Source of the DNA: Limnohabitans sp. Bal53
GTDB lineage: Bacteria > Pseudomonadota > Gammaproteobacteria > Burkholderiales > Burkholderiaceae_C
Assembly (NCBI RefSeq): GCF_003063355.1
Contig: NZ_NESH01000002.1
Span: 806,001 to 870,000 of the forward strand
Direction of reading: 5' to 3'
Length of the DNA: 64,000 bases
Positions 1-64,000 of the stretch are shown here, in pieces. Below the pieces are notes generated by a model. It had not been told where the DNA came from. It ran no database searches and saw only the letters and a list, made by a program, of their open reading frames with translations. Both the position numbers and the translations under genes were made by a program. Numbering within the stretch: the first letter of the stretch is position 1; each line of letters begins with the position of its first letter.

Positions 1-679
1 GCTCGGTCATTAGGGTGGGGTCGCGGGTGATGCCGTGGCTGCGCAGCAGGCCCAGGCGGGTGGCAAGCTCGGCGCTGTTGGTCAGTGCCATGCCGCCTTC
101 TGCTGTGGTGATGATCTTGACGGGGTGGAAGCTGAAAACGGTGATGTCGCTGTAGCGGCCGTTGCCGATGGGCTCCCCTTTGTATTGGCCGCCAATGGCG
201 TGCGAGGCGTCTTCGATGATTTTGAAGCCATATTTTCCACCCAGGGCGTGGATGGCGGCCATGTCGCAGGCCTGGCCGGTCAGATGGACGGGCACCACGA
301 TTTTGGGGAGCTTGCCGGCTTTTTCTGCGGCTATAAGTTTGGCTTCGAGCTTTGCGGGGCAGAGGTTATAAGTGTGGGGGTCGGTGTCCACAAATTCGAC
401 TTTTGCGCCGCAATAAAGGGCGCAGTTGGCCGATGCCACAAAGGTGTTGGGCGTGGTCCAGAGCCAGTCGCCTGGGCCTAGGTCAAGTGCTAGGCAAGCT
501 ATATGAAGTGCAGATGTGGCGCTATTGACTGCTACCGCATGCAAAGCACCGGTATGCGCCATCACGCTGCGCTCAAACTCTTCAATGGTTGGGCCTTGCG
601 TCAGGTTGACGGATTTCAATACGGCGATGACTGCATCGATGTCCGCTTGGGTGATGTCCTGACGGCCGTAAGGAATCAT
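1..679 (-). CDS. pseC: PseC-type UDP-4-keto-sugar aminotransferase (C-terminus cut by window edge)
   Basis: The reverse strand is open from an ATG at 679 to the window edge, giving the first 226 residues of a DegT/DnrJ/EryC1 PLP aminotransferase. The N-terminus (MIPYGRQDIT) leads into the family's NSATSALH segment (residues 52-59). The PLP-contacting IIEDASHA (D157) and the Schiff-base lysine K188 in SFHPVK are intact. PseC converts the PseB product to UDP-4-amino-4,6-dideoxy-N-acetyl-altrosamine in pseudaminic acid synthesis. It starts three bases after the pseB stop, so the two are probably co-transcribed. The adjoining flagellin suggests flagellin glycosylation. A related 4-aminotransferase of another nonulosonate route is the main alternative. 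Confidence 0.88.
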   Translation of the reverse strand, partial: MIPYGRQDITQADIDAVIAVLKSVNLTQGPTIEEFERSVMAHTGALHAVAVNSATSALHIACLALDLGPGDWLWTTPNTFVASANCALYCGAKVEFVDTDPHTYNLCPAKLEAKLIAAEKAGKLPKIVVPVHLTGQACDMAAIHALGGKYGFKIIEDASHAIGGQYKGEPIGNGRYSDITVFSFHPVKIITTAEGGMALTNSAELATRLGLLRSHGITRDPTLMTE

Positions 680-682
680 GGC

Positions 683-1678
683 TCAGATGCTCCCGATTTT
701 TTCTTTGTTTTCAGTTATCCATGACTTCAACTGGTTGTCTGTCATCCATTCTGGGTTGTTGTCACTGGCGTAGACAAACCCATCTGGCACTTTTTTACCG
801 GTTTTGATGCGTTTGGGGCAATTGGACCAGCCATTGATGGTCGGGAGAATTTTGAAATGCTCCGGATATTCGTAGGTGTAGTGGGCATCTTCTGCGCTGA
901 TCATCTGCTCGTGCAATTTTTCACCAGGGCGAATGCCAACCACTTCATGCCGAGCCTCCGGTGCGACCACGCGTGCCAAGTCAGTCATTTTCATGGATGG
1001 GATTTTTTTGACGTAGATTTCGCCACCTTCCATGTCTTCAAAAGCGTGCCAAACCAGTTTGACACCTTCTTCCAGTGAAATCATGAACCGTGTCATACGT
1101 TCGTCTGTAATAGGCAAGACACCTTTGTCTTTGATCGACATGAAAAATGGTATGACCGAGCCACGCGAGCCCATGACGTTGCCGTAACGCACCACCGAAA
1201 AACGTGTCGACTTTCCGCCGGAGTAAGAGTTGCCAGCAACAAATAATTTGTCAGAAGCCAATTTGGTGGCCCCATAAAGGTTAATGGGGCAGCTGGCTTT
1301 GTCCGTGGACAGCGCAACCACCCTTTTGACGCCTTTGTCAATACATTCATCAATGAGGTTCATGGCCCCCATCACGTTGGTTTTGACACACTCAAAAGGG
1401 TTGTATTCGGCTGTGGGCACAATTTTGGTCGCAGCAGCGTGCACCACATAGTCCACGCCATCCAGGGCACGATGCAAACGATCTTTGTCGCGAACGTCGC
1501 CAATGAAAAATCGAACACGGTCATCGCCCTCAAATTTTTTCGCCATGTCCCATTGCTTCATCTCGTCGCGTGAAAAAACTATGATCTTTTTGGGGTTGTA
1601 CTTTGCAAGTGTCATGGGCACAAAGGTATTACCGAAGGATCCAGTGCCACCAGTAACTAAAATTGTTGCATTTTTCAT
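683..1678 (-). CDS. pseB: UDP-N-acetylglucosamine 4,6-dehydratase (inverting), PseB
   Basis: 331 residues, the usual PseB length. It is an extended SDR with an N-terminal Rossmann motif VTGGTGSFG (G10, G13, G16). The catalytic set T125-D126-K127 with Y135 and K139 (STDKA then YGATK) is the arrangement used for 4,6-dehydration with C5 inversion. The segment AATKIVPTAEYNP matches the PseB/FlaA1 family. This would be the first committed step from UDP-GlcNAc to pseudaminic acid in the cytoplasm. It is followed directly by pseC and is divergent from a flagellin gene 197 bp away. A sigma-54-like promoter lies about 60 bp upstream. Base composition is lower in GC than the fli genes. Confidence 0.93.
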   Translation of the reverse strand: MKNATILVTGGTGSFGNTFVPMTLAKYNPKKIIVFSRDEMKQWDMAKKFEGDDRVRFFIGDVRDKDRLHRALDGVDYVVHAAATKIVPTAEYNPFECVKTNVMGAMNLIDECIDKGVKRVVALSTDKASCPINLYGATKLASDKLFVAGNSYSGGKSTRFSVVRYGNVMGSRGSVIPFFMSIKDKGVLPITDERMTRFMISLEEGVKLVWHAFEDMEGGEIYVKKIPSMKMTDLARVVAPEARHEVVGIRPGEKLHEQMISAEDAHYTYEYPEHFKILPTINGWSNCPKRIKTGKKVPDGFVYASDNNPEWMTDNQLKSWITENKEKIGSI

Positions 1679-1735
1679 GATTCAATCTCTTTTCCGTTGA
1701 TTTGTGGCCAAAAATTTGACACGCTAAGCACTTAA

Positions 1736-1751
1736 AGCACAAACCATGCCA
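1736..1751 (-). promoter_or_regulatory. Candidate sigma-54 (-24/-12) promoter for pseB-pseC
   Basis: On the minus strand the sequence reads TGGCATGGTTTGTGCT, with GG and GC separated by exactly 10 bp. It ends about 58 bp before the pseB ATG. The -12 half (GTGC) is one base off the preferred TTGC, so this is a moderate match. It would place glycan synthesis in the flagellar regulon. Confidence 0.5.
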
Positions 1752-1813
1752 AAAGAAAGTAACAAGCTTCTCTCACATCCCTCGGTATTTGTCATCAAAT
1801 TTTTAAAAGTTCC

Positions 1814-1840
1814 TAAAGTTTTTTCTCCTCATACCGATTA
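1814..1840 (+). promoter_or_regulatory. Sigma-28 (FliA) promoter of the first flagellin
   Basis: TAAAGTTT (1814-1821), an 11-bp spacer and ACCGATTA (1833-1840) match the flagellar sigma-28 consensus TAAAGTTT-N11-GCCGATAA at 14 of 16 positions. It lies 35 bp before the flagellin ATG with GAGGAA as ribosome site, so it decides both the promoter class and the start. Confidence 0.85.
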
Positions 1841-1875
1841 AAGACTGTACGTTTGTAAAAACGAGGAATCCAAAC

Positions 1876-2703
1876 ATGTCTGTCGTCAACTCCAATATGC
1901 AGGCCACCAAGGCACAGAACGCTTTGGTTCAAAACAACCGAGTGCTTAGCCAAACAATGGCTCAGCTCTCTACGGGCTCGCGCATCAATTCAGCGGCTGA
2001 CGATGCTGCAGGCCTAGCGATCAGCAACCAACTCAGCACTCAAGCCCGCAGCCTGAACGTGGCAGTACGCAATACCAACGATGGCATTTCGATGATGCAA
2101 ACTGCCGACAGTGCAGCAGGAGGTATTCAGGAAATACTTTTTCGGATGAAGGAGTTGGCGGTGCAGTCTATAAACGACACCAACAGTGATGATGAGCGAA
2201 CGGCTCTCAATGCCGAATTTGCACAACTTGAAACACAAATCACCAACACAGTGGCCAATACAACCTGGAACGGCATGAAGCTTCTTGATGGCACGGTTGG
2301 GAATGCAGGAACCGTTGGCTACCATGTTGGCGCTGCTGCAAATGACACGGTAAACGTGACTTATGCCGATTTTGATTTGGCAAATCAACCGCTCACTACC
2401 GCTCGCACCATAAACACAGCCGCAAATGCAAATACGGCATTGAGCTCTATCGATGGTGCCATCAACCAAATCAGCGAAGCCCGAGCTACTTGGGGTGCAG
2501 CCATGAACCGTTTGGTTCATGCGGGTGACAATGCAACCAACGTTTCCATGCATTTGACTGAGTCCAATAGCCGGATCAAGGACACTGACTATGCCCAGGC
2601 CACAGCAGAGCTTGCACGCGCCATGATCATGAACCAAGCCGGTTCTGCCATGTTGTCGCAAGCCAATCAACAACCTTATTACGTTTTAGCTCTACTAAGC
2701 TGA
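1876..2703 (+). CDS. fliC: Flagellin (short, sigma-28 controlled)
   Basis: 275 residues. The conserved D0/D1 N-terminus (LSTGSRINSAADDAAGLAIS, about residues 31-50) and C-terminus (AGDNATN, then helical NSRIKDTDYAQATAELARA) flank a very short variable middle, so the filament subunit lacks large D2/D3 domains. The extreme C-terminus ends PYYVLALLS instead of the usual PQSVLxLL, an unusual change in a segment used for FliS and D0 packing. Ser/Thr residues in the middle are possible O-glycosylation sites given the adjoining pseBC genes. GC content is lower than that of the second flagellin. A short stem with TTTGC/GCAAA arms follows at 2724-2737 but lacks a T-run. Confidence 0.95.
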   Translation: MSVVNSNMQATKAQNALVQNNRVLSQTMAQLSTGSRINSAADDAAGLAISNQLSTQARSLNVAVRNTNDGISMMQTADSAAGGIQEILFRMKELAVQSINDTNSDDERTALNAEFAQLETQITNTVANTTWNGMKLLDGTVGNAGTVGYHVGAAANDTVNVTYADFDLANQPLTTARTINTAANANTALSSIDGAINQISEARATWGAAMNRLVHAGDNATNVSMHLTESNSRIKDTDYAQATAELARAMIMNQAGSAMLSQANQQPYYVLALLS

Positions 2704-2714
2704 GGGATCGGTAC

Positions 2715-2730
2715 AGGCATGCGTTTTGCT
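2715..2730 (+). promoter_or_regulatory. Candidate sigma-54 promoter of the first TPR-like gene
   Basis: AGGCATGCGTTTTGCT has GG (2716-2717) and GC (2728-2729) spaced by 10 bp and a consensus TTGCT -12 element. It lies 62 bp upstream of the TPR-like ATG. The same gene order and a stronger sigma-54 site occur at the second copy (5896-5911), which supports this weaker match. Confidence 0.55.
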
Positions 2731-2791
2731 TTAGCAAAGGCTCAATGAGTGAATCGGCAAACCTATGCCGCCGTCTACCCTAGGAGCATCT

Positions 2792-3250
2792 ATGCTGCAC
2801 GCCGCCCCCGCCTTTCTGGCCAAAACGTCTTACTCGGCTCTGCTCGCCAGCGCCACCCAAGAACTCAGCCCCGCCAAAATCCGGCAATCGATTGCCGACT
2901 TGGTCGGCCAAAACAGGCTGGCTGAGGCCGATTTGTTGTCTCACGAGGCGATGCAACGCTTTCCGCAGAGCGAAGACATTCTCGTCATCCGCGCTTTGGT
3001 CACCCAGGTGCGCCAGGACTGGCCCGCCGCCAGCGGCGCCTTGGAAAAGTTAATCACCCTGCAAGGCCACGCCGCTCAGGCAGTGACTTGGGGCCAGTGG
3101 GTTCGCGTGCTGCGCTGCATGGGCGATGATGCCCGCGCCATGACCGTGGCTGCCCAAGGCCTGGCCACCCACCCCAAAGATGCACAGCTGCAGCAAGAGT
3201 TCAGTGCCTTGCAGCAAGTGGGCGTGCGCCCTGCGCTCAAGGTGGCTTGA
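2792..3250 (+). CDS. Short TPR-like protein, copy 1, next to flagellin
   Basis: 152 residues from the ATG at 2792, chosen because AGGAG (2782-2786) sits 5 bp upstream; an ATG at 2765 lacks a ribosome site. All-helical with TPR-like A/Y/P spacing. It is paralogous to the protein at 5983-6459: shared blocks include IRQ-x2-ADLV, SEDIL, QDW, RVLRC and HP-x-D. Both copies neighbour a flagellin and a sigma-54-type promoter, so a role with flagellin (export chaperone, stability or glycosylation helper, like a SycD-type TPR) is inferred, not shown. No named family recognised. A truncated duplicate of its 3' end lies at 5213-5341. Confidence 0.8.
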   Translation: MLHAAPAFLAKTSYSALLASATQELSPAKIRQSIADLVGQNRLAEADLLSHEAMQRFPQSEDILVIRALVTQVRQDWPAASGALEKLITLQGHAAQAVTWGQWVRVLRCMGDDARAMTVAAQGLATHPKDAQLQQEFSALQQVGVRPALKVA

Positions 3251-3261
3251 CGTTTGTGGGG

Positions 3262-3484
3262 GCATGGACTGCCACGTCGCTGCGCTCCTCGCAGTGACGG
3301 CAAGTTGGGCAGCGCTCCTCGCAGTGACGGTTGTCTCGTCATCGCGCCCTTTTCGAGTCCTTGCGATGCACGAAGCGATCCATGGATTGCCGCGCTTCGC
3401 TCGCAATGACGGGGTAGTGAATTGCCGGGCTTCGCTCGCAATGACGTTTAACCCGTCATCGCGAGGCACGAAGCGATCCATCCC
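3262..3484. repeat. Palindromic repeat family A, cluster 1
   Basis: Several full and half copies of an intergenic repeat whose halves pair: CGTCATCGCGAGG with CTCGCAATGACG and ACGAAGCGATCCATGG with CCGCGCTTCG. A full unit is about 56 bp and can fold into one long hairpin. This cluster begins 12 bp after the TPR gene and runs up to the hipA-like stop codon. Family A occurs in five clusters in the window. Confidence 0.9.
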
Positions 3485-3488
3485 CTGT

Positions 3489-4793
3489 CTAGGACGCTGC
3501 TGATGTGTTGTGGCTCTCAAACGCAGGCCTGAAGTCATTGAGCTCCTGTGTCTGTAAACCAACCTCTGCCGAGGTTGCCACATCTTTCCATCGTTCGACC
3601 GCTGCAGCCACTTCTTCAACGATGGATTGCGCCTGTGGCTGCGACAACTCAAAACGGGCGGCTTGATCCAGGAGCTGCTGGATCGAGGTAATCGGACCGC
3701 TGTCCTCACTGAGCCAGGTTTTGGATTCACGATCCTTGTCGGGGAATGGGTTCAGATCAAATGCCGGCGCCAGTCGCCACTGATTGTTTCCGCAGTACAA
3801 GAACCCGATGTTCTGCAGGTGATCATCCACATTCGTGATCAGGTGGTTGAACACCAGACGCCGCCACAATTGCCTAGCGTCTTGTACGAAGTTCTCACAC
3901 TTCATGCGCATCACATCGATGATTTCCGTGTACGAATGCTCATCGTCACGGTTGGCTTGCAACAGCGTGGCGCCTGAGATGTACGGGATACGATGGTGTT
4001 CGGGCGTGCGGTCAAACCGGCGAATCATCGCAACCGGCTTGCCCTGAACCATCACAACCCGTGCATGCGCGGTTTCAATGGATGCAAGTTGGGCCAAGCG
4101 CAGTGCCAGCACCTCGCCACGCGTGACTGAGCGCTCATCGTTCAAACTGGGAAACTTGCCCAGTGACAAAGCGCCATCCGAATCCAGGATGGTGCATTTG
4201 GGGCGCATCCCCCCAAGGGATGTTCCTTTGCCTTGAAGGTAGGCCAAGTCCTCAGCGGTTTCTTGGTTGGACTCTAACGCTCGGGATGCGAGTAGGATTT
4301 TTCCCAGCTCCAGGAACACCGGCGTAGATCGAGCGCCATCGGCGACACTGCGCTGGTAGTCGCCGCGCTCGTCTCGCAGCCGCAATGCACCCACCCGACT
4401 GAAATCATCCACGCAAGCAAGGTAGTCCGCCTCGGTCAATGGACCCAGTGACACATCTTTGGCGCGCGCCTTGGCATGTGCGCGTGCGATCACTCGCCGT
4501 CCCCAGGCGTCCGGCTCGGTATCGGCCAAGGCCAAGAAAAAACAGGTATCGTTTTTAGTCGGTGGCTTGCGCAGTTGGTAGCCGCTTTGACGTGTGAGAT
4601 CGGGTGATACATCGAAGAACTGGGCATCTGCTAACCAATCTTCGCTGTAGGCGAATTGAGAAAACTCTCGTTGGCCGTCTTTGACGAAGATGAGCCGTCC
4701 CAATGGCTTTTCTGCCTTGCCCAGGAAGACATCCATCTGAGTTCGTGTCGAGGCTTGTCTGTTGACGGGTTTGACAGAAGGGTTGGTGGCCAT
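3489..4793 (-). CDS. HipA-family serine/threonine kinase (toxin-like)
   Basis: 434 residues, typical for HipA. The glycine-rich loop GKGTSLGGMRPK (residues 188-199), RRFDR (258-262), the catalytic-loop NVDDHLQN (321-328; D323 or D324, N328) and the metal-binding AFDL (D346) follow HipA order, so the kinase looks intact. HipA proteins phosphorylate glutamyl-tRNA synthetase or other targets and cause growth arrest; the target here is unknown. It overlaps the upstream HTH gene by one base, as in hipBA operons. The module lies between a TPR gene and a truncated copy of that gene's 3' end, suggesting insertion. Its GC content is lower than the surrounding fli-type genes. Confidence 0.85.
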   Translation of the reverse strand: MATNPSVKPVNRQASTRTQMDVFLGKAEKPLGRLIFVKDGQREFSQFAYSEDWLADAQFFDVSPDLTRQSGYQLRKPPTKNDTCFFLALADTEPDAWGRRVIARAHAKARAKDVSLGPLTEADYLACVDDFSRVGALRLRDERGDYQRSVADGARSTPVFLELGKILLASRALESNQETAEDLAYLQGKGTSLGGMRPKCTILDSDGALSLGKFPSLNDERSVTRGEVLALRLAQLASIETAHARVVMVQGKPVAMIRRFDRTPEHHRIPYISGATLLQANRDDEHSYTEIIDVMRMKCENFVQDARQLWRRLVFNHLITNVDDHLQNIGFLYCGNNQWRLAPAFDLNPFPDKDRESKTWLSEDSGPITSIQQLLDQAARFELSQPQAQSIVEEVAAAVERWKDVATSAEVGLQTQELNDFRPAFESHNTSAAS

Positions 4794-5128
4794 CAGAAGG
4801 CTCCAGATTCAGGTGATTTGCGAGACTTACGCACGCGTTGGGGCAATTTTTCATCCATCAAGGTCAGGCCGATGGTGTCCTGAGGCGTGTCGAGCAATTG
4901 ATTGAGCTGCTCCAATTCCCCGAACACTTGCAATGCCCTGGCCAGATGAACCAGGGCCGTACCCGGGTGTCCTGCCTCCATTCGCCGCACGGTGTGAGCC
5001 GAGGTGCCAATCCGCTGCGCAAAATCTTGCTGGGTCAGGTGCCTGCGCCGGCGCGCAAGCGAAATAGCCTGACCGAGCCGGGTCAGACTGCGTACAACGG
5101 GCAATGGTGGCGGAGATAAAGATTTCAT
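4793..5128 (-). CDS. HipB-like XRE-family HTH antitoxin/repressor
   Basis: 111 residues. An HTH of the Cro/CI type occupies residues 20-53, including TQQDFAQRI and a recognition helix TSAHTVRRMEAG. The C-terminal 30 residues are basic and may reach into the kinase, as HipB tails do. The stop codon overlaps the hipA-like start in a TGATG arrangement, so the pair is translationally coupled. A 10-bp inverted repeat covers the start codon, which indicates autorepression. No Shine-Dalgarno sequence precedes the ATG at 5128; the mRNA may be near-leaderless. Confidence 0.8.
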   Translation of the reverse strand: MKSLSPPPLPVVRSLTRLGQAISLARRRRHLTQQDFAQRIGTSAHTVRRMEAGHPGTALVHLARALQVFGELEQLNQLLDTPQDTIGLTLMDEKLPQRVRKSRKSPESGAF

Positions 5129-5156
5129 TTAAAGCAAATTTTATAGTGCTTTAAAT
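5127..5156. promoter_or_regulatory. Inverted-repeat operator over the hipB-like start codon
   Basis: Perfect 10-bp arms ATTTAAAGCA (5127-5136) and TGCTTTAAAT (5147-5156) are separated by a 10-bp AT-rich spacer, so the half-sites are centred 20 bp (two helical turns) apart. The left arm includes two bases of the start codon. This is what one expects for a HipB dimer site shutting off its own operon. Confidence 0.75.
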
Positions 5157-5212
5157 TATTTAAGAAATCATATATGCAGGTTTAACTTTGAAACCCACAA
5201 AAATTATCTTTT

Positions 5213-5341
5213 TTGGTCACGCAAGTGCGCCAGGACCGTGGCCACTCAGGGCCTGGCCACCCACCCCAAAGAGGCGCAGCTGCAGCAAGAGTTCAATGCT
5301 TTGCAGCAGGTGGGTGTGCACCCTGCGCTCAAGGTGGCTTG
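5213..5341 (+). pseudogene. Truncated, frameshifted copy of the TPR-like gene 3' end
   Basis: Bases 5213-5236 match 2996-3019 of the intact gene; the sequence then jumps about 120 bp and bases 5235-5341 match about 3144-3250 closely, still encoding ATQGLATHPKEAQLQQEF and ending in the same PALKVA-stop. The jump shifts the frame by one base and occurs at a shared GAC. The similarity continues past the stop into the repeat array (to about 5445). So the 3' end of the TPR gene plus its downstream repeats exist on both sides of the hipBA-like module. Confidence 0.85.
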
Positions 5342-5353
5342 ACGTTTGTGGGG

Positions 5354-5735
5354 GCATGGACTGCCGCGTCGCTGCGCTCCTCGCAGTGACGGTTATCTCG
5401 TCATCGCGCCCTTTTCCAGTCATCGAGAGTCACGAAGCGATCCATGTCATTCCCCGTCATCGCGAGGCACGAAGTGATCCATGCCGTTCCCCGTCATCGC
5501 GAGGCACGAAGTGATCCATGCCATTCCCCGTCATCGCGAGACACGAAGTGATCCATGCCATTCCCCGTCATCGCGAGGCACGAAGTGATCCATGGATTGC
5601 CGCGCTTCGCTCGCAATGACGGGGTAATGAATTACCGCGCTTCGCTCGCAATGACGAAGAAAAGTAATTGCGCCCTTTTTCCCGTTATCACGAGGCACGA
5701 AGCGATCCATCCACCGGTCATCGCGAAACACGAAG
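5354..5735. repeat. Palindromic repeat family A, cluster 2; gene-free to 5982
   Basis: About eight copies or half copies of the CGTCATCGCGAGGCACGAAG..CGATCCATG unit, many as tandem half units only about 36 bp apart (5455, 5491, 5527, 5563). The start of the cluster is duplicated from 3251-3375. No gene is supported between 5342 and 5982; the rest of the gap is AT-rich DNA and a sigma-54 promoter. Confidence 0.88.
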
Positions 5736-5895
5736 CCTTGCCGCCTGTCGGCAACGCATTGCCGCTTGGCCACTGTTGGATAGATTTCAGCCGCTCCAAA
5801 ATCAATTTTTCACCGTTTGCAATTCGGAAGTACTTATTTTTTGAATTTTCACGAATTTTTATGCAAATAAATATCGATTGAGGCTAAAGAAAAGC

Positions 5896-5911
5896 TGGCA
5901 CGCGGTTTGCT
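5896..5911 (+). promoter_or_regulatory. Sigma-54 promoter of TPR copy 2 and second flagellin
   Basis: TGGCACGCGGTTTGCT is a textbook -24/-12 element (TGGCAC-N5-TTGCT; GG and GC spaced 10 bp). It lies 71 bp before the TPR-like ATG. No sigma-28 site is visible in the 57-bp gap before the second flagellin, so that flagellin probably depends on this promoter. Confidence 0.85.
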
Positions 5912-5982
5912 TAAAGGGATTCATCTTCGGTTTTGGCCATGTAGCACCGAAATTTTGACACCCCTTTTCAGGAGACCTGAAC

Positions 5983-6459
5983 ATGACATCCCTTTACCAA
6001 GCCATGCTGTCGCAAGCCGTATCTGGTCAGATGCTGAGCGTGCGCGATGTGTCGCAATTCACTGCGGCCGAAATTCGCCAGACCATGGCCGATTTGGTGG
6101 CCGCCAACCGGATTGATCTGGCCAATGCATTGGCCGCTGCGGGCCAAAGCCTGTACCCCGAGAGCGAAGACATTTTGGCCATCAGCGCCTTGCTGGCCGA
6201 GATCCAGCAAGACTGGACAGGCGCCGAAGAGTTGCTGCGCAAACTGGTCGATTCCCAAGGCGCTGCCGCCACCCCATTCACTTGGCGTCACCTGATTCGG
6301 GTGCTGCGCTGCCAATGCGAGCCAGGCAAGGCTTTGCAAGTGGCCCAACAAGCCATGTTGGCACACCCCAGCGATATGACTTTGAGTGACGAGTTTTTGG
6401 CTCTTCAAGAGTTGGTCTCTGAGCAAGTACCTGTGACCGCATCTGTCCAGACGCACTGA
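5983..6459 (+). CDS. Short TPR-like protein, copy 2, upstream of flagellin
   Basis: 158 residues, paralogue of the protein at 2792-3250 over its whole length (shared IRQ-x2-ADLV-x2-NR, ESEDIL, QDW, IRVLRC, HP-x-D-x2-L-x2-EF-x-ALQ). CAGGAG lies about 8 bp before the ATG. Helical, cytoplasmic, no signal peptide. It sits behind a strong sigma-54 promoter and 57 bp ahead of a flagellin, probably in one transcript. A chaperone or regulator specific to flagellin is the simplest inference; the general sequence resembles TPR secretion chaperones, but no specific family is recognised. The canonical FliS is not in this window. Confidence 0.82.
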   Translation: MTSLYQAMLSQAVSGQMLSVRDVSQFTAAEIRQTMADLVAANRIDLANALAAAGQSLYPESEDILAISALLAEIQQDWTGAEELLRKLVDSQGAAATPFTWRHLIRVLRCQCEPGKALQVAQQAMLAHPSDMTLSDEFLALQELVSEQVPVTASVQTH

Positions 6460-6516
6460 GACCAGCTACCTGCCACACCCCATTTAACTGAACACTCTTC
6501 TTAAAGATTCACAGCC

Positions 6517-7464
6517 ATGTCCGTCATCAACACCAACATCAAGTCGCTGGTTTCACAAAATGCACTCAACAAAAACAACGAGTCTCTGGCCTCGGCCATG
6601 CAACAGTTGTCTACTGGTAAGCGCATCAACAGCGCGGCAGACGATGCCGCGGGACTGGCCATTTCATCCCGGATGACCGCCCAAATTCGGGGTTTGGATC
6701 AAGCGGTCCGCAATGCCAACGACGGCATTTCGCTGTTGCAAACTGCAGAAGGCGCCTTGATTGAGGTCACCAACATGATGCAGCGCATGCGTGAACTGTC
6801 CGTTCAGGCGGCCAACGACACCAACACCGCCTCTGACAGGGTATCGCTGAATCTGGAATACGGCCAACTGATGCAAGAGATCAACCGCATTGCGCAAAAC
6901 ACGCAATGGAACGGAATGAGCATCATGAACAACACGACCACTGGGGCTGCGGCCATCGGAACGGGTGGTACGGTAGCGGAACCGGCTGCGGATGGTGCAG
7001 AGCTGCGCAACATCAATTTTCAGGTCGGTGCCAATGCCAATCAAATCATCAGCGCTCAGTTCAAGGACTTCTCAGTCCCAATGACTGCCGCAGGCATTCC
7101 CGACACTGCAGCAGTTCCAGCCGACACACAAATTTTCAGTGGCGACGCACAGCTCAACGACACCGACATCACCTCAGCAAGCAATGCGAACACCGCAATG
7201 GCGCGACTGGATGCCGCATTGGGGAAAATCACAGACGAACGAGCCACCTACGGTGCTGTCATGAACAGATTGACTTATGCAGGTGACAACTTAACCAATG
7301 TGTCGCAAAACACCTCCGAATCGCGAAGCCGCATCATGGACACTGATTACGCAAAAGCCAGCGCGGAGCTATCCCGTACACAGATCATCTCGCAAGCAGC
7401 CACAGCCATGCTGGCGCAAGCAAACCAGTCGCCTCAATCGGTGCTCAAGCTGCTGCAGGGCTAA
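6517..7464 (+). CDS. fliC: Flagellin (second copy, sigma-54 transcript)
   Basis: 315 residues. The N-terminal D0/D1 helix (LSTGKRINSAADDAAGLAIS, about 31-50) and C-terminal helix ending PQSVLKLLQG are canonical. The central region is about 40 residues longer than in the first flagellin, rich in Ala/Thr/Gly, and still lacks large outer domains. The two differ enough to be functionally distinct filament subunits. It follows TPR copy 2 by 57 bp without its own visible sigma-28 site, and a strong intrinsic terminator follows. Confidence 0.95.
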   Translation: MSVINTNIKSLVSQNALNKNNESLASAMQQLSTGKRINSAADDAAGLAISSRMTAQIRGLDQAVRNANDGISLLQTAEGALIEVTNMMQRMRELSVQAANDTNTASDRVSLNLEYGQLMQEINRIAQNTQWNGMSIMNNTTTGAAAIGTGGTVAEPAADGAELRNINFQVGANANQIISAQFKDFSVPMTAAGIPDTAAVPADTQIFSGDAQLNDTDITSASNANTAMARLDAALGKITDERATYGAVMNRLTYAGDNLTNVSQNTSESRSRIMDTDYAKASAELSRTQIISQAATAMLAQANQSPQSVLKLLQG

Positions 7465-7486
7465 ACAGGCCCTGCCCCTGCCAAAG

Positions 7487-7518
7487 CCTGCCAAACCCTG
7501 GTTTTGCAGGTTTTTTTT
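7487..7518 (+). terminator. Rho-independent terminator after second flagellin
   Basis: Stem arms CCTGC-C-AAACC and GGTTT-T-GCAGG with a two-base loop, one internal mismatch, followed by eight T residues (7511-7518). It starts 23 bp after the flagellin stop. Confidence 0.9.
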
Positions 7519-7537
7519 CGCCCTTTTACAGGCTTTC

Positions 7538-7553
7538 TGGCACAGCTTTTGCA
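7538..7553 (+). promoter_or_regulatory. Sigma-54 promoter ahead of a 57-residue protein
   Basis: TGGCACAGCTTTTGCA matches TGGCAC-N5-TTGC with 10 bp between GG and GC. It lies just past the flagellin terminator and 125 bp before the next start codon, so a separate flagellar-class transcript begins here. Confidence 0.75.
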
Positions 7554-7677
7554 CACCCTTGAGGCACAGCGCTTGTTTTGTTCCGAGCCGACGTTTTGTT
7601 GACAGGGCCACACCCCGCCAACACTCGCCAGGCTTGCAAAACCGCACCACTTGCCCAAGCCATTGACCGGAGAAGCC

Positions 7678-7851
7678 ATGACACCCACTGCCCACCACTC
7701 GCCCGAAGCCACACGCCACTTTTTGGTGGCCATGTGCGCCAAAGCCAACAGCCAGTTGTCGGCCCAGGGATTGGCCGCAGCGCCGCATCTGGCTGTCGCG
7801 GCCCAAGCCAACCTGGACCTGGCCACGGTGCTGGATTTGCTGCGCGACTGA
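7678..7851 (+). CDS. Small protein of unknown function with sigma-54 promoter
   Basis: 57 residues from the ATG at 7678, with GGAG at 7669-7672. Composition is Ala/Leu/Asn/Gln-rich and mostly helical, with a single Cys and no signal or membrane segment. I do not recognise a family. The preceding -24/-12 promoter and position after the flagellin terminator point to co-regulation with the flagellum: possibly a small regulator, export adaptor or anti-sigma-like peptide. That role is inference from context only. Confidence 0.6.
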   Translation: MTPTAHHSPEATRHFLVAMCAKANSQLSAQGLAAAPHLAVAAQANLDLATVLDLLRD

Positions 7852-7954
7852 ACTCGTAAACGGCTTGCCCCTCCAACCCATATCCAAGCACTTGGCCAGC
7901 GTTGCCCATGGCAGACTGGCACAATCAAGAAATTCACCAAAAGCTGCAAACCCC

Positions 7955-8188
7955 ATGCGCCCCAGCCCACTGAACAAAGCCAAAAACAAGGATTGCAAAG
8001 TCTGCCGACGCATTCGGCAATTTTTGATCCTGGCCGCTGCATTGCTGGTCCTGATGTGGGCGCAGCCCGGTTGGCGTTTGCCGCCCGGCTTCGATTACAC
8101 GACCTTGGTGGGTGACTTGTTTTTGTGGGCCTTCTTGGCGCTGTTCGCCTTCAAGGCTTGGCAACACTACAAAGACCGAGACCGCTGA
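7955..8188 (+). CDS. Small two-helix membrane protein
   Basis: 77 residues from the ATG at 7955; a longer TTG-started reading from 7865 has no ribosome site. The N-terminus is basic with CKVC (CxxC), followed by two membrane segments (about residues 24-36 and 50-67) and a charged tail (HYKDRDR). Hypothetical; the type is often seen in Burkholderiales. Its stop overlaps the next start in TGATG, so it is coupled to the following small gene. Confidence 0.6.
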   Translation: MRPSPLNKAKNKDCKVCRRIRQFLILAAALLVLMWAQPGWRLPPGFDYTTLVGDLFLWAFLALFAFKAWQHYKDRDR

Positions 8189-8418
8189 TGCCTGCCATGA
8201 CCTCTGCCCCTACAACCACCGCCCCACCGCAACGTGGACCCAATTGCTGGGGCTGCCGTTTTTTTGGCGTGAGCCATATCCCGTCCAGCCCTTACGTCTG
8301 CCGGGCAATGGGTTTCCAAACCAAAACTCTGCCCTCGCTCGAAGTCTTGCGGGTGGATGGCCAGTTTTGCCGATCCTTTGAGGCCAAGGCCTCTGTCAGC
8401 GTATCTTCCAAACCATGA
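8188..8418 (+). CDS. Small cysteine-containing protein
   Basis: 76 residues from the ATG at 8188, overlapping the previous stop by one base. A Pro/Thr-rich N-terminus precedes CWGCRFFGVSH, then C-R-A-M-G-F and F-C-R-S-F: four cysteines in a CxxC-x(14-15)-C-x(20-23)-C pattern that suggests a small metal-binding fold. No family recognised. It overlaps the next gene by four bases (ATGA), so three genes 7955-9221 form a coupled operon. Confidence 0.6.
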   Translation: MPAMTSAPTTTAPPQRGPNCWGCRFFGVSHIPSSPYVCRAMGFQTKTLPSLEVLRVDGQFCRSFEAKASVSVSSKP

Positions 8419-9221
8419 ACCACCGCAGCCTTTGGCCCTTTGCCTTGTCGACTGGCTTGCTCTGGCTGGCCCTGCTGAGCCACGCTGTTGCCCAGACCCG
8501 CCCCACACCACCCGCAACGCCCCCCGCTTCGGCAATGCCCTCGGCGCTGACCAGCGGCGTGCCGGGGCAGCCGAACGACAATGTGCAGTCGGGCGTGGCC
8601 GCCTTGCAGCGTGGGCATTACGCGATTGCCATGCGCGCCTGGCGCGGCGATGCCGACAAGGGCAATGCCCTGGCCCAGAGCAATGTGGGGTATTTGCACG
8701 AACACGGCTTGGGTGTGCCCCAAAGCTACCCCGAGGCCATGGCCTGGTACCGCAAGGCCGCCGCGCAAAACCTGCCGCAGGCGCAGTTCAACATTGGCAC
8801 GCTTTACTTTTATGGCTACGGCGTGGAACGCAACCCGCGCGAAGGCGTGAACTGGTTCCGTCTGGCGGCCAAACAGAATCTGGCCGAGGGCCAGTACATG
8901 CTCGGCCTGGCTTACCACGAGGGCACGGGGGTAGCGGCCGACGCCACGCAGGCACTGGACTGGTTCGTCAAATCGGCCCTGATGGGCTACCCCGCCGCCC
9001 AGCTGATGGCGGGCATGGTGTATTTGTCGGGTGACGCAGGGCGCATCGAGGCCGACAAGGCCTATGTCTGGGCCGAGGTGGCCTACACCAACGGGGTGGT
9101 CGACGCCTCGCTGGTGCGCGACTACGCCTCTTACAAGATCAGCCGCAAGCAAATCGAGCAAGCCAAGGAAGCGGGCAAGCGCTGCATCCAGTCGCGCTAC
9201 AAAGATTGCCCGGCACGCTGA
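8415..9221 (+). CDS. Secreted Sel1-repeat (TPR-like) protein
   Basis: 268 residues. A signal peptide ends near VAQ (residue 27), followed by a Pro/Ala-rich linker. Residues about 60-205 hold four or more Sel1 repeats with the A-x-W-Y/F-x-K/R-A-A signature (AMAWYRKAA, GVNWFRLAA, ALDWFVKSA) and GYGV/GTGV turns. Sel1 proteins act as periplasmic or surface scaffolds; the partner is unknown. It overlaps the upstream gene by four bases. Family A repeats follow its stop. Confidence 0.85.
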   Translation: MNHRSLWPFALSTGLLWLALLSHAVAQTRPTPPATPPASAMPSALTSGVPGQPNDNVQSGVAALQRGHYAIAMRAWRGDADKGNALAQSNVGYLHEHGLGVPQSYPEAMAWYRKAAAQNLPQAQFNIGTLYFYGYGVERNPREGVNWFRLAAKQNLAEGQYMLGLAYHEGTGVAADATQALDWFVKSALMGYPAAQLMAGMVYLSGDAGRIEADKAYVWAEVAYTNGVVDASLVRDYASYKISRKQIEQAKEAGKRCIQSRYKDCPAR

Positions 9222-9235
9222 CTGGGCCAGGGAGT

Positions 9236-9676
9236 AATGGATTGCCGCGCTTCGCTCGCAATGACGCAGAGGGGTCACCACACCCCGTCCCCGTCATCAT
9301 CCCACACCTCCCCCGTCATCGCGAGGCACGAAGCGATCCATGGATTGCCACGCTTCGCTCGCAATGACGCAAAGGGGTCACCACGCCAATTCTGGTCACG
9401 TAACCTTTCCCCGTCATCCCACACCTCCCCCGTCATCGCGAGGCACGAAGCGATCCATGGATTGCCACGCTTCGCTCGCAATGACGCAAAGGGGTCACCA
9501 CGCCAATTCTGGTCACGTAACCTTTCCCCGTCATCCCACCCCTTTCCCGTCATCGCGAGGTACGAAGCGATCCATGGATTGCCGCGCTTCGCTCGCAATG
9601 ACGCAGAGGGGTCAGCACGCCAATTCTCGTCAACTGACCCCTTCCCCGTCATTGCGAGGTACGAAGCAATCCATCT
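9236..9676. repeat. Palindromic repeat family A, cluster 3 (tandem 117-bp units)
   Basis: Three near-identical units begin at 9314, 9431 and 9548, a period of 117 bp. Each holds the full palindrome (CGTCATCGCGAGG to CTCGCAATGACG) plus a conserved non-palindromic spacer containing AGGGGTCACCACGCC. Half units flank them at 9238 and 9648. The 615-bp gap 9222-9836 holds only this array and a promoter; reading frames through the array are artefacts of its codon pattern. Confidence 0.92.
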
Positions 9677-9788
9677 TCAGGGCAAGTGTCAATCTTTCGT
9701 CAAGGTCCCAAAGCGTCGGAACCCTGATTAGTCAAAATTAAAGTATTCATTTTTTAAAATAAAAACCACTTAAATTAGTTTTTAAATC

Positions 9789-9804
9789 TGGCACAAGGGT
9801 TGCT
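9789..9804 (+). promoter_or_regulatory. Sigma-54 promoter of the flagellar activator and fliEFGHIJ
   Basis: TGGCACAAGGGTTGCT is a consensus -24/-12 element with 10-bp GG-GC spacing, 32 bp before the GTG start of the activator gene. No other strong promoter is visible before fliJ, so the whole activator-fli block could be one sigma-54 transcript. Confidence 0.85.
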
Positions 9805-9836
9805 TTACATGTTCCATCTGAATGTGAGGCCACACC

Positions 9837-11309
9837 GTGAAGCCAACTCCTGCATCTGCCCCTCTGGCCCTTTGGCTGGACCCTGAAAAACCGCTGAGCC
9901 CCGAGCACAGCCAAGCCCTGCACACCAGCGGCTGGGCGGTGATGCCGGTGCACACGCTCGATACCCTGGTGTCGCACGCAGCCGATGCGGCCGTGGTGGT
10001 TTTGCACCTGAGCGTGGATGTGACCCGTTTGAAGGCCGTTCAGCAACTCCTGCAAGAAGCCGGCATGAACACTCCCGTGGTGGCACGGGTCGAGCGCCAA
10101 GAACTGGAGCTGGCCGTGGAAGCCAGCCAGGCGGGCGCCTTGGCCGTGTTGGCCGCTTGCGATACGCGCAGCGCCAGCTGGATGCGTTTGCACAGCCTGC
10201 TCAACCCCCACGCTGCCCGCACCAACACCCAACCCACACGCAACGTGGTCTTTGTGGACCCCGCCAGCCAGCACCTGCTGGCCCTGGCCCAAAAAGTGGC
10301 ACAAGCCGATGTGACGGCCTTGCTGGTGGGCCCCACTGGCTCGGGCAAAGAGGTGATGGCACGCGTACTGCACGAGGCCTCGGCCCGTGCACGCGGCCCC
10401 TTTGTGGCCCTGAACTGCGCGGCCATGCCGGAAAACCTGATCGAAGACATGCTGTTTGGCCACGACAAGGGCGCCTTCACGGGCGCACACCGTGACCAAA
10501 AAGGATTGTTTGAACAAGCCCAAGGCGGCACCCTGTTCTTGGACGAGATTGGCGAGATGCCCATGCACCTGCAAAGCAAGCTGCTGCGCGTGCTGCAAGA
10601 GCGCCAGCTGACCCGCCTGGGTGGCCAAAACGTGATTCAGTTGAACGTGCGCATTGTGGCTGCCACCAACAAGGACTTGAAGCAGGCCATCGCCGAGCGC
10701 GAGTTCCGCGAAGACCTCTACTACCGCATTGCCACCTTCCGCATGCGTTTGCTGCCTTTGTGCGAGCGCCCGGGCGACATCATTCCCTTGGCCATGCAAT
10801 GCCTGAGCCAGCACGACCACCAGGTCTGGCGCTTGCACCCGCAAGCACAGGCCATGCTGCTGCAATACCCCTGGCCCGGCAATGTGCGCGAGCTGGAAAA
10901 CGTGATGCGCCGCGCCATGGTGCTGTGCACCGACCACCATGTCACGCCCGCGCACCTGATGTTTGACGACTGGTTGACCCAAGCAGCGCCCGCTGCAGCT
11001 GTGCAGCCTCAAGCTGCTGACGCCGTGGCCGCTGACCAGCCCGGCATGCCCGCTGCGGATGAAACCCGCTGGGTGCCTACCCACTCCGATCAGCAGACAC
11101 AAGCACCTTACCAAGTGCCCCCCAGCGTTGCACCAGCCGATTTGCAAAGCGCCGTGCGCCTGAACGAACACCAGGTGATCATGGCCACACTGGCCAGCAC
11201 CCCCAGCAAAACCGAAGCGGCCAAACGCCTGGGCATCAGCCCGCGCACGCTGCGCTACAAGATGGCCCAGTTGCGTGAGCACGGCTTGGCCATGGCGGCG
11301 GCTTGCTGA
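9837..11309 (+). CDS. Sigma-54-dependent flagellar activator (FlrC/FleR position, degenerate receiver)
   Basis: 490 residues; GTG start with GAGG 7 bp upstream. The AAA+ domain is complete: Walker A GPTGSGKE (165-172), GAFTGA sigma-54 contact loop (212-217), Walker B GTLFLDEI (231-238), and a Fis-type HTH at the C-terminus (KTEAAKRLGISPRTLRYKM). Residues 1-120 resemble a receiver fold, but the phosphoacceptor strand reads VVVLHLSVD, without the usual Asp at that position, so activation may not need a kinase. No sensor kinase gene is adjacent. Position directly before fliE equals flrC in Vibrio. FleQ-like is an alternative name. Confidence 0.85.
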   Translation: MKPTPASAPLALWLDPEKPLSPEHSQALHTSGWAVMPVHTLDTLVSHAADAAVVVLHLSVDVTRLKAVQQLLQEAGMNTPVVARVERQELELAVEASQAGALAVLAACDTRSASWMRLHSLLNPHAARTNTQPTRNVVFVDPASQHLLALAQKVAQADVTALLVGPTGSGKEVMARVLHEASARARGPFVALNCAAMPENLIEDMLFGHDKGAFTGAHRDQKGLFEQAQGGTLFLDEIGEMPMHLQSKLLRVLQERQLTRLGGQNVIQLNVRIVAATNKDLKQAIAEREFREDLYYRIATFRMRLLPLCERPGDIIPLAMQCLSQHDHQVWRLHPQAQAMLLQYPWPGNVRELENVMRRAMVLCTDHHVTPAHLMFDDWLTQAAPAAAVQPQAADAVAADQPGMPAADETRWVPTHSDQQTQAPYQVPPSVAPADLQSAVRLNEHQVIMATLASTPSKTEAAKRLGISPRTLRYKMAQLREHGLAMAAAC

Positions 11310-11320
11310 AGGAGACTTCG

Positions 11321-11668
11321 ATGATTGACAAAGCCATTTCCCCCGCCAACATCCAGTCGATGCTGCAAACTCTGCGCAGCCACCAGGCTCAAGCCTCGGG
11401 CCTGCCAGGCGCAGAGCAACTCAAAGGCCTCACCCCAGAAGTTGGCAAGACCAACTTTGGCGAATTCGTCTCCGGCGCCCTCAGCCAGGTCAACCAGGTG
11501 CAGGTGCAGTCTTCCGAGATGCGTGCGGCTTTTGACCGGGGAGAGAACGTTGCCCTGACCGATGTGGTGCTGGGGATGCAGAAATCCTCTTTGGCCTTTG
11601 AAGCGACCTTGCAGGTCCGCAACAAGGTGCTCAAGGCGTACGAAGACATTTTGAACATGCCGGTCTGA
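11321..11668 (+). CDS. fliE: Flagellar hook-basal body protein FliE
   Basis: 115 residues from the ATG at 11321, chosen for AAGGAG 6 bp upstream over an in-frame TTG at 11303. The C-terminal half matches FliE (FGEFVSGALSQVNQVQ, then VLGMQKSSLAFEATLQVRNK and AYEDILNMPV). FliE joins the MS ring to the proximal rod and is an early export substrate. It starts 11 bp after the activator stop. Confidence 0.95.
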   Translation: MIDKAISPANIQSMLQTLRSHQAQASGLPGAEQLKGLTPEVGKTNFGEFVSGALSQVNQVQVQSSEMRAAFDRGENVALTDVVLGMQKSSLAFEATLQVRNKVLKAYEDILNMPV

Positions 11669-11689
11669 ACGACATAAAGAGAACACACC

Positions 11690-13549
11690 ATGGCCACAGC
11701 GACCGCAACAATGAACAACGGCATGATGACCGTCCCTGGCAATTCGGGGGCCGTCTCGGCACCTGCGCCTGCACCCAATGGCAGCATGGCCCTGACCACC
11801 GCGCCTGGTGGTGACGGCACTGCCGCTCCCGGCACCGGTTTGAGCCCCTGGCAAACCATTGGCATTTCGGACACCTTCACCAGAGTGCTCAACCAACCTT
11901 CGGTGCGCCGTGTATTGCCTCTGATCGTGATGCTGGTGGTGCTGGTGCTGTTTGCATTGACCTATGCCTGGATGTCGGTCACGCCCCACCGCCCGGTCAT
12001 GCCTGGCCTGCAAGAGGCCGACCAGCAAGCGGCTTACGAATCACTCAAAACCGCCGACTTCAAACCCAAGATCGACCCGGCCACGGGCCAACTCACGGTG
12101 CCCAGCGACCGCTTCCATGAGGCGCGCATTTTTCTGGCTTCGCAAGGCTTGCCCAAAGCCGGAGCTACAGGTTTGGACGGTTTGAAAGACCAGTCGTCCA
12201 TGACCACCAGCCAATTCATGGAGCAGGTCAAAGTGAACGCCGCCATGGAGCAGGAGTTGGCGCGTTCCATCATGCAAATTGGCAGCGTGCAAAGTGCCCG
12301 TGTGCACCTGGCCACCCCCAAGCAAAGTGTGTTCGTGCGTGACCGCACCCCACCCAAAGCCTCTGTGGTGCTGGCCCCCTACCCTGGCCGCGCCGTGTCG
12401 GCCTCGCAGGTGCAGGCCATCGTGCACTTGGTGTCCTCCAGCGTGCCCTACCTCACGCCTGACCACGTCACGGTGGTGGACAACGTGGGCAAACTGATGA
12501 CCGAGTCGGCCACCGAACAAAAACTGGGCCTGACCTCGGCCCAAGAGCAGCACAAGCAGCAAATGGAAGAGGTTTACCGCACCCGGATCATGCAGATCCT
12601 CTCGCCCATGGTGGGCGAGGCCAATGTGCGCTCGCAGGTGAACCTGTCACTGGACTTCACCCAATCCGAGAGCACCACCGAAGACTTTGACAACCGCGAC
12701 AAAGGCCCCCGCACCCGCTCCGAGGTGCTGGCCGAAGACCGCGCTGCCATCCGATCAGCCGAAGGCATCCCCGGGTCCTTGGCCAATACGCCACCGCCCA
12801 CGCCAACCACGTCCAACGCCACAACAGTAGACCCCAACAAGGGCCAATCCGAGTCAAACAGCACACTGAGCAGCCGCTCAACACGCAACTTCGAGCTCGA
12901 CCGCACGGTGCGCCATGTGCGCAATGCCAGTGGTGGCGTGATGAAGGTCAGTGTGGCCGTGATCGTGAACGAGCGCCCAGCGCCAGCGCCCGCCGAAGGC
13001 GCGGCCGTGGACCCTAATGCGCCCAAGAGCGTGCCCTACACACCACAAGAGCTCGAGCAGATGCAACAAGTGGTGCGTGGCGTGGTGGGCTTTGACCCAG
13101 CCCGAGGCGACAACGTGACCGTGGTGCCGGCACGCTTTGAAGCGCCCGCTCCTTTGGAGACCATGCCTTGGTACCTCGAAAACACCGTGCAATCGGCCCT
13201 CTCCAGCGCCCTGATTGCCATCAGCTTCATCGTGTTCATGATGATTGTGGTGCGCCCCATCATGCGCAGCATCACCGCTGCCAAGGCCCAGGCCGAGGAA
13301 GAAAAAGCCAAAGCCGCCATGGCGGACGGCGAGCTCAGCGCCGAAGACATGCGCATGATCCAGATTGGCGAGGGCGAGAGCTTGGAAGAAATCAAGGCCA
13401 AGCTCAAACCCAAGAAGTCGAGCATCAGCATCGACATGCTGGACACAGCCAACACCTACGACGACAAAGTGGCCCTCATCCGCATGCTGGTGGCCGAAGA
13501 CTCAGGCCGCGTGGCCAACGTGCTCAAGGGCATGATCAAGGTCTCTTGA
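11690..13549 (+). CDS. fliF: Flagellar MS-ring protein FliF
   Basis: 619 residues. An Ala/Thr/Gly-rich cytoplasmic N-terminal extension of about 55 residues precedes the first membrane helix (75-95); the second is at about 497-521. Between them lie the YscJ/FliF ring-building domains (GLDGLKDQSSMTTSQF, ARVHLATPKQSVF, ASVVLAPYPGR) and a Pro/Thr/Asn-rich variable loop (about 370-400). The cytoplasmic tail ends with VANVLKGMIKVS, the FliG-binding end. The N-terminal extension is longer than in enteric FliF. Confidence 0.95.
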   Translation: MATATATMNNGMMTVPGNSGAVSAPAPAPNGSMALTTAPGGDGTAAPGTGLSPWQTIGISDTFTRVLNQPSVRRVLPLIVMLVVLVLFALTYAWMSVTPHRPVMPGLQEADQQAAYESLKTADFKPKIDPATGQLTVPSDRFHEARIFLASQGLPKAGATGLDGLKDQSSMTTSQFMEQVKVNAAMEQELARSIMQIGSVQSARVHLATPKQSVFVRDRTPPKASVVLAPYPGRAVSASQVQAIVHLVSSSVPYLTPDHVTVVDNVGKLMTESATEQKLGLTSAQEQHKQQMEEVYRTRIMQILSPMVGEANVRSQVNLSLDFTQSESTTEDFDNRDKGPRTRSEVLAEDRAAIRSAEGIPGSLANTPPPTPTTSNATTVDPNKGQSESNSTLSSRSTRNFELDRTVRHVRNASGGVMKVSVAVIVNERPAPAPAEGAAVDPNAPKSVPYTPQELEQMQQVVRGVVGFDPARGDNVTVVPARFEAPAPLETMPWYLENTVQSALSSALIAISFIVFMMIVVRPIMRSITAAKAQAEEEKAKAAMADGELSAEDMRMIQIGEGESLEEIKAKLKPKKSSISIDMLDTANTYDDKVALIRMLVAEDSGRVANVLKGMIKVS

Positions 13550-13570
13550 CCGACGCAAGGAACAACAAAA

Positions 13571-14701
13571 ATGGCCACGAAAAAAGACACCGACAAAGAC
13601 GCCAAAGGCAAGGATGCCAAAGGTAAGGACGGCAAGGACACCAAGGTGGTGGCATCCGCCACGGGTGACGCGCCGATTGTGATCACAGAAGAGCTGCAAG
13701 AAGAGCTGGACGCCCTGACAGGAGCGCAGCGTGCGGCAGTGCTGATGCTGTTGCTCGGTGAGCAGCAAGCGGCCGAAATCATCCGGTTCCTGAACCCGAA
13801 AGAGGTGCAGTCGCTGGGCGGCGCCATGGTGTCGGTGGCCGACTTGTCGCAAGAGGCGGTGAACATCGTGCTCGACGAATTTGTGGCCACGCTCAAAAAG
13901 CAAACCAGCCTGGGCCTGGGCACGGGCGACTATGTCGAAAAGGTCATGAAACGCGCTTTGGGCGACGACAAGGCGTCGTCGGTGCTCAGCCGCATCATGC
14001 CGGGCCAAGGCAGCAAGGGCTTGGAAATCCTCAAGTGGATGGATGCCCGCTCGATTGCCGACATGATCCGCAACGAACACCCGCAGGTCACCGCCATCAT
14101 TTTGTCGGTGCTCGAATACGACGTGGCGGCCGATGTGCTGAACTTCCTCTCACCCGAGTCGCGCCCCGAAATTTTGCAGCGCATTGCGAGCCTGGAGACG
14201 GTGCAACCGTCGGCCATGGAAGAGCTCGAATCGATCATGAAGAAACAGTTCGCCAGCAACTCCTCGGCCAAGTCGTCGAGCTTTGGTGGCGTCAAGGCGG
14301 CGGCCAAGATCATGAACTTTGTCAAGGTCGATCTGGAGTCCTCCATCATGGGCGGCCTGTCGCAGCTCGACCCCGAGTTGATGATGAAGATCCAGGACAA
14401 CATGTTCACCTTCGAAAACTTGGTGGGTGTGGACAACCGCGGCATCCAGGTGCTGATGCGCAACGTGGAGCCGGACATGCTGATGACGGCCTTGAAGGGC
14501 GCACCCGAGTTCGTCAAGGAAAAGTTCTTCGGCAACATGTCGGCGCGTGCGCGGGTCATGTTCATCGACGAGATGGAGGGCAAAGGCCCCCTGCGCATCA
14601 CCGATGTGGAAGACGCGCAAAAGACCATCATGCGTCTGGCACGCAAGTTGTCGGATGCGGGCGAGCTGGTGCTGGCGGGCCGAGGAGACGACTTTGTCTG
14701 A
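13571..14701 (+). CDS. fliG: Flagellar motor switch protein FliG
   Basis: 376 residues. All three FliG domains are present: the FliF-binding N-terminus (LTGAQRAAVLMLLLGE), the middle domain with NEHPQVTAIILS (EHPQ motif), and the C-terminal torque domain with conserved charged residues in MFIDEMEGKGPLRITDVEDAQK-type sequence. Unusual is a roughly 25-residue N-terminal tail of DAKGKD-type repeats ahead of the domain, very hydrophilic and low in complexity. It lies 21 bp after fliF and overlaps fliH by 8 bp. Confidence 0.96.
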   Translation: MATKKDTDKDAKGKDAKGKDGKDTKVVASATGDAPIVITEELQEELDALTGAQRAAVLMLLLGEQQAAEIIRFLNPKEVQSLGGAMVSVADLSQEAVNIVLDEFVATLKKQTSLGLGTGDYVEKVMKRALGDDKASSVLSRIMPGQGSKGLEILKWMDARSIADMIRNEHPQVTAIILSVLEYDVAADVLNFLSPESRPEILQRIASLETVQPSAMEELESIMKKQFASNSSAKSSSFGGVKAAAKIMNFVKVDLESSIMGGLSQLDPELMMKIQDNMFTFENLVGVDNRGIQVLMRNVEPDMLMTALKGAPEFVKEKFFGNMSARARVMFIDEMEGKGPLRITDVEDAQKTIMRLARKLSDAGELVLAGRGDDFV

Positions 14702-15632
14702 AGCCCAAGCCAACACTGGTGGCTGGAGCGCCAACCCTTTGCTCAATGGCAAAAGCCAGGCCCCCAGTTTTTTGCGCACCCAGTGGGACGAAGCCAAGGT
14801 GCGCTCATTTGGCCCCTGGCGCGTGGCCGATCGCACCGAGCCGACCGACGCCCTGACCTTGCCCGAGCCTTTGCCCAGCGCCAAGCTGACCGACGAGGAG
14901 GCTGCGCCATCCGACGAGCCCATCAGCGACACACCGCAGCCGGCGCCAGCTGAAGACACGCTGGTCTCCGAATCCGCCCTGACCGCTTTGCGCGTGGCGG
15001 CCTACCAGCAAGGTCTGGCCGACGGCCAAGCCCAGATGCGTGAGCAACTGAGCGCCGAGCTGGACGCCGAACGCGCCAAAGAGCGCGAGCTGATCCGTCA
15101 CTTGGGCATTGAGCTGCGCAGCATCAGCCAAGACCCGCAGCGCTTTTTTGAGCCGCTCAAACGCTTGTCCTTGCACCTGGCCGAGCAGCTGGTGCGCGCC
15201 GAGCTGCAAATATCAGGGCAAGCCATCAGCGGTTTGATCCAGTCGTGCATTCAGCAACTGGACCACCCGGCGCAACCCATCAAGGTCAGCCTGAACCCCC
15301 AAGACATGAAGCGCCTGCAGGCCATGGGCGAGGCCGTCACGGCCCACCTGGAGCTGGAGGCCGACCCCCTGCTGCGTCCAGGCAGCGTGCGTGTGCGTGT
15401 GCAAGACAGCGTGGTGCAAGACCTGATCGAACACCGCCTGGAGCCGCTGGCGCGTCGCCTGCTGCCCCAGCCCGAGGCCTGGATGCAAAGCTCCAGCCTG
15501 GTACAAGACAAAGTCGACGCCATGCCCGAGAGCACACCCAAGCGCGACTGGGACCGGCAGGTGATTGACGTGCAAGACACCGATGTCAAAGCCACGGACG
15601 CCAACGCGCCCGACGAGGACATGTCCGCATGA
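14694..15632 (+). CDS. fliH: Flagellar export stator protein FliH
   Basis: 312 residues from a TTG start at 14694, chosen because GAGGAG (14682-14687) lies 6 bp upstream and protein-like sequence (LSEAQANTGG) begins there; an in-frame ATG at 14547 lies deep in fliG. An acidic Pro-rich N-terminal region precedes the helical stretch YQQGLADGQAQMREQL (FliH/YscL GxxxG-type helix) and the C-terminal FliI-binding domain (AEQLVRAELQISG). It overlaps fliG by 8 bp and fliI by 4 bp. The last 60 residues (many Asp) are a variable tail. Confidence 0.9.
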   Translation: MSEAQANTGGWSANPLLNGKSQAPSFLRTQWDEAKVRSFGPWRVADRTEPTDALTLPEPLPSAKLTDEEAAPSDEPISDTPQPAPAEDTLVSESALTALRVAAYQQGLADGQAQMREQLSAELDAERAKERELIRHLGIELRSISQDPQRFFEPLKRLSLHLAEQLVRAELQISGQAISGLIQSCIQQLDHPAQPIKVSLNPQDMKRLQAMGEAVTAHLELEADPLLRPGSVRVRVQDSVVQDLIEHRLEPLARRLLPQPEAWMQSSSLVQDKVDAMPESTPKRDWDRQVIDVQDTDVKATDANAPDEDMSA

Positions 15633-16948
15633 ACTTTGAACAAGAAGTCAACCAGCTGATCGGCGGCCTGCATGCCCCCGAGCCCCAGCGCAGCGGCACC
15701 TTGGTGCGGCTGGTGGGCATGCGGCTGGAAACGCGCGGCCTGATGGCCCCGCTGGGCGCGTGTTGCGAGATCGTCGGCCAGATGGGTCACCGGGTCGAGG
15801 CCGAGGTGGTGGGCTTCAACGACGAGACGCTGTTTTTGCTGCCCTTCACCGAGCCACAGGGCATCGGCCCGGGCGCGCAGGTGCGCGTGCTCAGCCACAC
15901 CTCGCAGGTGTGTTTGGGCCCCGATCTGCTGGGCCGCATCATCGACGGACGTGGCCAGCCGCTGGACGGCAAACCGCCACCCGAGTGCCGCGACGTGCTG
16001 AGCCTGCAGGGCCGGCCCATCAACCCCATGGAGCGCGGCCCCATCAAGGAAGTGCTGGACGTGGGTGTCAAAGCCATCAACGGCATGCTGACCATTGGCC
16101 GGGGCCAGCGCCTGGGGCTGGTGGCCGGCTCTGGCGTGGGCAAAAGCGTGCTGCTGGGCATGATGACGCGTTTCACCGAAGCCGACGTGGTGGTGATTGG
16201 CCTGATCGGCGAGCGCGGGCGCGAGGTGCAGGCTTTCATCGAAGAGTCTCTCGGGCCTGAGGGTCTGGCCAAGTCGGTGCTGGTGGCAGCGCCTGCCAAC
16301 GAATCGCCCGTGCTGCGCCTCAAAGCCACGCATCTGACACATGTGATTGCGGAGTACTTTCGCGACCAGGGCAAGAACGTGTTGATGCTGGTGGACAGCC
16401 TCACACGGGTAGCCCATGCGCAGCGCGAGATCGGTCTGGCCGTGGGCGAGCCACCCACCGCCAAAGGCTACCCCCCCTCGGTGTTTGCGCTGCTGCCCAA
16501 CCTGATTGAGCGCGCAGGCGTGGGCCGCCACGGCGTGGGCTCGATCACCGCCATCTACACCGTGCTGGCCGAGGGCGACGACGCCAACGACCCGATCGTG
16601 GACATTGCACGCGCCTCGCTCGATGGGCAGGTGATGCTCTCGCGCAAGCTGGCCGACGCAGCGCACTACCCCGCCATTGACCTCAATGGCTCGGTCTCGC
16701 GGGTGATGCAAAACCTGCTCTCGCCCGAAGACCAGAAACTGGCCAACCGCTTTCGGCGTCTGTGGTCGCTGTACCAGCAAAACCAGGATTTGATCCAGGT
16801 GGGTGCTTACGAAGCGGGCAGCAACCCCGACTTGGATCAAGCGATTCGCCTGCGCGTATCGATGGAACATTTTTTACAACAAGACATGCACACCAGCCAG
16901 GACGCCGCGAGCACCCGACGCGAAGTCCAAGCCTTGATGAGCGCCTAA
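15629..16948 (+). CDS. fliI: Flagellum-specific export ATPase FliI
   Basis: 439 residues, standard length. Walker A GSGVGKSVLL (about 168-177), Walker B LMLVDSLTR, and the F1-beta-like segments GERGREV and PPSVFALLPNLIERAG are intact. FliI powers unfolding and entry of flagellar export substrates at the cytoplasmic side of the export gate with FliH and FliJ. The start overlaps the fliH stop (ATGA). Confidence 0.96.
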   Translation: MNFEQEVNQLIGGLHAPEPQRSGTLVRLVGMRLETRGLMAPLGACCEIVGQMGHRVEAEVVGFNDETLFLLPFTEPQGIGPGAQVRVLSHTSQVCLGPDLLGRIIDGRGQPLDGKPPPECRDVLSLQGRPINPMERGPIKEVLDVGVKAINGMLTIGRGQRLGLVAGSGVGKSVLLGMMTRFTEADVVVIGLIGERGREVQAFIEESLGPEGLAKSVLVAAPANESPVLRLKATHLTHVIAEYFRDQGKNVLMLVDSLTRVAHAQREIGLAVGEPPTAKGYPPSVFALLPNLIERAGVGRHGVGSITAIYTVLAEGDDANDPIVDIARASLDGQVMLSRKLADAAHYPAIDLNGSVSRVMQNLLSPEDQKLANRFRRLWSLYQQNQDLIQVGAYEAGSNPDLDQAIRLRVSMEHFLQQDMHTSQDAASTRREVQALMSA

Positions 16949-16967
16949 GACCCCGAAGGAGAAAACC

Positions 16968-17417
16968 ATGCGACAAGCCCGAAACTGCTGGCCCGTGCTG
17001 GTGCGCAAAGCCCAAGACGCGGTCAATGAAGCGCAAAACGACATCGTTCAGGCCTTGGCCCGGGTCGACCAGCTCGAAGCCAGCCACCAGCGCCTGTGCA
17101 AGCTGTACGACGAATACCGCTTGCAAGAACACGCCAGCCAAGCGCCGGTGATGGGCATGCAAGCGAGCATGAACCACCGCCAATTCATGGCCCAATTGCT
17201 GAATCTGCAGCAGCGCGTGGTGGTGGACCTGGGCAAAGCCCAAACCACCTTGGCCCAAATGCGACAAAAAAGGCTCAAAGCCGAAATTGAGCTGCACAAG
17301 ATGCAGTCGCTGGCCGAGCAAGATGCCAAAGCCGTGGCGCAAGACGCCAAGCGCTACGAACAAAGGCAAATGGACGAGTTGGGTGTGCGCCAGTTCATCT
17401 TGGGCATGGGGACCTGA
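16968..17417 (+). CDS. fliJ: Flagellar export chaperone FliJ
   Basis: 149 residues, almost wholly coiled coil as expected for the FliJ stalk. GGAG lies 8 bp before the ATG. Characteristic spacing of hydrophobics and Q/E/K (VNEAQNDIVQALARVDQLE; KRLKAEIELHKMQSLAEQD) and the C-terminal QRQMDELG match the family. Last gene of the fliE-fliJ block; fliK and later export genes do not follow. Confidence 0.88.
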   Translation: MRQARNCWPVLVRKAQDAVNEAQNDIVQALARVDQLEASHQRLCKLYDEYRLQEHASQAPVMGMQASMNHRQFMAQLLNLQQRVVVDLGKAQTTLAQMRQKRLKAEIELHKMQSLAEQDAKAVAQDAKRYEQRQMDELGVRQFILGMGT

Positions 17418-17565
17418 TTGCAGCCCAATGATTGCAGGCAATGCGACAAGACTGTGCGCTGCGTCAAGGCCCGGCCACAACACTTGTGGCTATGATGGCG
17501 CATCAAAAAACAGGCAAGCCTTGGGGCTAGCCTTCACAAAAATCAGCCTTCAGGGTGCAGGATCA

Positions 17566-18603
17566 TTGCGGAAAAATGCGTTGAACACCCCCAAAATTTT
17601 CTTGAAATTCAAACTCTGGCGTACGCTGTGCTTGAGCCTGTCTGCTTTGCTGCTGTGTGGGCTCGCCCCGGCGGCCCAAGTGGCTTTGTGGCCCACCATC
17701 CCCTTTGTGCGTGGCCAAGACCTGTGCCAATACCAGGACGCCTATGGCCGCACGCGCGCCCAGCAGTCTGGCGACATGGCCCGCTTGCTGGCCGATTTGA
17801 TCCGTTCTGGGGCAGACCCCAAACAAGCGCCAGAGCTGCTGCAGACTCTGGACAGCCTGATCGACCAAGGACGACAGCGGGCCACGGGCGGCTTTGGCAT
17901 GGACGTGCTGCTGGAAGGCAGCTTCAAGGCCGCGCTGGACCAGGTTTATGAACAACACCAGCCTCGGGTGCGGCAAGTGGGTTTTTTCAACCCCACGGCT
18001 CTCAACGAGTTGGTGCGGGTGCTGCGCGCCCAGCATCGACAAGGCAGCCTGGAAGCCAACCAACTCAACGGCCTCACAGGCGTGGCTTGGGGCACGTATT
18101 CGTTCAGCCCGGGCTGCAAAGGCGATGTGCTGGTGACGCTGCACATCGAAACCCAACCCGGACAAACCTTCAACTACCAAGCGCGGGGCATGCCCGAGTC
18201 GGTGATGGGCCAAATTGCCTACCAGGTGTTCAGCCAGTTTCAAAAGACCCGATTCCCCAGCCAAGTCATGCACTTGGGCAAAACCCTGGAGCTGCTGGGT
18301 GCGCCCGGCAACGTGTTGGGCACCACCAACTCGCCGCGCAAGGCCCAATACGCCTGCGAATGCATGCAGGCCAGGCTGCCCACCGTGGGCGAATACATTT
18401 ACCTGAGCGAGCTGGGCAACTGGAACGGCGGCGTGAGCAGCGACAAAGGTTTGTGGGCCTTGTCACAAGAACGTGTGATGGCCCCCGAAATGCCCAACCC
18501 ATCCATCGTGCGGTCGATCAAGGAATTCCAGTCGCCCGAGATTCACTACTTTTGCGTGCGAACTGTGGCCGACAAAAAGACCACCAGCCTGTGCACGCCC
18601 TAA
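17566..18603 (+). CDS. Exported protein with DUF1566/Lcl-like C-terminal domain
   Basis: About 345 residues from a TTG at 17566 (AGGA just upstream; TTG 17581 also possible). A basic N-region and hydrophobic core (LCLSLSALLLCGLAPAAQ) form a signal peptide. The middle is helical with no recognised family. The C-terminal 90 residues (RLPTVGEYIYLSELGNWNGG to IHYFCVRTV) resemble the SUMF/C-type-lectin-like fold of DUF1566 proteins. The same LPTVGE signature occurs in the lipoprotein at 59661. Function unknown; position between fliJ and another envelope gene is the only context. Confidence 0.7.
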   Translation: MRKNALNTPKIFLKFKLWRTLCLSLSALLLCGLAPAAQVALWPTIPFVRGQDLCQYQDAYGRTRAQQSGDMARLLADLIRSGADPKQAPELLQTLDSLIDQGRQRATGGFGMDVLLEGSFKAALDQVYEQHQPRVRQVGFFNPTALNELVRVLRAQHRQGSLEANQLNGLTGVAWGTYSFSPGCKGDVLVTLHIETQPGQTFNYQARGMPESVMGQIAYQVFSQFQKTRFPSQVMHLGKTLELLGAPGNVLGTTNSPRKAQYACECMQARLPTVGEYIYLSELGNWNGGVSSDKGLWALSQERVMAPEMPNPSIVRSIKEFQSPEIHYFCVRTVADKKTTSLCTP

Positions 18604-18624
18604 CATTCATTGGATGCTTTGACC

Positions 18625-19059
18625 ATGCCCACCAAAAAACCCCAGCGCCCTGCCCCCAAAACGGATGCCATCCCGCCCGCCTTTTGGTCCACACTGATCG
18701 CCATCACCGTGGTGGTGCTCGGCGGCTTGGGCATTTATCTGATGATAGAAAACGCCGCACCCAAACCCATGCGTGTGCAGGTGCTGCTGGACAACCGATG
18801 TGAGGTCATTGACGACGCGTTCATGGCGGTCTCGGAACCCGATGGCGCAAGAGCCATTTTTGTCAAAGGCGTGGCCTATCTGAACACGACCAACAAGGCC
18901 AAAATTCTGGTCAAGGTCAATGACAAATACCCAGGCTTTCAATTCGAATCAGGCAGGTCCGATGCCGCCCCGCGTGTGACCATCCAGGTCAATTGCGACA
19001 CAGGCGACCGCACTCAGCGCACGCTGGACGCGATGAAAGAGCAGTTCAAAAACAAATAA
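18625..19059 (+). CDS. Single-pass membrane protein of unknown function
   Basis: 144 residues from the ATG at 18625 (a TTG at 18610 is an alternative; neither has a clear ribosome site). A Lys/Pro-rich cytoplasmic N-terminus precedes one membrane helix (about 20-42), and a 100-residue extracytoplasmic beta-rich part holds two Cys. No family recognised. It follows the DUF1566 protein by 21 bp and may be in its operon. Confidence 0.6.
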   Translation: MPTKKPQRPAPKTDAIPPAFWSTLIAITVVVLGGLGIYLMIENAAPKPMRVQVLLDNRCEVIDDAFMAVSEPDGARAIFVKGVAYLNTTNKAKILVKVNDKYPGFQFESGRSDAAPRVTIQVNCDTGDRTQRTLDAMKEQFKNK

Positions 19060-19116
19060 GTCCCCCTCATCCCCCACCTGGAGACGCCACAAGCAGAGAT
19101 CAGGAAAATCCTGATC

Positions 19117-19380
19117 CTGTTATTGCAAGGTACAAAGCGATCCACCTCGTGTTGCTGTCATCCCGAGGTACGAAGCGATCCACTCCCTTTTCATGTCATC
19201 GCGAGGCACGAAGCGATCCATGGATTGCCGCGCTTCGCTCGCAATGACGGGAAAAAACGACACCGCGCCCTCCCCCGTCATCGCGAGGCGCGAAGCGATC
19301 CACTCCCTTTTCATGTCATCGCGAGGCACGAAGCGATCCATACCCCTCTCCCGTCATCGCGAGGAACGAAGCGATCCATC
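19117..19380. repeat. Palindromic repeat family A, cluster 4
   Basis: About six copies or halves of the CGTCATCGCGAGG..CGATCCA repeat, some with a TCCCTTTTCATG spacer. It ends about 150 bp before the GIY-YIG gene. The gap 19060-19529 otherwise holds no gene that I can support. Confidence 0.9.
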
Positions 19381-19529
19381 ACTCACCAGGGTGATTCGCA
19401 TAAATCGCCCATCACGTACTTCACATCACTTTTAAAAATGAGCGGCCAACTCAAGCGCAAAACCATCCACAAATACCCTGTTCACACCCCTTTTTGAATC
19501 TGCCAAACTTTGCCAAAAAGGGAGAGGAT

Positions 19530-19817
19530 ATGAAGCAGGCATGTGTTTACATCATGGCCAGTTCGCGACATGGGACACTTTATGTTGGCGTGACCAGCGA
19601 CCTGATCGCCCGCGTGTGGCAACACAAAAATGGCAGCCTCGGAGGCTTCACCAGCAGGTACCGTGTGCATCAACTGGTGTGGTTCGAAATGCACGGTGAC
19701 ATGGTCTCTGCCATTGGCCGTGAAAAACAACTCAAAGCAGGTTCGCGGCTCAAGAAAATTGAACTGATTGAAGCGAAAAATCCACAATGGCTAGACCTGT
19801 ACGAAGGTATTTTTTAG
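19530..19817 (+). CDS. Small GIY-YIG nuclease-domain protein
   Basis: 95 residues from the ATG at 19530, chosen for GGAGAGG at 19521-19527. It is a free-standing GIY-YIG domain of the YhbQ/UvrC-N type: YIM (residues 7-9) and LYVGVT (18-23) are the variant GIY..YIG strands, with R29 (IARVWQHK), E66-K67 (GREKQLK) and late N77 (KNPQW) in the catalytic order. Such stand-alone domains may nick DNA; cellular roles are poorly known. It lies between two arrays of repeat family A, with only about 80-150 bp on each side. Confidence 0.88.
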   Translation: MKQACVYIMASSRHGTLYVGVTSDLIARVWQHKNGSLGGFTSRYRVHQLVWFEMHGDMVSAIGREKQLKAGSRLKKIELIEAKNPQWLDLYEGIF

Positions 19818-19894
19818 GACATGAATTGACGCCCCGGGGGCTTTTTGGGACTCCGATTTTGGGTTCGGTACCAAGCCACTCACCCCTTGCGCCT

Positions 19895-20457
19895 GTTATG
19901 GCCAGGTGCGAAGCGATTCAGTCGATTTGACTGTCACCGCGAGGTACACAGCGCATCATGGATTGCCGCGCTTCGCTCGCAATGACGAGAAAAAACCGTC
20001 ATCGCCGCGTTCTACTGGCATCGCAGCTTTCTACCGCCATTGCCGCTTTCTACCGGCATCGCGAGGTACGAAGCGATCCACCCCCTGTTGCTGTCATCGC
20101 AAGGCATGAAGCAATCCAGTCGATGCGACTGTCACCACGAGGTACAAAGCGCATCATGGATTGCCGCGCTTCGCTCGCAATGACGGGAAAAAAAGTCATC
20201 GCCGCTTTTTACCGTCATCGCCACTTTTAACGTCATCGCGAGGTACGAAGCGATCCACCCCCTGTTGCTGCCATCGCATGGCATGAAGCAATCCAGTCGA
20301 TTCGACTGTCACCACGAGGTACAAAGCGACTCATGGATTGCCGCGCTTCGCTCGCAATGACGGGAAAAAACCGTCATCGCTGCTTTCTACTGTCATCGCG
20401 AGGTACGAAGCGATCCACCCCCTGTTGCTGTCATCGCGAGGTACGAAGCGATCCAGA
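19895..20457. repeat. Palindromic repeat family A, cluster 5
   Basis: At least nine copies or halves of family A, including a higher-order unit of about 180 bp repeated three times (starting near 19930, 20120 and 20310) with GACTGTCACCACGAGGTACAAAG and TGGATTGCCGCGCTTCGCTC parts. The array stops three bases before the eda stop codon. No gene is supported in 19818-20460. Confidence 0.9.
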
Positions 20458-20460
20458 TTT

Positions 20461-21096
20461 TTATCGCGGCAACTGGCTGGCCTCTCTTGCCAGTGCTTCA
20501 ATGCGCGCCCAATCGCCTTGGGCCAGTGCATCCGCGGGCACCAACCATGAGCCGCCCACACAGGCCACATTGGACAAGCTCAGCAGGTCGTTCGCGTTCT
20601 GCTGGGTCACGCCGCCGGTGGGGCAGAACTTCACGTCAAAGAACGGGCCGCTCCAAGCCTTGAGCATGGCGGGGCCGCCCGCCTGCATGGCCGGGAAGAA
20701 CTTGAGTTCGGTGTAGCCGTCTTCTTGGGCCATCATGATTTCGCTGCCGGTGGCCACACCGGGCAACAAGGGCAAACCCAAGTCTTTGCAGGCTTGGCCC
20801 ACCGCCGGGGTGTAGCCGGGGCTGACCGCAAAACGGGCGCCCGCTTTGACGGCAGCAGCGGCGTCATGCGGGCTGCGCACCGTGCCCGCTCCCACCACCG
20901 CGCCTTCGACTTCGTTGGCAATCGCTTCCATGCAAGCCAGGGCCTGAGGCGTGCGCAAGGTGATCTCGAGCATGCGGATACCACCGGCGAGCAAGGCGCG
21001 GGCCATGGGCACCGCATGGGCCACTTCGTTCAAGACGATCACGGGGATCACGGGGGCGTCCTGCATCACTTGCAGGGCAGTCAGATTCACAGCCAT
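20461..21096 (-). CDS. eda: KDPG/KHG aldolase (Entner-Doudoroff)
   Basis: 211 residues. Cleaves 2-keto-3-deoxy-6-phosphogluconate to pyruvate and glyceraldehyde 3-phosphate. Catalytic E44 (RMLEITLRT) and Schiff-base K132 (TELKFFPA) sit at the same places as E45/K133 of the E. coli enzyme. SPGYTPAVG and FCPTGGV phosphate loop are intact. Its start overlaps the edd stop by 10 bp, so the pair is one operon. Repeat array 5 abuts its 3' end and may act as transcript end. Confidence 0.96.
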
Positions 21097-22928
21097 GTGC
21101 AGGCTCCTTCTTCGGCTTTGAGCGCGTTGCGGCGCAGGTTGGCAAACAGTTCACGGCCCATGCCAACGCCGTTGGCGGCGCGCAGCTCGGCAGGCATTTG
21201 GGCCAGCGGGCGAGCAGCCCATTCGGCCTCGCTCACCAACACTTGCAAGGTGCCTGCTACGCCATCGAGGCGAATCAAGTCACCGTCTTGCACCTTGGCC
21301 AGCGAACCACCGGCAGCAGCTTCTGGCGAGACATGGATGGCGGCGGGCACTTTGCCCGAGGCACCGCTCATGCGGCCATCGGTGACCAGCGCCACCTTGA
21401 AGCCCCGGCCCTGCAAAATCGCCAATGGCGGGGTGAGTTTGTGCAGCTCGGGCATGCCGTTGGCTTGCGGGCCTTGCCAGCGCACCACACACACGACATC
21501 ACGGTCGAGCTCACCCGCCTTGAACGCGGCATGCAATTCGTCTTGCGAACTGAACACCCGGGCTGGCGCTTCGATGGTGTGCAGTTCTTCGGGCACGGCT
21601 GAAATTTTGATCACGCTGCGGCCCAGATTGCCTTGCAAGAGCTTGAGGCCGCCAGTGGCGCTGAAGGGGCTGGTCGCGGGGCGCACCACGGTGTCGTCTT
21701 GGCTGACACCCGCGTCATGCCAAACCAGCTGGCCGTTTTGGGCCGATGGGATGCGGGTGAATTCACGCAGGCCACCGGGGCGCACCGTCAGCACATCGGC
21801 GTGCATCAGGCCCGCATCGAGCAGTTCTCGGATCACATAACCCGGGCCGCCAGCGGCCTGGAACTGGTTCACATCGGCGCTGCCGTTGGGGTACACGCGG
21901 GTGAGCAGCGGCACCACATCCGACAAGGCCGAGAAGTCATCCCAGTCGATCACGATGCCCGCCGCACGCGCCACTGCCACCCAGTGGATCAAATGGTTGG
22001 TGGAGCCGCCCGTGGCCAGCAGGGCGACCATGGCATTGACGATGCAGCGCTCGTTGACCAGGCGGCCAATCGGCGTGAAGTTTTTGGCCTTGACCAGATC
22101 CAGCACGGTGCGGGCCGCTTCGCGGGTCAGTTCTTGACGCACGCCCTCGCCCGGGTTGATGAAGGCCGTGCCGGGTACATGCAGGCCCATGGCTTCGAGC
22201 AGCATTTGATTGCTGTTGGCCGTGCCATAAAAGGTGCAGGTGCCTTCGCCGTGGTAAGCCTTGGACTCGGCCTCCAACAGTTCAGGGCGGCCGACCTGGC
22301 CCAGTGCGGCTTGTTCGCGCACCTTGGATTTTTCGTTGTTGGACAGGCCACTGGTCATCGGGCCAGCCGGCACAAACACGGTGGGCAAATGGCCAAACTG
22401 CAATGCGCCGATCAGCAAACCGGGCACGATCTTGTCGCACACGCCCAGCATCAAGGCGGCATCAAACACGTCGTGGCTGAGCGAGACGGCGGTGGCCATG
22501 GCGATCACGTCGCGGCTGAACAGGCTCAGCTCCATGCCCGGTGTGCCTTGCGTGACGCCGTCGCACATGGCGGGCACGCCCCCGGCCACCTGGGCCGTCG
22601 CACCCAGTTTGCGGGCTTCGTCTTTGATGAGGTCAGGGTAGTGCTGCAGCGGGGCATGGGCCGACAGCAGGTCGTTGTAGGCGTTGACGATGCCGATGTT
22701 GGGTGCACGCGGGGCCACGACTTTGATTTTGTCGAGTGCCGTGGCGCGTGCTTTGTCGCCTTCGGGCATGGCGGCAAAAGCGTGGGCCACGTTGGCGCAG
22801 CCCAAGCGCTGGGCACCAGGGTCTTGGTTGGCGGCGGCATCGACCTGCTGCAAATAGGCCTGTCGGGTCGGGCGGCTGCGCTCGGTGATGCGGGCGGTCA
22901 CAGCGGCCAAAGTCGGATGGAGTGTCAT
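21087..22928 (-). CDS. edd: 6-phosphogluconate dehydratase
   Basis: 613 residues from the ATG at 22928 (an upstream in-frame start at 22943 lacks support). It is an IlvD/Edd-family 4Fe-4S dehydratase with [40 protein letters not shown] and [21 protein letters not shown] segments including the expected cysteines. Makes KDPG for Eda. A possible HexR-type box lies 23-37 bp upstream of the start. Distinct from the second IlvD-family gene at 36581. Confidence 0.96.
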
Positions 22929-22950
22929 GTTTTGACGCCGCAATCGGCGT

Positions 22951-22965
22951 GGTAACTAAATTACA
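22951..22965. promoter_or_regulatory. Possible HexR-type operator of edd-eda
   Basis: GGTAACTAAATTACA resembles the TGTAATTAAATTACA-type palindrome used by HexR, which controls edd/eda in many proteobacteria. It lies 23 bp upstream of the edd start. The match is imperfect, and no hexR gene is in the window. Confidence 0.4.
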
Positions 22966-23051
22966 TGACCGATGGTAACCGCGATCCTGCATTTCGGGGT
23001 GCTGGCGCGGTTACAGATTGGGTACAAGCGGCAGGCTGCCCCACAACAGGC

Positions 23052-23078
23052 GAAAAAAAACCCGCCGAAGCGGGTTTT
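23052..23078 (-). terminator. Rho-independent terminator for the small membrane protein gene
   Basis: On the minus strand AACCCGC-TTCG-GCGGGTT forms a perfect stem with a tetraloop and is followed by eight T residues (plus-strand A-run 23053-23060). It lies 20 bp past the stop of the gene at 23098. Confidence 0.9.
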
Positions 23079-23097
23079 CAGCACGGTCTGGGCTGAA

Positions 23098-23334
23098 TCA
23101 CTTGGGGGCAGAGGCATCTGCCGCAGGAGCCGAAGCGTCAGCTGCAGGTGCGGAAGCATCTGCCGCAGGGGCGGAGGCTTCAACAGCGGGTGCCGTCGCC
23201 ACAGGGGCCGCTGCCGGTGCAGCTTTTTTGCTCTTGGCTATGCCAAAACCGACGGCCAAGCCCACGGCCAGCACGATCACGGCCACCAAAACGGTCCAAA
23301 CTACGGGTTGATTGTCATCTTGAGGGGTCGACAT
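23098..23334 (-). CDS. Small membrane protein with Ala/Pro heptad repeats
   Basis: 78 residues from the ATG at 23334. A short N-terminus (MSTPQDDNQP) precedes one membrane helix (about 11-33, VVWTVLVAVIVLAVGLAVGFGI), then KSKK and an Ala/Pro-rich tail with three exact repeats of ASAPAAD. Probably an inner-membrane protein with a flexible periplasmic tail. Function unknown. A strong terminator follows, supporting a real transcript. Confidence 0.7.
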   Translation of the reverse strand: MSTPQDDNQPVVWTVLVAVIVLAVGLAVGFGIAKSKKAAPAAAPVATAPAVEASAPAADASAPAADASAPAADASAPK

Positions 23335-23386
23335 GGGTTTTTTTCTCCGAAAATAGTGGGCAGATCGTAATGGGGCCCAATTGCAT

Positions 23387-24001
23387 ATGACTGACACACC
23401 TGCCGATGCACCCAACGCGCCGACCGCAGCTGGCCGTGCTACGGCATTTCAGAGCACTTTGCTCGACCAGTTTCGCGCACAAACGGCGGGCCGGGACTTG
23501 TGGGTGTTTGGTTATGCCTCACTTTTGTGGCGGCCTGAATTCGAGGCCCAGGAGCAGCACATCAGCCGCGTCTGGGGTTGGCACCGGGCCCTGAAAATGT
23601 GGAGCCGGCTCAACCGCGGCAGCCCCGAGTGCCCGGGCCTGGTCTTTGCCTTGTTGCCCGGCGGCAGCTGTCAGGGTGTGGCCTACCGGGTGGCCCGCAA
23701 CCAGGCCGACGAGGTCCTGGTGCGGCTGTGGGAGAGGGAGATGCCCATGGACGTTTACACCCCCAGCTGGTTGCCTTGCAACACGCCGCAAGGCCGTGTT
23801 CAAGCGCTGGCCTTTACCCTGCCGCGCAGCAGCCCCAGCTTCACTGGCCAGTTGCCCCCAGCGACCTACCGGCAAATTTTTCAGCAGGCCTACGGGCGAT
23901 TTGGCACCACGCTGGACTATGCCCGCCAAACCTACGAGAGCCTGCAAGCCCATGGCATCGAAGACCGGGCGCTGGCCGCACTGCTGCGCCACGCCGACTG
24001 A
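23387..24001 (+). CDS. ChaC-like gamma-glutamylcyclotransferase
   Basis: 204 residues from the ATG at 23387. VFGYASLLW (about 42-50) is the YGSL-type nucleotide-like loop of ChaC/GCG enzymes, and RCWGWHRAL-type plus REMPMDVYTPSW segments carry the expected acidic residue. ChaC proteins cleave glutathione to 5-oxoproline and Cys-Gly. An imperfect-start long N-terminus of about 35 residues is variable. A 7-bp perfect hairpin (GGACGCT-G-AGCGTCC, 24043-24057) follows without a T-run. Confidence 0.88.
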   Translation: MTDTPADAPNAPTAAGRATAFQSTLLDQFRAQTAGRDLWVFGYASLLWRPEFEAQEQHISRVWGWHRALKMWSRLNRGSPECPGLVFALLPGGSCQGVAYRVARNQADEVLVRLWEREMPMDVYTPSWLPCNTPQGRVQALAFTLPRSSPSFTGQLPPATYRQIFQQAYGRFGTTLDYARQTYESLQAHGIEDRALAALLRHAD

Positions 24002-24126
24002 ACGTTGAGCGTGATAGGGAGATGACTCAGCCGTGCCAAACAGGACGCTGAGCGTCCATGGGCTCAAGGACCTCGGTATTGCGCTGGCGCAAAACACCAA
24101 AAGGCCAAATCCCTATACTTGCCGCC

Positions 24127-24759
24127 ATGAACATCGCCGACCTGCGCAAGAGCTACGAAAAAGCCGAGCTCAATGAAAATGCCTCCCACGCCGACCCCTT
24201 GAAGCAATTTGCCCAATGGTTGCAGGAGGCCATCGCCGCCGAAGTACCCGAGCCCAATGCCATGACACTGGCCACCGTGGCCAGCAACCTGCGACCCAGC
24301 ACGCGGGTGGTGCTGATCAAGGGGTATGACGAACGCGGCATCGTCTGGTACACCAACTACGACAGCCGCAAGGGGCAAGAGCTGGCAGGCAATCCGTTTG
24401 CAGCTTTGCAGTTTCACTGGGTTGAACTCGAGCGTGTGGTGCGCATCGAAGGCCGGGTGGAAAAGGTCTCCGACGAAGAAAGCGACGCCTACTTCCACAG
24501 CCGTCCACTGGACTCGCGTATCGGGGCTTGGGCTTCACCGCAAAGCCAGGTGATCGACGGGCGCACAGTGCTGGTGACCAACGCTGCCAAATACGCAGCG
24601 CAATTCATGCTGCAACCCCCACGCCCGCCGCACTGGGGCGGCTACCGCCTGGTGCCCGACAACTGGCAGTTCTGGCAAGGGCGCAAAAGCCGTTTGCACG
24701 ACCGATTGCGTTACACGCAAGAGGGCAACAGCTGGCTGCGCGAACGTTTGGCGCCTTGA
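24127..24759 (+). CDS. pdxH: Pyridoxamine 5'-phosphate oxidase
   Basis: 210 residues, standard size. FMN-binding split-barrel with [23 protein letters not shown] and the C-terminal [17 protein letters not shown]-x3-LHDR family signature. Oxidises pyridoxamine/pyridoxine 5'-phosphate to PLP. Stands alone; convergent with the cupin gene. Confidence 0.96.
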
Positions 24760-24799
24760 GGTCCGGCTTCTTTAGACTGCCGCGACGATGCGCCAATCA

Positions 24800-25183
24800 T
24801 CAGTCACGCACAAACAGGGTCACCAAAGGGTCGGGTCCGACCTGGCGACTCCAGTGACCATGCACTGCAGGGTCAAACGTGGTCCCATCGGGCAGCGTGT
24901 CGGCCGAATAAAAGAACTCGCCGGGGCCAAAGGTTCGCGAGCTGCCGTCTTGCAAAAAGATCTCCATTTGCCCACCCAGCACAAACAGCCACTGCGGATG
25001 GCCCGTGCAGTGAAAGCTGCTGCGAAAGCCCACCGGACTTTGGCGCAACTGGCAGGCGTTGGCTGACATCAGGGCCGACAAGCGGCTTTGCGGTGTGCCT
25101 TCGGTCAGCGGCACTTCCTCGTCGCGGAAACGAGCGCGCCCATCGGTGTCGGTGAAGAGAATGACTTTTTTCAGGGCTTGCAT
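24800..25183 (-). CDS. Small cupin-domain protein
   Basis: 127 residues forming a single cupin barrel: the segment GFRSSFHCTGHPQWLFVLGG supplies one His-containing motif and GPGEFFYSADTLPDG the second. The metal-binding His set is incomplete, so an enzymatic role is uncertain. The substrate is unknown. Next to the LacI-type regulator gene, same strand, 136 bp apart. Confidence 0.7.
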   Translation of the reverse strand: MQALKKVILFTDTDGRARFRDEEVPLTEGTPQSRLSALMSANACQLRQSPVGFRSSFHCTGHPQWLFVLGGQMEIFLQDGSSRTFGPGEFFYSADTLPDGTTFDPAVHGHWSRQVGPDPLVTLFVRD

Positions 25184-25319
25184 GGCCGAGGCCTTATTTC
25201 AAAAACAACAAGCCCCGATTGTCGCCGAGCCCAGAACATCGACCGCTTGAGCTTGAGCGAGCCCCTCATCTGCCTGATCACTGTGCCAGTTAGCCCACGC
25301 TGACAACGCGGCCAGTGCT

Positions 25320-26360
25320 TCAACTGCTTTGCCGCTGCACGATCTCGAAGCCCAAATCCAGCTGGGGTGCCTCAGGCTCTTGGCCACGCATCAAGCTCAG
25401 CAGCATCTCGGCGGCGGCCTGGCCGATGCGCGCACGCGGTGTTCGAACGGTGGTCAGGGTGGGCAACATTTGGTCGCTGCCGGTCAGGTCGTTGAACCCG
25501 GCCACTGCCACTTGCTGCGGCACCGAAATGCCCATGCGCAGGGCCGCCAACAAAGCGCCTTGGGCCAAGTCGTCGTTGCAAAAGAAGATGGCGTCCACGG
25601 CCGGGCGCTGCTGCATGATTTGCTCGAACATCAAGCCGCCCAATGCCAGAGATGAGGGTGCGGGGTTGAGGAATTCGAGTGCGGGGTCGAACACACCCGC
25701 TTCTTGCAAGGCGTGACGCCAGCCATACAGACGCTGCATCACACGCGGATCGAGCTGCGCCGCGGCAAATGCGATGCGGCGGCGCCCCTTGGCGAGAAGG
25801 TGGCGCGTCATGGCAACGCTGGCATCGGTTTGCCGAAAGCCCACGCTATACAAGGCCTCACCATCGCTGGCCGGTAAATCCATCAGGTGCACGCAGGGCA
25901 CCTGGCTGCGGGCCATCAACTGGCGAGTAGCCGGGTTGTGGTCCAGCCCGGTGACCAGCAAACCCGCCGGGCGGTGCAGCAATTGCTCACGCAGCAGTTG
26001 CTCTTCTTCGCTGGGGCTGTAGTGCGTCACGCCCATCAGGGTCTGGTAACCGGCCGCTCGGAAACTGGTTTGCGCGGCGTCGAGCAGGTCCACAAACAAG
26101 GCATTGGACAGCAGCGGGATCAAGATGCCCACATGGTCACTGCGCTGCGAGGCCAGCGCCCGGGCCGCCGGGTCCGGCACGTAGCCGAGCATGTCCGACA
26201 CGGCTGTGACGCGCTCGATCAGAGCCGGGTCCACCGCCCGTTCGCCACGCAACGCCCGCGAGACGGTGCTGGGGCTGACACCGGCAGCGCGAGCCACATC
26301 GCTCAGGGTGACGCGGCCGGAAGCGCGGTGTTTTCGGGGCTGAGCAAGCGGACTGGGCAA
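25320..26360 (-). CDS. LacI-family regulator (GntR-like, gluconate)
   Basis: 346 residues from a TTG start at 26360. LacI HTH VTLSDVARAAGVSPSTVSRA (about 17-36) with hinge DPAARALA, then a periplasmic-binding-like sensor domain. The sequence style is close to E. coli GntR/IdnR (SDHVGILIPLLSNALF; FCNDDLAQGAL). Divergent from a gluconate/idonate operon, with two palindromic operators between, so it very likely represses that operon and itself in response to a gluconate-pathway metabolite. Confidence 0.88.
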   Translation of the reverse strand: MPSPLAQPRKHRASGRVTLSDVARAAGVSPSTVSRALRGERAVDPALIERVTAVSDMLGYVPDPAARALASQRSDHVGILIPLLSNALFVDLLDAAQTSFRAAGYQTLMGVTHYSPSEEEQLLREQLLHRPAGLLVTGLDHNPATRQLMARSQVPCVHLMDLPASDGEALYSVGFRQTDASVAMTRHLLAKGRRRIAFAAAQLDPRVMQRLYGWRHALQEAGVFDPALEFLNPAPSSLALGGLMFEQIMQQRPAVDAIFFCNDDLAQGALLAALRMGISVPQQVAVAGFNDLTGSDQMLPTLTTVRTPRARIGQAAAEMLLSLMRGQEPEAPQLDLGFEIVQRQSS

Positions 26361-26398
26361 GGGTTTATCCGTAGAAGTGCTGGGTCAGGGGGTCTATA

Positions 26399-26412
26399 GG
26401 ATAGCGCTATCC
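26399..26412. promoter_or_regulatory. LacI-type operator 1
   Basis: GGATAGCGCTATCC is a perfect 14-bp palindrome centred on the CG step typical of LacI-family operators. It lies 39 bp upstream of the regulator's own start and shares GGAYAGCGCTRTCC with operator 2. Confidence 0.78.
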
Positions 26413-26503
26413 CGCTGGTTTTGAAGATAAATCTGGCCCATAGCGGATGATCCCAATCCCGCCAAATCCAAGGCGTTCGACTGGGGTTGCTTTTTTTTAA
26501 CCC

Positions 26504-26525
26504 TTTTGGACAGCGCTGTCCAAAA
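26504..26525. promoter_or_regulatory. LacI-type operator 2 of the gluconate/idonate operon
   Basis: A perfect 22-bp palindrome with core GGACAGCGCTGTCC flanked by TTTT and AAAA. It ends 21 bp before the TTG start of the first operon gene. Centre-to-centre distance to operator 1 is about 109 bp, compatible with looping. Confidence 0.85.
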
Positions 26526-26546
26526 TTGACCATCAGGAGTTGTGAA

Positions 26547-27506
26547 TTGTCCAAACCCGATGTGCTGGCCGTGGCCAAACTGCACCCCTTCTACCAAAAA
26601 GCCCTGGAGTCGCTGTACACCGTGCACGACCGCACCCATGTGACCGACCCGGCCGCCTTTGCCGCCTTGGCCCCCCACATCGTGGGTGTCGCCGGTACGG
26701 GCGAGGCCAGCGTGCCGCGCAGTCTGCTCGCGCAGCTGCCGAACGCCAAAGTGGTGGCTGTGTTTGGTGTGGGCTATGACGGCGTGGATGTGCCCGCCGC
26801 CATCGAGCACGGCATTCCCGTCACCCACACCCCCGATGTGCTGACCGACGATGTGGCCGATCTGGCCCTGGGCCTGGTGTTGTCCGTGGGCCGAGCCATC
26901 CCGCAAGCAGACCAGTTTGTGCGTGCAGGCCAATGGACCAGCGGCCCCATGGCCTTGGGCCGCAAGGTCTCGGGCGCACGCCTGGGCATCGTGGGTCTGG
27001 GCCGCATTGGCAAGGCCATCGCGCAACGGGCGCGCGCATTCGGCATGTCCATCGCCTACACCGCACGCAGCGAAAAACCCGATTCGGGTTTCCAGTTTTA
27101 CCCATCAGCGACCGCGCTCGCGTCGAATGTGGACTTTTTGGTGGCCATCACGCCCGGCGGCGCAGGCACCAAGCACCTGATCAACGCCGAGGTGCTCAAG
27201 GCCTTGGGCCCACGCGGTTTCTTGATCAACGTCGCACGCGGCAGCGTGGTCGATGAAGAGGCGCTGATCGCCGCCCTGCAAAACGGCACCATCGCGGGCG
27301 CGGGCCTCGATGTGTTTGCCAACGAGCCCCATGTACCCGAGGCGCTGTGGAGCCTTCGAAACGTGGTGCTGACGCCGCACATGGCCAGTGCCACCACCGA
27401 AACGCGCCAAGCCATGGCCGATTTGGCTTTTGCCAACATGCAAGCCGGTATTTCTGGTCAGCCCTTGCGCACGCCCGTGCCAGAGTGCAAAGCGATGGTG
27501 AAGTGA
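26547..27506 (+). CDS. D-2-hydroxyacid dehydrogenase (2-ketogluconate reductase-like)
   Basis: 319 residues from a TTG at 26547, chosen for CAGGAG 7 bp upstream; an ATG-frame extension from 26487 would read through operator 2. NAD(P) motif GLGRIGKA (about 149-156) and the catalytic Arg (NVARGSVVDE), Glu (FANEP) and His (TPHMAS) are present. Likely reduces 2-keto-D-gluconate to gluconate or glyoxylate/hydroxypyruvate (GhrB-like). First gene of a six-gene operon under the LacI-type operators. Confidence 0.85.
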   Translation: MSKPDVLAVAKLHPFYQKALESLYTVHDRTHVTDPAAFAALAPHIVGVAGTGEASVPRSLLAQLPNAKVVAVFGVGYDGVDVPAAIEHGIPVTHTPDVLTDDVADLALGLVLSVGRAIPQADQFVRAGQWTSGPMALGRKVSGARLGIVGLGRIGKAIAQRARAFGMSIAYTARSEKPDSGFQFYPSATALASNVDFLVAITPGGAGTKHLINAEVLKALGPRGFLINVARGSVVDEEALIAALQNGTIAGAGLDVFANEPHVPEALWSLRNVVLTPHMASATTETRQAMADLAFANMQAGISGQPLRTPVPECKAMVK

Positions 27507-27522
27507 TCTGCGGTCCAACGTC

Positions 27523-28047
27523 ATGAACACCTCGCCTTTGCGCCTGATCGTCATGGGAGTGTCTGGTTGCGGAAAATCGACCATGGCCTGCGCCTTGGGC
27601 GAACGCCTGGGCCTGGACATGGTGGATGGCGATGACCTGCACCTGCCTGAGAGCGTGGCCAAGATGCGCGCCGGCATTGCCCTGCAAGACGCCGACCGCT
27701 GGCCCTGGCTGGACCGCATTGGCCATTACCTCGCACAAGCGCAAGGGCCAGGTCGCGTGGTGGCCTGCTCGGCGCTCAAACGAGTCTACCGCGAGCGCAT
27801 CCGCGAACAAGCGGGCGATGTGTGTTTTGTCTTTCTCGATGGCGACTTCGATTTGATCGAACAACGCATGCGCCAACGCGTGGATCACTACATGCAGCCG
27901 GGCTTGCTCGACAGCCAGTTCCGCACCCTCGAAAAACCCCAGGCCGATGAAACCGACGTGATTCACCTGTCCATCACCGACCCCGTTCAAGACATGGTCG
28001 CGCAAGCGCTCAATGCCTTGCACAGCCGCCTGCACCCTGCCCTCTGA
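27523..28047 (+). CDS. gntK: Gluconokinase
   Basis: 174 residues. P-loop GVSGCGKST (12-20), DGDDLHLPESVAKM substrate segment and CSALKRVYRERIR match GntK/IdnK kinases. Makes 6-phosphogluconate, the substrate of the Edd enzyme encoded at 21087-22928. It lies 16 bp downstream of the hydroxyacid dehydrogenase. Confidence 0.95.
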   Translation: MNTSPLRLIVMGVSGCGKSTMACALGERLGLDMVDGDDLHLPESVAKMRAGIALQDADRWPWLDRIGHYLAQAQGPGRVVACSALKRVYRERIREQAGDVCFVFLDGDFDLIEQRMRQRVDHYMQPGLLDSQFRTLEKPQADETDVIHLSITDPVQDMVAQALNALHSRLHPAL

Positions 28048-28066
28048 TTGTTAAGAAAGCCCCCAC

Positions 28067-28405
28067 ATGTTCATCCGCTGCGCATTTTTCCAAGGTCAAG
28101 TCAAACCAGGCATGGAGGACGCTTTCAACCGCTACATCCGCGACAACCTGGTGCCACTGTGGACCCGCTTTCCGGGCGCACAAGAAGTGCGCGTCTTGCG
28201 CCAGGTCGAAAGCGATGTGGCCGACCCCCACTTTGGCATGGTGCTGGCCGTGCGTTACCCCAGCCGCGAGGCGATCGAGATCGCCCTGGCCTCCGAGGTG
28301 CGCATGAAAAGCAAAGAAGTGTCCAAAGACATGATTGCCATGTTCGATGGCACCGTGTTCCACACCGTGTTCAGCGCAGACGAATACGCGCTGCCCACCG
28401 ATTGA
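28067..28405 (+). CDS. Dimeric alpha/beta-barrel (Dabb-like) protein
   Basis: 112 residues beginning MFIRCAFFQGQVKPGMED, the strand-turn-helix of a ferredoxin-like alpha/beta barrel (EthD/Dabb class), with no catalytic residues that I can assign. Within the gluconate/idonate operon, 19 bp after gntK. It might assist a sugar-acid lactone or mutarotation step, but this is only context. Confidence 0.65.
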   Translation: MFIRCAFFQGQVKPGMEDAFNRYIRDNLVPLWTRFPGAQEVRVLRQVESDVADPHFGMVLAVRYPSREAIEIALASEVRMKSKEVSKDMIAMFDGTVFHTVFSADEYALPTD

Positions 28406-28483
28406 GCAACGATCACGGCCTAGACCTGGTGATGAAGTCTTTCACCTTGTGACGCATCCATCCATGGCAGTACGGGTTCCAAC

Positions 28484-29251
28484 ATGACCATTCTTGACAC
28501 TTTCCAACTCAATGGCCTCCGCGCCCTGATCACCGGCTCGTCTGCTGGCATTGGCTTGGCACTGGCCGAGGCGCTGGCGCAAGCCGGCGCACACGTCGTC
28601 CTGAACGGCCGCACGGCCAGCAAAGTCGAAGCCGCTGCGCAGAGTTTGAGGGCTCACGACTTGTCGGTCAGCACGGCGGTGTTTGATGTGACCGATGCCG
28701 ACAGTGTGCGTGCGGCTGTCGACCAGATCGAAGCCCAAGGGCCCATCGACATCCTGGTCAACAACGCGGGCATGCAGATTCGTGGTCCGCTGCATGAATA
28801 CCAAGATGCCGACTGGCACACGATCATGAAAACCAACCTGGACAGCGTGTACTTCGTGGGCCAGGCGGTGGCCAAAAAGATGATTCCGCGCGGTCGCGGC
28901 AAGATCATCAACATCTGCTCGGTGCAAAGCGAGCTGGGTCGCCCCGGCATCGCGCCCTACACCGCCACCAAAGGCGCGGTCAAAATGCTCACCAAAGGCA
29001 TGGCCATCGACTGGGGGCAGTTCGGCATCAACGTCAATGGCATTGGTCCGGGCTACTTCAAGACCGAATTGAACCAAAAACTGGTGGACGACCCGGCCTT
29101 CAGCAGCTGGCTGGTGGGCCGAACACCGAGCCGCCGCTGGGGCGATGTGCAAGACCTGGGCGGCGCGGCCGTCTTTCTGGCCTCAGACGCTTCGCGCTTT
29201 GTGAATGGCCATATCCTTTACGTTGACGGCGGCGTGACTGCCACCCTTTGA
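28484..29251 (+). CDS. idnO: Gluconate 5-dehydrogenase-type SDR
   Basis: 255 residues. Classical SDR: GSSAGIG cofactor loop (17-23), NNAG, catalytic S (ICSVQSE), Y and K (YTATKGA), and C-terminal YVDGGVTATL. The LNGLRALITGSSAGIGLALA start and GRTPSRRWGDVQDLGGAA segment fit IdnO/Gno enzymes that interconvert gluconate and 5-ketogluconate. Paired with idnD and gntK, as in the E. coli idonate pathway. Confidence 0.85.
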   Translation: MTILDTFQLNGLRALITGSSAGIGLALAEALAQAGAHVVLNGRTASKVEAAAQSLRAHDLSVSTAVFDVTDADSVRAAVDQIEAQGPIDILVNNAGMQIRGPLHEYQDADWHTIMKTNLDSVYFVGQAVAKKMIPRGRGKIINICSVQSELGRPGIAPYTATKGAVKMLTKGMAIDWGQFGINVNGIGPGYFKTELNQKLVDDPAFSSWLVGRTPSRRWGDVQDLGGAAVFLASDASRFVNGHILYVDGGVTATL

Positions 29252-29272
29252 AGTTTTTGCGAGGAACCTCCC

Positions 29273-30313
29273 ATGAAATCCGTTGTCTGCCACTCGGCCC
29301 AAGACCTGCGCATCGAAGAGACCGAACTGCCCGCCTTGGGCGAACACCAACTGCGCGTGAATGTGGCCTACGGCGGTATTTGCGGCTCGGACCTGCATTA
29401 CTACCAGCATGGCGGCTTTGGCACCGTGCGCATCAAGCAGCCGATTGCGCTGGGCCACGAGATTTCGGGTGTGGTGGATGGTGTGGGTGCAGGTGTGAGC
29501 GGCATACCCCAAGGCCAGCGCATCGCCATCTCGCCTTCGCGCCCCTGCGGTCACTGCCGCTTTTGTCAGGCGGGCCAGCACAACCACTGTTTGAACATGC
29601 GTTTTTACGGCAGCGCCATGCCCTTCCCGCACATCCAGGGGGGCTTCAGCGAGCAGCTGATCATTGAGGGCTACCAGGCCCACCCGATTGCCGACCACCT
29701 GAGCCTGTCTGAAGCTGCGCTGGCCGAGCCTTTGTCCGTGGGCCTGCACGCCATCCAGCGGGCGGGCAGCGTTTTGGGCAAACAGATGCTGGTGACCGGT
29801 TGCGGCCCGATTGGCTCGCTCTTGATTGGCGCTTTGCGCCGTGCAGGTGCCGCCCGCATCGTGGCCGCCGACATCGCCGATTTGCCCCTGAAGTGCGCCA
29901 AGGAGATGGGTGCAGACGAGACCATCAACCTCAAGACCCAACCCCAAGCGCTGGACGCCTACAAGGTGGACAAGGGGCAGTTTGATGTGGTGTTTGAAGC
30001 CTCGGGCAGCGAAGCCGCTTTGCGCGTGGGTCTGGACACCATCGTGCCGCGTGGCGTGCTGATCACCGTGGGCATGGGGGGTGACATCAGCCTGCCCATG
30101 ACACAAATCGTGGCCAAAGAAGTGGACCTGCGCGGTACCTTCCGCTTCCACGCCGAATTCGCCACGGCCGTGCGCTTTTTGAATGAAGGCCTGGTCAACG
30201 GCAAACCGGTGATCACCGGCATCTTGCCGGTGGACCGCGCCATCGAAGCCTTTGATCTGGCCGCCGACAAAACCCAGTCGCTCAAAGTACAGATTTCTTT
30301 TCAAAACGCCTGA
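29273..30313 (+). CDS. idnD: L-idonate 5-dehydrogenase (zinc MDR)
   Basis: 346 residues. Medium-chain dehydrogenase with catalytic-zinc ligands in GGICGSDLHYY and LGHEISG, structural-zinc cysteines in PCGHCRFCQAGQHNHC, and NAD motif GCGPIGSL. The LHYYQHGGFG signature is characteristic of L-idonate 5-dehydrogenases. Produces 5-ketogluconate for the IdnO-type enzyme encoded 22 bp upstream. Confidence 0.9.
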   Translation: MKSVVCHSAQDLRIEETELPALGEHQLRVNVAYGGICGSDLHYYQHGGFGTVRIKQPIALGHEISGVVDGVGAGVSGIPQGQRIAISPSRPCGHCRFCQAGQHNHCLNMRFYGSAMPFPHIQGGFSEQLIIEGYQAHPIADHLSLSEAALAEPLSVGLHAIQRAGSVLGKQMLVTGCGPIGSLLIGALRRAGAARIVAADIADLPLKCAKEMGADETINLKTQPQALDAYKVDKGQFDVVFEASGSEAALRVGLDTIVPRGVLITVGMGGDISLPMTQIVAKEVDLRGTFRFHAEFATAVRFLNEGLVNGKPVITGILPVDRAIEAFDLAADKTQSLKVQISFQNA

Positions 30314-30353
30314 AAATCACCGCTTTTCAAGACCCCTTTAGGAATTTCACAAC

Positions 30354-31103
30354 ATGTCCAAAATCGCTCTCGTCACAGGCGCCAGCTCCGGCATTGGCAA
30401 AGCTTGCGCCCTGGCCCTTCTCAAGGAAGGCTGGCAAGTCGTTCTGGTCGGCCGCCGCGCCGATGCGCTGGCAGCAGCCGTGGCTGAAGCAGGTGCCAAC
30501 GCTGGCCACGCGCACGCCATCCCAACCGACCTGTCCAAAGAACCCGAAGTCAAAGCGCTGTTTGAGCAAATCCGCGCGCGCTTTGGCCGTCTCGACTTGG
30601 TGTTCAACAATGCGGGCATCTCCCTGCCCTACACCTTGCCGGGCGACCTGTCGGGCGACGAATGGCGCCGTGCAGTGGACATCAACCTCAACGGCGCGTT
30701 CTACACCTTGTCGTACGCCTTCAAGCTGATGCAAGAGCAAAGTCCGCAGGGCGGGCGCATCATCAACAACGGCTCCATCTCGGCCCATGTACCGCGCCCC
30801 GGCTCGATTGCCTACACCGCCACCAAACACGCCATCTCGGGCCTGACCCGCGCCGCGTCTTTGGACGGCCGCCCTTACAGCATCGCGGTCGGTCAGATCG
30901 ACATCGGCAACGTGGCCTCGGACATGACCATCAAAATGGCCTCGGGCGTGCACCAGGCCGATCTGAGCATCAAGGCCGAGCCCCGCATGGACATGAGCGC
31001 TGTGGTCGAGACCTTCCTGACCATGGCCCGCTTGCCTTTGTCGGCCAACATCTTGTTCACCACCGTCATGGCCACCAACATGCCGTTTGTGGGGCGTGGC
31101 TGA
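30354..31103 (+). CDS. SDR-family oxidoreductase
   Basis: 249 residues. TGASSGIGKA cofactor motif (7-16), NNAG, catalytic S (NNGSISAH), Y and K (YTATKH). The C-terminus (ILFTTVMATNMPFVGRG) is the form found in YdfG-like SDRs. Substrate unknown; last gene of the gluconate/idonate operon, 40 bp after idnD. A repeat array follows. Confidence 0.8.
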   Translation: MSKIALVTGASSGIGKACALALLKEGWQVVLVGRRADALAAAVAEAGANAGHAHAIPTDLSKEPEVKALFEQIRARFGRLDLVFNNAGISLPYTLPGDLSGDEWRRAVDINLNGAFYTLSYAFKLMQEQSPQGGRIINNGSISAHVPRPGSIAYTATKHAISGLTRAASLDGRPYSIAVGQIDIGNVASDMTIKMASGVHQADLSIKAEPRMDMSAVVETFLTMARLPLSANILFTTVMATNMPFVGRG

Positions 31104-31136
31104 TCCCAACCCATCAAGCCTGCAGACCTTGTGTGA

Positions 31137-31363
31137 GTGGGAGCGGTCTCTGACCGCGACCATCACGCCCCCAATGCTCGCGGTCGGAGACCGCTCCTAC
31201 AAGAGGAGCCATCCGTCTGAGCCACATTGCACGCTTTTGTGGGAGCGGTCTCTGACCGCGAACAGCACGCCCCAATGCATCGCGGTCGGAGACCGCTCCT
31301 ACAAGAGGAGTGATCCGTCTGAGCCACATTGCGCGCTTTTGTGGGAGCGGTCTCTGACCGCGA
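31137..31363. repeat. Palindromic repeat family B (GTGGGAGC..GACCGCGA), 102-bp tandem
   Basis: The element GTGGGAGCGGTCTCTGACCGCGA-type sequence occurs at 31137, 31239 and 31341 (exact period 102 bp), with inverted partners TCGCGGTCGGAGACCGCTCCTAC-type at 31178 and 31280. Each pair folds as a REP doublet around a short spacer. The 291-bp gap after the SDR gene contains only this array. Confidence 0.9.
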
Positions 31364-31394
31364 TCGCTGCCCTCAAAACACTGCAGCCTCAAAT

Positions 31395-32588
31395 TTATCG
31401 GCTCACCCGCACCACCGCATCAGCCCGCTGGTGCAGATCGGGCAGCAGCTCCAGCCCCAAACCTGGCTTGTCGTTCAGGCTGATCATGCCGTTCTTCACT
31501 TGCGGTAACTCGGTCACCAACTCTTTGTACCAGCCGCTGTAAAAGGCCCGCACACTCTCTTGAATCAAGGCATTGGGCGCGTGCAAAGACAAGTGAGTCG
31601 ATGCGGCCCACACCACAGGACCGGTGCAGTCGTGCGGTGCCACAGGCAACTGCCAGGCGTCGGCCATGGCAGCGATCTTGCGCGCTTCGGTCAAGCCACC
31701 GCACCAGCTCAAATCGAGCATGGCCACACCTGCCACGCCGGTTTGCAAATAATCCTTGAAGCCCCACTTGTAGCTGAGCGTCTCGCTCGCGCAAATCAGG
31801 GCCTTGCAGTCCACCGCGTACTGTTTGAGCAAGTCGAGGCTGTCCATGCGGATCGCGTCTTCGTGCCAGAAGGTGTCGAACTCCTGCAGGGCGCGTGAAA
31901 TCTTTTGCGCCATCGGCAAACGCCACAGGCTGTGGAACTCCACCATGATGTCCATCTTGTCGCCCACCGCATTTCGGATTTTGCGGAAAGGTTCCAGCGC
32001 CGTGTTCAGATCTTGCGGGCTGATGTACTGGCCGTGCGACTTTTCTGCCGCCACATCAAAGGGCCAAATTTTCATGCCGGTGATGCCTTCACTCAACAGC
32101 GACTCGGCCACCTCGTCCGCACGGTGCAAAAAGCCTTGCAAGTCTTCGTAGGGCCCTGCGTTGTTGCCCAGGCCCCAGTTGCTGCTGGTCTGGTTCACAT
32201 TGCTGCGGATGTACTGATACCCCGCGCAGGTGTTGTACACGCGAATCTCATCACGGCTTTTACCGCCCAGCGCGGTGTAGACCGGCATGCCCGCGGCTTT
32301 GCCAAAAATGTCCCACAGCGCAATGTCCACCGCCGAGTTGCCACGCGTTTCCACACCGGACCCACGCCAGCCCAAATAGCCGGTGATGTCACGTTGGCGC
32401 GATTCGATGGCCAGCGGGTCTTGGCCCACCAATTTAGGAGCGACCCACTCATGAAAATACGCTTCGACCGCTTGCGCGCCCATGAAGGTTTCGCCCAAGC
32501 CCACCAGGCCCTCGTCGGTGTGCAGGCGCACCCAGATGATGTTGGGAAATTCGCCTAGGCGGATGGTTTCAAGTTGCGTGATTTTCAT
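31395..32588 (-). CDS. Enolase-superfamily sugar-acid dehydratase (MR/MLE)
   Basis: 397 residues. N-terminal capping domain (KITQLETIRLG, GLGETFMG) and TIM barrel with metal ligands in DIMVEFHSLW, WHEDAIR and CASETLSYKWG, and a barrel-end His in VAPHDCTGP. Members dehydrate aldonates such as gluconate, galactonate, mannonate or fuconate; the exact substrate cannot be told. It lies downstream of a TRAP transporter on the same strand, behind a terminator, so expression may depend on read-through or its own promoter. Confidence 0.85.
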   Translation of the reverse strand: MKITQLETIRLGEFPNIIWVRLHTDEGLVGLGETFMGAQAVEAYFHEWVAPKLVGQDPLAIESRQRDITGYLGWRGSGVETRGNSAVDIALWDIFGKAAGMPVYTALGGKSRDEIRVYNTCAGYQYIRSNVNQTSSNWGLGNNAGPYEDLQGFLHRADEVAESLLSEGITGMKIWPFDVAAEKSHGQYISPQDLNTALEPFRKIRNAVGDKMDIMVEFHSLWRLPMAQKISRALQEFDTFWHEDAIRMDSLDLLKQYAVDCKALICASETLSYKWGFKDYLQTGVAGVAMLDLSWCGGLTEARKIAAMADAWQLPVAPHDCTGPVVWAASTHLSLHAPNALIQESVRAFYSGWYKELVTELPQVKNGMISLNDKPGLGLELLPDLHQRADAVVRVSR

Positions 32589-32610
32589 GGCCGCACCGAT
32601 TTCAGTCGTT

Positions 32611-32642
32611 AAAAAAGCCCCACAGCGGTGGGCTGTGGAGCT
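32611..32642 (-). terminator. Intrinsic terminator after dctP
   Basis: On the minus strand AGCTCCACAGC and GCTGTGGGGCT form a long stem with a short CCCACC loop, followed by six T residues. It lies between dctP and the enolase-superfamily gene, probably damping expression of the latter relative to the transporter. Confidence 0.85.
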
Positions 32643-32675
32643 TGTGGGTTCAGCAAAAAGGCTGAGTGCGGTGAA

Positions 32676-33683
32676 TCAACCGCCGCGAGATTTCTTCAAC
32701 TCGTCTTGCACCACCTTGATGGCGTCCGCACCGATCGAGTCCTTGTGCTTGTCATACACCGAAGCGACTTTGGCGCGGATGCGGTTTTGCTCGGCCGCGC
32801 TCACTTCGTTGACCTGCATGCCCTTGGTCTTCAGGCTGGACAGGGATTTCTCGTTCAAAGTGCGGTTGGCGGCGCGTTGGACTTTCTGGCCTTCCATGGC
32901 CGCTTCACGCAGCACGGCCTGCTCTTGCGGGTTGAGCTGGTCCCACAGTTTCTTGCTGTACAAAATCAGGAACGGTGTGTAGGCGTGGCGTGTCACGCTC
33001 AGGTACTTTTGCACTTCATTGAACTTGGAGGTTTCAATGGTCACAAAGGGGTTTTCCTGACCGTCAATGGTTTTGGTTTCCAAGGCGGTGAACACCTCGC
33101 CAAAAGCCATGGGCACGGCGTTGGTGCCCAAGGTCTTGAAGGTGTCCAGGAAGATGTTGTTTTGCATCACGCGCACTTTGACGCCACTGAAGTCTTCCAG
33201 CTTGGTCACAGGGCGCTTGCTGTTGGTGAGGTTGCGAAAACCATTTTCCCAATAGGCCAGGTTCACCAGACCAGCAGCTTCAAGCTTGGCATTGAAGTAC
33301 TTGCCCGCTGCGCCGTCGAGCACGGCATCGGCCTCTTTCTCATTGGCAAACAGGAAAGGCAGGTCGAACACGCCCAACTCTTTCACAATGCCCACCAGCG
33401 GCGAGCTGGAGGTGCACACCATCTCTTGCGTGCCAGCACGCAGAGCTTGCGTGGCTGGCAAGTCACCGCCCGCAGCGCCGCCCCAGAAAGCGGTGATCTT
33501 CATCTTGCCGCCGGTTTTGGCCGCCAGCACTTCTTGCATCTTCTTGACGCCCACGCCCACCGGGTGGTCTTCGTTCACACCGTTGGTGAACTTGATGTTG
33601 CGGTCGGCAAACTGCGCCATGGCGCTCGATGCCACCAGGAATGTGCCCGCGATCAGGGTCACCAAATTTCTGCGTTTCAACAT
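32676..33683 (-). CDS. dctP: TRAP transporter solute-binding protein DctP
   Basis: 335 residues from the ATG at 33683, chosen for AAGGAG upstream (an earlier in-frame TTG at 33707 is less likely). Signal peptide MLKRRNLVTLIAGTFLVASS to AMA. The DctP fold shows the family's substrate-carboxylate Arg region (VKVRVMQNNIFLDTF) and AFGEVFTALETKTIDGQENP. It binds an organic acid, here probably an aldonate given the neighbours. Confidence 0.93.
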   Translation of the reverse strand: MLKRRNLVTLIAGTFLVASSAMAQFADRNIKFTNGVNEDHPVGVGVKKMQEVLAAKTGGKMKITAFWGGAAGGDLPATQALRAGTQEMVCTSSSPLVGIVKELGVFDLPFLFANEKEADAVLDGAAGKYFNAKLEAAGLVNLAYWENGFRNLTNSKRPVTKLEDFSGVKVRVMQNNIFLDTFKTLGTNAVPMAFGEVFTALETKTIDGQENPFVTIETSKFNEVQKYLSVTRHAYTPFLILYSKKLWDQLNPQEQAVLREAAMEGQKVQRAANRTLNEKSLSSLKTKGMQVNEVSAAEQNRIRAKVASVYDKHKDSIGADAIKVVQDELKKSRGG

Positions 33684-33719
33684 GCATGTCTCCTTTATAA
33701 AAAACACAGGGTTACGAAA

Positions 33720-35018
33720 TCAACTCAGCATCCACTTCATCGGCACGATGACGATGGAAGGGAAAACGATCAACAGGCCCAGCACGCCCAACTGCGCCAG
33801 CAAGAAAGGCATGACACCTTTGAAGGCTGTGTCCATGTTGATCTTGGCCACACCACAAACCACGTTGAGCACGGTGCCCACGGGTGGCGTGATCAATCCG
33901 ATGGCGTTATTGATGATGAACATGACACCAAAGTAAACCGGATCAATGCCAGCCTTGATGACCAAGGGCATCAACACCGGCGTCAGGATCAACACGGTGG
34001 GTGTGAAGTCGAGTGCCGTGCCCACCACAATGACCAGCAGCATCAACACCAGCATCAGCAAGGTCTTGTTGCCCATGAGCGGCTCCATCAGGCGGGCCAC
34101 TTCGGCAGGGATGTTGGCTACGGTGATGAGCCAGGCGCTGACCATGGCGGCTGCCACCAAAAACATGATGACCGAGGTGGTCTTGCCCGCTGCCAAGGTC
34201 AGGCTGTACAACTTGGACCACTGCAACTCACGGTAAATGAATGCGCCCACGACAAAGCTGTAGACCGCTGCCACCACGGCAGCCTCGGTGGGCGTGAACA
34301 CACCAAACTTCATGCCGCCAATGATGAAGACCGGCAGGCCCAGCGCCAGAACGCCTTCGCGTGTGGCTTTGAGTTTTTCAGACATCGGCATGCGCGGCGC
34401 GGGCTGCACGTTCTCGCGCTTGGCCAGCCACCACCATGTCAAGCCCACGGCCGCCCCCATCAAAATGCCCGGCACAATGCCGGCCAAAAACAACTTGGTG
34501 ATGGACACGTTGGCCGCGACGCCAAAGATGATGAAACCAATCGATGGGGGAATAACCGGCGCGATGATGCCGCCCGAGGCGATCAAACCGGCCGAGCGGC
34601 CCACGTTGTAACCGGCCCGCTTCATCATCGGAATCAACAAGGCCGCCAGCGCAGCGGTGTCTGCCACAGCCGACCCGGACAGTGAGGCCATGATGACGGC
34701 CGCCATCACCGCCACATAACCCAGACCGCCCCTGAAATGCCCAACCCAGGCCATGGCCAGGTTGACGATGCGGCGGCTGAGGCCACCCGCATTCATGAAC
34801 TCACCCGCCAACAAGAAAAACGGCACCGCGAGCAAGGGAAAGTTGTCCGCGCCATCGACAAAACGCTGCGCCAAGATCTGGCTGTCAAAGGCGTGGATCA
34901 TGCCGTTGCTGGCCATGTAAGCCATCAGGCTGAGGCCGCACACCAGCAAGGCATAGGCGATGGGCATGCCCAAAGCCATGGCCGCAAGCAAGCTGAAAAC
35001 AAAGACGGCGATGGTCAT
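33720..35018 (-). CDS. dctM: TRAP transporter large permease DctM
   Basis: 432 residues, about 12 membrane segments, typical DctM length. AVPFFLLAGEFMNAGGLSRRI and GGIIAPVIPPSIGFIIFG are family signatures. It moves the solute delivered by DctP with sodium. Its start overlaps the dctQ stop by four bases. Confidence 0.95.
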   Translation of the reverse strand: MTIAVFVFSLLAAMALGMPIAYALLVCGLSLMAYMASNGMIHAFDSQILAQRFVDGADNFPLLAVPFFLLAGEFMNAGGLSRRIVNLAMAWVGHFRGGLGYVAVMAAVIMASLSGSAVADTAALAALLIPMMKRAGYNVGRSAGLIASGGIIAPVIPPSIGFIIFGVAANVSITKLFLAGIVPGILMGAAVGLTWWWLAKRENVQPAPRMPMSEKLKATREGVLALGLPVFIIGGMKFGVFTPTEAAVVAAVYSFVVGAFIYRELQWSKLYSLTLAAGKTTSVIMFLVAAAMVSAWLITVANIPAEVARLMEPLMGNKTLLMLVLMLLVIVVGTALDFTPTVLILTPVLMPLVIKAGIDPVYFGVMFIINNAIGLITPPVGTVLNVVCGVAKINMDTAFKGVMPFLLAQLGVLGLLIVFPSIVIVPMKWMLS

Positions 35019-35566
35019 GCGCGGCCTCGCACTTCAGGTTCGATCTCGGCCAGCGCCACTTTGTCCTCCGACTCGACCACCATCACCAGGTCCGACTCGG
35101 AAAGCCGACCGGTGAGCAAAAGGACCAGTTTGTGCAGGTTCATGATGCCCATGACGGCGGCCGTGACATAGCCAATGCCGTAAATCCAGATCATGGAGAT
35201 GCCCACCACCACCGAGATGTTGGTCACCTGCAAGTCGTGCATTTTCCAGGTGCCCCAAAAGAACAGCACATTGCAGCCCAGCATCAAAATTTCACTCAAG
35301 AAAAAGCACAACTTCTTGCCGCCCAGTGACAAGCGGCGCACCAGGGTGTCCACGCCCAAGTGGCCTTTTTCGCGCATGGCCACCATGGCACCGATGTAGG
35401 TCAGCCAGATGAAGCAGTAGCGCGACATCTCGTCCGAGATGGAAATACCCGAGTTGAAGCCGTAGCGCAGCACCACGTTGCCAAAGACCATGATGACCAT
35501 GGCCACCAGGCAGGCCACGACCAGGAACTCCAGCAGTTTGAAAAAAGCGTTGATGGCGGTTTGCAT
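35015..35566 (-). CDS. dctQ: TRAP transporter small permease DctQ
   Basis: 183 residues from the ATG at 35566. Four membrane helices; ISDEMSRYCFIWLTYIGA and REKGHLGVD are DctQ signatures. The C-terminal 40 residues are an acidic cytoplasmic tail longer than usual. It starts 15 bp after the FadR-type regulator gene, so regulator and transporter may share a transcript. Confidence 0.92.
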   Translation of the reverse strand: MQTAINAFFKLLEFLVVACLVAMVIMVFGNVVLRYGFNSGISISDEMSRYCFIWLTYIGAMVAMREKGHLGVDTLVRRLSLGGKKLCFFLSEILMLGCNVLFFWGTWKMHDLQVTNISVVVGISMIWIYGIGYVTAAVMGIMNLHKLVLLLTGRLSESDLVMVVESEDKVALAEIEPEVRGRA

Positions 35567-35580
35567 GGGTGATTTACGGC

Positions 35581-36384
35581 TCAAGCCACTTCCTTAGTGG
35601 CCTTCTTGGTGACTCTCTTGGTGGCTTGTTGGACTGGCCGCTTTTTTGTTTTGAGGGGCGTGGCCACGCCCGAGACCACCGGCAATTTGCGGCGAGAAGC
35701 GAGCACTTGCTCGATGTCTTGCCGAGCCCCCTCGATCAAGACCATGACCGCCCGCTCGGCCTTGCCCGGGTTACGGGCAATGACCGCATTGAGCACAGCA
35801 CGGTGCAAAGGCAAGGACGTCTTGCTGCTGTCCTGGTTGCGGGTGGAAATCTCAAAACTGGTACGCAGCAAGGCATTGAGAGCTTTGCTCATTTGCACCA
35901 ACATGCGGTTGTGCGAGGCCTGCAGCAAACCTTCATGAAAACGCAAATCATGTGTGACATAGTCGCCGCCCTCCTCCACCGCCTGTTTCATGCCGGCATA
36001 AGCAGCTTCTATATGGGCAATGTCTTCGGGCGTGGACCGCTCGGCGGCCAAGCGCACAGCGGCAGGCTCCACCACACGGCGCAGCTCTTGCAAGTCTTTC
36101 AAAAATTCGGGTGTCAGGCCGCAGCGGGCTTGCCAGGCCACCACATCGGGGTCAAACCAGTTCCAGTGCGCATCGGGCATAACGCGGGTGCCTACCTTGG
36201 GGCCAGTGGACAGCAGCCCCTTGGCTACCAAAGACTTGATGGCTTCGCGCACCACCGTGCGGCTCACACCCAGCTCTTCGCACAAAACAGGCTCAGGCGG
36301 CAGGCTTGCGCCCACCCCATACCGACCAGACAAAATGGCCTGGCCCAATAAATCAAGAGAATTTTTGTGGAAATTGTTCGTCAT
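35581..36384 (-). CDS. FadR-subfamily GntR regulator
   Basis: 267 residues. Winged HTH (about 8-72) with LPPEPVLCEELGVSRTVVREA, then an FCD ligand domain with the metal-binding pattern D-x3-H (LRFHEGLL) and later His (LHRAVL). The C-terminal 30 residues are a Lys/Thr-rich tail. Divergent from an arabinonate-dehydratase-type gene; matched operator sites lie before both genes. Likely a repressor released by a sugar acid or its keto product. Confidence 0.9.
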   Translation of the reverse strand: MTNNFHKNSLDLLGQAILSGRYGVGASLPPEPVLCEELGVSRTVVREAIKSLVAKGLLSTGPKVGTRVMPDAHWNWFDPDVVAWQARCGLTPEFLKDLQELRRVVEPAAVRLAAERSTPEDIAHIEAAYAGMKQAVEEGGDYVTHDLRFHEGLLQASHNRMLVQMSKALNALLRTSFEISTRNQDSSKTSLPLHRAVLNAVIARNPGKAERAVMVLIEGARQDIEQVLASRRKLPVVSGVATPLKTKKRPVQQATKRVTKKATKEVA

Positions 36385-36409
36385 GAAAATACAGCTTTCG
36401 ATCGACCTA

Positions 36410-36420
36410 TCATATGATGA
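36410..36420. promoter_or_regulatory. FadR-type operator, regulator side
   Basis: The minus strand reads TCATCATATGA, two transitions away from the site at 36524 (shared form TCRTCATAYGA). It lies 26 bp upstream of the regulator start, consistent with autoregulation of the regulator-TRAP operon. Confidence 0.6.
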
Positions 36421-36520
36421 TTGAATACCTGAGGCGGATTCTGGTAAACCCTAGGCTCAGTCGTCTTGGCGTCTAGGGTTTGCCCGAATGTCGCTGGGTT
36501 TACAAAGTTGGCTTGTTTTT

Positions 36521-36537
36521 CTATCGTCATACGATAG
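36521..36537. promoter_or_regulatory. FadR-type operator of the aldonate dehydratase gene
   Basis: CTATCGT-CAT-ACGATAG is a 7-bp inverted repeat whose core TCGTCATACGA fits the GntR/FadR consensus TNGTNNNACNA exactly. It lies 44 bp before the dehydratase ATG. Confidence 0.78.
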
Positions 36538-36580
36538 GATTTTCAAAACTCACCCTCAACCCTTTAATTGGACACGCAAC

Positions 36581-38329
36581 ATGAGCGACAACAACGGCAG
36601 CCCACCTCGCAAAAAACCCGAAGACCTGCGCAGCCAGCAATGGTTTGGCCGCCAAGACCGCGATGGCTTTGCCTACCGCAGCTGGGTCAAGGGCAAGGGC
36701 GTGCCGCACGACCAGTTTGACGGCCGCCCCGTCATTGGTATTTGCAACACTTTCAGCGAACTCACCCCCTGCAACTCCCACTTTCGCACCCTGGCCGAGC
36801 AGGTCAAGATCGGCGTGTACGAGGCGGGCGGCTTTCCGCTGGAGTTTCCGGTGATGTCACTGGGTGAAACCCTGCTTCGCCCCACTGCCATGCTGTACCG
36901 CAATCTGGCATCCATGGACGTGGAAGAGTCCATCCGTGGCAACCCGATCGACGGCGTGGTGCTGCTGATGGGTTGCGACAAAACCACCCCCAGCTTGCTG
37001 ATGGGCGCGTCCAGCGTCGGCCTGCCCACCATTGGCGTGTCGGGCGGCCCCATGCTGAACGGCAAATGGCGCGGACAAGAGCTGGGCTCAGGCACCGGCG
37101 TGTGGAGCATGAGCGAGCAAGTGCGTGCTGGCACGCTCAAATTGACCGACTTTTTTGAAGCGGAGAGCTGCATGCACCGCAGCCATGGCCACTGCATGAC
37201 CATGGGCACCGCCAGCACCATGGCCAGCATGGTCGAGGCACTGGGCATTGGCCTGCCCGGTAACGCGGCTTATCCGGCTGTGGACGGCCGCCGCAATGTG
37301 CTGGCGCGCGACGCCGGACGGCGAATTGTCGAGATGGTCCACACCGACCAAACCATCAGCAAGGTGCTGACCCGCGAAGCCTTTGAGAATGCCATCCGCA
37401 CCCTGGCGGCCATCGGCGGCTCGACCAACGCAGTGATCCACCTGATCGCGATTGCAGGTCGTCTGGGCCTGAAGCTCACGGTAGACGATTTCGAGCGCCT
37501 GGGCAGCGAGCTGCCTTGCCTCTTGAATCTGCAACCGTCTGGTGAGCACCTGATGGAAGACTTCTGCTATGCCGGCGGCTTGCCGGTGGTGATGAAAGAA
37601 ATTGAGCACCTGCTGCACAAAGACATCGTCACCGTGAGCGGCAAGACCGTGAGCGAGAACATCGCCAGCGCCGTCAACTACGACCCCCGCGTCATCAAGA
37701 CTTTCGATGCGCCCTTCAAAGAGAAAGCCGGCATCGCCATCTTGCGCGGCAACCTGGCTCCGCGTGGCGCGGTCATCAAGCCCAGCGCCGCCACGCCTGC
37801 ACTGATGGTACACACGGGCCGTGCGGTGGTGTTTGAAGACAGCCACGACTTCCACAAGCGCATCGATGACGAGAGCTTGGATGTGGACGAGAACTGCATC
37901 TTGGTGCTCAAGAACTGCGGCCCCAAGGGCTACCCCGGCATGGCCGAAGTGGGCAACATGCCGCTGCCCCCCAAAGTGCTGCGCAAGGGCATCACCGACA
38001 TGGTGCGCATCTCGGACGCCCGCATGAGCGGCACGGCCTACGGCACTGTGGTGTTGCACACCGCCCCGGAAGCGGCAGCAGGCGGCCCCTTGGCCGTGGT
38101 GCAAAACGGCGACATGATTGAACTCAATGTGCCCGAGCGCAAACTGCAACTGCTCATCAGCGACGAAGAATTGGCCCGCCGCTTGGCCCTGTGGGAAAAG
38201 CCCGCACCTGCCATGAACTCAGGCTACTGGAAACTCTACATCGACCATGTGCTGCAAGCAGACGAAGGTGCAGACATGGACTTTTTGGTCGGCCAACGCG
38301 GCTCGGCCGTGCCCAAAGACAACCATTGA
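36581..38329 (+). CDS. IlvD/Edd-family aldonate dehydratase (L-arabinonate dehydratase type)
   Basis: 582 residues from the ATG at 36581; longer in-frame reading from 36488 would span the operator. LRSQQWFG, FDGRPVIGICNTFSELTPCN, MGCDKTTPSLLMGA, HGHCMTMGTASTMASM and MKNCGPKGYPGMAEVGN-type segments (here LKNCGPKGYPG) give the Fe-S cysteines and the pattern of characterised L-arabinonate dehydratases, which also accept D-fuconate and D-galactonate. It would form a 2-keto-3-deoxy acid. Controlled by the divergent FadR-type regulator. Confidence 0.88.
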   Translation: MSDNNGSPPRKKPEDLRSQQWFGRQDRDGFAYRSWVKGKGVPHDQFDGRPVIGICNTFSELTPCNSHFRTLAEQVKIGVYEAGGFPLEFPVMSLGETLLRPTAMLYRNLASMDVEESIRGNPIDGVVLLMGCDKTTPSLLMGASSVGLPTIGVSGGPMLNGKWRGQELGSGTGVWSMSEQVRAGTLKLTDFFEAESCMHRSHGHCMTMGTASTMASMVEALGIGLPGNAAYPAVDGRRNVLARDAGRRIVEMVHTDQTISKVLTREAFENAIRTLAAIGGSTNAVIHLIAIAGRLGLKLTVDDFERLGSELPCLLNLQPSGEHLMEDFCYAGGLPVVMKEIEHLLHKDIVTVSGKTVSENIASAVNYDPRVIKTFDAPFKEKAGIAILRGNLAPRGAVIKPSAATPALMVHTGRAVVFEDSHDFHKRIDDESLDVDENCILVLKNCGPKGYPGMAEVGNMPLPPKVLRKGITDMVRISDARMSGTAYGTVVLHTAPEAAAGGPLAVVQNGDMIELNVPERKLQLLISDEELARRLALWEKPAPAMNSGYWKLYIDHVLQADEGADMDFLVGQRGSAVPKDNH

Positions 38330-38347
38330 TAGACCGCATTTCTTTCG

Positions 38348-38450
38348 CAGGAGCCCACCCTGTGGGCGATGCCGGCCTTCGTGGTCCACGCACAATCGCC
38401 CACGGGGTGGGCTCCTACAAAAATCCAGATCGCCCACTTGGTGGGCTCCT
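38348..38450. repeat. Palindromic repeat family C, three copies
   Basis: CAGGAGCCCACCCTGTGGGC-GAT at 38348-38370, an inverted GATCGCCCAC..GTGGGCTCC copy at 38395-38418 and another at 38429-38450. The unit GTAGGAGC-CCAC..GTGG-GCGAT is a REP-like hairpin sharing its outer bases with family B. It fills most of the 161-bp gap before the next gene. Confidence 0.88.
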
Positions 38451-38490
38451 GGACAAAACACTTTGATCTGAATAAACCAAGGAACTCAGC

Positions 38491-39495
38491 ATGCGTATTT
38501 TGATCACCGGCGGTGCCGGCTTTTTGGGCGCTCGGCTGGCCCGCGAAATTTTGAAACGTGGCCAACTCAATGGCCAGACCGTCAACGAACTGGTCATTGC
38601 CGACCTGTTCCCCGCCCCAGCTGACCTGCTGGCCGACCCACGCGTCAAGGGTCACGCTGGCCCCATGCTGGAGCAAGGCGACTTGTTCAAGAGCGGCTTT
38701 GATGGCGTGTTCCATTTGGCTTCGGCCGTCTCGGGCGAGTGCGAGCTGGACTTTGACCTGGGCTTGCGATCCAACGTGGACAGCAGCCGCTTGCTGCTCG
38801 ACAGCATCCGCGCGTCCGGCAAAGCCTCACGCTTGGTCTTTGCCAGCTCGGTCGCCGTATTCGGCCCCGACGCGGCCAACCCCATGCCTGCGCTGGTGGC
38901 CGACACCACCTTGCCCACGCCACAAACGTCTTATGGCACACACAAACTGATGATCGAGTACATGGTGGCCGACTACACTCGCAAGGGCTACATCGACGGC
39001 CGCGCTGCCCGCTTGATGACGGTGGCCGTGCGCCCCGGCAAGCCCAATGGCGCAGCGTCCTCTTTCTTCAGCGGCATCATCCGCGAGCCTTTGGCGGGCA
39101 CAGCCACCACCTGCCCGGTGGATGCCCATGTGTCGCACCCCATCTCTTCGCCGGGCAACACCGTGCACGGTTTGATCACCGTGTTCGAGGCCAGCCGCGA
39201 AGCGTTTGGCGGCCGTATGGCGCTGAACCTGCCGGGCCTGAACGTCAAGGTCAGCGAGATGCTGGCCGCGTTGGAAAAAGTGGCTGGCCCTGCCGTGCGT
39301 GCCCGCGTGACTTTTGAAAAAGACGAACGCATCGCCGCCATCGTGGACAACTGGGCCAAGGGCTGCACCTTCGAGCGTGCGCATGCTTTGGGTTTGCGAG
39401 CCGATGCCAGCTATGAAGCCATCATTGAGCAGTACATCGAGGACTGCAAAACACGGCCGGGTTATCCGGCCGAGGCTTTGAACGGCTTGAAGTGA
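38491..39495 (+). CDS. DenD-like NAD-dependent erythronate/sugar-acid dehydrogenase
   Basis: 334 residues. Extended SDR: GGAGFLGARLA (7-17), FASSVAVFG, Y and K in YGTHKLMIE. VRPGKPNGAASSFFSGIIREP is a signature of the DenD family (D-erythronate dehydrogenase, tetronate catabolism), which oxidises a C2 hydroxyl of sugar acids. Context with a dehydratase and KDG/KDGal enzymes makes a related aldonate equally possible. An intrinsic terminator follows. Confidence 0.8.
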   Translation: MRILITGGAGFLGARLAREILKRGQLNGQTVNELVIADLFPAPADLLADPRVKGHAGPMLEQGDLFKSGFDGVFHLASAVSGECELDFDLGLRSNVDSSRLLLDSIRASGKASRLVFASSVAVFGPDAANPMPALVADTTLPTPQTSYGTHKLMIEYMVADYTRKGYIDGRAARLMTVAVRPGKPNGAASSFFSGIIREPLAGTATTCPVDAHVSHPISSPGNTVHGLITVFEASREAFGGRMALNLPGLNVKVSEMLAALEKVAGPAVRARVTFEKDERIAAIVDNWAKGCTFERAHALGLRADASYEAIIEQYIEDCKTRPGYPAEALNGLK

Positions 39496-39503
39496 GCTTT
39501 AAA

Positions 39504-39541
39504 GAAGGCCGCCACGCGGATACGGCGTGGCGGCCTTTTTT
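39504..39541 (+). terminator. Rho-independent terminator after the DenD-like gene
   Basis: AAGGCCGCCACGC and GCGTGGCGGCCTT form a stem of about 13 bp with a six-base loop, followed by TTTTTT. The A-rich side also serves as a weaker terminator for the convergent gene ending at 39564. Confidence 0.92.
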
Positions 39542-39563
39542 CGTTGGATCCAGGATTGAAGAT

Positions 39564-40859
39564 TTAAAAATGTGTGCTGATCGCCCCGCTGATGCGCCCA
39601 TCGTCTTCGATGATCGCCATCCAGCGCCATTTGTCGAAAGTGGTGCAGGGGTGAGAAATCCCCAGGGCCACGCGGTCACCCACTTTAGGCCAGACACCTT
39701 GGGCGTCAAACACCATGTGCGCATGCTGGTCACTCAGCGCTTTGACTTTCCACGACTCGGGCGTGGCCTGCATGGCCCCCTCACCACTTTGCCCACGCGC
39801 TGCCCAGCGCACGGGCATGGGCATGCACTGGTCAAACGACAGATCACGCCGGCCCGCACTCAAAATCGCCAGCCCCGGCTCGGGCACCGACTGCACCTGG
39901 GCCCACACCTCCAGCGCAGGCTGCAGCGATGCGCTCAAGCCCTCACGCGACTCCACCAGCTTCAGATAACGGGCGTAGTTCCAGTGGTCGTGCGTGACAT
40001 AACAGCCCGAGCGCAACACGCCTTGCACCGGCCGGCTCTTGACCTGGGTTTTGAGCATGGGGATCACCAAATCGAACACCGCCGAGCCGCCTGCCGAAAG
40101 CAAAACCTCCTCACCGCCCCACAGGTGCTGATCATCGATTTGATGCACAAGTGCCTGCACGCTGCGCACCAGGGCGCTCACGGCCTCGATGTCGTGGTCA
40201 CTGTCGCATTGGCCCAGCCCACCTTCGTAGCACTCCACGCCGCCCAGGCGCACCACGCCCGACTCGGCCATGGCTTGAGCCAAAACCAAGGCCTGTTCGT
40301 GCGTGCGGCAGCCGGTGCGGTAACCCGCGATGCCCAACTCCAAAAGCACATCCCAGCAACGCGGCTGACCGCGCCGTGCGCCCCAGTCGGCCAAGGTTCG
40401 CAGCTGCGCCAGCGAATCGACCAAAAACCACACCCGTGCTTGCGGGTACTGGTTCAACAAATGGTCCAACCCGTCCAAGTCGGCATCCGACACCAACTGG
40501 TTCGCGATGATGGCGCGTTGCGCACCCGCGGCCAGGCCCACACGCAGCTGGTGCACGTTGGCAAAGGTCAGGCCCCAAGCCCCGGCTTGCAGTTGCATGC
40601 GAAACAACTCGGGCGACATGGTGGTCTTGCCATGCGGGGCCAGGGCCACCCCTTTGCGCTGCACAAAGGCCTGCATCCAGGCCAGGTTGTGCGCAAGGGC
40701 TGGGCGGCGCAGCACGGCCACGGGGTAAGCCAGTGCGTCATCGAGCAGATGCCAGCCGCGCTGCCCCAAAGCGGACACGGCGCAAGGCTCGGCCGCCAAG
40801 GGGTAGCCCTTGGCGCTCGCGTTCAGTACAAAATCACTGAAGATGCTTTCTTTCAACAT
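39564..40859 (-). CDS. D-serine dehydratase-like/amino-acid deaminase (type III PLP barrel)
   Basis: 431 residues from the ATG at 40859 (GGAG upstream; TTG 40874 possible). Alanine-racemase-type N-terminal barrel with the PLP lysine in ALAPHGKTTMSPELF, and a C-terminal D-serine-dehydratase-like domain with H and C metal ligands in GISHPCTTFDKW. Members are D-threonine/D-3-hydroxyaspartate aldolases or D-serine dehydratases. Its place among sugar-acid genes is unusual and the substrate is open. Confidence 0.82.
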   Translation of the reverse strand: MLKESIFSDFVLNASAKGYPLAAEPCAVSALGQRGWHLLDDALAYPVAVLRRPALAHNLAWMQAFVQRKGVALAPHGKTTMSPELFRMQLQAGAWGLTFANVHQLRVGLAAGAQRAIIANQLVSDADLDGLDHLLNQYPQARVWFLVDSLAQLRTLADWGARRGQPRCWDVLLELGIAGYRTGCRTHEQALVLAQAMAESGVVRLGGVECYEGGLGQCDSDHDIEAVSALVRSVQALVHQIDDQHLWGGEEVLLSAGGSAVFDLVIPMLKTQVKSRPVQGVLRSGCYVTHDHWNYARYLKLVESREGLSASLQPALEVWAQVQSVPEPGLAILSAGRRDLSFDQCMPMPVRWAARGQSGEGAMQATPESWKVKALSDQHAHMVFDAQGVWPKVGDRVALGISHPCTTFDKWRWMAIIEDDGRISGAISTHF

Positions 40860-40960
40860 GGGGGCTGTCTCCAATCTGTCGCCGATGGCGTTTCATCTTT
40901 GGCGATGATTCTCCCACCTCCGCCCCCCAACTCTCTTGTGCCGCGCCGCCCATTTTTGAC

Positions 40961-41932
40961 ATGAATGACCTCCATACAAACCTCGACATCGTGGCGCTTG
41001 GCGAAGCCATGGTCGAGTTCAACCAGCGGCCCCATGAAGAGGCCTACGACGCGCCGCTCTACCAACAAGGCTTTGGCGGCGACACCAGCAACGCCGCCAT
41101 TGCCGCGGCCCGCGCTGGGGCGCGAGTGGCCTACCTGACGCGTCTGGGCTCCGACCGCTGGGGGGATCGCCTGATGGACCTGTGGCAGCGCGAAAACGTG
41201 GGCACCACCACCGTGCTGCGTGACGCGCAAGCGCCCACCGGCATGTACTTTGTGAGTCACGACGCACACGGCCACCATTTCAGCTATGCCCGAGCCGGAT
41301 CGGCCGCCAGCCGAATGCAGCCGCACGACCTGACGCATTGGGCCGATTCAATCGCCCACAGCCAGTGGCTGCACCTGTCGGGCATCTCTTTGGCCATTTC
41401 CGCTTCGGCCTGCGACACGGCGTTTGCAGCCATGGCGCATGCACGCAACGTCGGCACGCGGGTGGCACTCGACTCCAACTTGCGTTTGTCGCTGTGGCCC
41501 CTGGCCCGGGCGCAGGCCTGCATTCGCCACGCCGTGAGTCTGTGTGATCTGTTCTTGCCCAGCCTGGAAGACATGACCGCGCTCACCGGCCTCGCCCAAG
41601 CGGCCGACATCATCGCCTGGAGCCATGCCCAAGGTGCCGCGCAAGTGGTGCTCAAATTGGGGGCTGATGGGGCGCTGGCCAGCGACGGCAAAAACCAGCA
41701 ACGCCTGCCGGGCCATCCGGTCACGGCCGTCGACGCCACGGGCGCGGGTGACTGTTTTGCGGGCAACCTGCTGGCGCGTTTGTCGGCGGGCGACGACTTG
41801 TGGGCCGCCACCTCTTACGCCAACGCAGCCGCCTGCCTGTCGGTGCAAGGCTTCGGCGCGGTCGGTCCTTTGCCCACACGCGAGGCCGTGCTGAAGGTGT
41901 TGAACGCTTCAGCGAAAGGCGCAGCAGCATGA
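40961..41932 (+). CDS. kdgK: 2-keto-3-deoxygluconate kinase (PfkB family)
   Basis: 323 residues. PfkB ribokinase fold: GFGGDTSNAAIAAARAGA near the N-terminus and the anion-hole/catalytic motif DATGAGDCFAGNLLARL near the C-terminus (catalytic Asp in GAGD). Phosphorylates KDG to KDPG for Eda. It overlaps dgoK by four bases (ATGA), so both kinases are made together. Confidence 0.9.
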   Translation: MNDLHTNLDIVALGEAMVEFNQRPHEEAYDAPLYQQGFGGDTSNAAIAAARAGARVAYLTRLGSDRWGDRLMDLWQRENVGTTTVLRDAQAPTGMYFVSHDAHGHHFSYARAGSAASRMQPHDLTHWADSIAHSQWLHLSGISLAISASACDTAFAAMAHARNVGTRVALDSNLRLSLWPLARAQACIRHAVSLCDLFLPSLEDMTALTGLAQAADIIAWSHAQGAAQVVLKLGADGALASDGKNQQRLPGHPVTAVDATGAGDCFAGNLLARLSAGDDLWAATSYANAAACLSVQGFGAVGPLPTREAVLKVLNASAKGAAA

Positions 41933-42828
41933 GCAGCACAAGACCTTTGATCACCATCGACTGGGGCACCTCTTCACTGCGGGGTGCACGGCTCGGCGCC
42001 AGCGGTCAGGTGCTCGAATCCCGAGAATTTCCACGCGGCATCCTGACCGTGCCGCCCGGCCAGTTTGAAGCCGTGTTCCACGAACTTTTTGGCGACTGGA
42101 TGCAAGCGTCGGGGGCCCTGTGCCTGATCTCGGGCATGGCCGGCAGCCGCCAAGGCTGGCAAGAAGCGCCCTACTGCCCCTGCCCTGCCGGCTTTACCGA
42201 GTTGGGCCAGCACCTGCTGTGGCTGCAGCCTGGGCGCATCGCCTTGGTGCCGGGCCTGAGCTGTCTGGGTACAGATGCCTTGAACACACCCGATGTGATG
42301 CGCGGCGAAGAGGTGCAAATTTTTGGAGCCCTGCAGATGGCGGGCCGCGACAACGCCACACTGGTGCTGCCCGGCACCCACAGCAAATGGGTGCAGGTGC
42401 AGGGTGGCCGTGTCACAGATTTTCAAACCTTCATGACCGGTGAGGTGTTTGCCCTGATGAGCCAGCAGTCGATTTTGGGCAAGACCCTCGACTTGAGCGG
42501 GGCCTTCGATGAAGCAGCGTTCCTCCAAGGCGTGAACCAAAGCCAGCAAGCGGGCAGCGTGTTGCACCACTTGTTTGCGGTGCGCACCCTGGGCTTGTTT
42601 GAACGCCTGAGCGCAACCCAATTGCCCAGTTACTTGTCGGGCCTGCTGATCGGCGAAGAGTTGCGCACCCAGACCATCAACACCGATTCAGGCGCCGTGA
42701 TCCTGGTCGGCAGCAACACCCTCACCCAGCGCTACAGCCTGGCCCTGCAGCACCTGGGCATCGCCTGTCAAAGCCATGGCGCCGAAGCCACTTGGGCGGG
42801 CTTGTTTGCGCTCGCATCGGCATGCTGA
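41929..42828 (+). CDS. dgoK: 2-dehydro-3-deoxygalactonokinase
   Basis: 299 residues from the ATG at 41929, coupled to kdgK. DgoK family: ITIDWGTSSLRGARL ATP-binding start, CLISGMAGSRQGWQEAPY, VPGLSC and LPGTHSKWVQV are family blocks. Phosphorylates KDGal, the 4-epimer of KDG, for cleavage by DgoA. Having both kinases adjacent implies use of both epimeric keto-acids. Confidence 0.93.
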   Translation: MSSTRPLITIDWGTSSLRGARLGASGQVLESREFPRGILTVPPGQFEAVFHELFGDWMQASGALCLISGMAGSRQGWQEAPYCPCPAGFTELGQHLLWLQPGRIALVPGLSCLGTDALNTPDVMRGEEVQIFGALQMAGRDNATLVLPGTHSKWVQVQGGRVTDFQTFMTGEVFALMSQQSILGKTLDLSGAFDEAAFLQGVNQSQQAGSVLHHLFAVRTLGLFERLSATQLPSYLSGLLIGEELRTQTINTDSGAVILVGSNTLTQRYSLALQHLGIACQSHGAEATWAGLFALASAC

Positions 42829-42863
42829 ACTTCGCCAATCGCCATCCTTTGAGGCGCCTCCCT

Positions 42864-42887
42864 GTAGGAGCCCACCCCGTGGGCGAT
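42864..42887 (+). repeat. Palindromic repeat family C, single copy
   Basis: GTAGGAGC-CCACCCCGTGG-GCGAT, the clearest form of family C. It is in inverted orientation to the copy at 43657, and the two bracket the dgoA gene. Confidence 0.88.
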
Positions 42888-42928
42888 GGGCGTGGTACAC
42901 GCCCAGAAACATTCATTAACACCCCGCC

Positions 42929-43567
42929 ATGACACAGCCCACCAAACCCGATCAAACCCTGGCACAAGCCCTGGCCCAACTGCCCTTGATCGCCATCTTG
43001 CGCGGCCTCACCCCTGCCGAAGCACCCGCCATCGGCGAGGCGCTGGTCAGCAGCGGCTTTGCCATCATCGAGGTCCCGCTCAACTCGCCCGAGCCGTTAA
43101 AGAGCATCGCCGCACTGACTCGGCAATTTCCGCAAACCCTGATCGGCGCAGGCACGGTGCTGAACGCTGAGCAAGTCAAGGATGTTCACGCAGCAGGCGG
43201 CCGCTTGGTCGTGGCCCCCAACTTCAACCCCGCTGTGGTGGCGCAAGCACTGGCCCTGGACATGGTGGTGCTGCCCGGCGTGGCCACGCCCACCGAGGCC
43301 TTTGCCGCGCTCGACGCAGGCGCGCACGGCCTCAAACTCTTCCCGGCCGAGATGATCTCGCCTGCCACCGTCAAAGCCCTGCGCGCCGTGCTGCCCAAAA
43401 CAGCGGCCTTGATGCCGGTGGGGGGCATCACGCCCGACAACATGGCGGCCTACCGCACGGCAGGCGCTTCAGGATTCGGTTTGGGATCGGCCTTGTATGC
43501 GCCGGGGAGATCGGCGCAAGAGGTGCGCCTACAAGCCAAGTCGTTTGTCTTGGCCTTCAGAACTTGA
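42929..43567 (+). CDS. dgoA: 2-dehydro-3-deoxy-6-phosphogalactonate aldolase
   Basis: 212 residues. KDPG-aldolase superfamily: LPLIAILRGLTPAEA, IIEVPLNSPEP with catalytic Glu, and the Schiff-base Lys in HGLKLFPAE. The PLNSPEP and LFPAE forms separate DgoA from Eda (TLRTPQ, LKFFPA at 20461). Cleaves KDPGal to pyruvate and glyceraldehyde 3-phosphate. Confidence 0.93.
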   Translation: MTQPTKPDQTLAQALAQLPLIAILRGLTPAEAPAIGEALVSSGFAIIEVPLNSPEPLKSIAALTRQFPQTLIGAGTVLNAEQVKDVHAAGGRLVVAPNFNPAVVAQALALDMVVLPGVATPTEAFAALDAGAHGLKLFPAEMISPATVKALRAVLPKTAALMPVGGITPDNMAAYRTAGASGFGLGSALYAPGRSAQEVRLQAKSFVLAFRT

Positions 43568-43656
43568 TCGCACGCGGGCGATGAGTTTGAAATACAAAGT
43601 CCTGGGATTGAAGGGCTTTGACACTGTGAGATCCCCAGTGGACATGAAACCCTCTC

Positions 43657-43680
43657 ATCGCCCACGGGGTGGGCTCCTAC
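43657..43680 (-). repeat. Palindromic repeat family C, inverted copy
   Basis: ATCGCCCACGGGG-TGGGCTCCTAC is the reverse complement of the copy at 42864, identical apart from at most one base. It lies 90 bp after dgoA. Confidence 0.88.
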
Positions 43681-43717
43681 GGAGATGAACATCGCCCAAC
43701 TGAGCGACATCAAGGGC

Positions 43718-44596
43718 TCAGGCTTTCTCGCCCAACCGTCCGTCCCGAAAATCCTGCAAGGCCTGATAGATCTCTTCTTTGGTGTTCATCACAAAGGGGC
43801 CGTATTGCACGATGGGCTCTTTGAGCGGTTGGCCCGCCACCAAAATCAGCTTGGCATCGGCACTGGCCTCGATCACCACCCCGTCGGCCTGCGGTGTGTT
43901 TTTCAAAATGGCCATGCGCTGCAAGGGTACGGCCTGGCCTGCAATGTGCACCTCGCCCCGGTACACGTAAACAAAGGCGTTGTGCCCGGCGGGCAGGGTT
44001 TGCTCAAAACGTGAGCCTGCGGGCATGTGCACGTCCAGATAAATCGGCTGGGTGATGCTGCGGCTCACCGCGCCTTGCACGCCGTGGCTGGCCCCGGCGA
44101 TCACCGTCACGGCCACGCCTTGTGGGGTCTGGAACTGCGGCAGCTGGTCGTTTTGAAAATCGCGGTACCACGGCGCGTTCATCTTCTCGGAGCTGTGGAG
44201 GTTCAGCCAGAGCTGAAAGCCCTCCATCACGCCATCGGCTTGCTGCGGGATTTCGGAGTGGATCACCCCCTTACCCGCGGTCATCCATTGCACGCCACCG
44301 TTTTGCAAAAGGCCTTCGTTGCCCGCGCTGTCGCGGTGCAGCATGCGCCCGGCAATCATGTAGGTCACGGTTTCAAAACCCCGATGCGGGTGGTCCGGGA
44401 AACCAGCGATGTAGTCGTCGGGCTTATCGCTGCCAAAAGCGTCCAGCATCAAAAACGGGTCGAGCCGGTGCTGCAGATCTTGCGTGAGGATGCGGCTGAG
44501 CTTGACGCCCGCGCCGTCTGACGTGGCCTGGCCGGTGACCAGGCGTTCAATGGTGCGCGAAACGTTCACGGCGTGGGGGTGGGCAGTTTGAGTCAC
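43718..44596 (-). CDS. Pirin-family protein
   Basis: 292 residues, bicupin. FPDHPHRGFETVTYM and GGVQWMTAGKGVIHSEIP carry the three His and the Glu that bind iron in YhhW-type pirins, which have quercetinase activity in some bacteria. Physiological role unclear. Start codon close to the upstream VOC gene on the same strand (28 bp). Confidence 0.92.
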   Translation of the reverse strand: MTQTAHPHAVNVSRTIERLVTGQATSDGAGVKLSRILTQDLQHRLDPFLMLDAFGSDKPDDYIAGFPDHPHRGFETVTYMIAGRMLHRDSAGNEGLLQNGGVQWMTAGKGVIHSEIPQQADGVMEGFQLWLNLHSSEKMNAPWYRDFQNDQLPQFQTPQGVAVTVIAGASHGVQGAVSRSITQPIYLDVHMPAGSRFEQTLPAGHNAFVYVYRGEVHIAGQAVPLQRMAILKNTPQADGVVIEASADAKLILVAGQPLKEPIVQYGPFVMNTKEEIYQALQDFRDGRLGEKA

Positions 44597-44624
44597 ATCC
44601 TCTCCTTGTCAAAAAACCAGTCGA

Positions 44625-45002
44625 TCAACCGGGCCGGTGCAAGGCGCAAATTTTGTTGCCGTCGGGGTCGCGCAGGTAGGCCAGGTAGAGCTTGCCTGCC
44701 GGGCCTTCGCGAAAGCCGGGTGGGTTTTCACAGGTGACGCCGCCGTTGGCCACTCCTGCTGCGTGAAAGGCATCGCCCTGCTCCGGAGATTTGACGGTGA
44801 AGCCAATCGTGCTGCCGTTGCCGTGGCAAGCGGGCTCGCCGTTGATGGGCGTGGTGATGCCAAACGTGCCCGTGGGGCTGCGGTAGAAATAACGGTTGTT
44901 GTTGGCCACGCCCGGGCCATAACCCAAGGTGCCCAACACGGCGTCGTAAAACTTTTTAGACACTTCCAGATCTTTCACACCCACCATCACATGACTGAAC
45001 AT
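44625..45002 (-). CDS. VOC (glyoxalase/bleomycin-resistance) family protein
   Basis: 125 residues. MFSHVMVGVKDLEVSKKFYDAVLG is the typical first beta-alpha unit and LYLAYLRDPDGNKICALH the last, giving two VOC modules. H4 is the likely first metal ligand, but a full set of metal ligands is not evident, so the activity is unknown. Upstream of pirin on the same strand. Confidence 0.8.
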   Translation of the reverse strand: MFSHVMVGVKDLEVSKKFYDAVLGTLGYGPGVANNNRYFYRSPTGTFGITTPINGEPACHGNGSTIGFTVKSPEQGDAFHAAGVANGGVTCENPPGFREGPAGKLYLAYLRDPDGNKICALHRPG

Positions 45003-45080
45003 TGCGCGCTCCTCATAGACCCGTTGCCGGGCAAAATTGTTGAGCAGTCATCGTAGCGGATACCGTTCAGCCTGGCTGAG

Positions 45081-45824
45081 TCAAGACTTCTTCAAGCTCT
45101 GCCAGAGTTCGTGCGCAGGCCCCTGCAAATTGGGCGGCAACTGGTGTTTGGCCTGCAGGTAGTGGTGGGTGTAGACGTCCAGATAGGCCTGCAGGGTCTC
45201 GGCCGCATGCGGCTCGCCGGCCAGCTCCAAGCACAGCGAAGCCACTTCGCTGGTGCAAAAGTGATCGTCGCGCTTGGAGCGGCGCAGTTGGTAGCGCGAA
45301 ACCTGTTCGGGGTTCAAGCTGAGCACTGGCAAATGGTTGAGGTAGGGGCTTTTGCGGAACATCTTGCGTGCTTCGGGCCAAGTGGCATCCAGCAGGATGA
45401 ACAGCGGGCGCTGACCGGCGGGCAGGGGCTGGACCGCGTGCACCACCCTTTCAGGCTCCACAAACTCCCCCGGAAACACCACATACGGCTGCCACTGCGG
45501 ATCGGCCAGCAGCGCCAGCAAGGCCGGGTCCACCTCGGTGCGGGCCCAGCCAAAGGCAAAGGTGTCTGGCACCACATCGGCGATCAACCAACCGGTGTTG
45601 CTGGGTTTAAGGGGCTCGATGTCGGCCATCAGCAAACACATGCCCACGGGCGTGGACACTTCGGGGTGCAAGACGCAGATGCAGTGGCTGGGCACCAAAC
45701 GGCAGCCGGGGCAGCGCTCGCCCTTGATGCCGCCACGGGCCAAAAAGGGCTTGGCGCTGCGGGCCAGGCGCTCTGTGCGCAGGCGCGAGACGGCGTGGGG
45801 CAGTTTCGGGGTCGACGCAGACAT
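45081..45824 (-). CDS. DTW-domain tRNA-uridine aminocarboxypropyltransferase-like protein
   Basis: 247 residues. CPGCRLVPSHCIC supplies a zinc-type cysteine cluster near the N-terminus; LLDATWPEARKMFRKSPYL contains the DxTW motif of the DTW/TapT family, which makes acp3U in tRNA from SAM. SPYLNHLPVLSL and SEVASLCLELAGE are further family blocks. It overlaps the RIO-kinase gene by one base (TGATG), so they are co-translated. Confidence 0.85.
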   Translation of the reverse strand: MSASTPKLPHAVSRLRTERLARSAKPFLARGGIKGERCPGCRLVPSHCICVLHPEVSTPVGMCLLMADIEPLKPSNTGWLIADVVPDTFAFGWARTEVDPALLALLADPQWQPYVVFPGEFVEPERVVHAVQPLPAGQRPLFILLDATWPEARKMFRKSPYLNHLPVLSLNPEQVSRYQLRRSKRDDHFCTSEVASLCLELAGEPHAAETLQAYLDVYTHHYLQAKHQLPPNLQGPAHELWQSLKKS

Positions 45825-46705
45825 CAGACTGAGGGCGTGGCCATTCGCAGTCGGCGGGCCGCCTCTTCGTCGCGGGCATCGTCGATCTCGCGCAGCACGG
45901 CCTGCATGTCCACATCGGCCGTCGAACGTTCAAAACGCCCCGTCAGCACTGTTTCGTTGCTCAGCAAGCCTGCTTGGTACAGGCTCCAGATTTCGGGGCC
46001 GTACTCGGTCTGGCGTAACTCGGGCGCAAATTGCCCAAAAAAATCGCGCAGGTTGCCCACATCGCGCAGCAGCATGCGCTGGGCGTGGTTGTTGCCCGCC
46101 GCGTCCACCGCTTGGGGCAAATCGATGATGACGGGCTCGTCCACACCGGGCAAATCCCCCTCACCGGGAATGTGCGCCAACAAGATGTTGAACTCCGACA
46201 AGTCACCGTGCACCACGCCTGCGCACAGCATGCGCACCACTTCGCCAATCAAGGTGGTGTGGTGCTGCAGGGCTTGCAAGGGGGTGAAGGCCACATCGTT
46301 CAGGCGCGGGGCGGCGTCGCCGTGGGCATCGGTCACCAGCTCCATGAGCAACACACCGTCAAAAAAGTTGAACGGCCGGGGCACGCGCACACCAGCCGCG
46401 GCCAGGCGGTAGAGCGCATCCACCTCGGCGCTTTGCCAGGCGGCTTCTTGCTCCTGGCGGCCAAACTTGCTGCCCTTGGCCATGGCGCGGGCTGAGCGCG
46501 AGTTCTTGACCTTGCGGTTTTCGGTGTAGTCCACCGCTTGCCGAAAGCTGCGGTGGGTGGCCTCTTTGTAGATCTTGGCGCAGCGGGTCTCTTCGCCGCT
46601 GCGCACCACAAACACCATGGCCTCTTTGCCACTCATGAGTTGGCGCACCACGGTGTCGATCAGGCCCTCTTCGACCAGGGTCTGGAGCCTCGGTGGTGCT
46701 TTCAT
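45824..46705 (-). CDS. RIO1-like serine protein kinase
   Basis: 293 residues. KEAMVFVV and CAKIYKE give the nucleotide loop and catalytic Lys; VVHGDLSEFNILL holds the catalytic Asp and Asn; VIIDLPQAVD the metal Asp. The pattern matches bacterial RIO1-like kinases of the PA4780 type. Target unknown. Coupled to the DTW gene. Confidence 0.88.
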   Translation of the reverse strand: MKAPPRLQTLVEEGLIDTVVRQLMSGKEAMVFVVRSGEETRCAKIYKEATHRSFRQAVDYTENRKVKNSRSARAMAKGSKFGRQEQEAAWQSAEVDALYRLAAAGVRVPRPFNFFDGVLLMELVTDAHGDAAPRLNDVAFTPLQALQHHTTLIGEVVRMLCAGVVHGDLSEFNILLAHIPGEGDLPGVDEPVIIDLPQAVDAAGNNHAQRMLLRDVGNLRDFFGQFAPELRQTEYGPEIWSLYQAGLLSNETVLTGRFERSTADVDMQAVLREIDDARDEEAARRLRMATPSV

Positions 46706-46714
46706 GCGGTGGCT

Positions 46715-46966
46715 TCAGTGTTCAAGCAACGCCCAGCCTGCATGCTGGTTGGCCTTGTTGTTTTCGTATTCCCAGGCCGCGCCGCAGCGGTCGCAGCGGT
46801 AACGGGTGAAGCTGGCTTGGCCGTTGCCACGGTCTTCGCGTTGATGCGTGCCTTGCACCAGTTCGGCGTGACCAGGGGCTTTGCGCCAGTGGCGCTGAAT
46901 GCCAGCGCAGGGTTCGCACAAATCGGGGGTGGAGCGCTTGGACGCGTTGGGGAATGTCGGGGTCAT
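46715..46966 (-). CDS. Small zinc-ribbon-like protein
   Basis: 83 residues from the ATG at 46966. Two CxxC pairs, CEPC (about 17-20) and CDRC (about 58-61), with an aromatic-rich end (WEYENNKANQHAGWALL) suggest a small zinc-binding fold. No named family recognised. It ends 9 bp before the RIO-kinase start and probably shares its operon. Confidence 0.65.
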   Translation of the reverse strand: MTPTFPNASKRSTPDLCEPCAGIQRHWRKAPGHAELVQGTHQREDRGNGQASFTRYRCDRCGAAWEYENNKANQHAGWALLEH

Positions 46967-47102
46967 AAAGTGGGGATTCCTGGACAATGCCTGCGGGGGC
47001 GATGCCTGCATTGTCGCCGCTCCCGCTTGCAGGTGACAGACCGCCTGTGCAGACTGTGGCAGCATGCCCCCCTATTTGACGCAACCGCAAGGAGTCTTGA
47101 AC

Positions 47103-47921
47103 ATGTCAACACCCCCCACCCTGTCCAATGCACTGTCCAATGGCCTCTCGTTTGGCCTGCAAGGCCGCGTGGTGATCGTCACCGGCGCAGCTAACGGCAT
47201 TGGCGAGGCCTGCGCCTGCCGTTTTGCTGGTGAGGGCGCCCATGTGGTGCTGGCCGACGTGAACAGCGAACGCGGCACTGCCGTGGCAGCCCAATTGCGC
47301 AGCGAAGGCCACAGCGCCGGTTTCATGGTCTGCGACGTCTCGCGCAAAGCAGATGTCGATGCCTTGGTGGACCATGTGCTCCAGGCCTTTGGCCGCGTCG
47401 ACGTGCTGGTCAACAACGCGGGCATCTTCAAGGCGGCCGATTTTCTGGACGTGACCGAAGAAGACTTTGATGCCGTGATCAACGTGAACATCAAAGGCTC
47501 TTTTTTGATGGGCCAGGCCGCAGCCCGCGCCATGAAGAGCACTGGGGGCGGCGCCATCGTCAACATGAGCTCGGTCAACGGGGTGATGGCCATCCCCAAC
47601 ATCGCCAGCTACAACGTGAGCAAGGGCGGCATCAACCAGCTGACGCGGGCCATGGCTTTGGCCTTGGCCGACTTTGGCATCCGTGTGAATGCCGTGGCCC
47701 CCGGCACCATTGCCACCGAACTGGCCCGCCAAGCGGTGCTGACCAGCGAGGCGGCCGAAAAGAAAATCATGATGCGCACCCCCATGAAGCGCCTGGGCGA
47801 ACCCGACGAAGTGGCCAAAGTGGTGGCCTTTTTGGCCAGCGATGCGGCCAGCTACATCACGGGTGAAATCGTCACCGTGGACGGCGGTCGCATGGCGCTG
47901 AACTACACCGTACCCGTTTGA
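47103..47921 (+). CDS. SDR-family oxidoreductase
   Basis: 272 residues from the ATG at 47103 (AAGGAG upstream). TGAANGIGEA, NNAG, catalytic S (NMSSVNG), Y and K (YNVSKGG), and C-terminal ITGEIVTVDGGRMALNYTV: a FabG-like classical SDR. First of three plus-strand genes with a thioesterase and glyoxalase; substrate unknown. Confidence 0.88.
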   Translation: MSTPPTLSNALSNGLSFGLQGRVVIVTGAANGIGEACACRFAGEGAHVVLADVNSERGTAVAAQLRSEGHSAGFMVCDVSRKADVDALVDHVLQAFGRVDVLVNNAGIFKAADFLDVTEEDFDAVINVNIKGSFLMGQAAARAMKSTGGGAIVNMSSVNGVMAIPNIASYNVSKGGINQLTRAMALALADFGIRVNAVAPGTIATELARQAVLTSEAAEKKIMMRTPMKRLGEPDEVAKVVAFLASDAASYITGEIVTVDGGRMALNYTVPV

Positions 47922-47946
47922 TCACAGCTTGAGAGAAACCTCTTTG

Positions 47947-48519
47947 ATGAGCACCACGACCGACACACGCCCCAACGATTTAGAGGCCTGGCTGACCCTG
48001 GAGCGCCAGGTGCGCGCACGCATGGATGCCGGCGTCGGCCCCGGCGTGGCCCGCCCCGAGCAGGTGGCTGGCAAGACGGGCCTGCAGGTCATGCAAGGCC
48101 TGCTGGCCGGGGAGCTGCCCCATGCGCACATGGCCAAGACCCTGGACTTCATGATGATCGAGGTCGGCCCTGGCATGGCCATTTTTCAGGGCACGCCTGG
48201 TGTGCAGCACCTGAACCCGCTGGGCACGGTGCATGGCGGCTGGTTTGCCAGCCTGCTCGACTCGGCCCTGGGCTGCGCGGTGCACACCATGATGCCGCCC
48301 GGGCGTGGCTACACCACCGCCGACTTGAGCGTGAAACTGGTCAAGGCCATCACGCCCAAAGTTCAGCGTGTGCGAGCCGTTGCCAAAGTGCTGCACTGCG
48401 GCCGCCAGCTGGCCACTGCCGAAGCCCAATTGGTCGGCCCGGACGGCACGCTGTACGCGCACGCCAGCACCGCTTGCCTTGTTTTTGAAATCCCCTCAAC
48501 CCTCGGAAAGAAACCATGA
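47947..48519 (+). CDS. PaaI-type hotdog thioesterase
   Basis: 190 residues from the ATG at 47947. An N-terminal helical extension of about 60 residues precedes the hotdog core with [20 protein letters not shown], in which HGG and the Asp/Ser of the following helix are the PaaI catalytic pattern. Hydrolyses an acyl-CoA of unknown type. It overlaps the glyoxalase start by four bases. Confidence 0.85.
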
Positions 48520-48926
48520 GACTCCTTCACACCATGCTGCGCGTGGGCGACCTGCAACGCTCCATCGACTTCTACACCAACGTGATGGGCATGAAGCTGC
48601 TGCGCACCTCGGAAAACCCCGAGTACAAATACTCGCTGGCCTTTGTGGGCTATGGCAACAACCCCGACCACGCCGAGCTGGAGCTGACCTACAACTGGGG
48701 CGTTGAAAGCTACGAGATGGGCACGGCCTACGGCCACATCGCCCTGGGCGTGCCCGATGCCTATGCCGCTTGCGAAAAAATCAAAGCCGCTGGCGGCAAG
48801 GTCACCCGCGAAGCCGGCCCTGTCAAAGGTGGCACAACGGTGATCGCTTTTGTGACCGACCCGGACGGCTACAAGGTCGAGCTGATCCAGCGGGCCGAGT
48901 ACGCGGCGGGCCAGGGCTTGCGCTGA
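48516..48926 (+). CDS. gloA: Lactoylglutathione lyase (glyoxalase I)
   Basis: 136 residues. [20 protein letters not shown] with H5, ELELTYNWG with Glu, YGHIALGV with His, and KVELIQR with Glu give all four nickel/zinc ligands of GloA. Detoxifies methylglyoxal, which sugar-acid catabolism through triose phosphates can produce. Translationally coupled to the thioesterase. Confidence 0.94.
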
Positions 48927-49025
48927 AACAGGGCGTCCCGCAAGGGTCTTCACCGAGGCACGTGCGGGTTGGAGCGTGCCAGAATTGAACGCTCATCCAC
49001 TGCCGAGCATTCAAGCCCGTTAACC

Positions 49026-49847
49026 ATGCCCCCGTTCCAACGCGCCGTCATCACTGGAGCCTGCGGCGGCTTGGGGCAAAGCTTGGCGCGGCAGCTGTTG
49101 GACTCGGGTGCGCAAGTCGTGCTGGTCGGTCTGAACCTTCAGGCATTGCAGGCCCTGCAGACCATGGCGCCCGAGCGCTGCCGAATTTACACCCCGGACG
49201 TGTCCAACGCGCAAGCCATGCAAGCCATGGCCGCCGACTGTTTGCAGCACTGGGGCGTGCCCGATTTGGTGATCGCCAATGCGGGAGTTGCAGGCGGCTT
49301 TGAGACCGCCGACCCGGCCGATCTGGCGGTGATGCGCCGCATGCTGGAGATCAATCTGCTGGGCGTGGCCACCACCTTCCAACCCTTCTTAAGCGCCATG
49401 CAAGGCAGCGGCCAAAGAGGCGCTTTGGTCGGCGTGGCCAGTGTGGCGGGCTGGCGCGGCATGCCGGGCAACGGGGCGTATTGCGCGAGCAAGGCCGGCC
49501 TGATCGCTTATTTGCAAAGCCTGCGGGCTGAGCTGCGCCCCACCCGGCTCACGGTGCACACCATCAGCCCTGGTTATTTGCGCACGGCGCTCACTGCAGG
49601 CAACACCTTCGCCATGCCGGGGCTGATGGGACCGGATGAGGCCGCTCGCGATTTGCTGCGCGGCGTGGCGCAAGGCCGCGAACACATTGTTTTGCCGCGC
49701 CGCATCGGCTGGCTGTCGCGGGCGTTGTCACTGCTGCCTGCACGCTGGCACGACCGCATTTTGCTGGGCCAGCCCCGCAAACCCCGCGCCCACCAAGCAG
49801 GTGCCACCCCCATTCCCGGACTCTCGCATCCACAAGACAAGACATGA
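49026..49847 (+). CDS. SDR-family oxidoreductase (acyl/steroid-type)
   Basis: 273 residues from the ATG at 49026. TGACGGLGQS cofactor loop, ANAGV, catalytic S (GVASVAGWRG), Y and K (YCASKAG), HTISPGYLRT. A C-terminal extension with a basic Pro-rich tail suggests membrane association. It overlaps the monooxygenase start by four bases, the first of four tightly packed plus-strand genes. Confidence 0.82.
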   Translation: MPPFQRAVITGACGGLGQSLARQLLDSGAQVVLVGLNLQALQALQTMAPERCRIYTPDVSNAQAMQAMAADCLQHWGVPDLVIANAGVAGGFETADPADLAVMRRMLEINLLGVATTFQPFLSAMQGSGQRGALVGVASVAGWRGMPGNGAYCASKAGLIAYLQSLRAELRPTRLTVHTISPGYLRTALTAGNTFAMPGLMGPDEAARDLLRGVAQGREHIVLPRRIGWLSRALSLLPARWHDRILLGQPRKPRAHQAGATPIPGLSHPQDKT

Positions 49848-51169
49848 GCCAAGACACTCAGACACCCACACACCACCAGATCGCGCTGATTGGCGCAGGC
49901 CCCTCGGGCCTGGCCGGGGCAAGGGCTCTGTCCAAACACGGCATCGCGTTTCAGGGCTTCGAAGCCCACACCGACGTGGGCGGTTTGTGGAACATTGGCA
50001 ACGAACGCTCCACCGTCTACGAATCGGCCCACCTGATCTCCAGCAAGCGCACCACCGAATTCAAAGAATTCCCCATGCCAGAGGGCACGGCCGATTACCC
50101 CAGTCACCGTGAGCTGCTGGACTACTTCAAAGCCTATGCAAAGCACTTTGACCTGAAGCGCCATTACCGTTTTGGTGTGCGCGTGCTGCGTGTGGAGCCC
50201 GTGAATGATGCGCCCGACACGCTGTGGCGGGTGACCCTGGATGCAGGAGGGGGCCAACCGGAAACGCATGCGTTCAAAGGTGTGGTGATCGCCAACGGCA
50301 TCTTGGCCGAACCGAACAAGCCCGAGTGGCCCGGGCAGTTCAGCGGACAGTTGCTGCACACCTCGGCCTACAAAAAAGCCGAGCAGTTCAAGGGCCAGCG
50401 CGTGCTGATTGTGGGTGCGGGCAACTCGGGCTGTGACATTGCCGTAGACGCGGTGCACCACGCCCAAAGCGTGGACATTTCGGTGCGCCGGGGCTATTAC
50501 TTCGTGCCCAAATATGTGTTCGGCGTGCCCGCCGACACGGTGGGGGGAAAAACCAAATTGCCACGCTGGCTCAAACAAAAAGTCGACAGCACGCTGCTCA
50601 AGTGGTTCACCGGCGACCCGGTGCGCTTTGGTTTTCCCAAACCCGACTACAAAATGTACGAATCGCACCCCATCGTGAACTCGCTCATCTTGCACCACAT
50701 TGGCCACGGCGACGTGAAGGTGCGGCCCGACGTGGCACGGCTCGACGGCCACACCGTGCACTTCAAGGACGGCAGCCAAGCCGACTACGACCTGGTCATG
50801 ACAGCCACCGGCTACAAGCTGCACTACCCCTTCATCAACAACGCGTTGCTCAACTGGCAAGGCATGTCGCCCCAGCTGTACCTGAACATCTTTGCGCCGC
50901 GCTTTGACCGCCTGGCTGTGCTGGGCATGGTCGAAGCCGCAGGCCTGGGCTGGGAAGGCCGGGCCGAGCAGGCCGAAGTCTTGGCGCGGTATTTCAAAGG
51001 CCTGGATGCGGGTCAGGTCAAGGCCTTGGCATTTTCCAAAGCGCGGCAAGGCCCATCACCTGATTTGTCGGCCGGCTACCGCTACCTGAAGGTGGAGCGC
51101 ATGGCTTGCTACGTCAACAAAGACGTGTACCGCGACACCATGCGCCAAACTGCCGCCGAGCTGGCCTGA
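49844..51169 (+). CDS. Flavin-containing monooxygenase
   Basis: 441 residues. FAD motif GAGPSGLAGARAL (about 12-24), NADPH motif GAGNSGCDIAVD, and a central region following the FMO pattern, plus YDLVMTATGYKLHYPF (ATGY motif) of group B monooxygenases. The N-terminal FxGxxxHxxx(Y/F) motif of Baeyer-Villiger enzymes is not evident, so N- or S-oxygenation or an unknown ketone is possible. Coupled to the SDR upstream. Confidence 0.87.
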   Translation: MSQDTQTPTHHQIALIGAGPSGLAGARALSKHGIAFQGFEAHTDVGGLWNIGNERSTVYESAHLISSKRTTEFKEFPMPEGTADYPSHRELLDYFKAYAKHFDLKRHYRFGVRVLRVEPVNDAPDTLWRVTLDAGGGQPETHAFKGVVIANGILAEPNKPEWPGQFSGQLLHTSAYKKAEQFKGQRVLIVGAGNSGCDIAVDAVHHAQSVDISVRRGYYFVPKYVFGVPADTVGGKTKLPRWLKQKVDSTLLKWFTGDPVRFGFPKPDYKMYESHPIVNSLILHHIGHGDVKVRPDVARLDGHTVHFKDGSQADYDLVMTATGYKLHYPFINNALLNWQGMSPQLYLNIFAPRFDRLAVLGMVEAAGLGWEGRAEQAEVLARYFKGLDAGQVKALAFSKARQGPSPDLSAGYRYLKVERMACYVNKDVYRDTMRQTAAELA

Positions 51170-51193
51170 GCCCGTCCCCTCACGAAAGCCCCC

Positions 51194-52105
51194 ATGCTGC
51201 CTGTTGATGAAATCCGCCTGAACTTCAACCCCGCTTCACTGGCCCTGCTCAACGGCGTGCTGGCATTTTTGATGTTCGGCATCGCGTTGGACACCCGGGC
51301 CGAAGACTTTCGTCGCCTGCTGCGCATGCCCATGGCTTTTGCGGTGGGCATTGGGGCGCAGTTCCTGCTCTTGCCTGCCATCACCTTTGTTTTGACGCTG
51401 GTGCTGCAGCCCGCGCCCAGCATCGCTTTGGGCATGATCTTGGTGGCCTGCTGCCCGCCGGGCAATGTGAGCAACATCCTCACGCACCGGGCCAAGGGCA
51501 ATGTGGCGCTGAGTGTGTCGATGACCGCCGTGTCGAATGCCATCGCGGTGGTGGCCATGCCGCTGAACTTCGCGTTTTGGGGCGGCTTGCACCCCACGGG
51601 CTCCCAGTTGTTGGCCGACATCGCCTTAGACCCGATGCAAATGTTTGCGCACATCCTGCTCATCATCGGCCTGCCCTTTGTGTTGGGCCTGCTGTGCATC
51701 CGCTATTTGCCCGTCTGGACCGAGCGCTTCAAAAAACCCCTGCGCATCATCAGCTTTGTGGCACTGATTGGCTTCATCTTGGCCGCCATTGCGGGCAACT
51801 GGCGCTACTTTTTGGACTATGTGGGCCTGGTGCTGGTGGCCGTCATCTTGCATGACGCGCTGGCTTTTGGCACCGGTTGGTTTTGCGCCAAAGCCGCCCG
51901 CTTGTCCGACTACGACAGCCGCGCCTTGTCGATCGAAGTCGGCATCCGCAACGCGGGCCTGGGCCTGGTGCTGATCTTCAGCTTCTTTGACGGCCTGGGC
52001 GGCATGGCCGTGGTGGCGGGCGTTTGGGGCTTTTGGGACATCATCGCCGGACTGGTGCTGGCAGGCTGGTGGGCACGCCGCCCGCTCAAGGACCCAAACG
52101 CATGA
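51194..52105 (+). CDS. Bile-acid:sodium symporter (BASS) family transporter
   Basis: 303 residues with about nine membrane segments. CCPPGNVSNILTHRAKGNVALSVS is the BASS core motif, and EVGIRNAGLGLVL the second unwound-helix motif. Bacterial BASS members carry bile acids, pantoate, pyruvate or other organic anions. It overlaps the epimerase start by four bases. Confidence 0.9.
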   Translation: MLPVDEIRLNFNPASLALLNGVLAFLMFGIALDTRAEDFRRLLRMPMAFAVGIGAQFLLLPAITFVLTLVLQPAPSIALGMILVACCPPGNVSNILTHRAKGNVALSVSMTAVSNAIAVVAMPLNFAFWGGLHPTGSQLLADIALDPMQMFAHILLIIGLPFVLGLLCIRYLPVWTERFKKPLRIISFVALIGFILAAIAGNWRYFLDYVGLVLVAVILHDALAFGTGWFCAKAARLSDYDSRALSIEVGIRNAGLGLVLIFSFFDGLGGMAVVAGVWGFWDIIAGLVLAGWWARRPLKDPNA

Positions 52106-53097
52106 GCGCAGAGTCCATGCACAACACGCCGCGTGCACAGCGCGTGTTGGTCACAGGCGCAGCAGGTTTTTTGGGCCAAGGCCTGATCGACCAACTCGCC
52201 CGCCAAGGCGAGTGCGAGGCCGTGATCGCAGTGGATGTGCGTGAGGTGCCCGAGGCTCAGCGCCTGCCGGGCATCACCTACCTGACGCAAGACGTGCGCG
52301 ATCCGGCCTTGGCCGAGACTGTGGCTGCGCACCACATCGACACGGTGGTGCACTTGGCGGCCATCGTCACGCCCGGCAAAGACAGCCACCGCGCCTTCGA
52401 ATACTCGGTCGATGTGGAGGGCGCGCGCAACGTATTGCAGGCCTGCGTGGCGCATGGCGTGCAGCACATCGTGGTCTCCTCCAGCGGCGCAGCCTACGGC
52501 TACCACGCCGACAACCCCGCGTGGCTCACCGAAGACATGCCGCTGCGCGGCAACGAAAGCTTTGCCTATTCGCACCACAAGCGTCTGGTCGAAGAAATGC
52601 TGGCGCAATACCGCCAAACTCACCCGCAGCTGCAGCAAACCGTGCTGCGCATTGGCACCATCTTGGGCGAGCACGTCAACAACCAGATCACCGCCCTGTT
52701 TGAAAAACCCCGCCTGCTGGCCGTGCAAGGCAGCGACAGCCCTTTCGTGTTCATTTGGGACGAAGACGTCATAGGGGCCATCGCGCACGCCCTGAGCGGC
52801 GAGGCACCCAGCGGCTGCTTTAATTTGGCGGGTGACGGGGCTTTGACGGTGCGTGAAATCGCGCAACGCATGAACAAACCCACCCGAGTGCTGCCCGCTT
52901 GGCTCTTGAAAACCGCTTTGTGGCTGGGCAGCACATTAGGACTGAGCCGCTACGGCCCCGAACAACTGGACTTCTTACGCTACCGGCCTGTGCTGCTGAA
53001 CACGGCACTCAAAACGCACTTTGGCTACACACCCAACAAGTCGAGTGCCCAGGCCTTTGAGGCCTACAGAGCGCCTCGCGCCCCAAACCGGTCTTAA
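52102..53097 (+). CDS. NAD-dependent epimerase/dehydratase (extended SDR)
   Basis: 331 residues from the ATG at 52102, overlapping the BASS stop; ATG 52117 is an alternative. TGAAGFLGQG NAD loop, SSSGAAYGYHADN, Y and K in YSHHKRLVEE. The C-terminal half resembles sugar-nucleotide epimerases or 3-beta-hydroxysteroid dehydrogenase-like proteins; substrate open. Last of the SDR-FMO-BASS-epimerase block. Confidence 0.83.
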   Translation: MSAESMHNTPRAQRVLVTGAAGFLGQGLIDQLARQGECEAVIAVDVREVPEAQRLPGITYLTQDVRDPALAETVAAHHIDTVVHLAAIVTPGKDSHRAFEYSVDVEGARNVLQACVAHGVQHIVVSSSGAAYGYHADNPAWLTEDMPLRGNESFAYSHHKRLVEEMLAQYRQTHPQLQQTVLRIGTILGEHVNNQITALFEKPRLLAVQGSDSPFVFIWDEDVIGAIAHALSGEAPSGCFNLAGDGALTVREIAQRMNKPTRVLPAWLLKTALWLGSTLGLSRYGPEQLDFLRYRPVLLNTALKTHFGYTPNKSSAQAFEAYRAPRAPNRS

Positions 53098-53252
53098 CTC
53101 GGTCGTGAACCGGCAACCCAGCCAAACTGCAAGCTTTCACCCCAGATGAATTTACTTCCTGCGGCCCAAGACTGCGCACCCTTGGCGCTCGCCTTGCTGG
53201 CCTGCGGGCTTGAAATCCAAGCCGAATCGAAGCCCGATAAAATTGCCGGCTT

Positions 53253-54704
53253 ATGACAAACCAACTCGACAAAAAATCCCAAGCCTGGTCCGCCCTCTTT
53301 TCTGAACCCATGAGCGAGTTGGTCAAGCGCTACACCGCCAGCGTGTTCTTTGACAAGCGCCTGTGGCAAGCCGACATCACTGGCAGCCTGGCCCACGCCG
53401 AGATGCTGGCCGCGCAAAACATCATCGCCGCCCAAGACCTGGCCGACATTCAGCGCGGCATGGCGCAAATCTGGCAAGAGATCGAATCTGGCGCTTTTGA
53501 ATGGAAGCTCGACCTGGAAGACGTGCACCTGAACATCGAAGCGCGCCTGACCCAGCTGGTGGGCGACGCCGGCAAGCGCCTGCACACCGGCCGCAGCCGC
53601 AACGACCAAGTCGCCACCGACGTGCGCCTGTGGTTGCGCGGCGAGATGGACCTGATCATCGAGTTGTTGGCCGACCTGCAAAAGTCCCTCGTGGATGTGG
53701 CCGAGCGCAACGTCGAGGTCATCATGCCCGGCTTCACCCACCTGCAAGTGGCGCAACCCGTGAGCTTTGCGCACCACCTCTTGGCCTATGTGGAAATGTT
53801 CAGCCGCGACGCCGAGCGCATGGTCGATGTGCGCCGCCGTACCAACCGCCTGCCGCTGGGCAGCGCCGCCTTGGCCGGCACCACCTACCCGCTGGACCGC
53901 GAGCGCGTGGCCCGCACCCTGGGCATGGTCGATGACCACGGCCACCCACAGGTCAGCCAAAACAGCTTGGACGGCGTGAGCGACCGCGACTTCGCCATCG
54001 AATTCACCGCCGCCGCGTCGTTGTGCATGGTCCACATCAGCCGCTTCTCGGAAGAGTTGATCTTGTGGATGAGCCAGAACTTTGGTTTTGTGCGCATCGC
54101 CGACCGCTTCACCACCGGCTCGAGCATCATGCCGCAGAAGAAAAACCCCGACGTGCCCGAACTCGCACGCGGCAAAACCGGTCGTGTGGTCGGCCACCTG
54201 ATGGGCCTGATCACCCTGATGAAGGGCCAGCCCCTGGCCTACAACAAAGACAACCAGGAAGACAAAGAGCCGCTGTTCGACACGGTGGACACGCTCAAAG
54301 ACACGCTGCGTATCTTCTGCGAGATGGTGGGCGGTCAGGTCAACCCCGCCACGGGCGTCAAAGAAGGCGGCATCACCGTCAACGCCGCGGCCATGGAAGC
54401 GGCTGTGAAGAAGGGTTACGCCACCGCCACCGACTTAGCCGACTACCTGGTGAAAAAAGGTTTGCCTTTCCGCGATGCCCACGAGGTGGTGGCCCACGCG
54501 GTCAAAACCGCGCAGGGCCTGGGTGTAGACCTGTCAGAGCTGCCCCTGGAAACCCTGCAAAAGTTCGACAACCGCATCGAAACCGATGTGTTTGGGCCGC
54601 TCAGTCTGCAAGGCTCGATGAACGCCCGCAACACCTTGGGCGGCACAGCGCCAGCACAGGTGCGCTCGCAAATCGCGCGGCACCGTGCGCGCTGGGGTCA
54701 TTGA
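53253..54704 (+). CDS. argH: Argininosuccinate lyase
   Basis: 483 residues. Fumarase/aspartase superfamily: [17 protein letters not shown] and the signature [18 protein letters not shown] with catalytic Ser. Last step of arginine biosynthesis. Stands alone after a 155-bp gap; no other arg gene is nearby, which is common in Burkholderiales. Confidence 0.97.
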
Positions 54705-54821
54705 TACCACCCTCTCGGCACGCTGCACTGAGGGCTGAACGCCTCTGAAGCCAACCCTGCTCTCAGCCTGAGCAGGCTCAGCGTCAATCCAGGGTGCCCC
54801 TGACGGACACCGCCCAGAAGC

Positions 54822-55775
54822 TCAACCCTGGCTCTGTCGCATGATGTGTTCGGCCAGCAAATCCATGCCCAAGCCCGGCATGACTGAGCCCTGGTCTGCC
54901 GTGACGCCACTGTCAGCTGTGGCAAACAATTCGTGCACGGCCGTCTGTTCGTCTTGGAGCGTGTCGTAGAGGAAGACCTTCACGCTGCCTTGCGCATCCA
55001 GTAAGGACGCCTCCTTGGCCTTGTCTGACCTGACTTTTGCCACAAATCCAGCCAAGTCCAGCTCCGGCACACCATGGTGCGCAAAGGCCGCATCGGCTAC
55101 AGCCATGGTCAGCGCCAAAGATGAGTCCTCGGCCGGCGCCAAGTTCTGGACAGGGACCTCGGGCGCAGTACTCAGCTGCTCCAGGTTGGACGCATTCACC
55201 ACGCTGATGGCACCAGCATGGGTTTGGGCCTTGACATCAATGAACAAGGTACCGTCCATCAGGCCATTTGTGCTGATGCCGTGCACGCTGAAGCGGCCAT
55301 CGGACTGCACCACCGCGGACGCGAAGACGCTGTTGCCATCGACGTCGCGGATCACCAGCTGCAGTTCATCACGAGACGTCAGGGTAGGCGCTTTGCCCTG
55401 GATACTGAGTTGGTTGAGCGCATTGAGCACAGGCTGCTGGTCGATGACGATGGGGTCCAGATCGGGCCTGGCCTGCAGCACCAAAGACTGCTGCGCCATC
55501 TGATCGCCAGCGCTGGCTGTGATGGTCAAAATACCGGGCGCAAAAACGCGTTCGTCCAGATGGCGCACCTCGAAAACGCCGTCTGTGACGGTGGCCGTCA
55601 AAGTCTTGTAGTTGCTTTGGGTGTCAACGACCTGGATGGCCACTTCAGTGCCATTGGCAAAACCCATTGCTGAGCCGCGGATGCTGAACCGGCAACCGAC
55701 TTCGAACTTGACGGAGATGTCCAAGAATGCAGCGCTGAGCGAGGCGTCAAAAGGACTGTGTGTCTGGTCGGTCAT
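54822..55775 (-). CDS. Protein with Ig-like repeats, function unknown
   Basis: 317 residues from the ATG at 55775. Residues about 30-200 contain two beta-rich repeats of the bacterial Ig-like adhesin style (GTEVAIQVVDTQSNYKTLTA to GILTITASAG; LQLVIRDVDGNSVFASAVVQ to GTLFIDVKAQ). The last 100 residues are acidic and helical. No signal peptide or anchor, so it may be a type I-secreted or cytoplasmic remnant of a larger surface protein. AT-rich, gene-free DNA (55776-56045) lies upstream. Confidence 0.6.
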   Translation of the reverse strand: MTDQTHSPFDASLSAAFLDISVKFEVGCRFSIRGSAMGFANGTEVAIQVVDTQSNYKTLTATVTDGVFEVRHLDERVFAPGILTITASAGDQMAQQSLVLQARPDLDPIVIDQQPVLNALNQLSIQGKAPTLTSRDELQLVIRDVDGNSVFASAVVQSDGRFSVHGISTNGLMDGTLFIDVKAQTHAGAISVVNASNLEQLSTAPEVPVQNLAPAEDSSLALTMAVADAAFAHHGVPELDLAGFVAKVRSDKAKEASLLDAQGSVKVFLYDTLQDEQTAVHELFATADSGVTADQGSVMPGLGMDLLAEHIMRQSQG

Positions 55776-56045
55776 GGCAGTCGGTTCCGGATATAGGGGG
55801 GTAAGCACACCCCATCGATAGGTTTTTTAATTATCCGTAACAATCAAAAAATTATGATTCGATCAAAAAAATAAAATCATTTTCATTAACAATTTTTAAC
55901 AATACAACCCACTGATCCAGCACCACGAAAGACCACAGACCTTGACACCACCCATTCAAAAAGCCAGGTGTGCAAGCCATCGCCAAAACAGCACCCGGGG
56001 TATGTGGCCCTTCGGAGCGAGGCGTTACAGGCGAAAAATGCCCAC

Positions 56046-56780
56046 TTATTTCTTTTTTTGAATCGGATTGGCCAGGAGCAATTGCGCCGGATAGGCCCGC
56101 ATGAACTCCCGCGCTTTGTCCACGGGGGCGCTGAGCCAAGCCCCATAAGCGCCTTCGTTGAGGATGGCTGGCATGCGTTTTTCGTTGCCATTTTGTCCGT
56201 AGCGGTTCATCAGCGCATGGCTGTTGGCGTTCACCGTGAGCAGCGTGAAGCTGATGATTTCTTCATCGCCTTGGATCCATTGCGCCCACAAACCGGCCAC
56301 GCCCATGGGCTTTCCATCCACGCGGGCGATACGGGTTGGCACGGCCTTGCGGCTGCGCCAGTCGTCTTCCACAAAAGCTTGCATGGGAATGATGCACCGT
56401 TGCCCTTTGAGCCAACTTTCACGCGTGGCCGTGGCGGTGCTCATGGTTTCGTAGCGGGTCACCGCCAGTTTGGTCGATCGCAGTTTCGCGTCGGATGCCG
56501 ATTTGACCCAAGTGGGCACAAGACCAAATTGGCCTTGCATCAGTTCCATCGACAGCGGTGCTTCGGCCACGGGAATAACCCGCTCGTCCTCTGTGTGGGT
56601 CGAGGCCACGTCATCGCCCTTTGGGACTGGGATGGACTCAGCCGCACAGACGGCTTTTCGAATGAAAAAACCCGGCTGGCGTGGCCAGACTTCCTGACCC
56701 AAGAGGACGACGGGTGGGTCGATACCAAAGGCCTCCGCGTAAAGGTCAGGACTTTTCAGACATTCGTATTGGGTGCTCAT
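56046..56780 (-). CDS. SRAP/YedK-like protein with Ser in place of Cys2
   Basis: 244 residues. The SRAP core is present: FGLVPTWVKS, TRYETMSTA, RCIIPMQAFVEDDW with the catalytic Glu region, FTLLTVNAN and RMPAIL. SRAP/HMCES proteins use Cys2 to bond covalently to abasic sites in single-stranded DNA; here codon 2 is AGC (Ser), reading MSTQYEC, with the first Cys at position 7. Either the DNA crosslink is lost or another residue serves. The usual final His of the family (SRAP H-x-R) is also not obvious. Confidence 0.8.
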   Translation of the reverse strand: MSTQYECLKSPDLYAEAFGIDPPVVLLGQEVWPRQPGFFIRKAVCAAESIPVPKGDDVASTHTEDERVIPVAEAPLSMELMQGQFGLVPTWVKSASDAKLRSTKLAVTRYETMSTATATRESWLKGQRCIIPMQAFVEDDWRSRKAVPTRIARVDGKPMGVAGLWAQWIQGDEEIISFTLLTVNANSHALMNRYGQNGNEKRMPAILNEGAYGAWLSAPVDKAREFMRAYPAQLLLANPIQKKK

Positions 56781-56959
56781 TGCTTTGATGCTAACCCACG
56801 CCCCAACGCAAGACTGGCCAGCTCACCCTCAAACCAGCATGCCACATGCATCGTCAAAGAAACATACCGACACATATCCATTCAATTCATGGATTTTTTG
56901 CCACTAGAATTTTGAAAAAATTTGACGGGCCCGTTGAGGTCCCATAGCAAGAATTGACC

Positions 56960-57160
56960 ATGAGATCTGTTTTGGTGGGTATGCGGATTGCGTGTGGGGT
57001 TTTGTTTGTGGCGTTGCTTTTCCTCAGCGCCCAGGCAAAGGCGCAGAAACCCAAACAAGTGGGCGAGAACGCACCAGCGGCTTCAACACCTGGCTGCGCA
57101 GAAATAGCAACGCCAAGCAAGGGGCCGTTGGCGTTCAAATCAGGATGCTCATCCCGCTGA
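56960..57160 (+). CDS. Possible small exported protein
   Basis: 66 residues from an ATG at 56960. The first 28 residues form a plausible signal peptide (VLFVALLFLSAQAKA), then a short Pro/Lys tail with two Cys. No ribosome site and no homology recognised. It could be a chance frame; the region 56781-57328 holds nothing else that I can support. Confidence 0.3.
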   Translation: MRSVLVGMRIACGVLFVALLFLSAQAKAQKPKQVGENAPAASTPGCAEIATPSKGPLAFKSGCSSR

Positions 57161-57328
57161 CGGTGACTTTTGCAAACCTCGATCTTGTTGGCTTGCAGCT
57201 TCAAATCCAATTGCTGTGAACTTTCACGGTGACCCGTGGCTGTTCACAGCGCTTGTTTCCCCCGATCCCTTCAGATCAAGGCCGGCCTCTTTTCCCAACA
57301 ACGCCCGATACGCTGAACGTGCATTGGC

Positions 57329-58696
57329 TTAGCCTGCACCGTCGATGATGATTTCGATGCGGCGGTTGCGGCCTCTGCCTGCAGCGGAATCGTTGCTGTC
57401 AATCGGTTTGGTGTCGGCAAAGCCGGAGACACTCAGACGCCCTGCTCCCAGGCCACCTTGGGTGGACATGTAGTCGGCCACTGCGCCAGCCCGGGCACCG
57501 GACAGGTCCCAGTTGGAGCGGAACCGTTCGTTGAAGACGACCGGCACGTTGTCGGTGTGGCCTTCAATGAAGACGCGGCCTTTGCTGCTGCTGACGGTTT
57601 TGCTGACTTCGCCGAGCAGGGACATGAAGCCAGGCTGCAGGTCGGCGTTGCCCGATCGGAAGGAGCCTTGTTCGGCCAAGCGGATGATGATCTTGGCGCC
57701 GTCGCGCATGACTTCGGCTTTACCAGCATTGATCTCTTTGGCCAGGTCCTGGCGAATGCGTTGGAGTTCGGCGTCGGCGTCCATTTTGCCGCTGCCACCA
57801 CCTGCGCTACCGGCTTTGCCAGCACCGCCTGCACTGTCGGTTGCACCTGCACGCACGTCGCGCACTTCCACCGGGGCTTGCACTTTGGATTGCACGTCGG
57901 CCACTTTGGCAAAGAATTCGATCTCACCTTGCGACACGGTGCCCGCTTGTTTGGCGCCTTGTGCCGCCGCACCCGAGGCCTGAGCGCCAGAGGCAGACGC
58001 GCCGCCTGCGGCAGAACCCGTGGCTGATGCGCCGCCAGCTGCGGCACCCGAAGCCGAGGCTCCAGCGCTTTGCGAGCCCGAAGATGCGCTACCGCCTTGG
58101 TTGGTGCCCGATGATCCTGCGCCGCCTTTTTGCTGACCCGAGGGCCCTGCACCGCCGCCAGACGATGGCGTGGCGGTCATTTCGACCACGACTTTGCCTG
58201 CCTCCATCTTGACTTGGGCTTCGCCTCGGCTGATTTCCTGAGCCAAGGCTTGTTTGGTGGCTTCAAGGGCTTGCTGGGCTTGCGGGGCCACGTCGGTTTT
58301 GAGTTCGACGTTTTCCTTGCGGTCGTCGGTGGTTTCTTGCTGCACCGTTTTGATGGGCGTGGGTTCGGCCACCGAGGGGGTGAAGTGTTGCGCGATCAGG
58401 CTTTGGGCCTTGGGCGGCTCCACCGTGGGGATGATGCGCTGTACTCCGAAGGAGTTCTTCATGGAGCCGTTGATTTGCTTGAACTTGGGCACGTTCATCT
58501 CGGCAAAGGACAGCAAAAGCACGAAGAAGGCCATGAGCAGGGTCGCCATGTCGGCGAAGGTGGCCATCCAGCCGGGGGCTCCGGCTTTACAGGGCGGGCA
58601 TTCTTCGCATTTGGGGCAGTCGTCCGGCCCAAAGGATTTTTCTGGTTTGGCGGGGGCGGCTTCTTCTTCGCCTTCTGCCGGTTTGTTATCAGCCAC
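57329..58696 (-). CDS. pomB: Stator protein PomB/MotB with internal duplication and Gly/Ser/Ala linker
   Basis: 455 residues from a GTG at 58696. N-terminus holds C27-x2-C30-x2-C33-x2-C36, then the membrane helix WMATFADMATLLMAFFVLLL with the ion-binding D49. The plug segment KFKQINGSMKNSFGVQ matches PomB rather than enteric MotB. The C-terminus is an OmpA-type peptidoglycan-binding domain (GRVFIEGHTDNVPV; GRGRNRRIEI). Unusual: residues 178-252 are almost pure Gly/Ser/Ala, and the segments LAQEISRGEAQVKMEAGK (151-168) and LAKEINAGKAEV (before the OmpA core) look duplicated. Pairs with PomA. Confidence 0.92.
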   Translation of the reverse strand: MADNKPAEGEEEAAPAKPEKSFGPDDCPKCEECPPCKAGAPGWMATFADMATLLMAFFVLLLSFAEMNVPKFKQINGSMKNSFGVQRIIPTVEPPKAQSLIAQHFTPSVAEPTPIKTVQQETTDDRKENVELKTDVAPQAQQALEATKQALAQEISRGEAQVKMEAGKVVVEMTATPSSGGGAGPSGQQKGGAGSSGTNQGGSASSGSQSAGASASGAAAGGASATGSAAGGASASGAQASGAAAQGAKQAGTVSQGEIEFFAKVADVQSKVQAPVEVRDVRAGATDSAGGAGKAGSAGGGSGKMDADAELQRIRQDLAKEINAGKAEVMRDGAKIIIRLAEQGSFRSGNADLQPGFMSLLGEVSKTVSSSKGRVFIEGHTDNVPVVFNERFRSNWDLSGARAGAVADYMSTQGGLGAGRLSVSGFADTKPIDSNDSAAGRGRNRRIEIIIDGAG

Positions 58697-58711
58697 GTCT
58701 GACCCCTTCGA

Positions 58712-59470
58712 TCAAGAAGCAGCTGCTTCCATTTTGGCGCGGGCCTTGGGGTTGACGAAAGGCATCAACAGGTCGGGCAGCATACGGGGGTTGCCGCCGC
58801 TTTGGATGAACATCACGCCCTCAATGATCAGCTCGTGGTTGAGCGATTCGGCCAGGTCGAGTTTGGCCAATTTTTGGTTCAGGGGGATGCAGATCACGTT
58901 GGCGATGATCGCGCCGTACAAGGTGGTGAGCAAGGCCACCGCCATGGCCGGACCAATGGCCTTGGGGTCACTCATGTTGCCCAGCATCAGCACCAGACCG
59001 ACCAAAGTACCAATCATGCCCATGGCAGGCGCGATTTCCTGCGCCGAAGCGATGAAGGCCATGCCTTCAGTGTTGCGCTTTTTGATCATGTCCATCTCGC
59101 GCTCCAAGGTGGCGCGAATCATGGCGGGCTCGGAGCCGTCAACCAGCATGCGGATGCCACTGGCCATGAATTTGTTGGCGATGTCCTGACCTTCGAGGGC
59201 GATCATGCCGTCCTTGCGTGCGATGGTGCCCAATTCGACCAGCTTTTCGATCAGGGTCTCGGGTGGGTCGATTTTGAACTTGACGGTTTTGAGCGCCACA
59301 CCGATGGAGCCTATGAACTCAGGAAATGAACTTCGGGCCAAAACGGCCATCAAAGTGCCACCGATCACGATGTAAACCGAAGGCATGTCAATGAACGGCC
59401 CCGGGTCGCCCATGGCCAGAAAAATCAGCGCGAAGGTGGCCACAAAGCCCACGATGGTTGCGAGGTCCAT
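58712..59470 (-). CDS. pomA: Stator protein PomA/MotA
   Basis: 252 residues, four membrane helices, PomA length. The cytoplasmic loop holds the FliG-facing charges (RMLVDGSEPAMIRATLEREMD), and EIAPAMGMIGTLVGLVLMLGNM with SDPKAIGPAMAVALLTTLYG forms helices 3-4. It lies 15 bp before pomB. The PomA/PomB resemblance hints at a sodium-driven motor, but ion choice cannot be proved from sequence. A sigma-28-like promoter lies about 86 bp upstream. Confidence 0.94.
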   Translation of the reverse strand: MDLATIVGFVATFALIFLAMGDPGPFIDMPSVYIVIGGTLMAVLARSSFPEFIGSIGVALKTVKFKIDPPETLIEKLVELGTIARKDGMIALEGQDIANKFMASGIRMLVDGSEPAMIRATLEREMDMIKKRNTEGMAFIASAQEIAPAMGMIGTLVGLVLMLGNMSDPKAIGPAMAVALLTTLYGAIIANVICIPLNQKLAKLDLAESLNHELIIEGVMFIQSGGNPRMLPDLLMPFVNPKARAKMEAAAS

Positions 59471-59555
59471 ATATTGATGTTGTCTGTAAGTGATTGATTC
59501 GGTTGAGGCTCAGCGCAAACCCTGTTTGCGCGTGGTGGGCATCATGGCATAAAGC

Positions 59556-59582
59556 GTATCGGCAGCAGCGCAAGTTTCTTGA
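59556..59582 (-). promoter_or_regulatory. Candidate sigma-28 promoter of pomA-pomB
   Basis: On the minus strand TCAAGAAA (-35), an 11-bp spacer and GCCGATAC (-10). The -10 matches GCCGATAA at 7 of 8; the -35 is weak (TAAAGTTT expected). About 86 bp upstream of pomA. Confidence 0.6.
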
Positions 59583-59660
59583 CGGTATGCTGCAAGAAAA
59601 GCGCACTCAAGTTGTGGTGTTTCATGTCGATCCTTCTATTCAGTTGCATTGCTCAAATCC

Positions 59661-60185
59661 ATGTTCAAAATCCTGACCGTCTCCGCACTGCCCCTGCTGC
59701 TGCTGGCTGGCTGTGAGCGTTATGAAAGCTTGCCCCAGTGCAGCAGCTTTCTGGACACAGGGCACCCGGTAACCCTGCAACTCGACCCCAACGGCAGCGC
59801 CCTGGACAAGGCCGAGGGCCTGCGCTGGTACCGCTGCAGCGCAGGGCAACGCTTTTCCAACGCACAGTGTGTGGGCGATGCCATCGAGTTGCCGCGCCAA
59901 GAAGCGCTGGCTTATGCCACCGAGTTTGCCGCCCGTGCGGGCCAGCCTTGGCGCTTGCCCACGGTGGGTGAGATGGCCACGCTCAAGCAAGACCATTGCA
60001 CCAACCCGGCGCTGGACACCCGTGTGTTTCCGAGCATTCAGATCACCAATTACTGGACCTCGTCGACCAGCCTCAATGGCCCCTCGATGGGCTGCACCGT
60101 GTACACCTTCAATGGCAACTCGATTTGCAAAGAGGTGGTGACGCAAAAACGCCCCTTTTTGTTGGTCATGGATGCCAAGCCCTGA
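59661..60185 (+). CDS. Lipoprotein with DUF1566 (Lcl-like) domain
   Basis: 174 residues from the ATG at 59661. Lipobox LLLLAGC gives a lipidated Cys at residue 17. WRLPTVGEMATL, YWTSSTSLNG and the C-terminal PFLLVMD strand are the DUF1566 pattern (C-type-lectin/SUMF-like fold); six further Cys may form disulfides. Convergent with the FleQ-like gene. Function unknown. Confidence 0.82.
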   Translation: MFKILTVSALPLLLLAGCERYESLPQCSSFLDTGHPVTLQLDPNGSALDKAEGLRWYRCSAGQRFSNAQCVGDAIELPRQEALAYATEFAARAGQPWRLPTVGEMATLKQDHCTNPALDTRVFPSIQITNYWTSSTSLNGPSMGCTVYTFNGNSICKEVVTQKRPFLLVMDAKP

Positions 60186-60205
60186 AGTGGACGTGCACTG
60201 GATGT

Positions 60206-61483
60206 TCACCCGAAGGAACGCAGTTCGTACTTGTTGATTTTTTCGATCAAGGTGGTGCGCTGCAGTTGCAGCAAACGGGCCGTTTGCGAAACGTTCCCTT
60301 GCGTGCGGCTGAGCGCTTGCTCAATCAGATTGCGCTCGATGTCGATCAGGTGTTGCTTGAGCGAGATGCCGTCCGGCGGCAGAGTTTGAATGCCTTGAGC
60401 GAGCAAGATGACCTCTTCTACCGAACTCATCTCATCATTCGAGGCGGACAGGGGCATGGGGGCCATGGCGGGCCGGGACGTTGTGCGCGCGGCGGCGTCG
60501 CTGTCGCTGCTGGCCAACAAGTGGCTCAGGGGGTCGCTGTCCGCCCAGGGGCTGTCGGTTGAGGCCGTGGCTGCAGGGCTCCAGCTGGGCTCGTCCAAGG
60601 CCACGGCCGCTTGCGGCACTGCGCCGGCATTGGCGCTGCCAAACAAAGACGGCTGCTGGGCTGGGCCAGGCATTTGGCTCAGGCACTGGGCCTGCAGCGC
60701 GGCCAAACCCGAGGGCATCATGCATGCAGGCACGGTGTGCACTTGCAGGGTTTGCGAAGGAAACAGGGTCGAGAAACGGTCGACCAGGTTGGACAGCTCG
60801 CGCACATTGCCAGGCCAAGCATAGGCCTTGAGCATCTGCAGCATGTCGGGTGCGAATTTCAGGGGGCGGTTGCCGGGCAAGGTGTGCTTTTCGGCATAGA
60901 ACTGCAGCAAGGATGCAATGTCGTCGGGCCTCTCGCGCAAGGCGGTGGTGGAGATGGGCAGGACGTTGATGCGGTAGTACAGGTCTTCACGGAAGCGCCC
61001 GGCTGCGACCTCGGCTTCGAGGTTTTTGTGGGTGGCTGCGACCACGCGCACATCCACCGGCACTTCGCGCGAGGCGCCCACGGGCAAGATGCAGCGCTCT
61101 TGCAGGACACGCAGCAGTTTGACTTGCATGTCCATGGGCAGGTCGCCGATTTCGTCGAGGAACAGTGTGCCGCCGTGGGCCAGCTCAAAGCGGCCTAGGC
61201 GGTCGGCCACGGCACCGGTGAAGGTGCCTTTTCGGTGTCCGAACAGTTCGCTTTCGATCAACTCACGGGGGATGGCACCGCAGTTGATGGGCACGAAGGG
61301 GCCGCTGGCGCGGGGGCCTTGGGCATGCAGGGCCTGGGCCACCAGCTCTTTGCCTGTACCGCTTTCGCCTGTCACCAAGGCCGTAGAGGATGAAGCCGCC
61401 AAAGTTTGGATGAGCTCGCGCAGAAACTGCGTGGCTCGGCTTTGTCCAATGATTTGGGTTTTGGCGCTGGCTTTCATGTCCAT
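60206..61483 (-). CDS. fleQ: FleQ/FlrA-like sigma-54 activator without N-terminal receiver
   Basis: 425 residues. The protein begins directly at the AAA+ domain: Walker A GESGTGKE (39-46), the sigma-54 loop as GTFTGA (86-91) instead of GAFTGA, Walker B TLFLDEIG (106-113), FREDLYYRINVLPI. A Ser/Ala/Pro-rich linker (about 260-355) precedes the FleQ-type Fis HTH QTARLLQLQRTTLIEKINKY. The FleQ N-domain is absent. Likely the flagellar master activator. Adjacent to pomAB and the FlgP/FlgT genes. Confidence 0.85.
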   Translation of the reverse strand: MDMKASAKTQIIGQSRATQFLRELIQTLAASSSTALVTGESGTGKELVAQALHAQGPRASGPFVPINCGAIPRELIESELFGHRKGTFTGAVADRLGRFELAHGGTLFLDEIGDLPMDMQVKLLRVLQERCILPVGASREVPVDVRVVAATHKNLEAEVAAGRFREDLYYRINVLPISTTALRERPDDIASLLQFYAEKHTLPGNRPLKFAPDMLQMLKAYAWPGNVRELSNLVDRFSTLFPSQTLQVHTVPACMMPSGLAALQAQCLSQMPGPAQQPSLFGSANAGAVPQAAVALDEPSWSPAATASTDSPWADSDPLSHLLASSDSDAAARTTSRPAMAPMPLSASNDEMSSVEEVILLAQGIQTLPPDGISLKQHLIDIERNLIEQALSRTQGNVSQTARLLQLQRTTLIEKINKYELRSFG

Positions 61484-61568
61484 CCGGTGTCTGGTGAGGC
61501 CCTGTGGCGTTCAGGCCATGCCGATCGGGCAGGTGGCGCTGGTGTCTACACGGGGCAATTGAAAAATT

Positions 61569-61608
61569 TTTGTTAATTTATCCACTTGTCTGTTTATAAA
61601 TTAACAAA
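61569..61608. promoter_or_regulatory. Long AT-rich inverted repeat upstream of the FleQ-like gene
   Basis: Perfect 13-bp arms TTTGTTAATTTAT and ATAAATTAACAAA around a 14-bp spacer. It lies in a 347-bp gene-free, AT-rich stretch (61484-61830) between the divergent FleQ-like and FlgP-like genes, 86 bp from the activator start. A regulator binding site is likely; no T-run makes it a terminator. Confidence 0.65.
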
Positions 61609-61830
61609 TGCGATCTTAGCAAGTATTTACTGAAAAATACAGTTTTATCATCAAATTTCACAATTTATTTGCGTATTTAGGGTTTCACTATTTTGCAGAG
61701 GTCTTCAAAACCAACGGGAATGCGCGTCTTCAGCTCAAGACTTGGTCCATGCTGCCGATGTATGCAACAAGTCACACCACATCCACGCGCCGCTTTGGCA
61801 GACGTGGGTGCCCGTTCATGGAGAAGCACA

Positions 61831-62325
61831 ATGACCCGTACCCGATCACTGACTGCAGCGCTTTTAGCCAGCTTGGCCTTGGCCGGCTGCCACGCCTTGC
61901 CCGTGAACAGCATGGCGCAAGATAAAACAGAACCTGCAGCGCAGGCGCCCTCCATGATCGGGCCCTTGGTCGAAAAGCGCGAAACCCTTGTGGCCACTGG
62001 CTATGCGGTGATCAGCGTGCAAAATCACAAAAACCCGGCTCAGCAGCGTTTGCTGGCCATCCGCGCCTCGAAGCTCGACGCTTACCGCTCCTTGACCGAG
62101 CAGGTGTATGGCCAGCAGCTGGACGCCAGCACCACAGTGGCCGACATGACGGTGATGAGCGACACCTTTCGCGCCAAGGTCGAAGGCGTGATTTATGGGG
62201 CCACCATGGTCAGCATCACACCTGTGGGTGACGACACTTACGAAACCACCTTGTCGCTGGACCAACATTTGGTGCGCGATTTGCGCGCCTTGTACCTGGG
62301 TCAGATGGCTTCGCGTCGCCGCTGA
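61831..62325 (+). CDS. flgP: FlgP-like LPP20-family lipoprotein
   Basis: 164 residues from the ATG at 61831 (GGAG upstream). Lipobox SLALAGC gives an acylated Cys. The body has the LPP20 pattern AQQRLLAIRASKLDAYRSLTEQVYG and DDTYETTLSLDQHLVRDL, the FlgP domain of the Vibrio and Campylobacter outer flagellar ring. Probably at the outer membrane around the basal body. Upstream of a FlgT-like gene, in the order known from Vibrio flgO-flgP-flgT. Confidence 0.82.
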   Translation: MTRTRSLTAALLASLALAGCHALPVNSMAQDKTEPAAQAPSMIGPLVEKRETLVATGYAVISVQNHKNPAQQRLLAIRASKLDAYRSLTEQVYGQQLDASTTVADMTVMSDTFRAKVEGVIYGATMVSITPVGDDTYETTLSLDQHLVRDLRALYLGQMASRRR

Positions 62326-62361
62326 TCGCCTCTTTCAAATCAACTCGGATTGGATGACCCC

Positions 62362-63648
62362 ATGCTGGCCCTTGTGAACCTGCCCCGCCCTGCCCTGCCC
62401 GGCCACTGTGGCGCTGGCTTGGCTTGGCTGCGCATGAGCGCCGCCGTGGTGGGCTGTGCTCTGGTCACCACGGCGGCCGCCCAAAGCCCCAGCCCCGCCG
62501 AGTTGGCGGCCAAGGCACTGGCTTCGGCCCCGGTGCAAGCGCTCTTGAGCGCCCAAGGCCAATCGGCCAAGGCGAGCGCAAAAAACCCGCAAAAAGAATA
62601 CGACGCGCAGTTGGCCGCCATCCGCCAGGCGATTTTGGACGCCACGCTGGAGCGACCCACACGGGTGGTCAGCACGGCCTGGGTGGACGACAAGGGCGCT
62701 TTGCATGAGAGCGCCCATTTCCACTCCGAGGCGCAGGTGCGCGGTGTGCGGGTCTTGTCTTATTTGCAAGGCGATGAGCCCGTGACCCAGGTCAGTGCCG
62801 AGGTGCTGCCTTGGGGCTGGAAAGCCGTAGGGGCCAACCAAAGCTGCAAGGCCCCACCCCGGCCTTGGCGTTTGCCTTTGGGCGTGCAACTGGTGATGCC
62901 CGAGGGGTTCAGCGGCCCGCAGCTGTTTGCCAGCCAGACCCTGCTGGACCTGGCCCAAGAGGCCTGGGGCCAGAACATGCAGCAGTCGCAGCGCTGGCGC
63001 ACGCACAGCGTGGCGCAGCCCGCGCCACAGTCCGACAACGCCTACCTGCGCGCCCTGACAGGCCAGACCGAGGAGCGCAGTGGCTGGATGGCCGAGATCT
63101 CGCTGCAGCCACACGCGCCGGCCGAGGCCCCTCGTTCGTGGACTGAGCGCGTGAGCCAGAGCCTGAGCGAAACCGCCCCGCCGTGGCGCTGGACGCTGAG
63201 CGTGCGCCTGGGCCAAAAGCTCAGCCCCACTGCGCGCCTGGTGCCGCAGTGGCACATTGAACAGATCGTCTCGCTTGACCCTTTGGCGCTGGTCCAAAGC
63301 CCCTCGGCTTGGGCGCAGCAGATGCAAGGACTTCTGCAAGATCGCATGCGCCAATGGGTGGCCCAACTGGACAAACTGACTGAGTGCGAGCCGGTGCAGT
63401 TCCATGTGCGTCGCCAGGGCACACCTGCGCTGGAATTGCAAGCTGGCTATGGCAGCGGCTTGCGCCCCGGTGACCGTGTTCTTTTGATGGACCCCGCCCA
63501 TGTGCCTGCCCGCATGCTGGAGCCCGGTGTGGCCCAGCACCTGGCTTTGGCCCAAGTGGTCAAGGTCGGTCCGCACCGCACCGAGCTGCAACAACTGGCC
63601 GGCCCAGCACTGGCTTCGCATGGTGCCTGGATGGCCCTGCCCTTGTGA
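62362..63648 (+). CDS. flgT: FlgT-like flagellar H-ring protein
   Basis: 428 residues from the ATG at 62362; ATG 62434 would give a shorter signal sequence. Signal peptide (AAVVGCALVTTAAAQ), an LPP20-like N-domain (AIRQAILDATLERPTRVVS), a middle domain, and a C-terminal beta-barrel unit AGYGSGLRPGDRVLLMDP to ALAQVVKVGPHRTEL. The three-part layout fits FlgT of Vibrio, which anchors PomAB at the H ring. Sequence match is inferred from layout. Confidence 0.72.
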   Translation: MLALVNLPRPALPGHCGAGLAWLRMSAAVVGCALVTTAAAQSPSPAELAAKALASAPVQALLSAQGQSAKASAKNPQKEYDAQLAAIRQAILDATLERPTRVVSTAWVDDKGALHESAHFHSEAQVRGVRVLSYLQGDEPVTQVSAEVLPWGWKAVGANQSCKAPPRPWRLPLGVQLVMPEGFSGPQLFASQTLLDLAQEAWGQNMQQSQRWRTHSVAQPAPQSDNAYLRALTGQTEERSGWMAEISLQPHAPAEAPRSWTERVSQSLSETAPPWRWTLSVRLGQKLSPTARLVPQWHIEQIVSLDPLALVQSPSAWAQQMQGLLQDRMRQWVAQLDKLTECEPVQFHVRRQGTPALELQAGYGSGLRPGDRVLLMDPAHVPARMLEPGVAQHLALAQVVKVGPHRTELQQLAGPALASHGAWMALPL

Positions 63649-63677
63649 GCCCGCTCAACCTGCAACAGAATGACACC

Positions 63678-64000
63678 ATGAACATTGCCGTTTTCACCCC
63701 ACATCGATTGGCCATCTGGTTGCTCGGCGGCTGCGCGCTGGCCAGCTGGAGCGCGGCGGCCTGGTCGGCCGACACCGCTGCAGCCTTGGCACTCAAGGCG
63801 CTGCTGGGTCCGCAAGCAGCGTTTCAGCAATCAGGAGGGCTGCCGCCCACGCCTGCTCACTCGGCCGGATCACATTATCCCGCTGGCGCTTCGGCCATCG
63901 GGGCTGCTTCTACGGGCTTGTCCTCGGCCTCTGGCATGGTGGGCAGCACAGTCACGGTGCAGCGCGGCGAGACGCTGGACCGTCTGATTCGCCGCACCTT
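63678..64000 (+). CDS. Exported LysM-like domain protein (3' end beyond window)
   Basis: 107 residues are visible to the window edge, still open. Signal peptide MNIAVFTPHRLAIWLLGGCA to WSA, a Gly/Ser/Ala linker, then VTVQRGETLDRLIRRT, the start of a LysM/FimV-type peptidoglycan-binding motif. It lies 30 bp after the FlgT-like gene and may be a further basal-body ring or hub protein. Confidence 0.7.
   Translation, partial: MNIAVFTPHRLAIWLLGGCALASWSAAAWSADTAAALALKALLGPQAAFQQSGGLPPTPAHSAGSHYPAGASAIGAASTGLSSASGMVGSTVTVQRGETLDRLIRRT

Follow-up and report, generated by a model that had tools for sequence, protein, structure and literature searches.

Flagellin export is usually described with a single dedicated chaperone, FliS. 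In injectisomes, the class II chaperones are TPR proteins that are encoded near their substrates and bind them through the concave face (excerpts of PMC10333785). In Caulobacter, cytoplasmic flagellins are bound by a TPR domain at the N-terminus of FlmG (PMC7591256, in part), and Helicobacter HP1076 is described as an accessory protein, restricted to its lineage, that takes part in the flagellin-FliS step (excerpts of PMC7248283). The locus presented here lies in a 64,000-nucleotide stretch of the Limnohabitans sp. Bal53 genome (the window) and carries two flagellin genes, F1 and F2, beside two related genes, T1 and T2, for small TPR proteins of a family that we call T. T stands ahead of a flagellin in nearly every carrier and under the same early switch; it is therefore probably a dedicated flagellin helper absent from the standard flagellar parts list.

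The genes are arranged in the order F1-T1-T2-F2, all on the plus strand. F1 (1876-2703; 275 residues, PF00669 and PF00700 above cut-off) is followed by T1 (2792-3250; 152 residues), which begins 88 nt past the F1 stop at a second ATG chosen by alignment with relatives. T2 (5983-6459; 158 residues) ends 57 nt ahead of F2 (6517-7464; 315 residues, Flagellin_N and Flagellin_C above cut-off). T1 and T2 are three-TPR proteins. A copied remnant of the T1 3' end (5227-5392, plus strand, 92% identical to 3135-3300) also surfaced as a short T match in genome searches. Farther along lies a gene for a sigma-54-dependent activator (9837-11309, plus strand; PF00158), beside fliE-fliF; many relatives, too, have it downstream of T2-F2. 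A third flagellin gene, outside the window (contig position 792296-793132), has no T partner. The proposal of the initial annotation that each flagellin is paired with a T protein thus holds inside the window but not for the genome.

T1 and T2 are 43% identical over 120 of their 152 and 158 residues (E 7e-34), confirming them as paralogues; the first 23 or so residues fall outside the pairwise alignment, so that describing the match as whole-length was slightly generous. Both pass the curated cut-off of TPR_14 (27.6 bits for T1 and 24.9 for T2, against 23.5), a family that 29 of 30 T members match (E up to 0.1), and the models (mean pLDDT 89.2 and pTM 0.81 for T2, mean pLDDT 84.4 for T1) consist of three TPR hairpins and a capping helix. 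By model and by Pfam score, then, they are TPR repeat proteins. As judged from Ka/Ks, both are held by purifying selection (median 0.18 over 45 pairs for T2, 0.08 over 21 pairs for T1). Mean entropy is 1.14 bits in the canonical groove, 1.99 on the outer face and 1.01 in the core, and R32, R106 and R109 are invariant in all rows that cover them in the 30-row alignment.

No named family beyond generic TPR fits T. The profile searches reached neither a specific unrelated family, the outcome against which the initial annotation had warned, nor any chaperone family model. Eight of the 30 T members match the SctY profile weakly, 1.4e-7 being the best E. SctY model NF052415, however, which has a cut-off of 70 bits, gives L042 27.0 bits and L061 14.3, with no match for four other singly scanned members. 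Because an ordinary TPR control protein scores 32.7 bits and the model finds matches in 379 of 399 genomes, we regard the SctY match of T as a generic TPR echo. HrpB1_HrpK is matched by eight of 30 members in Pfam (best E 4.4e-4) and by three of 30 in NCBIfam; PF09613 (cut-off 29.3 bits) gives T2 13.0 bits and T1 no match. Membership in SctY or HrpB1 was rejected, given that the control protein scores as high and nearly all genomes match. A search of solved structures with T returned generic TPR matches only. SctY, FliS and LcrH were not prominent in the fold search, a result that carries no information on their absence. Among the matches listed from one paper collection, which included FlmG and HP1076, no description of the T family was found.

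Of 80 genomes sampled from the genus, 39 have the T family; the Limnohabitans records T6-20 and G3-2 contain T1 as well as T2. Among the matches listed, 38 of these 39 carry a T copy directly upstream of a flagellin gene and the remaining one directly downstream, all 51 T matches (one of them broken) lie no more than 1.9 kb from a flagellin, and T is absent from all 22 genomes without a Flagellin_N match. Outside the genus the same arrangement recurs in 15 of 16 loci, the exception being L043, which has a T gene and no flagellin within 18 kb. The pairing is far beyond chance, and the co-occurrence with flagellin that the initial annotation had proposed to examine is borne out; homologues do not lie far from flagellar genes, L043 excepted. 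These counts exclude weak matches in long open frames (G692, G081, G185, G341, G491, G572 and ten more) and L083, two pseudogene fragments of one T1. In the genome searches the family is limited to parts of one order; since only part of the first-look candidates was scored (9 to 12 per genome in part of the searches), distant T genes may have been missed. T is lacking from 19 of the 58 genus genomes with a Flagellin_N match among the matches listed; some Flagellin_N matches in T-less genomes resemble FlgL only. Sigma-54-type sites also precede flagellins that have no T (score 16.5 in L120, 15.0 each in L117, L119 and L125). The existence of T-less flagellated genomes, together with these sites, indicates that evolution can dispense with T. 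KLLQG or a close variant is a common tail among the flagellins that follow T, ALLK or SLLR among other flagellins; tails in T-less genomes include KLLQN, QLLQN and KLLG. Because tails such as KLLQN also occur in T-less genomes, the tail seems to mark a flagellin subfamily rather than T, and it was dropped as a T signature.

The promoter sites point to shared control of T and its flagellin. A -24/-12 site with full score (CTGGCACGCGGTTTGCT, 5895-5911, plus strand) precedes the T2-F2 unit, and another (CAGGCATGCGTTTTGCT, 2714-2730, plus strand) precedes T1; both are kept in relatives. Among 61 T genes whose upstream sequence was long enough to score, many of which are closely related, 59 have such a site ahead of them (five more were left out of the scoring, their upstream sequence being too short); as a control, this score is also attained by 17 of 207 tiles cut from the window. 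In the T1 clade of the window it sits at -74 to -80 in all seven genes. A second sigma-54 site is present in 17 of 17 T-flagellin gaps of at least 130 nt and in none of 37 shorter ones; the limit was fixed after the data had been seen, and gap lengths between 107 and 132 nt do not occur. Scoring for sigma-54 and sigma-28 sites found no promoter of F2's own, and T2 and F2 are presumed to form a sigma-54 operon. F1, on the other hand, looks sigma-28-driven: a sigma-28-type site (TAAAGTTT-N11-ACCGATTA, 1814-1840, plus strand), scored against the consensus, was equalled in none of 100 shuffles, and for sigma-54 the gene reaches at best 12.5 of 16.5 (p 0.05). The F1 orthologue in L012 has an equally good sigma-28-type site, that in L007 a weaker one (p 0.13). 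Sigma-54 control, as originally proposed, is thus backed by sites for T1 and T2-F2 but not for F1.

The initial annotation had also raised the possibility that an ancestral TPR-flagellin unit was tandemly duplicated. The T tree has long branches, 17 open forks and unsettled bootstrap values, and we therefore use only its T1 clade, which is separate with support 100/99; L112 and L113 join T1 with weak support (41/93). F1 is not a constant neighbor of T1 across relatives. In L004 an ALTTAQ-repeat protein (Pfam) stands ahead of T1 in place of the flagellin, and contig-edge remnants suggest the same for L003 and L005. The order F1-T1-T2-F2, the separate clade of T1 and the ALTTAQ-repeat protein before it do not fit a simple tandem duplication, which is not supported.

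We propose that T works alongside FliS in the cytoplasm as a TPR-type escort (holding chaperone) that serves early, sigma-54-class flagellin, a reading to which we assign a probability of roughly 0.45. T would bind freshly made early flagellin, probably through the conserved terminal D0/D1 parts, the likely contact because the flagellins paired with T can be as short as about 270 residues or as long as about 1,900. One could envision that it keeps flagellin soluble and unpolymerized while the hook-basal body, which depends on the same sigma factor, is completed, and then passes it on to FliS and the export gate. The client of T2 would be F2, the flagellin of its own operon, and T1 might be a second copy for F1-type flagellin or other cargo. 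FliS was not seen near T1 and T2, as initially noted, but its gene lies 30 kb outside the window and is kept in 37 of the 39 T-positive genus genomes; T is therefore an addition, and its acting as a FliS replacement was rejected. The flagellin adjacency, the sigma-54-type sites, the modeled fold, the conserved groove and the parallel with class II chaperones speak for an escort. Counting against one are the sigma-28-type site of F1 beside T1, the T-less third flagellin, the flagellin-less L043, the flagellated genomes that lack T, the tie of IpgC with unrelated TPR proteins in the fold search and the lack of a match to any chaperone family model.

An unlikely alternative is that T is a flagellin-specific post-transcriptional regulator, which senses unexported flagellin or binds the flagellin message and so couples translation of sigma-54 flagellin to hook completion. 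The placement of T directly ahead of flagellin with a common early promoter type would suit this role, and the middle part of flagellin would be irrelevant to such action; a precedent exists in FlbT-FljJ of Caulobacter (excerpts of PMC7591256). Yet the Pfam matches of T1 and T2 (E up to 1) include neither FlbT nor FlaF, and T1 lies downstream of its flagellin with a promoter site of its own. Moreover, RNA binding is not commonly associated with TPR solenoids.

We consider it improbable that T is an adaptor offering flagellin to a glycosyltransferase, in the manner of the flagellin-binding FlmG domain. Sugar genes do occur nearby: PseB adjoins F1, some 6-8 kb upstream of the window there are a gene of the NeuB family and one for a PF01973 protein, and GT41, LicD and other sugar-type genes stand near some T loci. 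However, these neighbors vary between loci, T has no transferase domain, and only 11 of the 39 T-positive genomes carry a NeuB-family nonulosonate synthase and four a Maf-type PF01973 protein. T thus tracks neither nonulosonate synthesis nor PF01973, which counts against an adaptor, and co-occurrence over 80 genomes lends it no support. Of the dedicated flagellin partner first suggested, the adjacency stands and the glycosylation role is not supported.

There is an equally slim chance that T acts on a neighboring regulator or secretion machine (the sigma-54 activator, FliE/FliF or the export gate), its adjacency to flagellin reflecting only a compact cluster. Many of the longer loci have the activator and fliE/fliF after the T-flagellin unit, and in injectisomes the export gate is bound by the YscX:YscY chaperone complex (PMC9163089, in part). 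Against this, T1-like copies in L112 and L113 stand right after flagellins on contigs other than that of T2, L046, L047, L060 and L064 have no recognized activator or fliE/fliF in the stretch read, and the SctY matches of T are generic. YscY, for its part, is a TPR protein. Finally, that T is an unrelated TPR gene trapped in a flagellin operon is very hard to credit, for although the family is restricted to parts of one order, L043 lacks a flagellin and T-less relatives retain theirs, the adjacency persists where identity to T2 has dropped to 33% and despite insertions such as hipBA, additional T copies likewise lie beside flagellins, and purifying selection on T is strong.

The existence of an extra conserved gene tied to early flagellin suggests that in some bacteria the flagellin made first is treated in a different way. 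We regard it as plausible, though somewhat less likely than not, that a branch of the Burkholderiales has an additional type of flagellin chaperone: a class II-like, stand-alone TPR escort, produced from one sigma-54 unit together with the early flagellin, that would hold this flagellin until FliS and the export switch come into play. The branch includes species with the longest flagellins of the range given above, and T is a candidate partner of very long flagellins, about whose treatment ahead of export little is known.

Among the described systems, T resembles HP1076 in being lineage-restricted, and T1 and T2 have no match to FliS_cochap (PF16522) at E up to 1. With FlmG it shares a TPR domain, but T is a stand-alone protein with no glycosyltransferase fusion; T1 and T2, at 152 and 158 residues with only TPR helices modeled, leave out the C-terminal transferase domain of the FlmG type. 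Like FliS, T would serve flagellin in a presumed cytoplasmic export role. It is nevertheless a separate gene, T1 and T2 do not match PF02561 at E up to 1, and the FliS fold differs from the TPR fold of T. The 30 T members match 19 families (E up to 0.1), of which LcrH_SycD (TIGR02552) is not one, and the fold comparison with IpgC (Z 13.5, rmsd 3.3 over 120 residues) is tied with many unrelated TPR proteins. In architecture, T may be like SycD/LcrH and IpgC, with about 150 residues and a predicted fold of an N-terminal helix and three TPRs, and, as with the class II chaperones, its gene lies close to that of a presumed secreted substrate and its concave groove is conserved; unlike theirs, its presumed partner is a flagellin rather than a translocator.

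The small three-TPR proteins T1 and T2 and the other members of their family (here T) are paired with flagellin genes, and the pairing is real, strong and more than chance would give. We searched for the family with profiles built from the window and from relatives (A1 and A2). Forty of 80 genomes sampled from the genus gave a match; with one weak match left out (G692, a 749-residue frame), 39 are T-positive, all within the 58 that have a Flagellin_N match (a count that includes FlgL), and T occurs in none of the other 22. A flagellin lies directly downstream of a T gene on the same strand in 38 of the 39, with 73 to 443 nt between the T match and the flagellin domain; in the 39th (G687), a T1-type gene directly follows a flagellin, 98 nt past its stop. 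All 51 T hits of this sample, one of them broken, lie no more than 1.9 kb from a flagellin. Outside the genus we read 16 loci, ten from the same family (two of them, from Ramlibacter MAGs, nearly alike) and six from two other families of the order. Flagellin is directly downstream in 15, 50 to 422 nt past the T stop; at the sole exception, L043, none was found within 18 kb. The pairing seen in the initial annotation is thus borne out in 39/39 T-positive genus genomes and at 15/16 loci beyond.

The window (positions 806001-870000 of contig 12 in a 3.64 Mb genome) has a PseB gene on the opposite strand to the left of flagellin F1 (1876-2703), then T1 (2792-3250), a toxin-antitoxin pair resembling HipA/HipB and read from the opposite strand (3489-5128), T2 (5983-6459), flagellin F2 (6517-7464) with small genes after it, and a sigma-54-dependent activator (9837-11309) followed by fliE-like and fliF-like genes identified by eye. 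T1 and T2 are 43% identical across 120 residues, F1 and F2 46% identical, and the only Pfam matches of T1 and T2 above cut-off are to generic TPRs. Beyond the hipBA-like pair, at 5227-5392, 166 nt repeat the 3' end of T1 with 92% identity, as if the module between T1 and T2 had been inserted with a duplication. L008 also has remnants of hipA and of the end of T1, and L009 matches hipA over its full length. By eye, an intergenic repeat present in many copies (around GTCATCGCGAGGCACGAAGCGATCCATGG and CGCTTCGCTCGCAATGAC) flanks the region at 3250-3490, 5340-5760 and 9237-9731. After F2, within 7537-7851, a 57-residue ORF is preceded by a strong sigma-54 site (CTGGCACAGCTTTTGCA); it has relatives in 9 of the 13 closest loci read, and neither Pfam nor NCBIfam gives a match to it at E up to 1. 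Two further small ORFs (7951-8418), conserved-looking by eye, have counterparts in L059-L062; one carries CxxCxxIR together with a hydrophobic segment, the other GPNCWxCRxF and more cysteines.

Scored against a weighted sigma-54 consensus (maximum 16.5, threshold 13.5), 59 of the 61 T genes whose upstream sequence was long enough, many from close relatives and so not independent, have a site 54 to 117 nt ahead of the T start; of 207 tiles taken from the window as controls, 17 reach the same threshold. The two without (L109, L110) each stand second in a tandem T-T pair, behind a first gene that does have a site. Where the gap between T and flagellin is at least 130 nt, a limit chosen after the data had been seen, another site is present in 17 of 17 cases, and in none of 37 shorter gaps. 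The paired flagellin thus appears to be under sigma-54 control as well, through the T promoter or its own. F1 has a sigma-28-type site, equalled in none of 100 shuffles; a third flagellin, on the same contig outside the window and without T, matches a sigma-28-like site weakly (p 0.56), in the form also seen in L007, L010 and L013.

AlphaFold2 predicts three TPR hairpins and a capping helix for both proteins (mean pLDDT 89.2 and pTM 0.81 for T2, 84.4 and 0.77 for T1). Structure comparison does not decide their function, since many TPR proteins score similarly, including IpgC, a secretion chaperone (Z 13.5), and O-GlcNAc transferase. With positions classed by the canonical TPR numbering, anchored on A47/A81/A117 and P59/P129, mean entropy over 30 sequences is 1.14 bits in the groove, 1.01 in the core and 1.99 on the outer face. 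Groove residues R32, R106 and R109 are invariant wherever covered, which may point to a conserved ligand with acidic or carboxylate groups.

The open frames of the partner flagellins run from 278 to 1,896 residues, and what they have in common is mainly the terminal regions, so a common function of T should concern the ends of the flagellin, or its synthesis. Very long open frames (945 to 1,896 residues) follow T in L040-L042, L044, L045, L059-L061 and L063; in L062 the next flagellin has 730 residues and a second one 1,331. The sigma-54 class usually includes hook-basal body genes. Made under sigma-54 with T, the flagellin would already be in the cell while export has yet to switch to filament subunits, a need that a holding or escort protein would fit. 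Judged from sequence, the most likely role for T would be that of an extra flagellin escort. A FlbT-type regulator of translation, for which PMC7591256 offers precedent, would fit the same genomic data nearly as well.

That an ancestral T-flagellin unit was simply doubled in tandem, the initial annotation's second possibility, does not fit the order F1-T1-T2-F2 or the tree, in which a T1 clade of seven is supported (100/99) apart from T2. T1-clade genes lie upstream of T2-F2 wherever both are visible, and T1 is looser than T2 in its surroundings. What precedes it varies: the window, L007 and L012 have an F1-type flagellin there, L004 has an ALTTAQ-repeat protein (PF20080), as do L003 and L005 to judge by the remnants at their contig edges, and L006 has a gene that is methyltransferase-like by eye. 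One T1 copy, in L013, is interrupted by stops. In G711 and G696, T1-like genes (L112, L113) also come after flagellins, with T2 on a different contig; in the tree they join T1 only weakly (41/93). The ALTTAQ-repeat proteins, of 708 and 1,479 residues in L004 (L004:41-6764) and 1,369 near T in L043, might be another T-linked protein.

Co-occurrence does not support a role in glycosylation. Of the 39 T-positive genomes, 11 have a NeuB-family synthase, which pseudaminic-type sugars require, and 4 have PF01973 (named MptE-like in Pfam, and taken here as Maf-type flagellin glycosyltransferases); T therefore does not track these two best-known markers, which the survey covered. Bal53 itself has PseB adjoining F1, a NeuB-family gene (798976-799692) and a PF01973 protein. 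FliS, which the initial annotation did not see here, is encoded 30 kb before the window (contig 775161-775502). All but two of the 39 genomes with T have it (37), those two being 84% and 62% complete, which makes T an addition to FliS. Membership in SctY or HrpB1 was rejected: the weak matches are generic, and an ordinary control TPR protein scores equally for SctY.

Within our samples, and with a first-look stage that scored only part of its candidates, T is limited to parts of one order. Of 299 genomes sampled from the family, 11 have true members (two more hits, in 614- and 623-residue frames, are weak), as do 8 of the 399 sampled from the order (three more weak); among 369 of the class, T is found only in Bal53, with ten weak hits in frames of 297 to 900 residues. 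Within the genus it is absent from 19 of the 58 Flagellin_N-positive genomes. Thirteen flagellin regions from nine T-less genomes held no T-like frame at E <10 (best tblastn E 0.038), and a sigma-54-type site precedes 4 of their 14 flagellin-like genes (L117, L119, L120, L125), so those species manage an early flagellin without T.

Our literature search found no description of the family, and as far as searched the pairing is undescribed; giant flagellins are already known (PMC6248924). PMC7248283 describes HP1076, a lineage-specific FliS-associated protein whose deletion was not detrimental to flagellation or motility; by that example, loss of T might also show no phenotype. In FlmG, according to PMC7591256, a TPR domain binds flagellins and the protein is a glycosyltransferase. 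Class II secretion chaperones are TPR proteins with genes near those of their substrates, and flagellin chaperones are classed apart from them as a different, helical class (PMC10333785).
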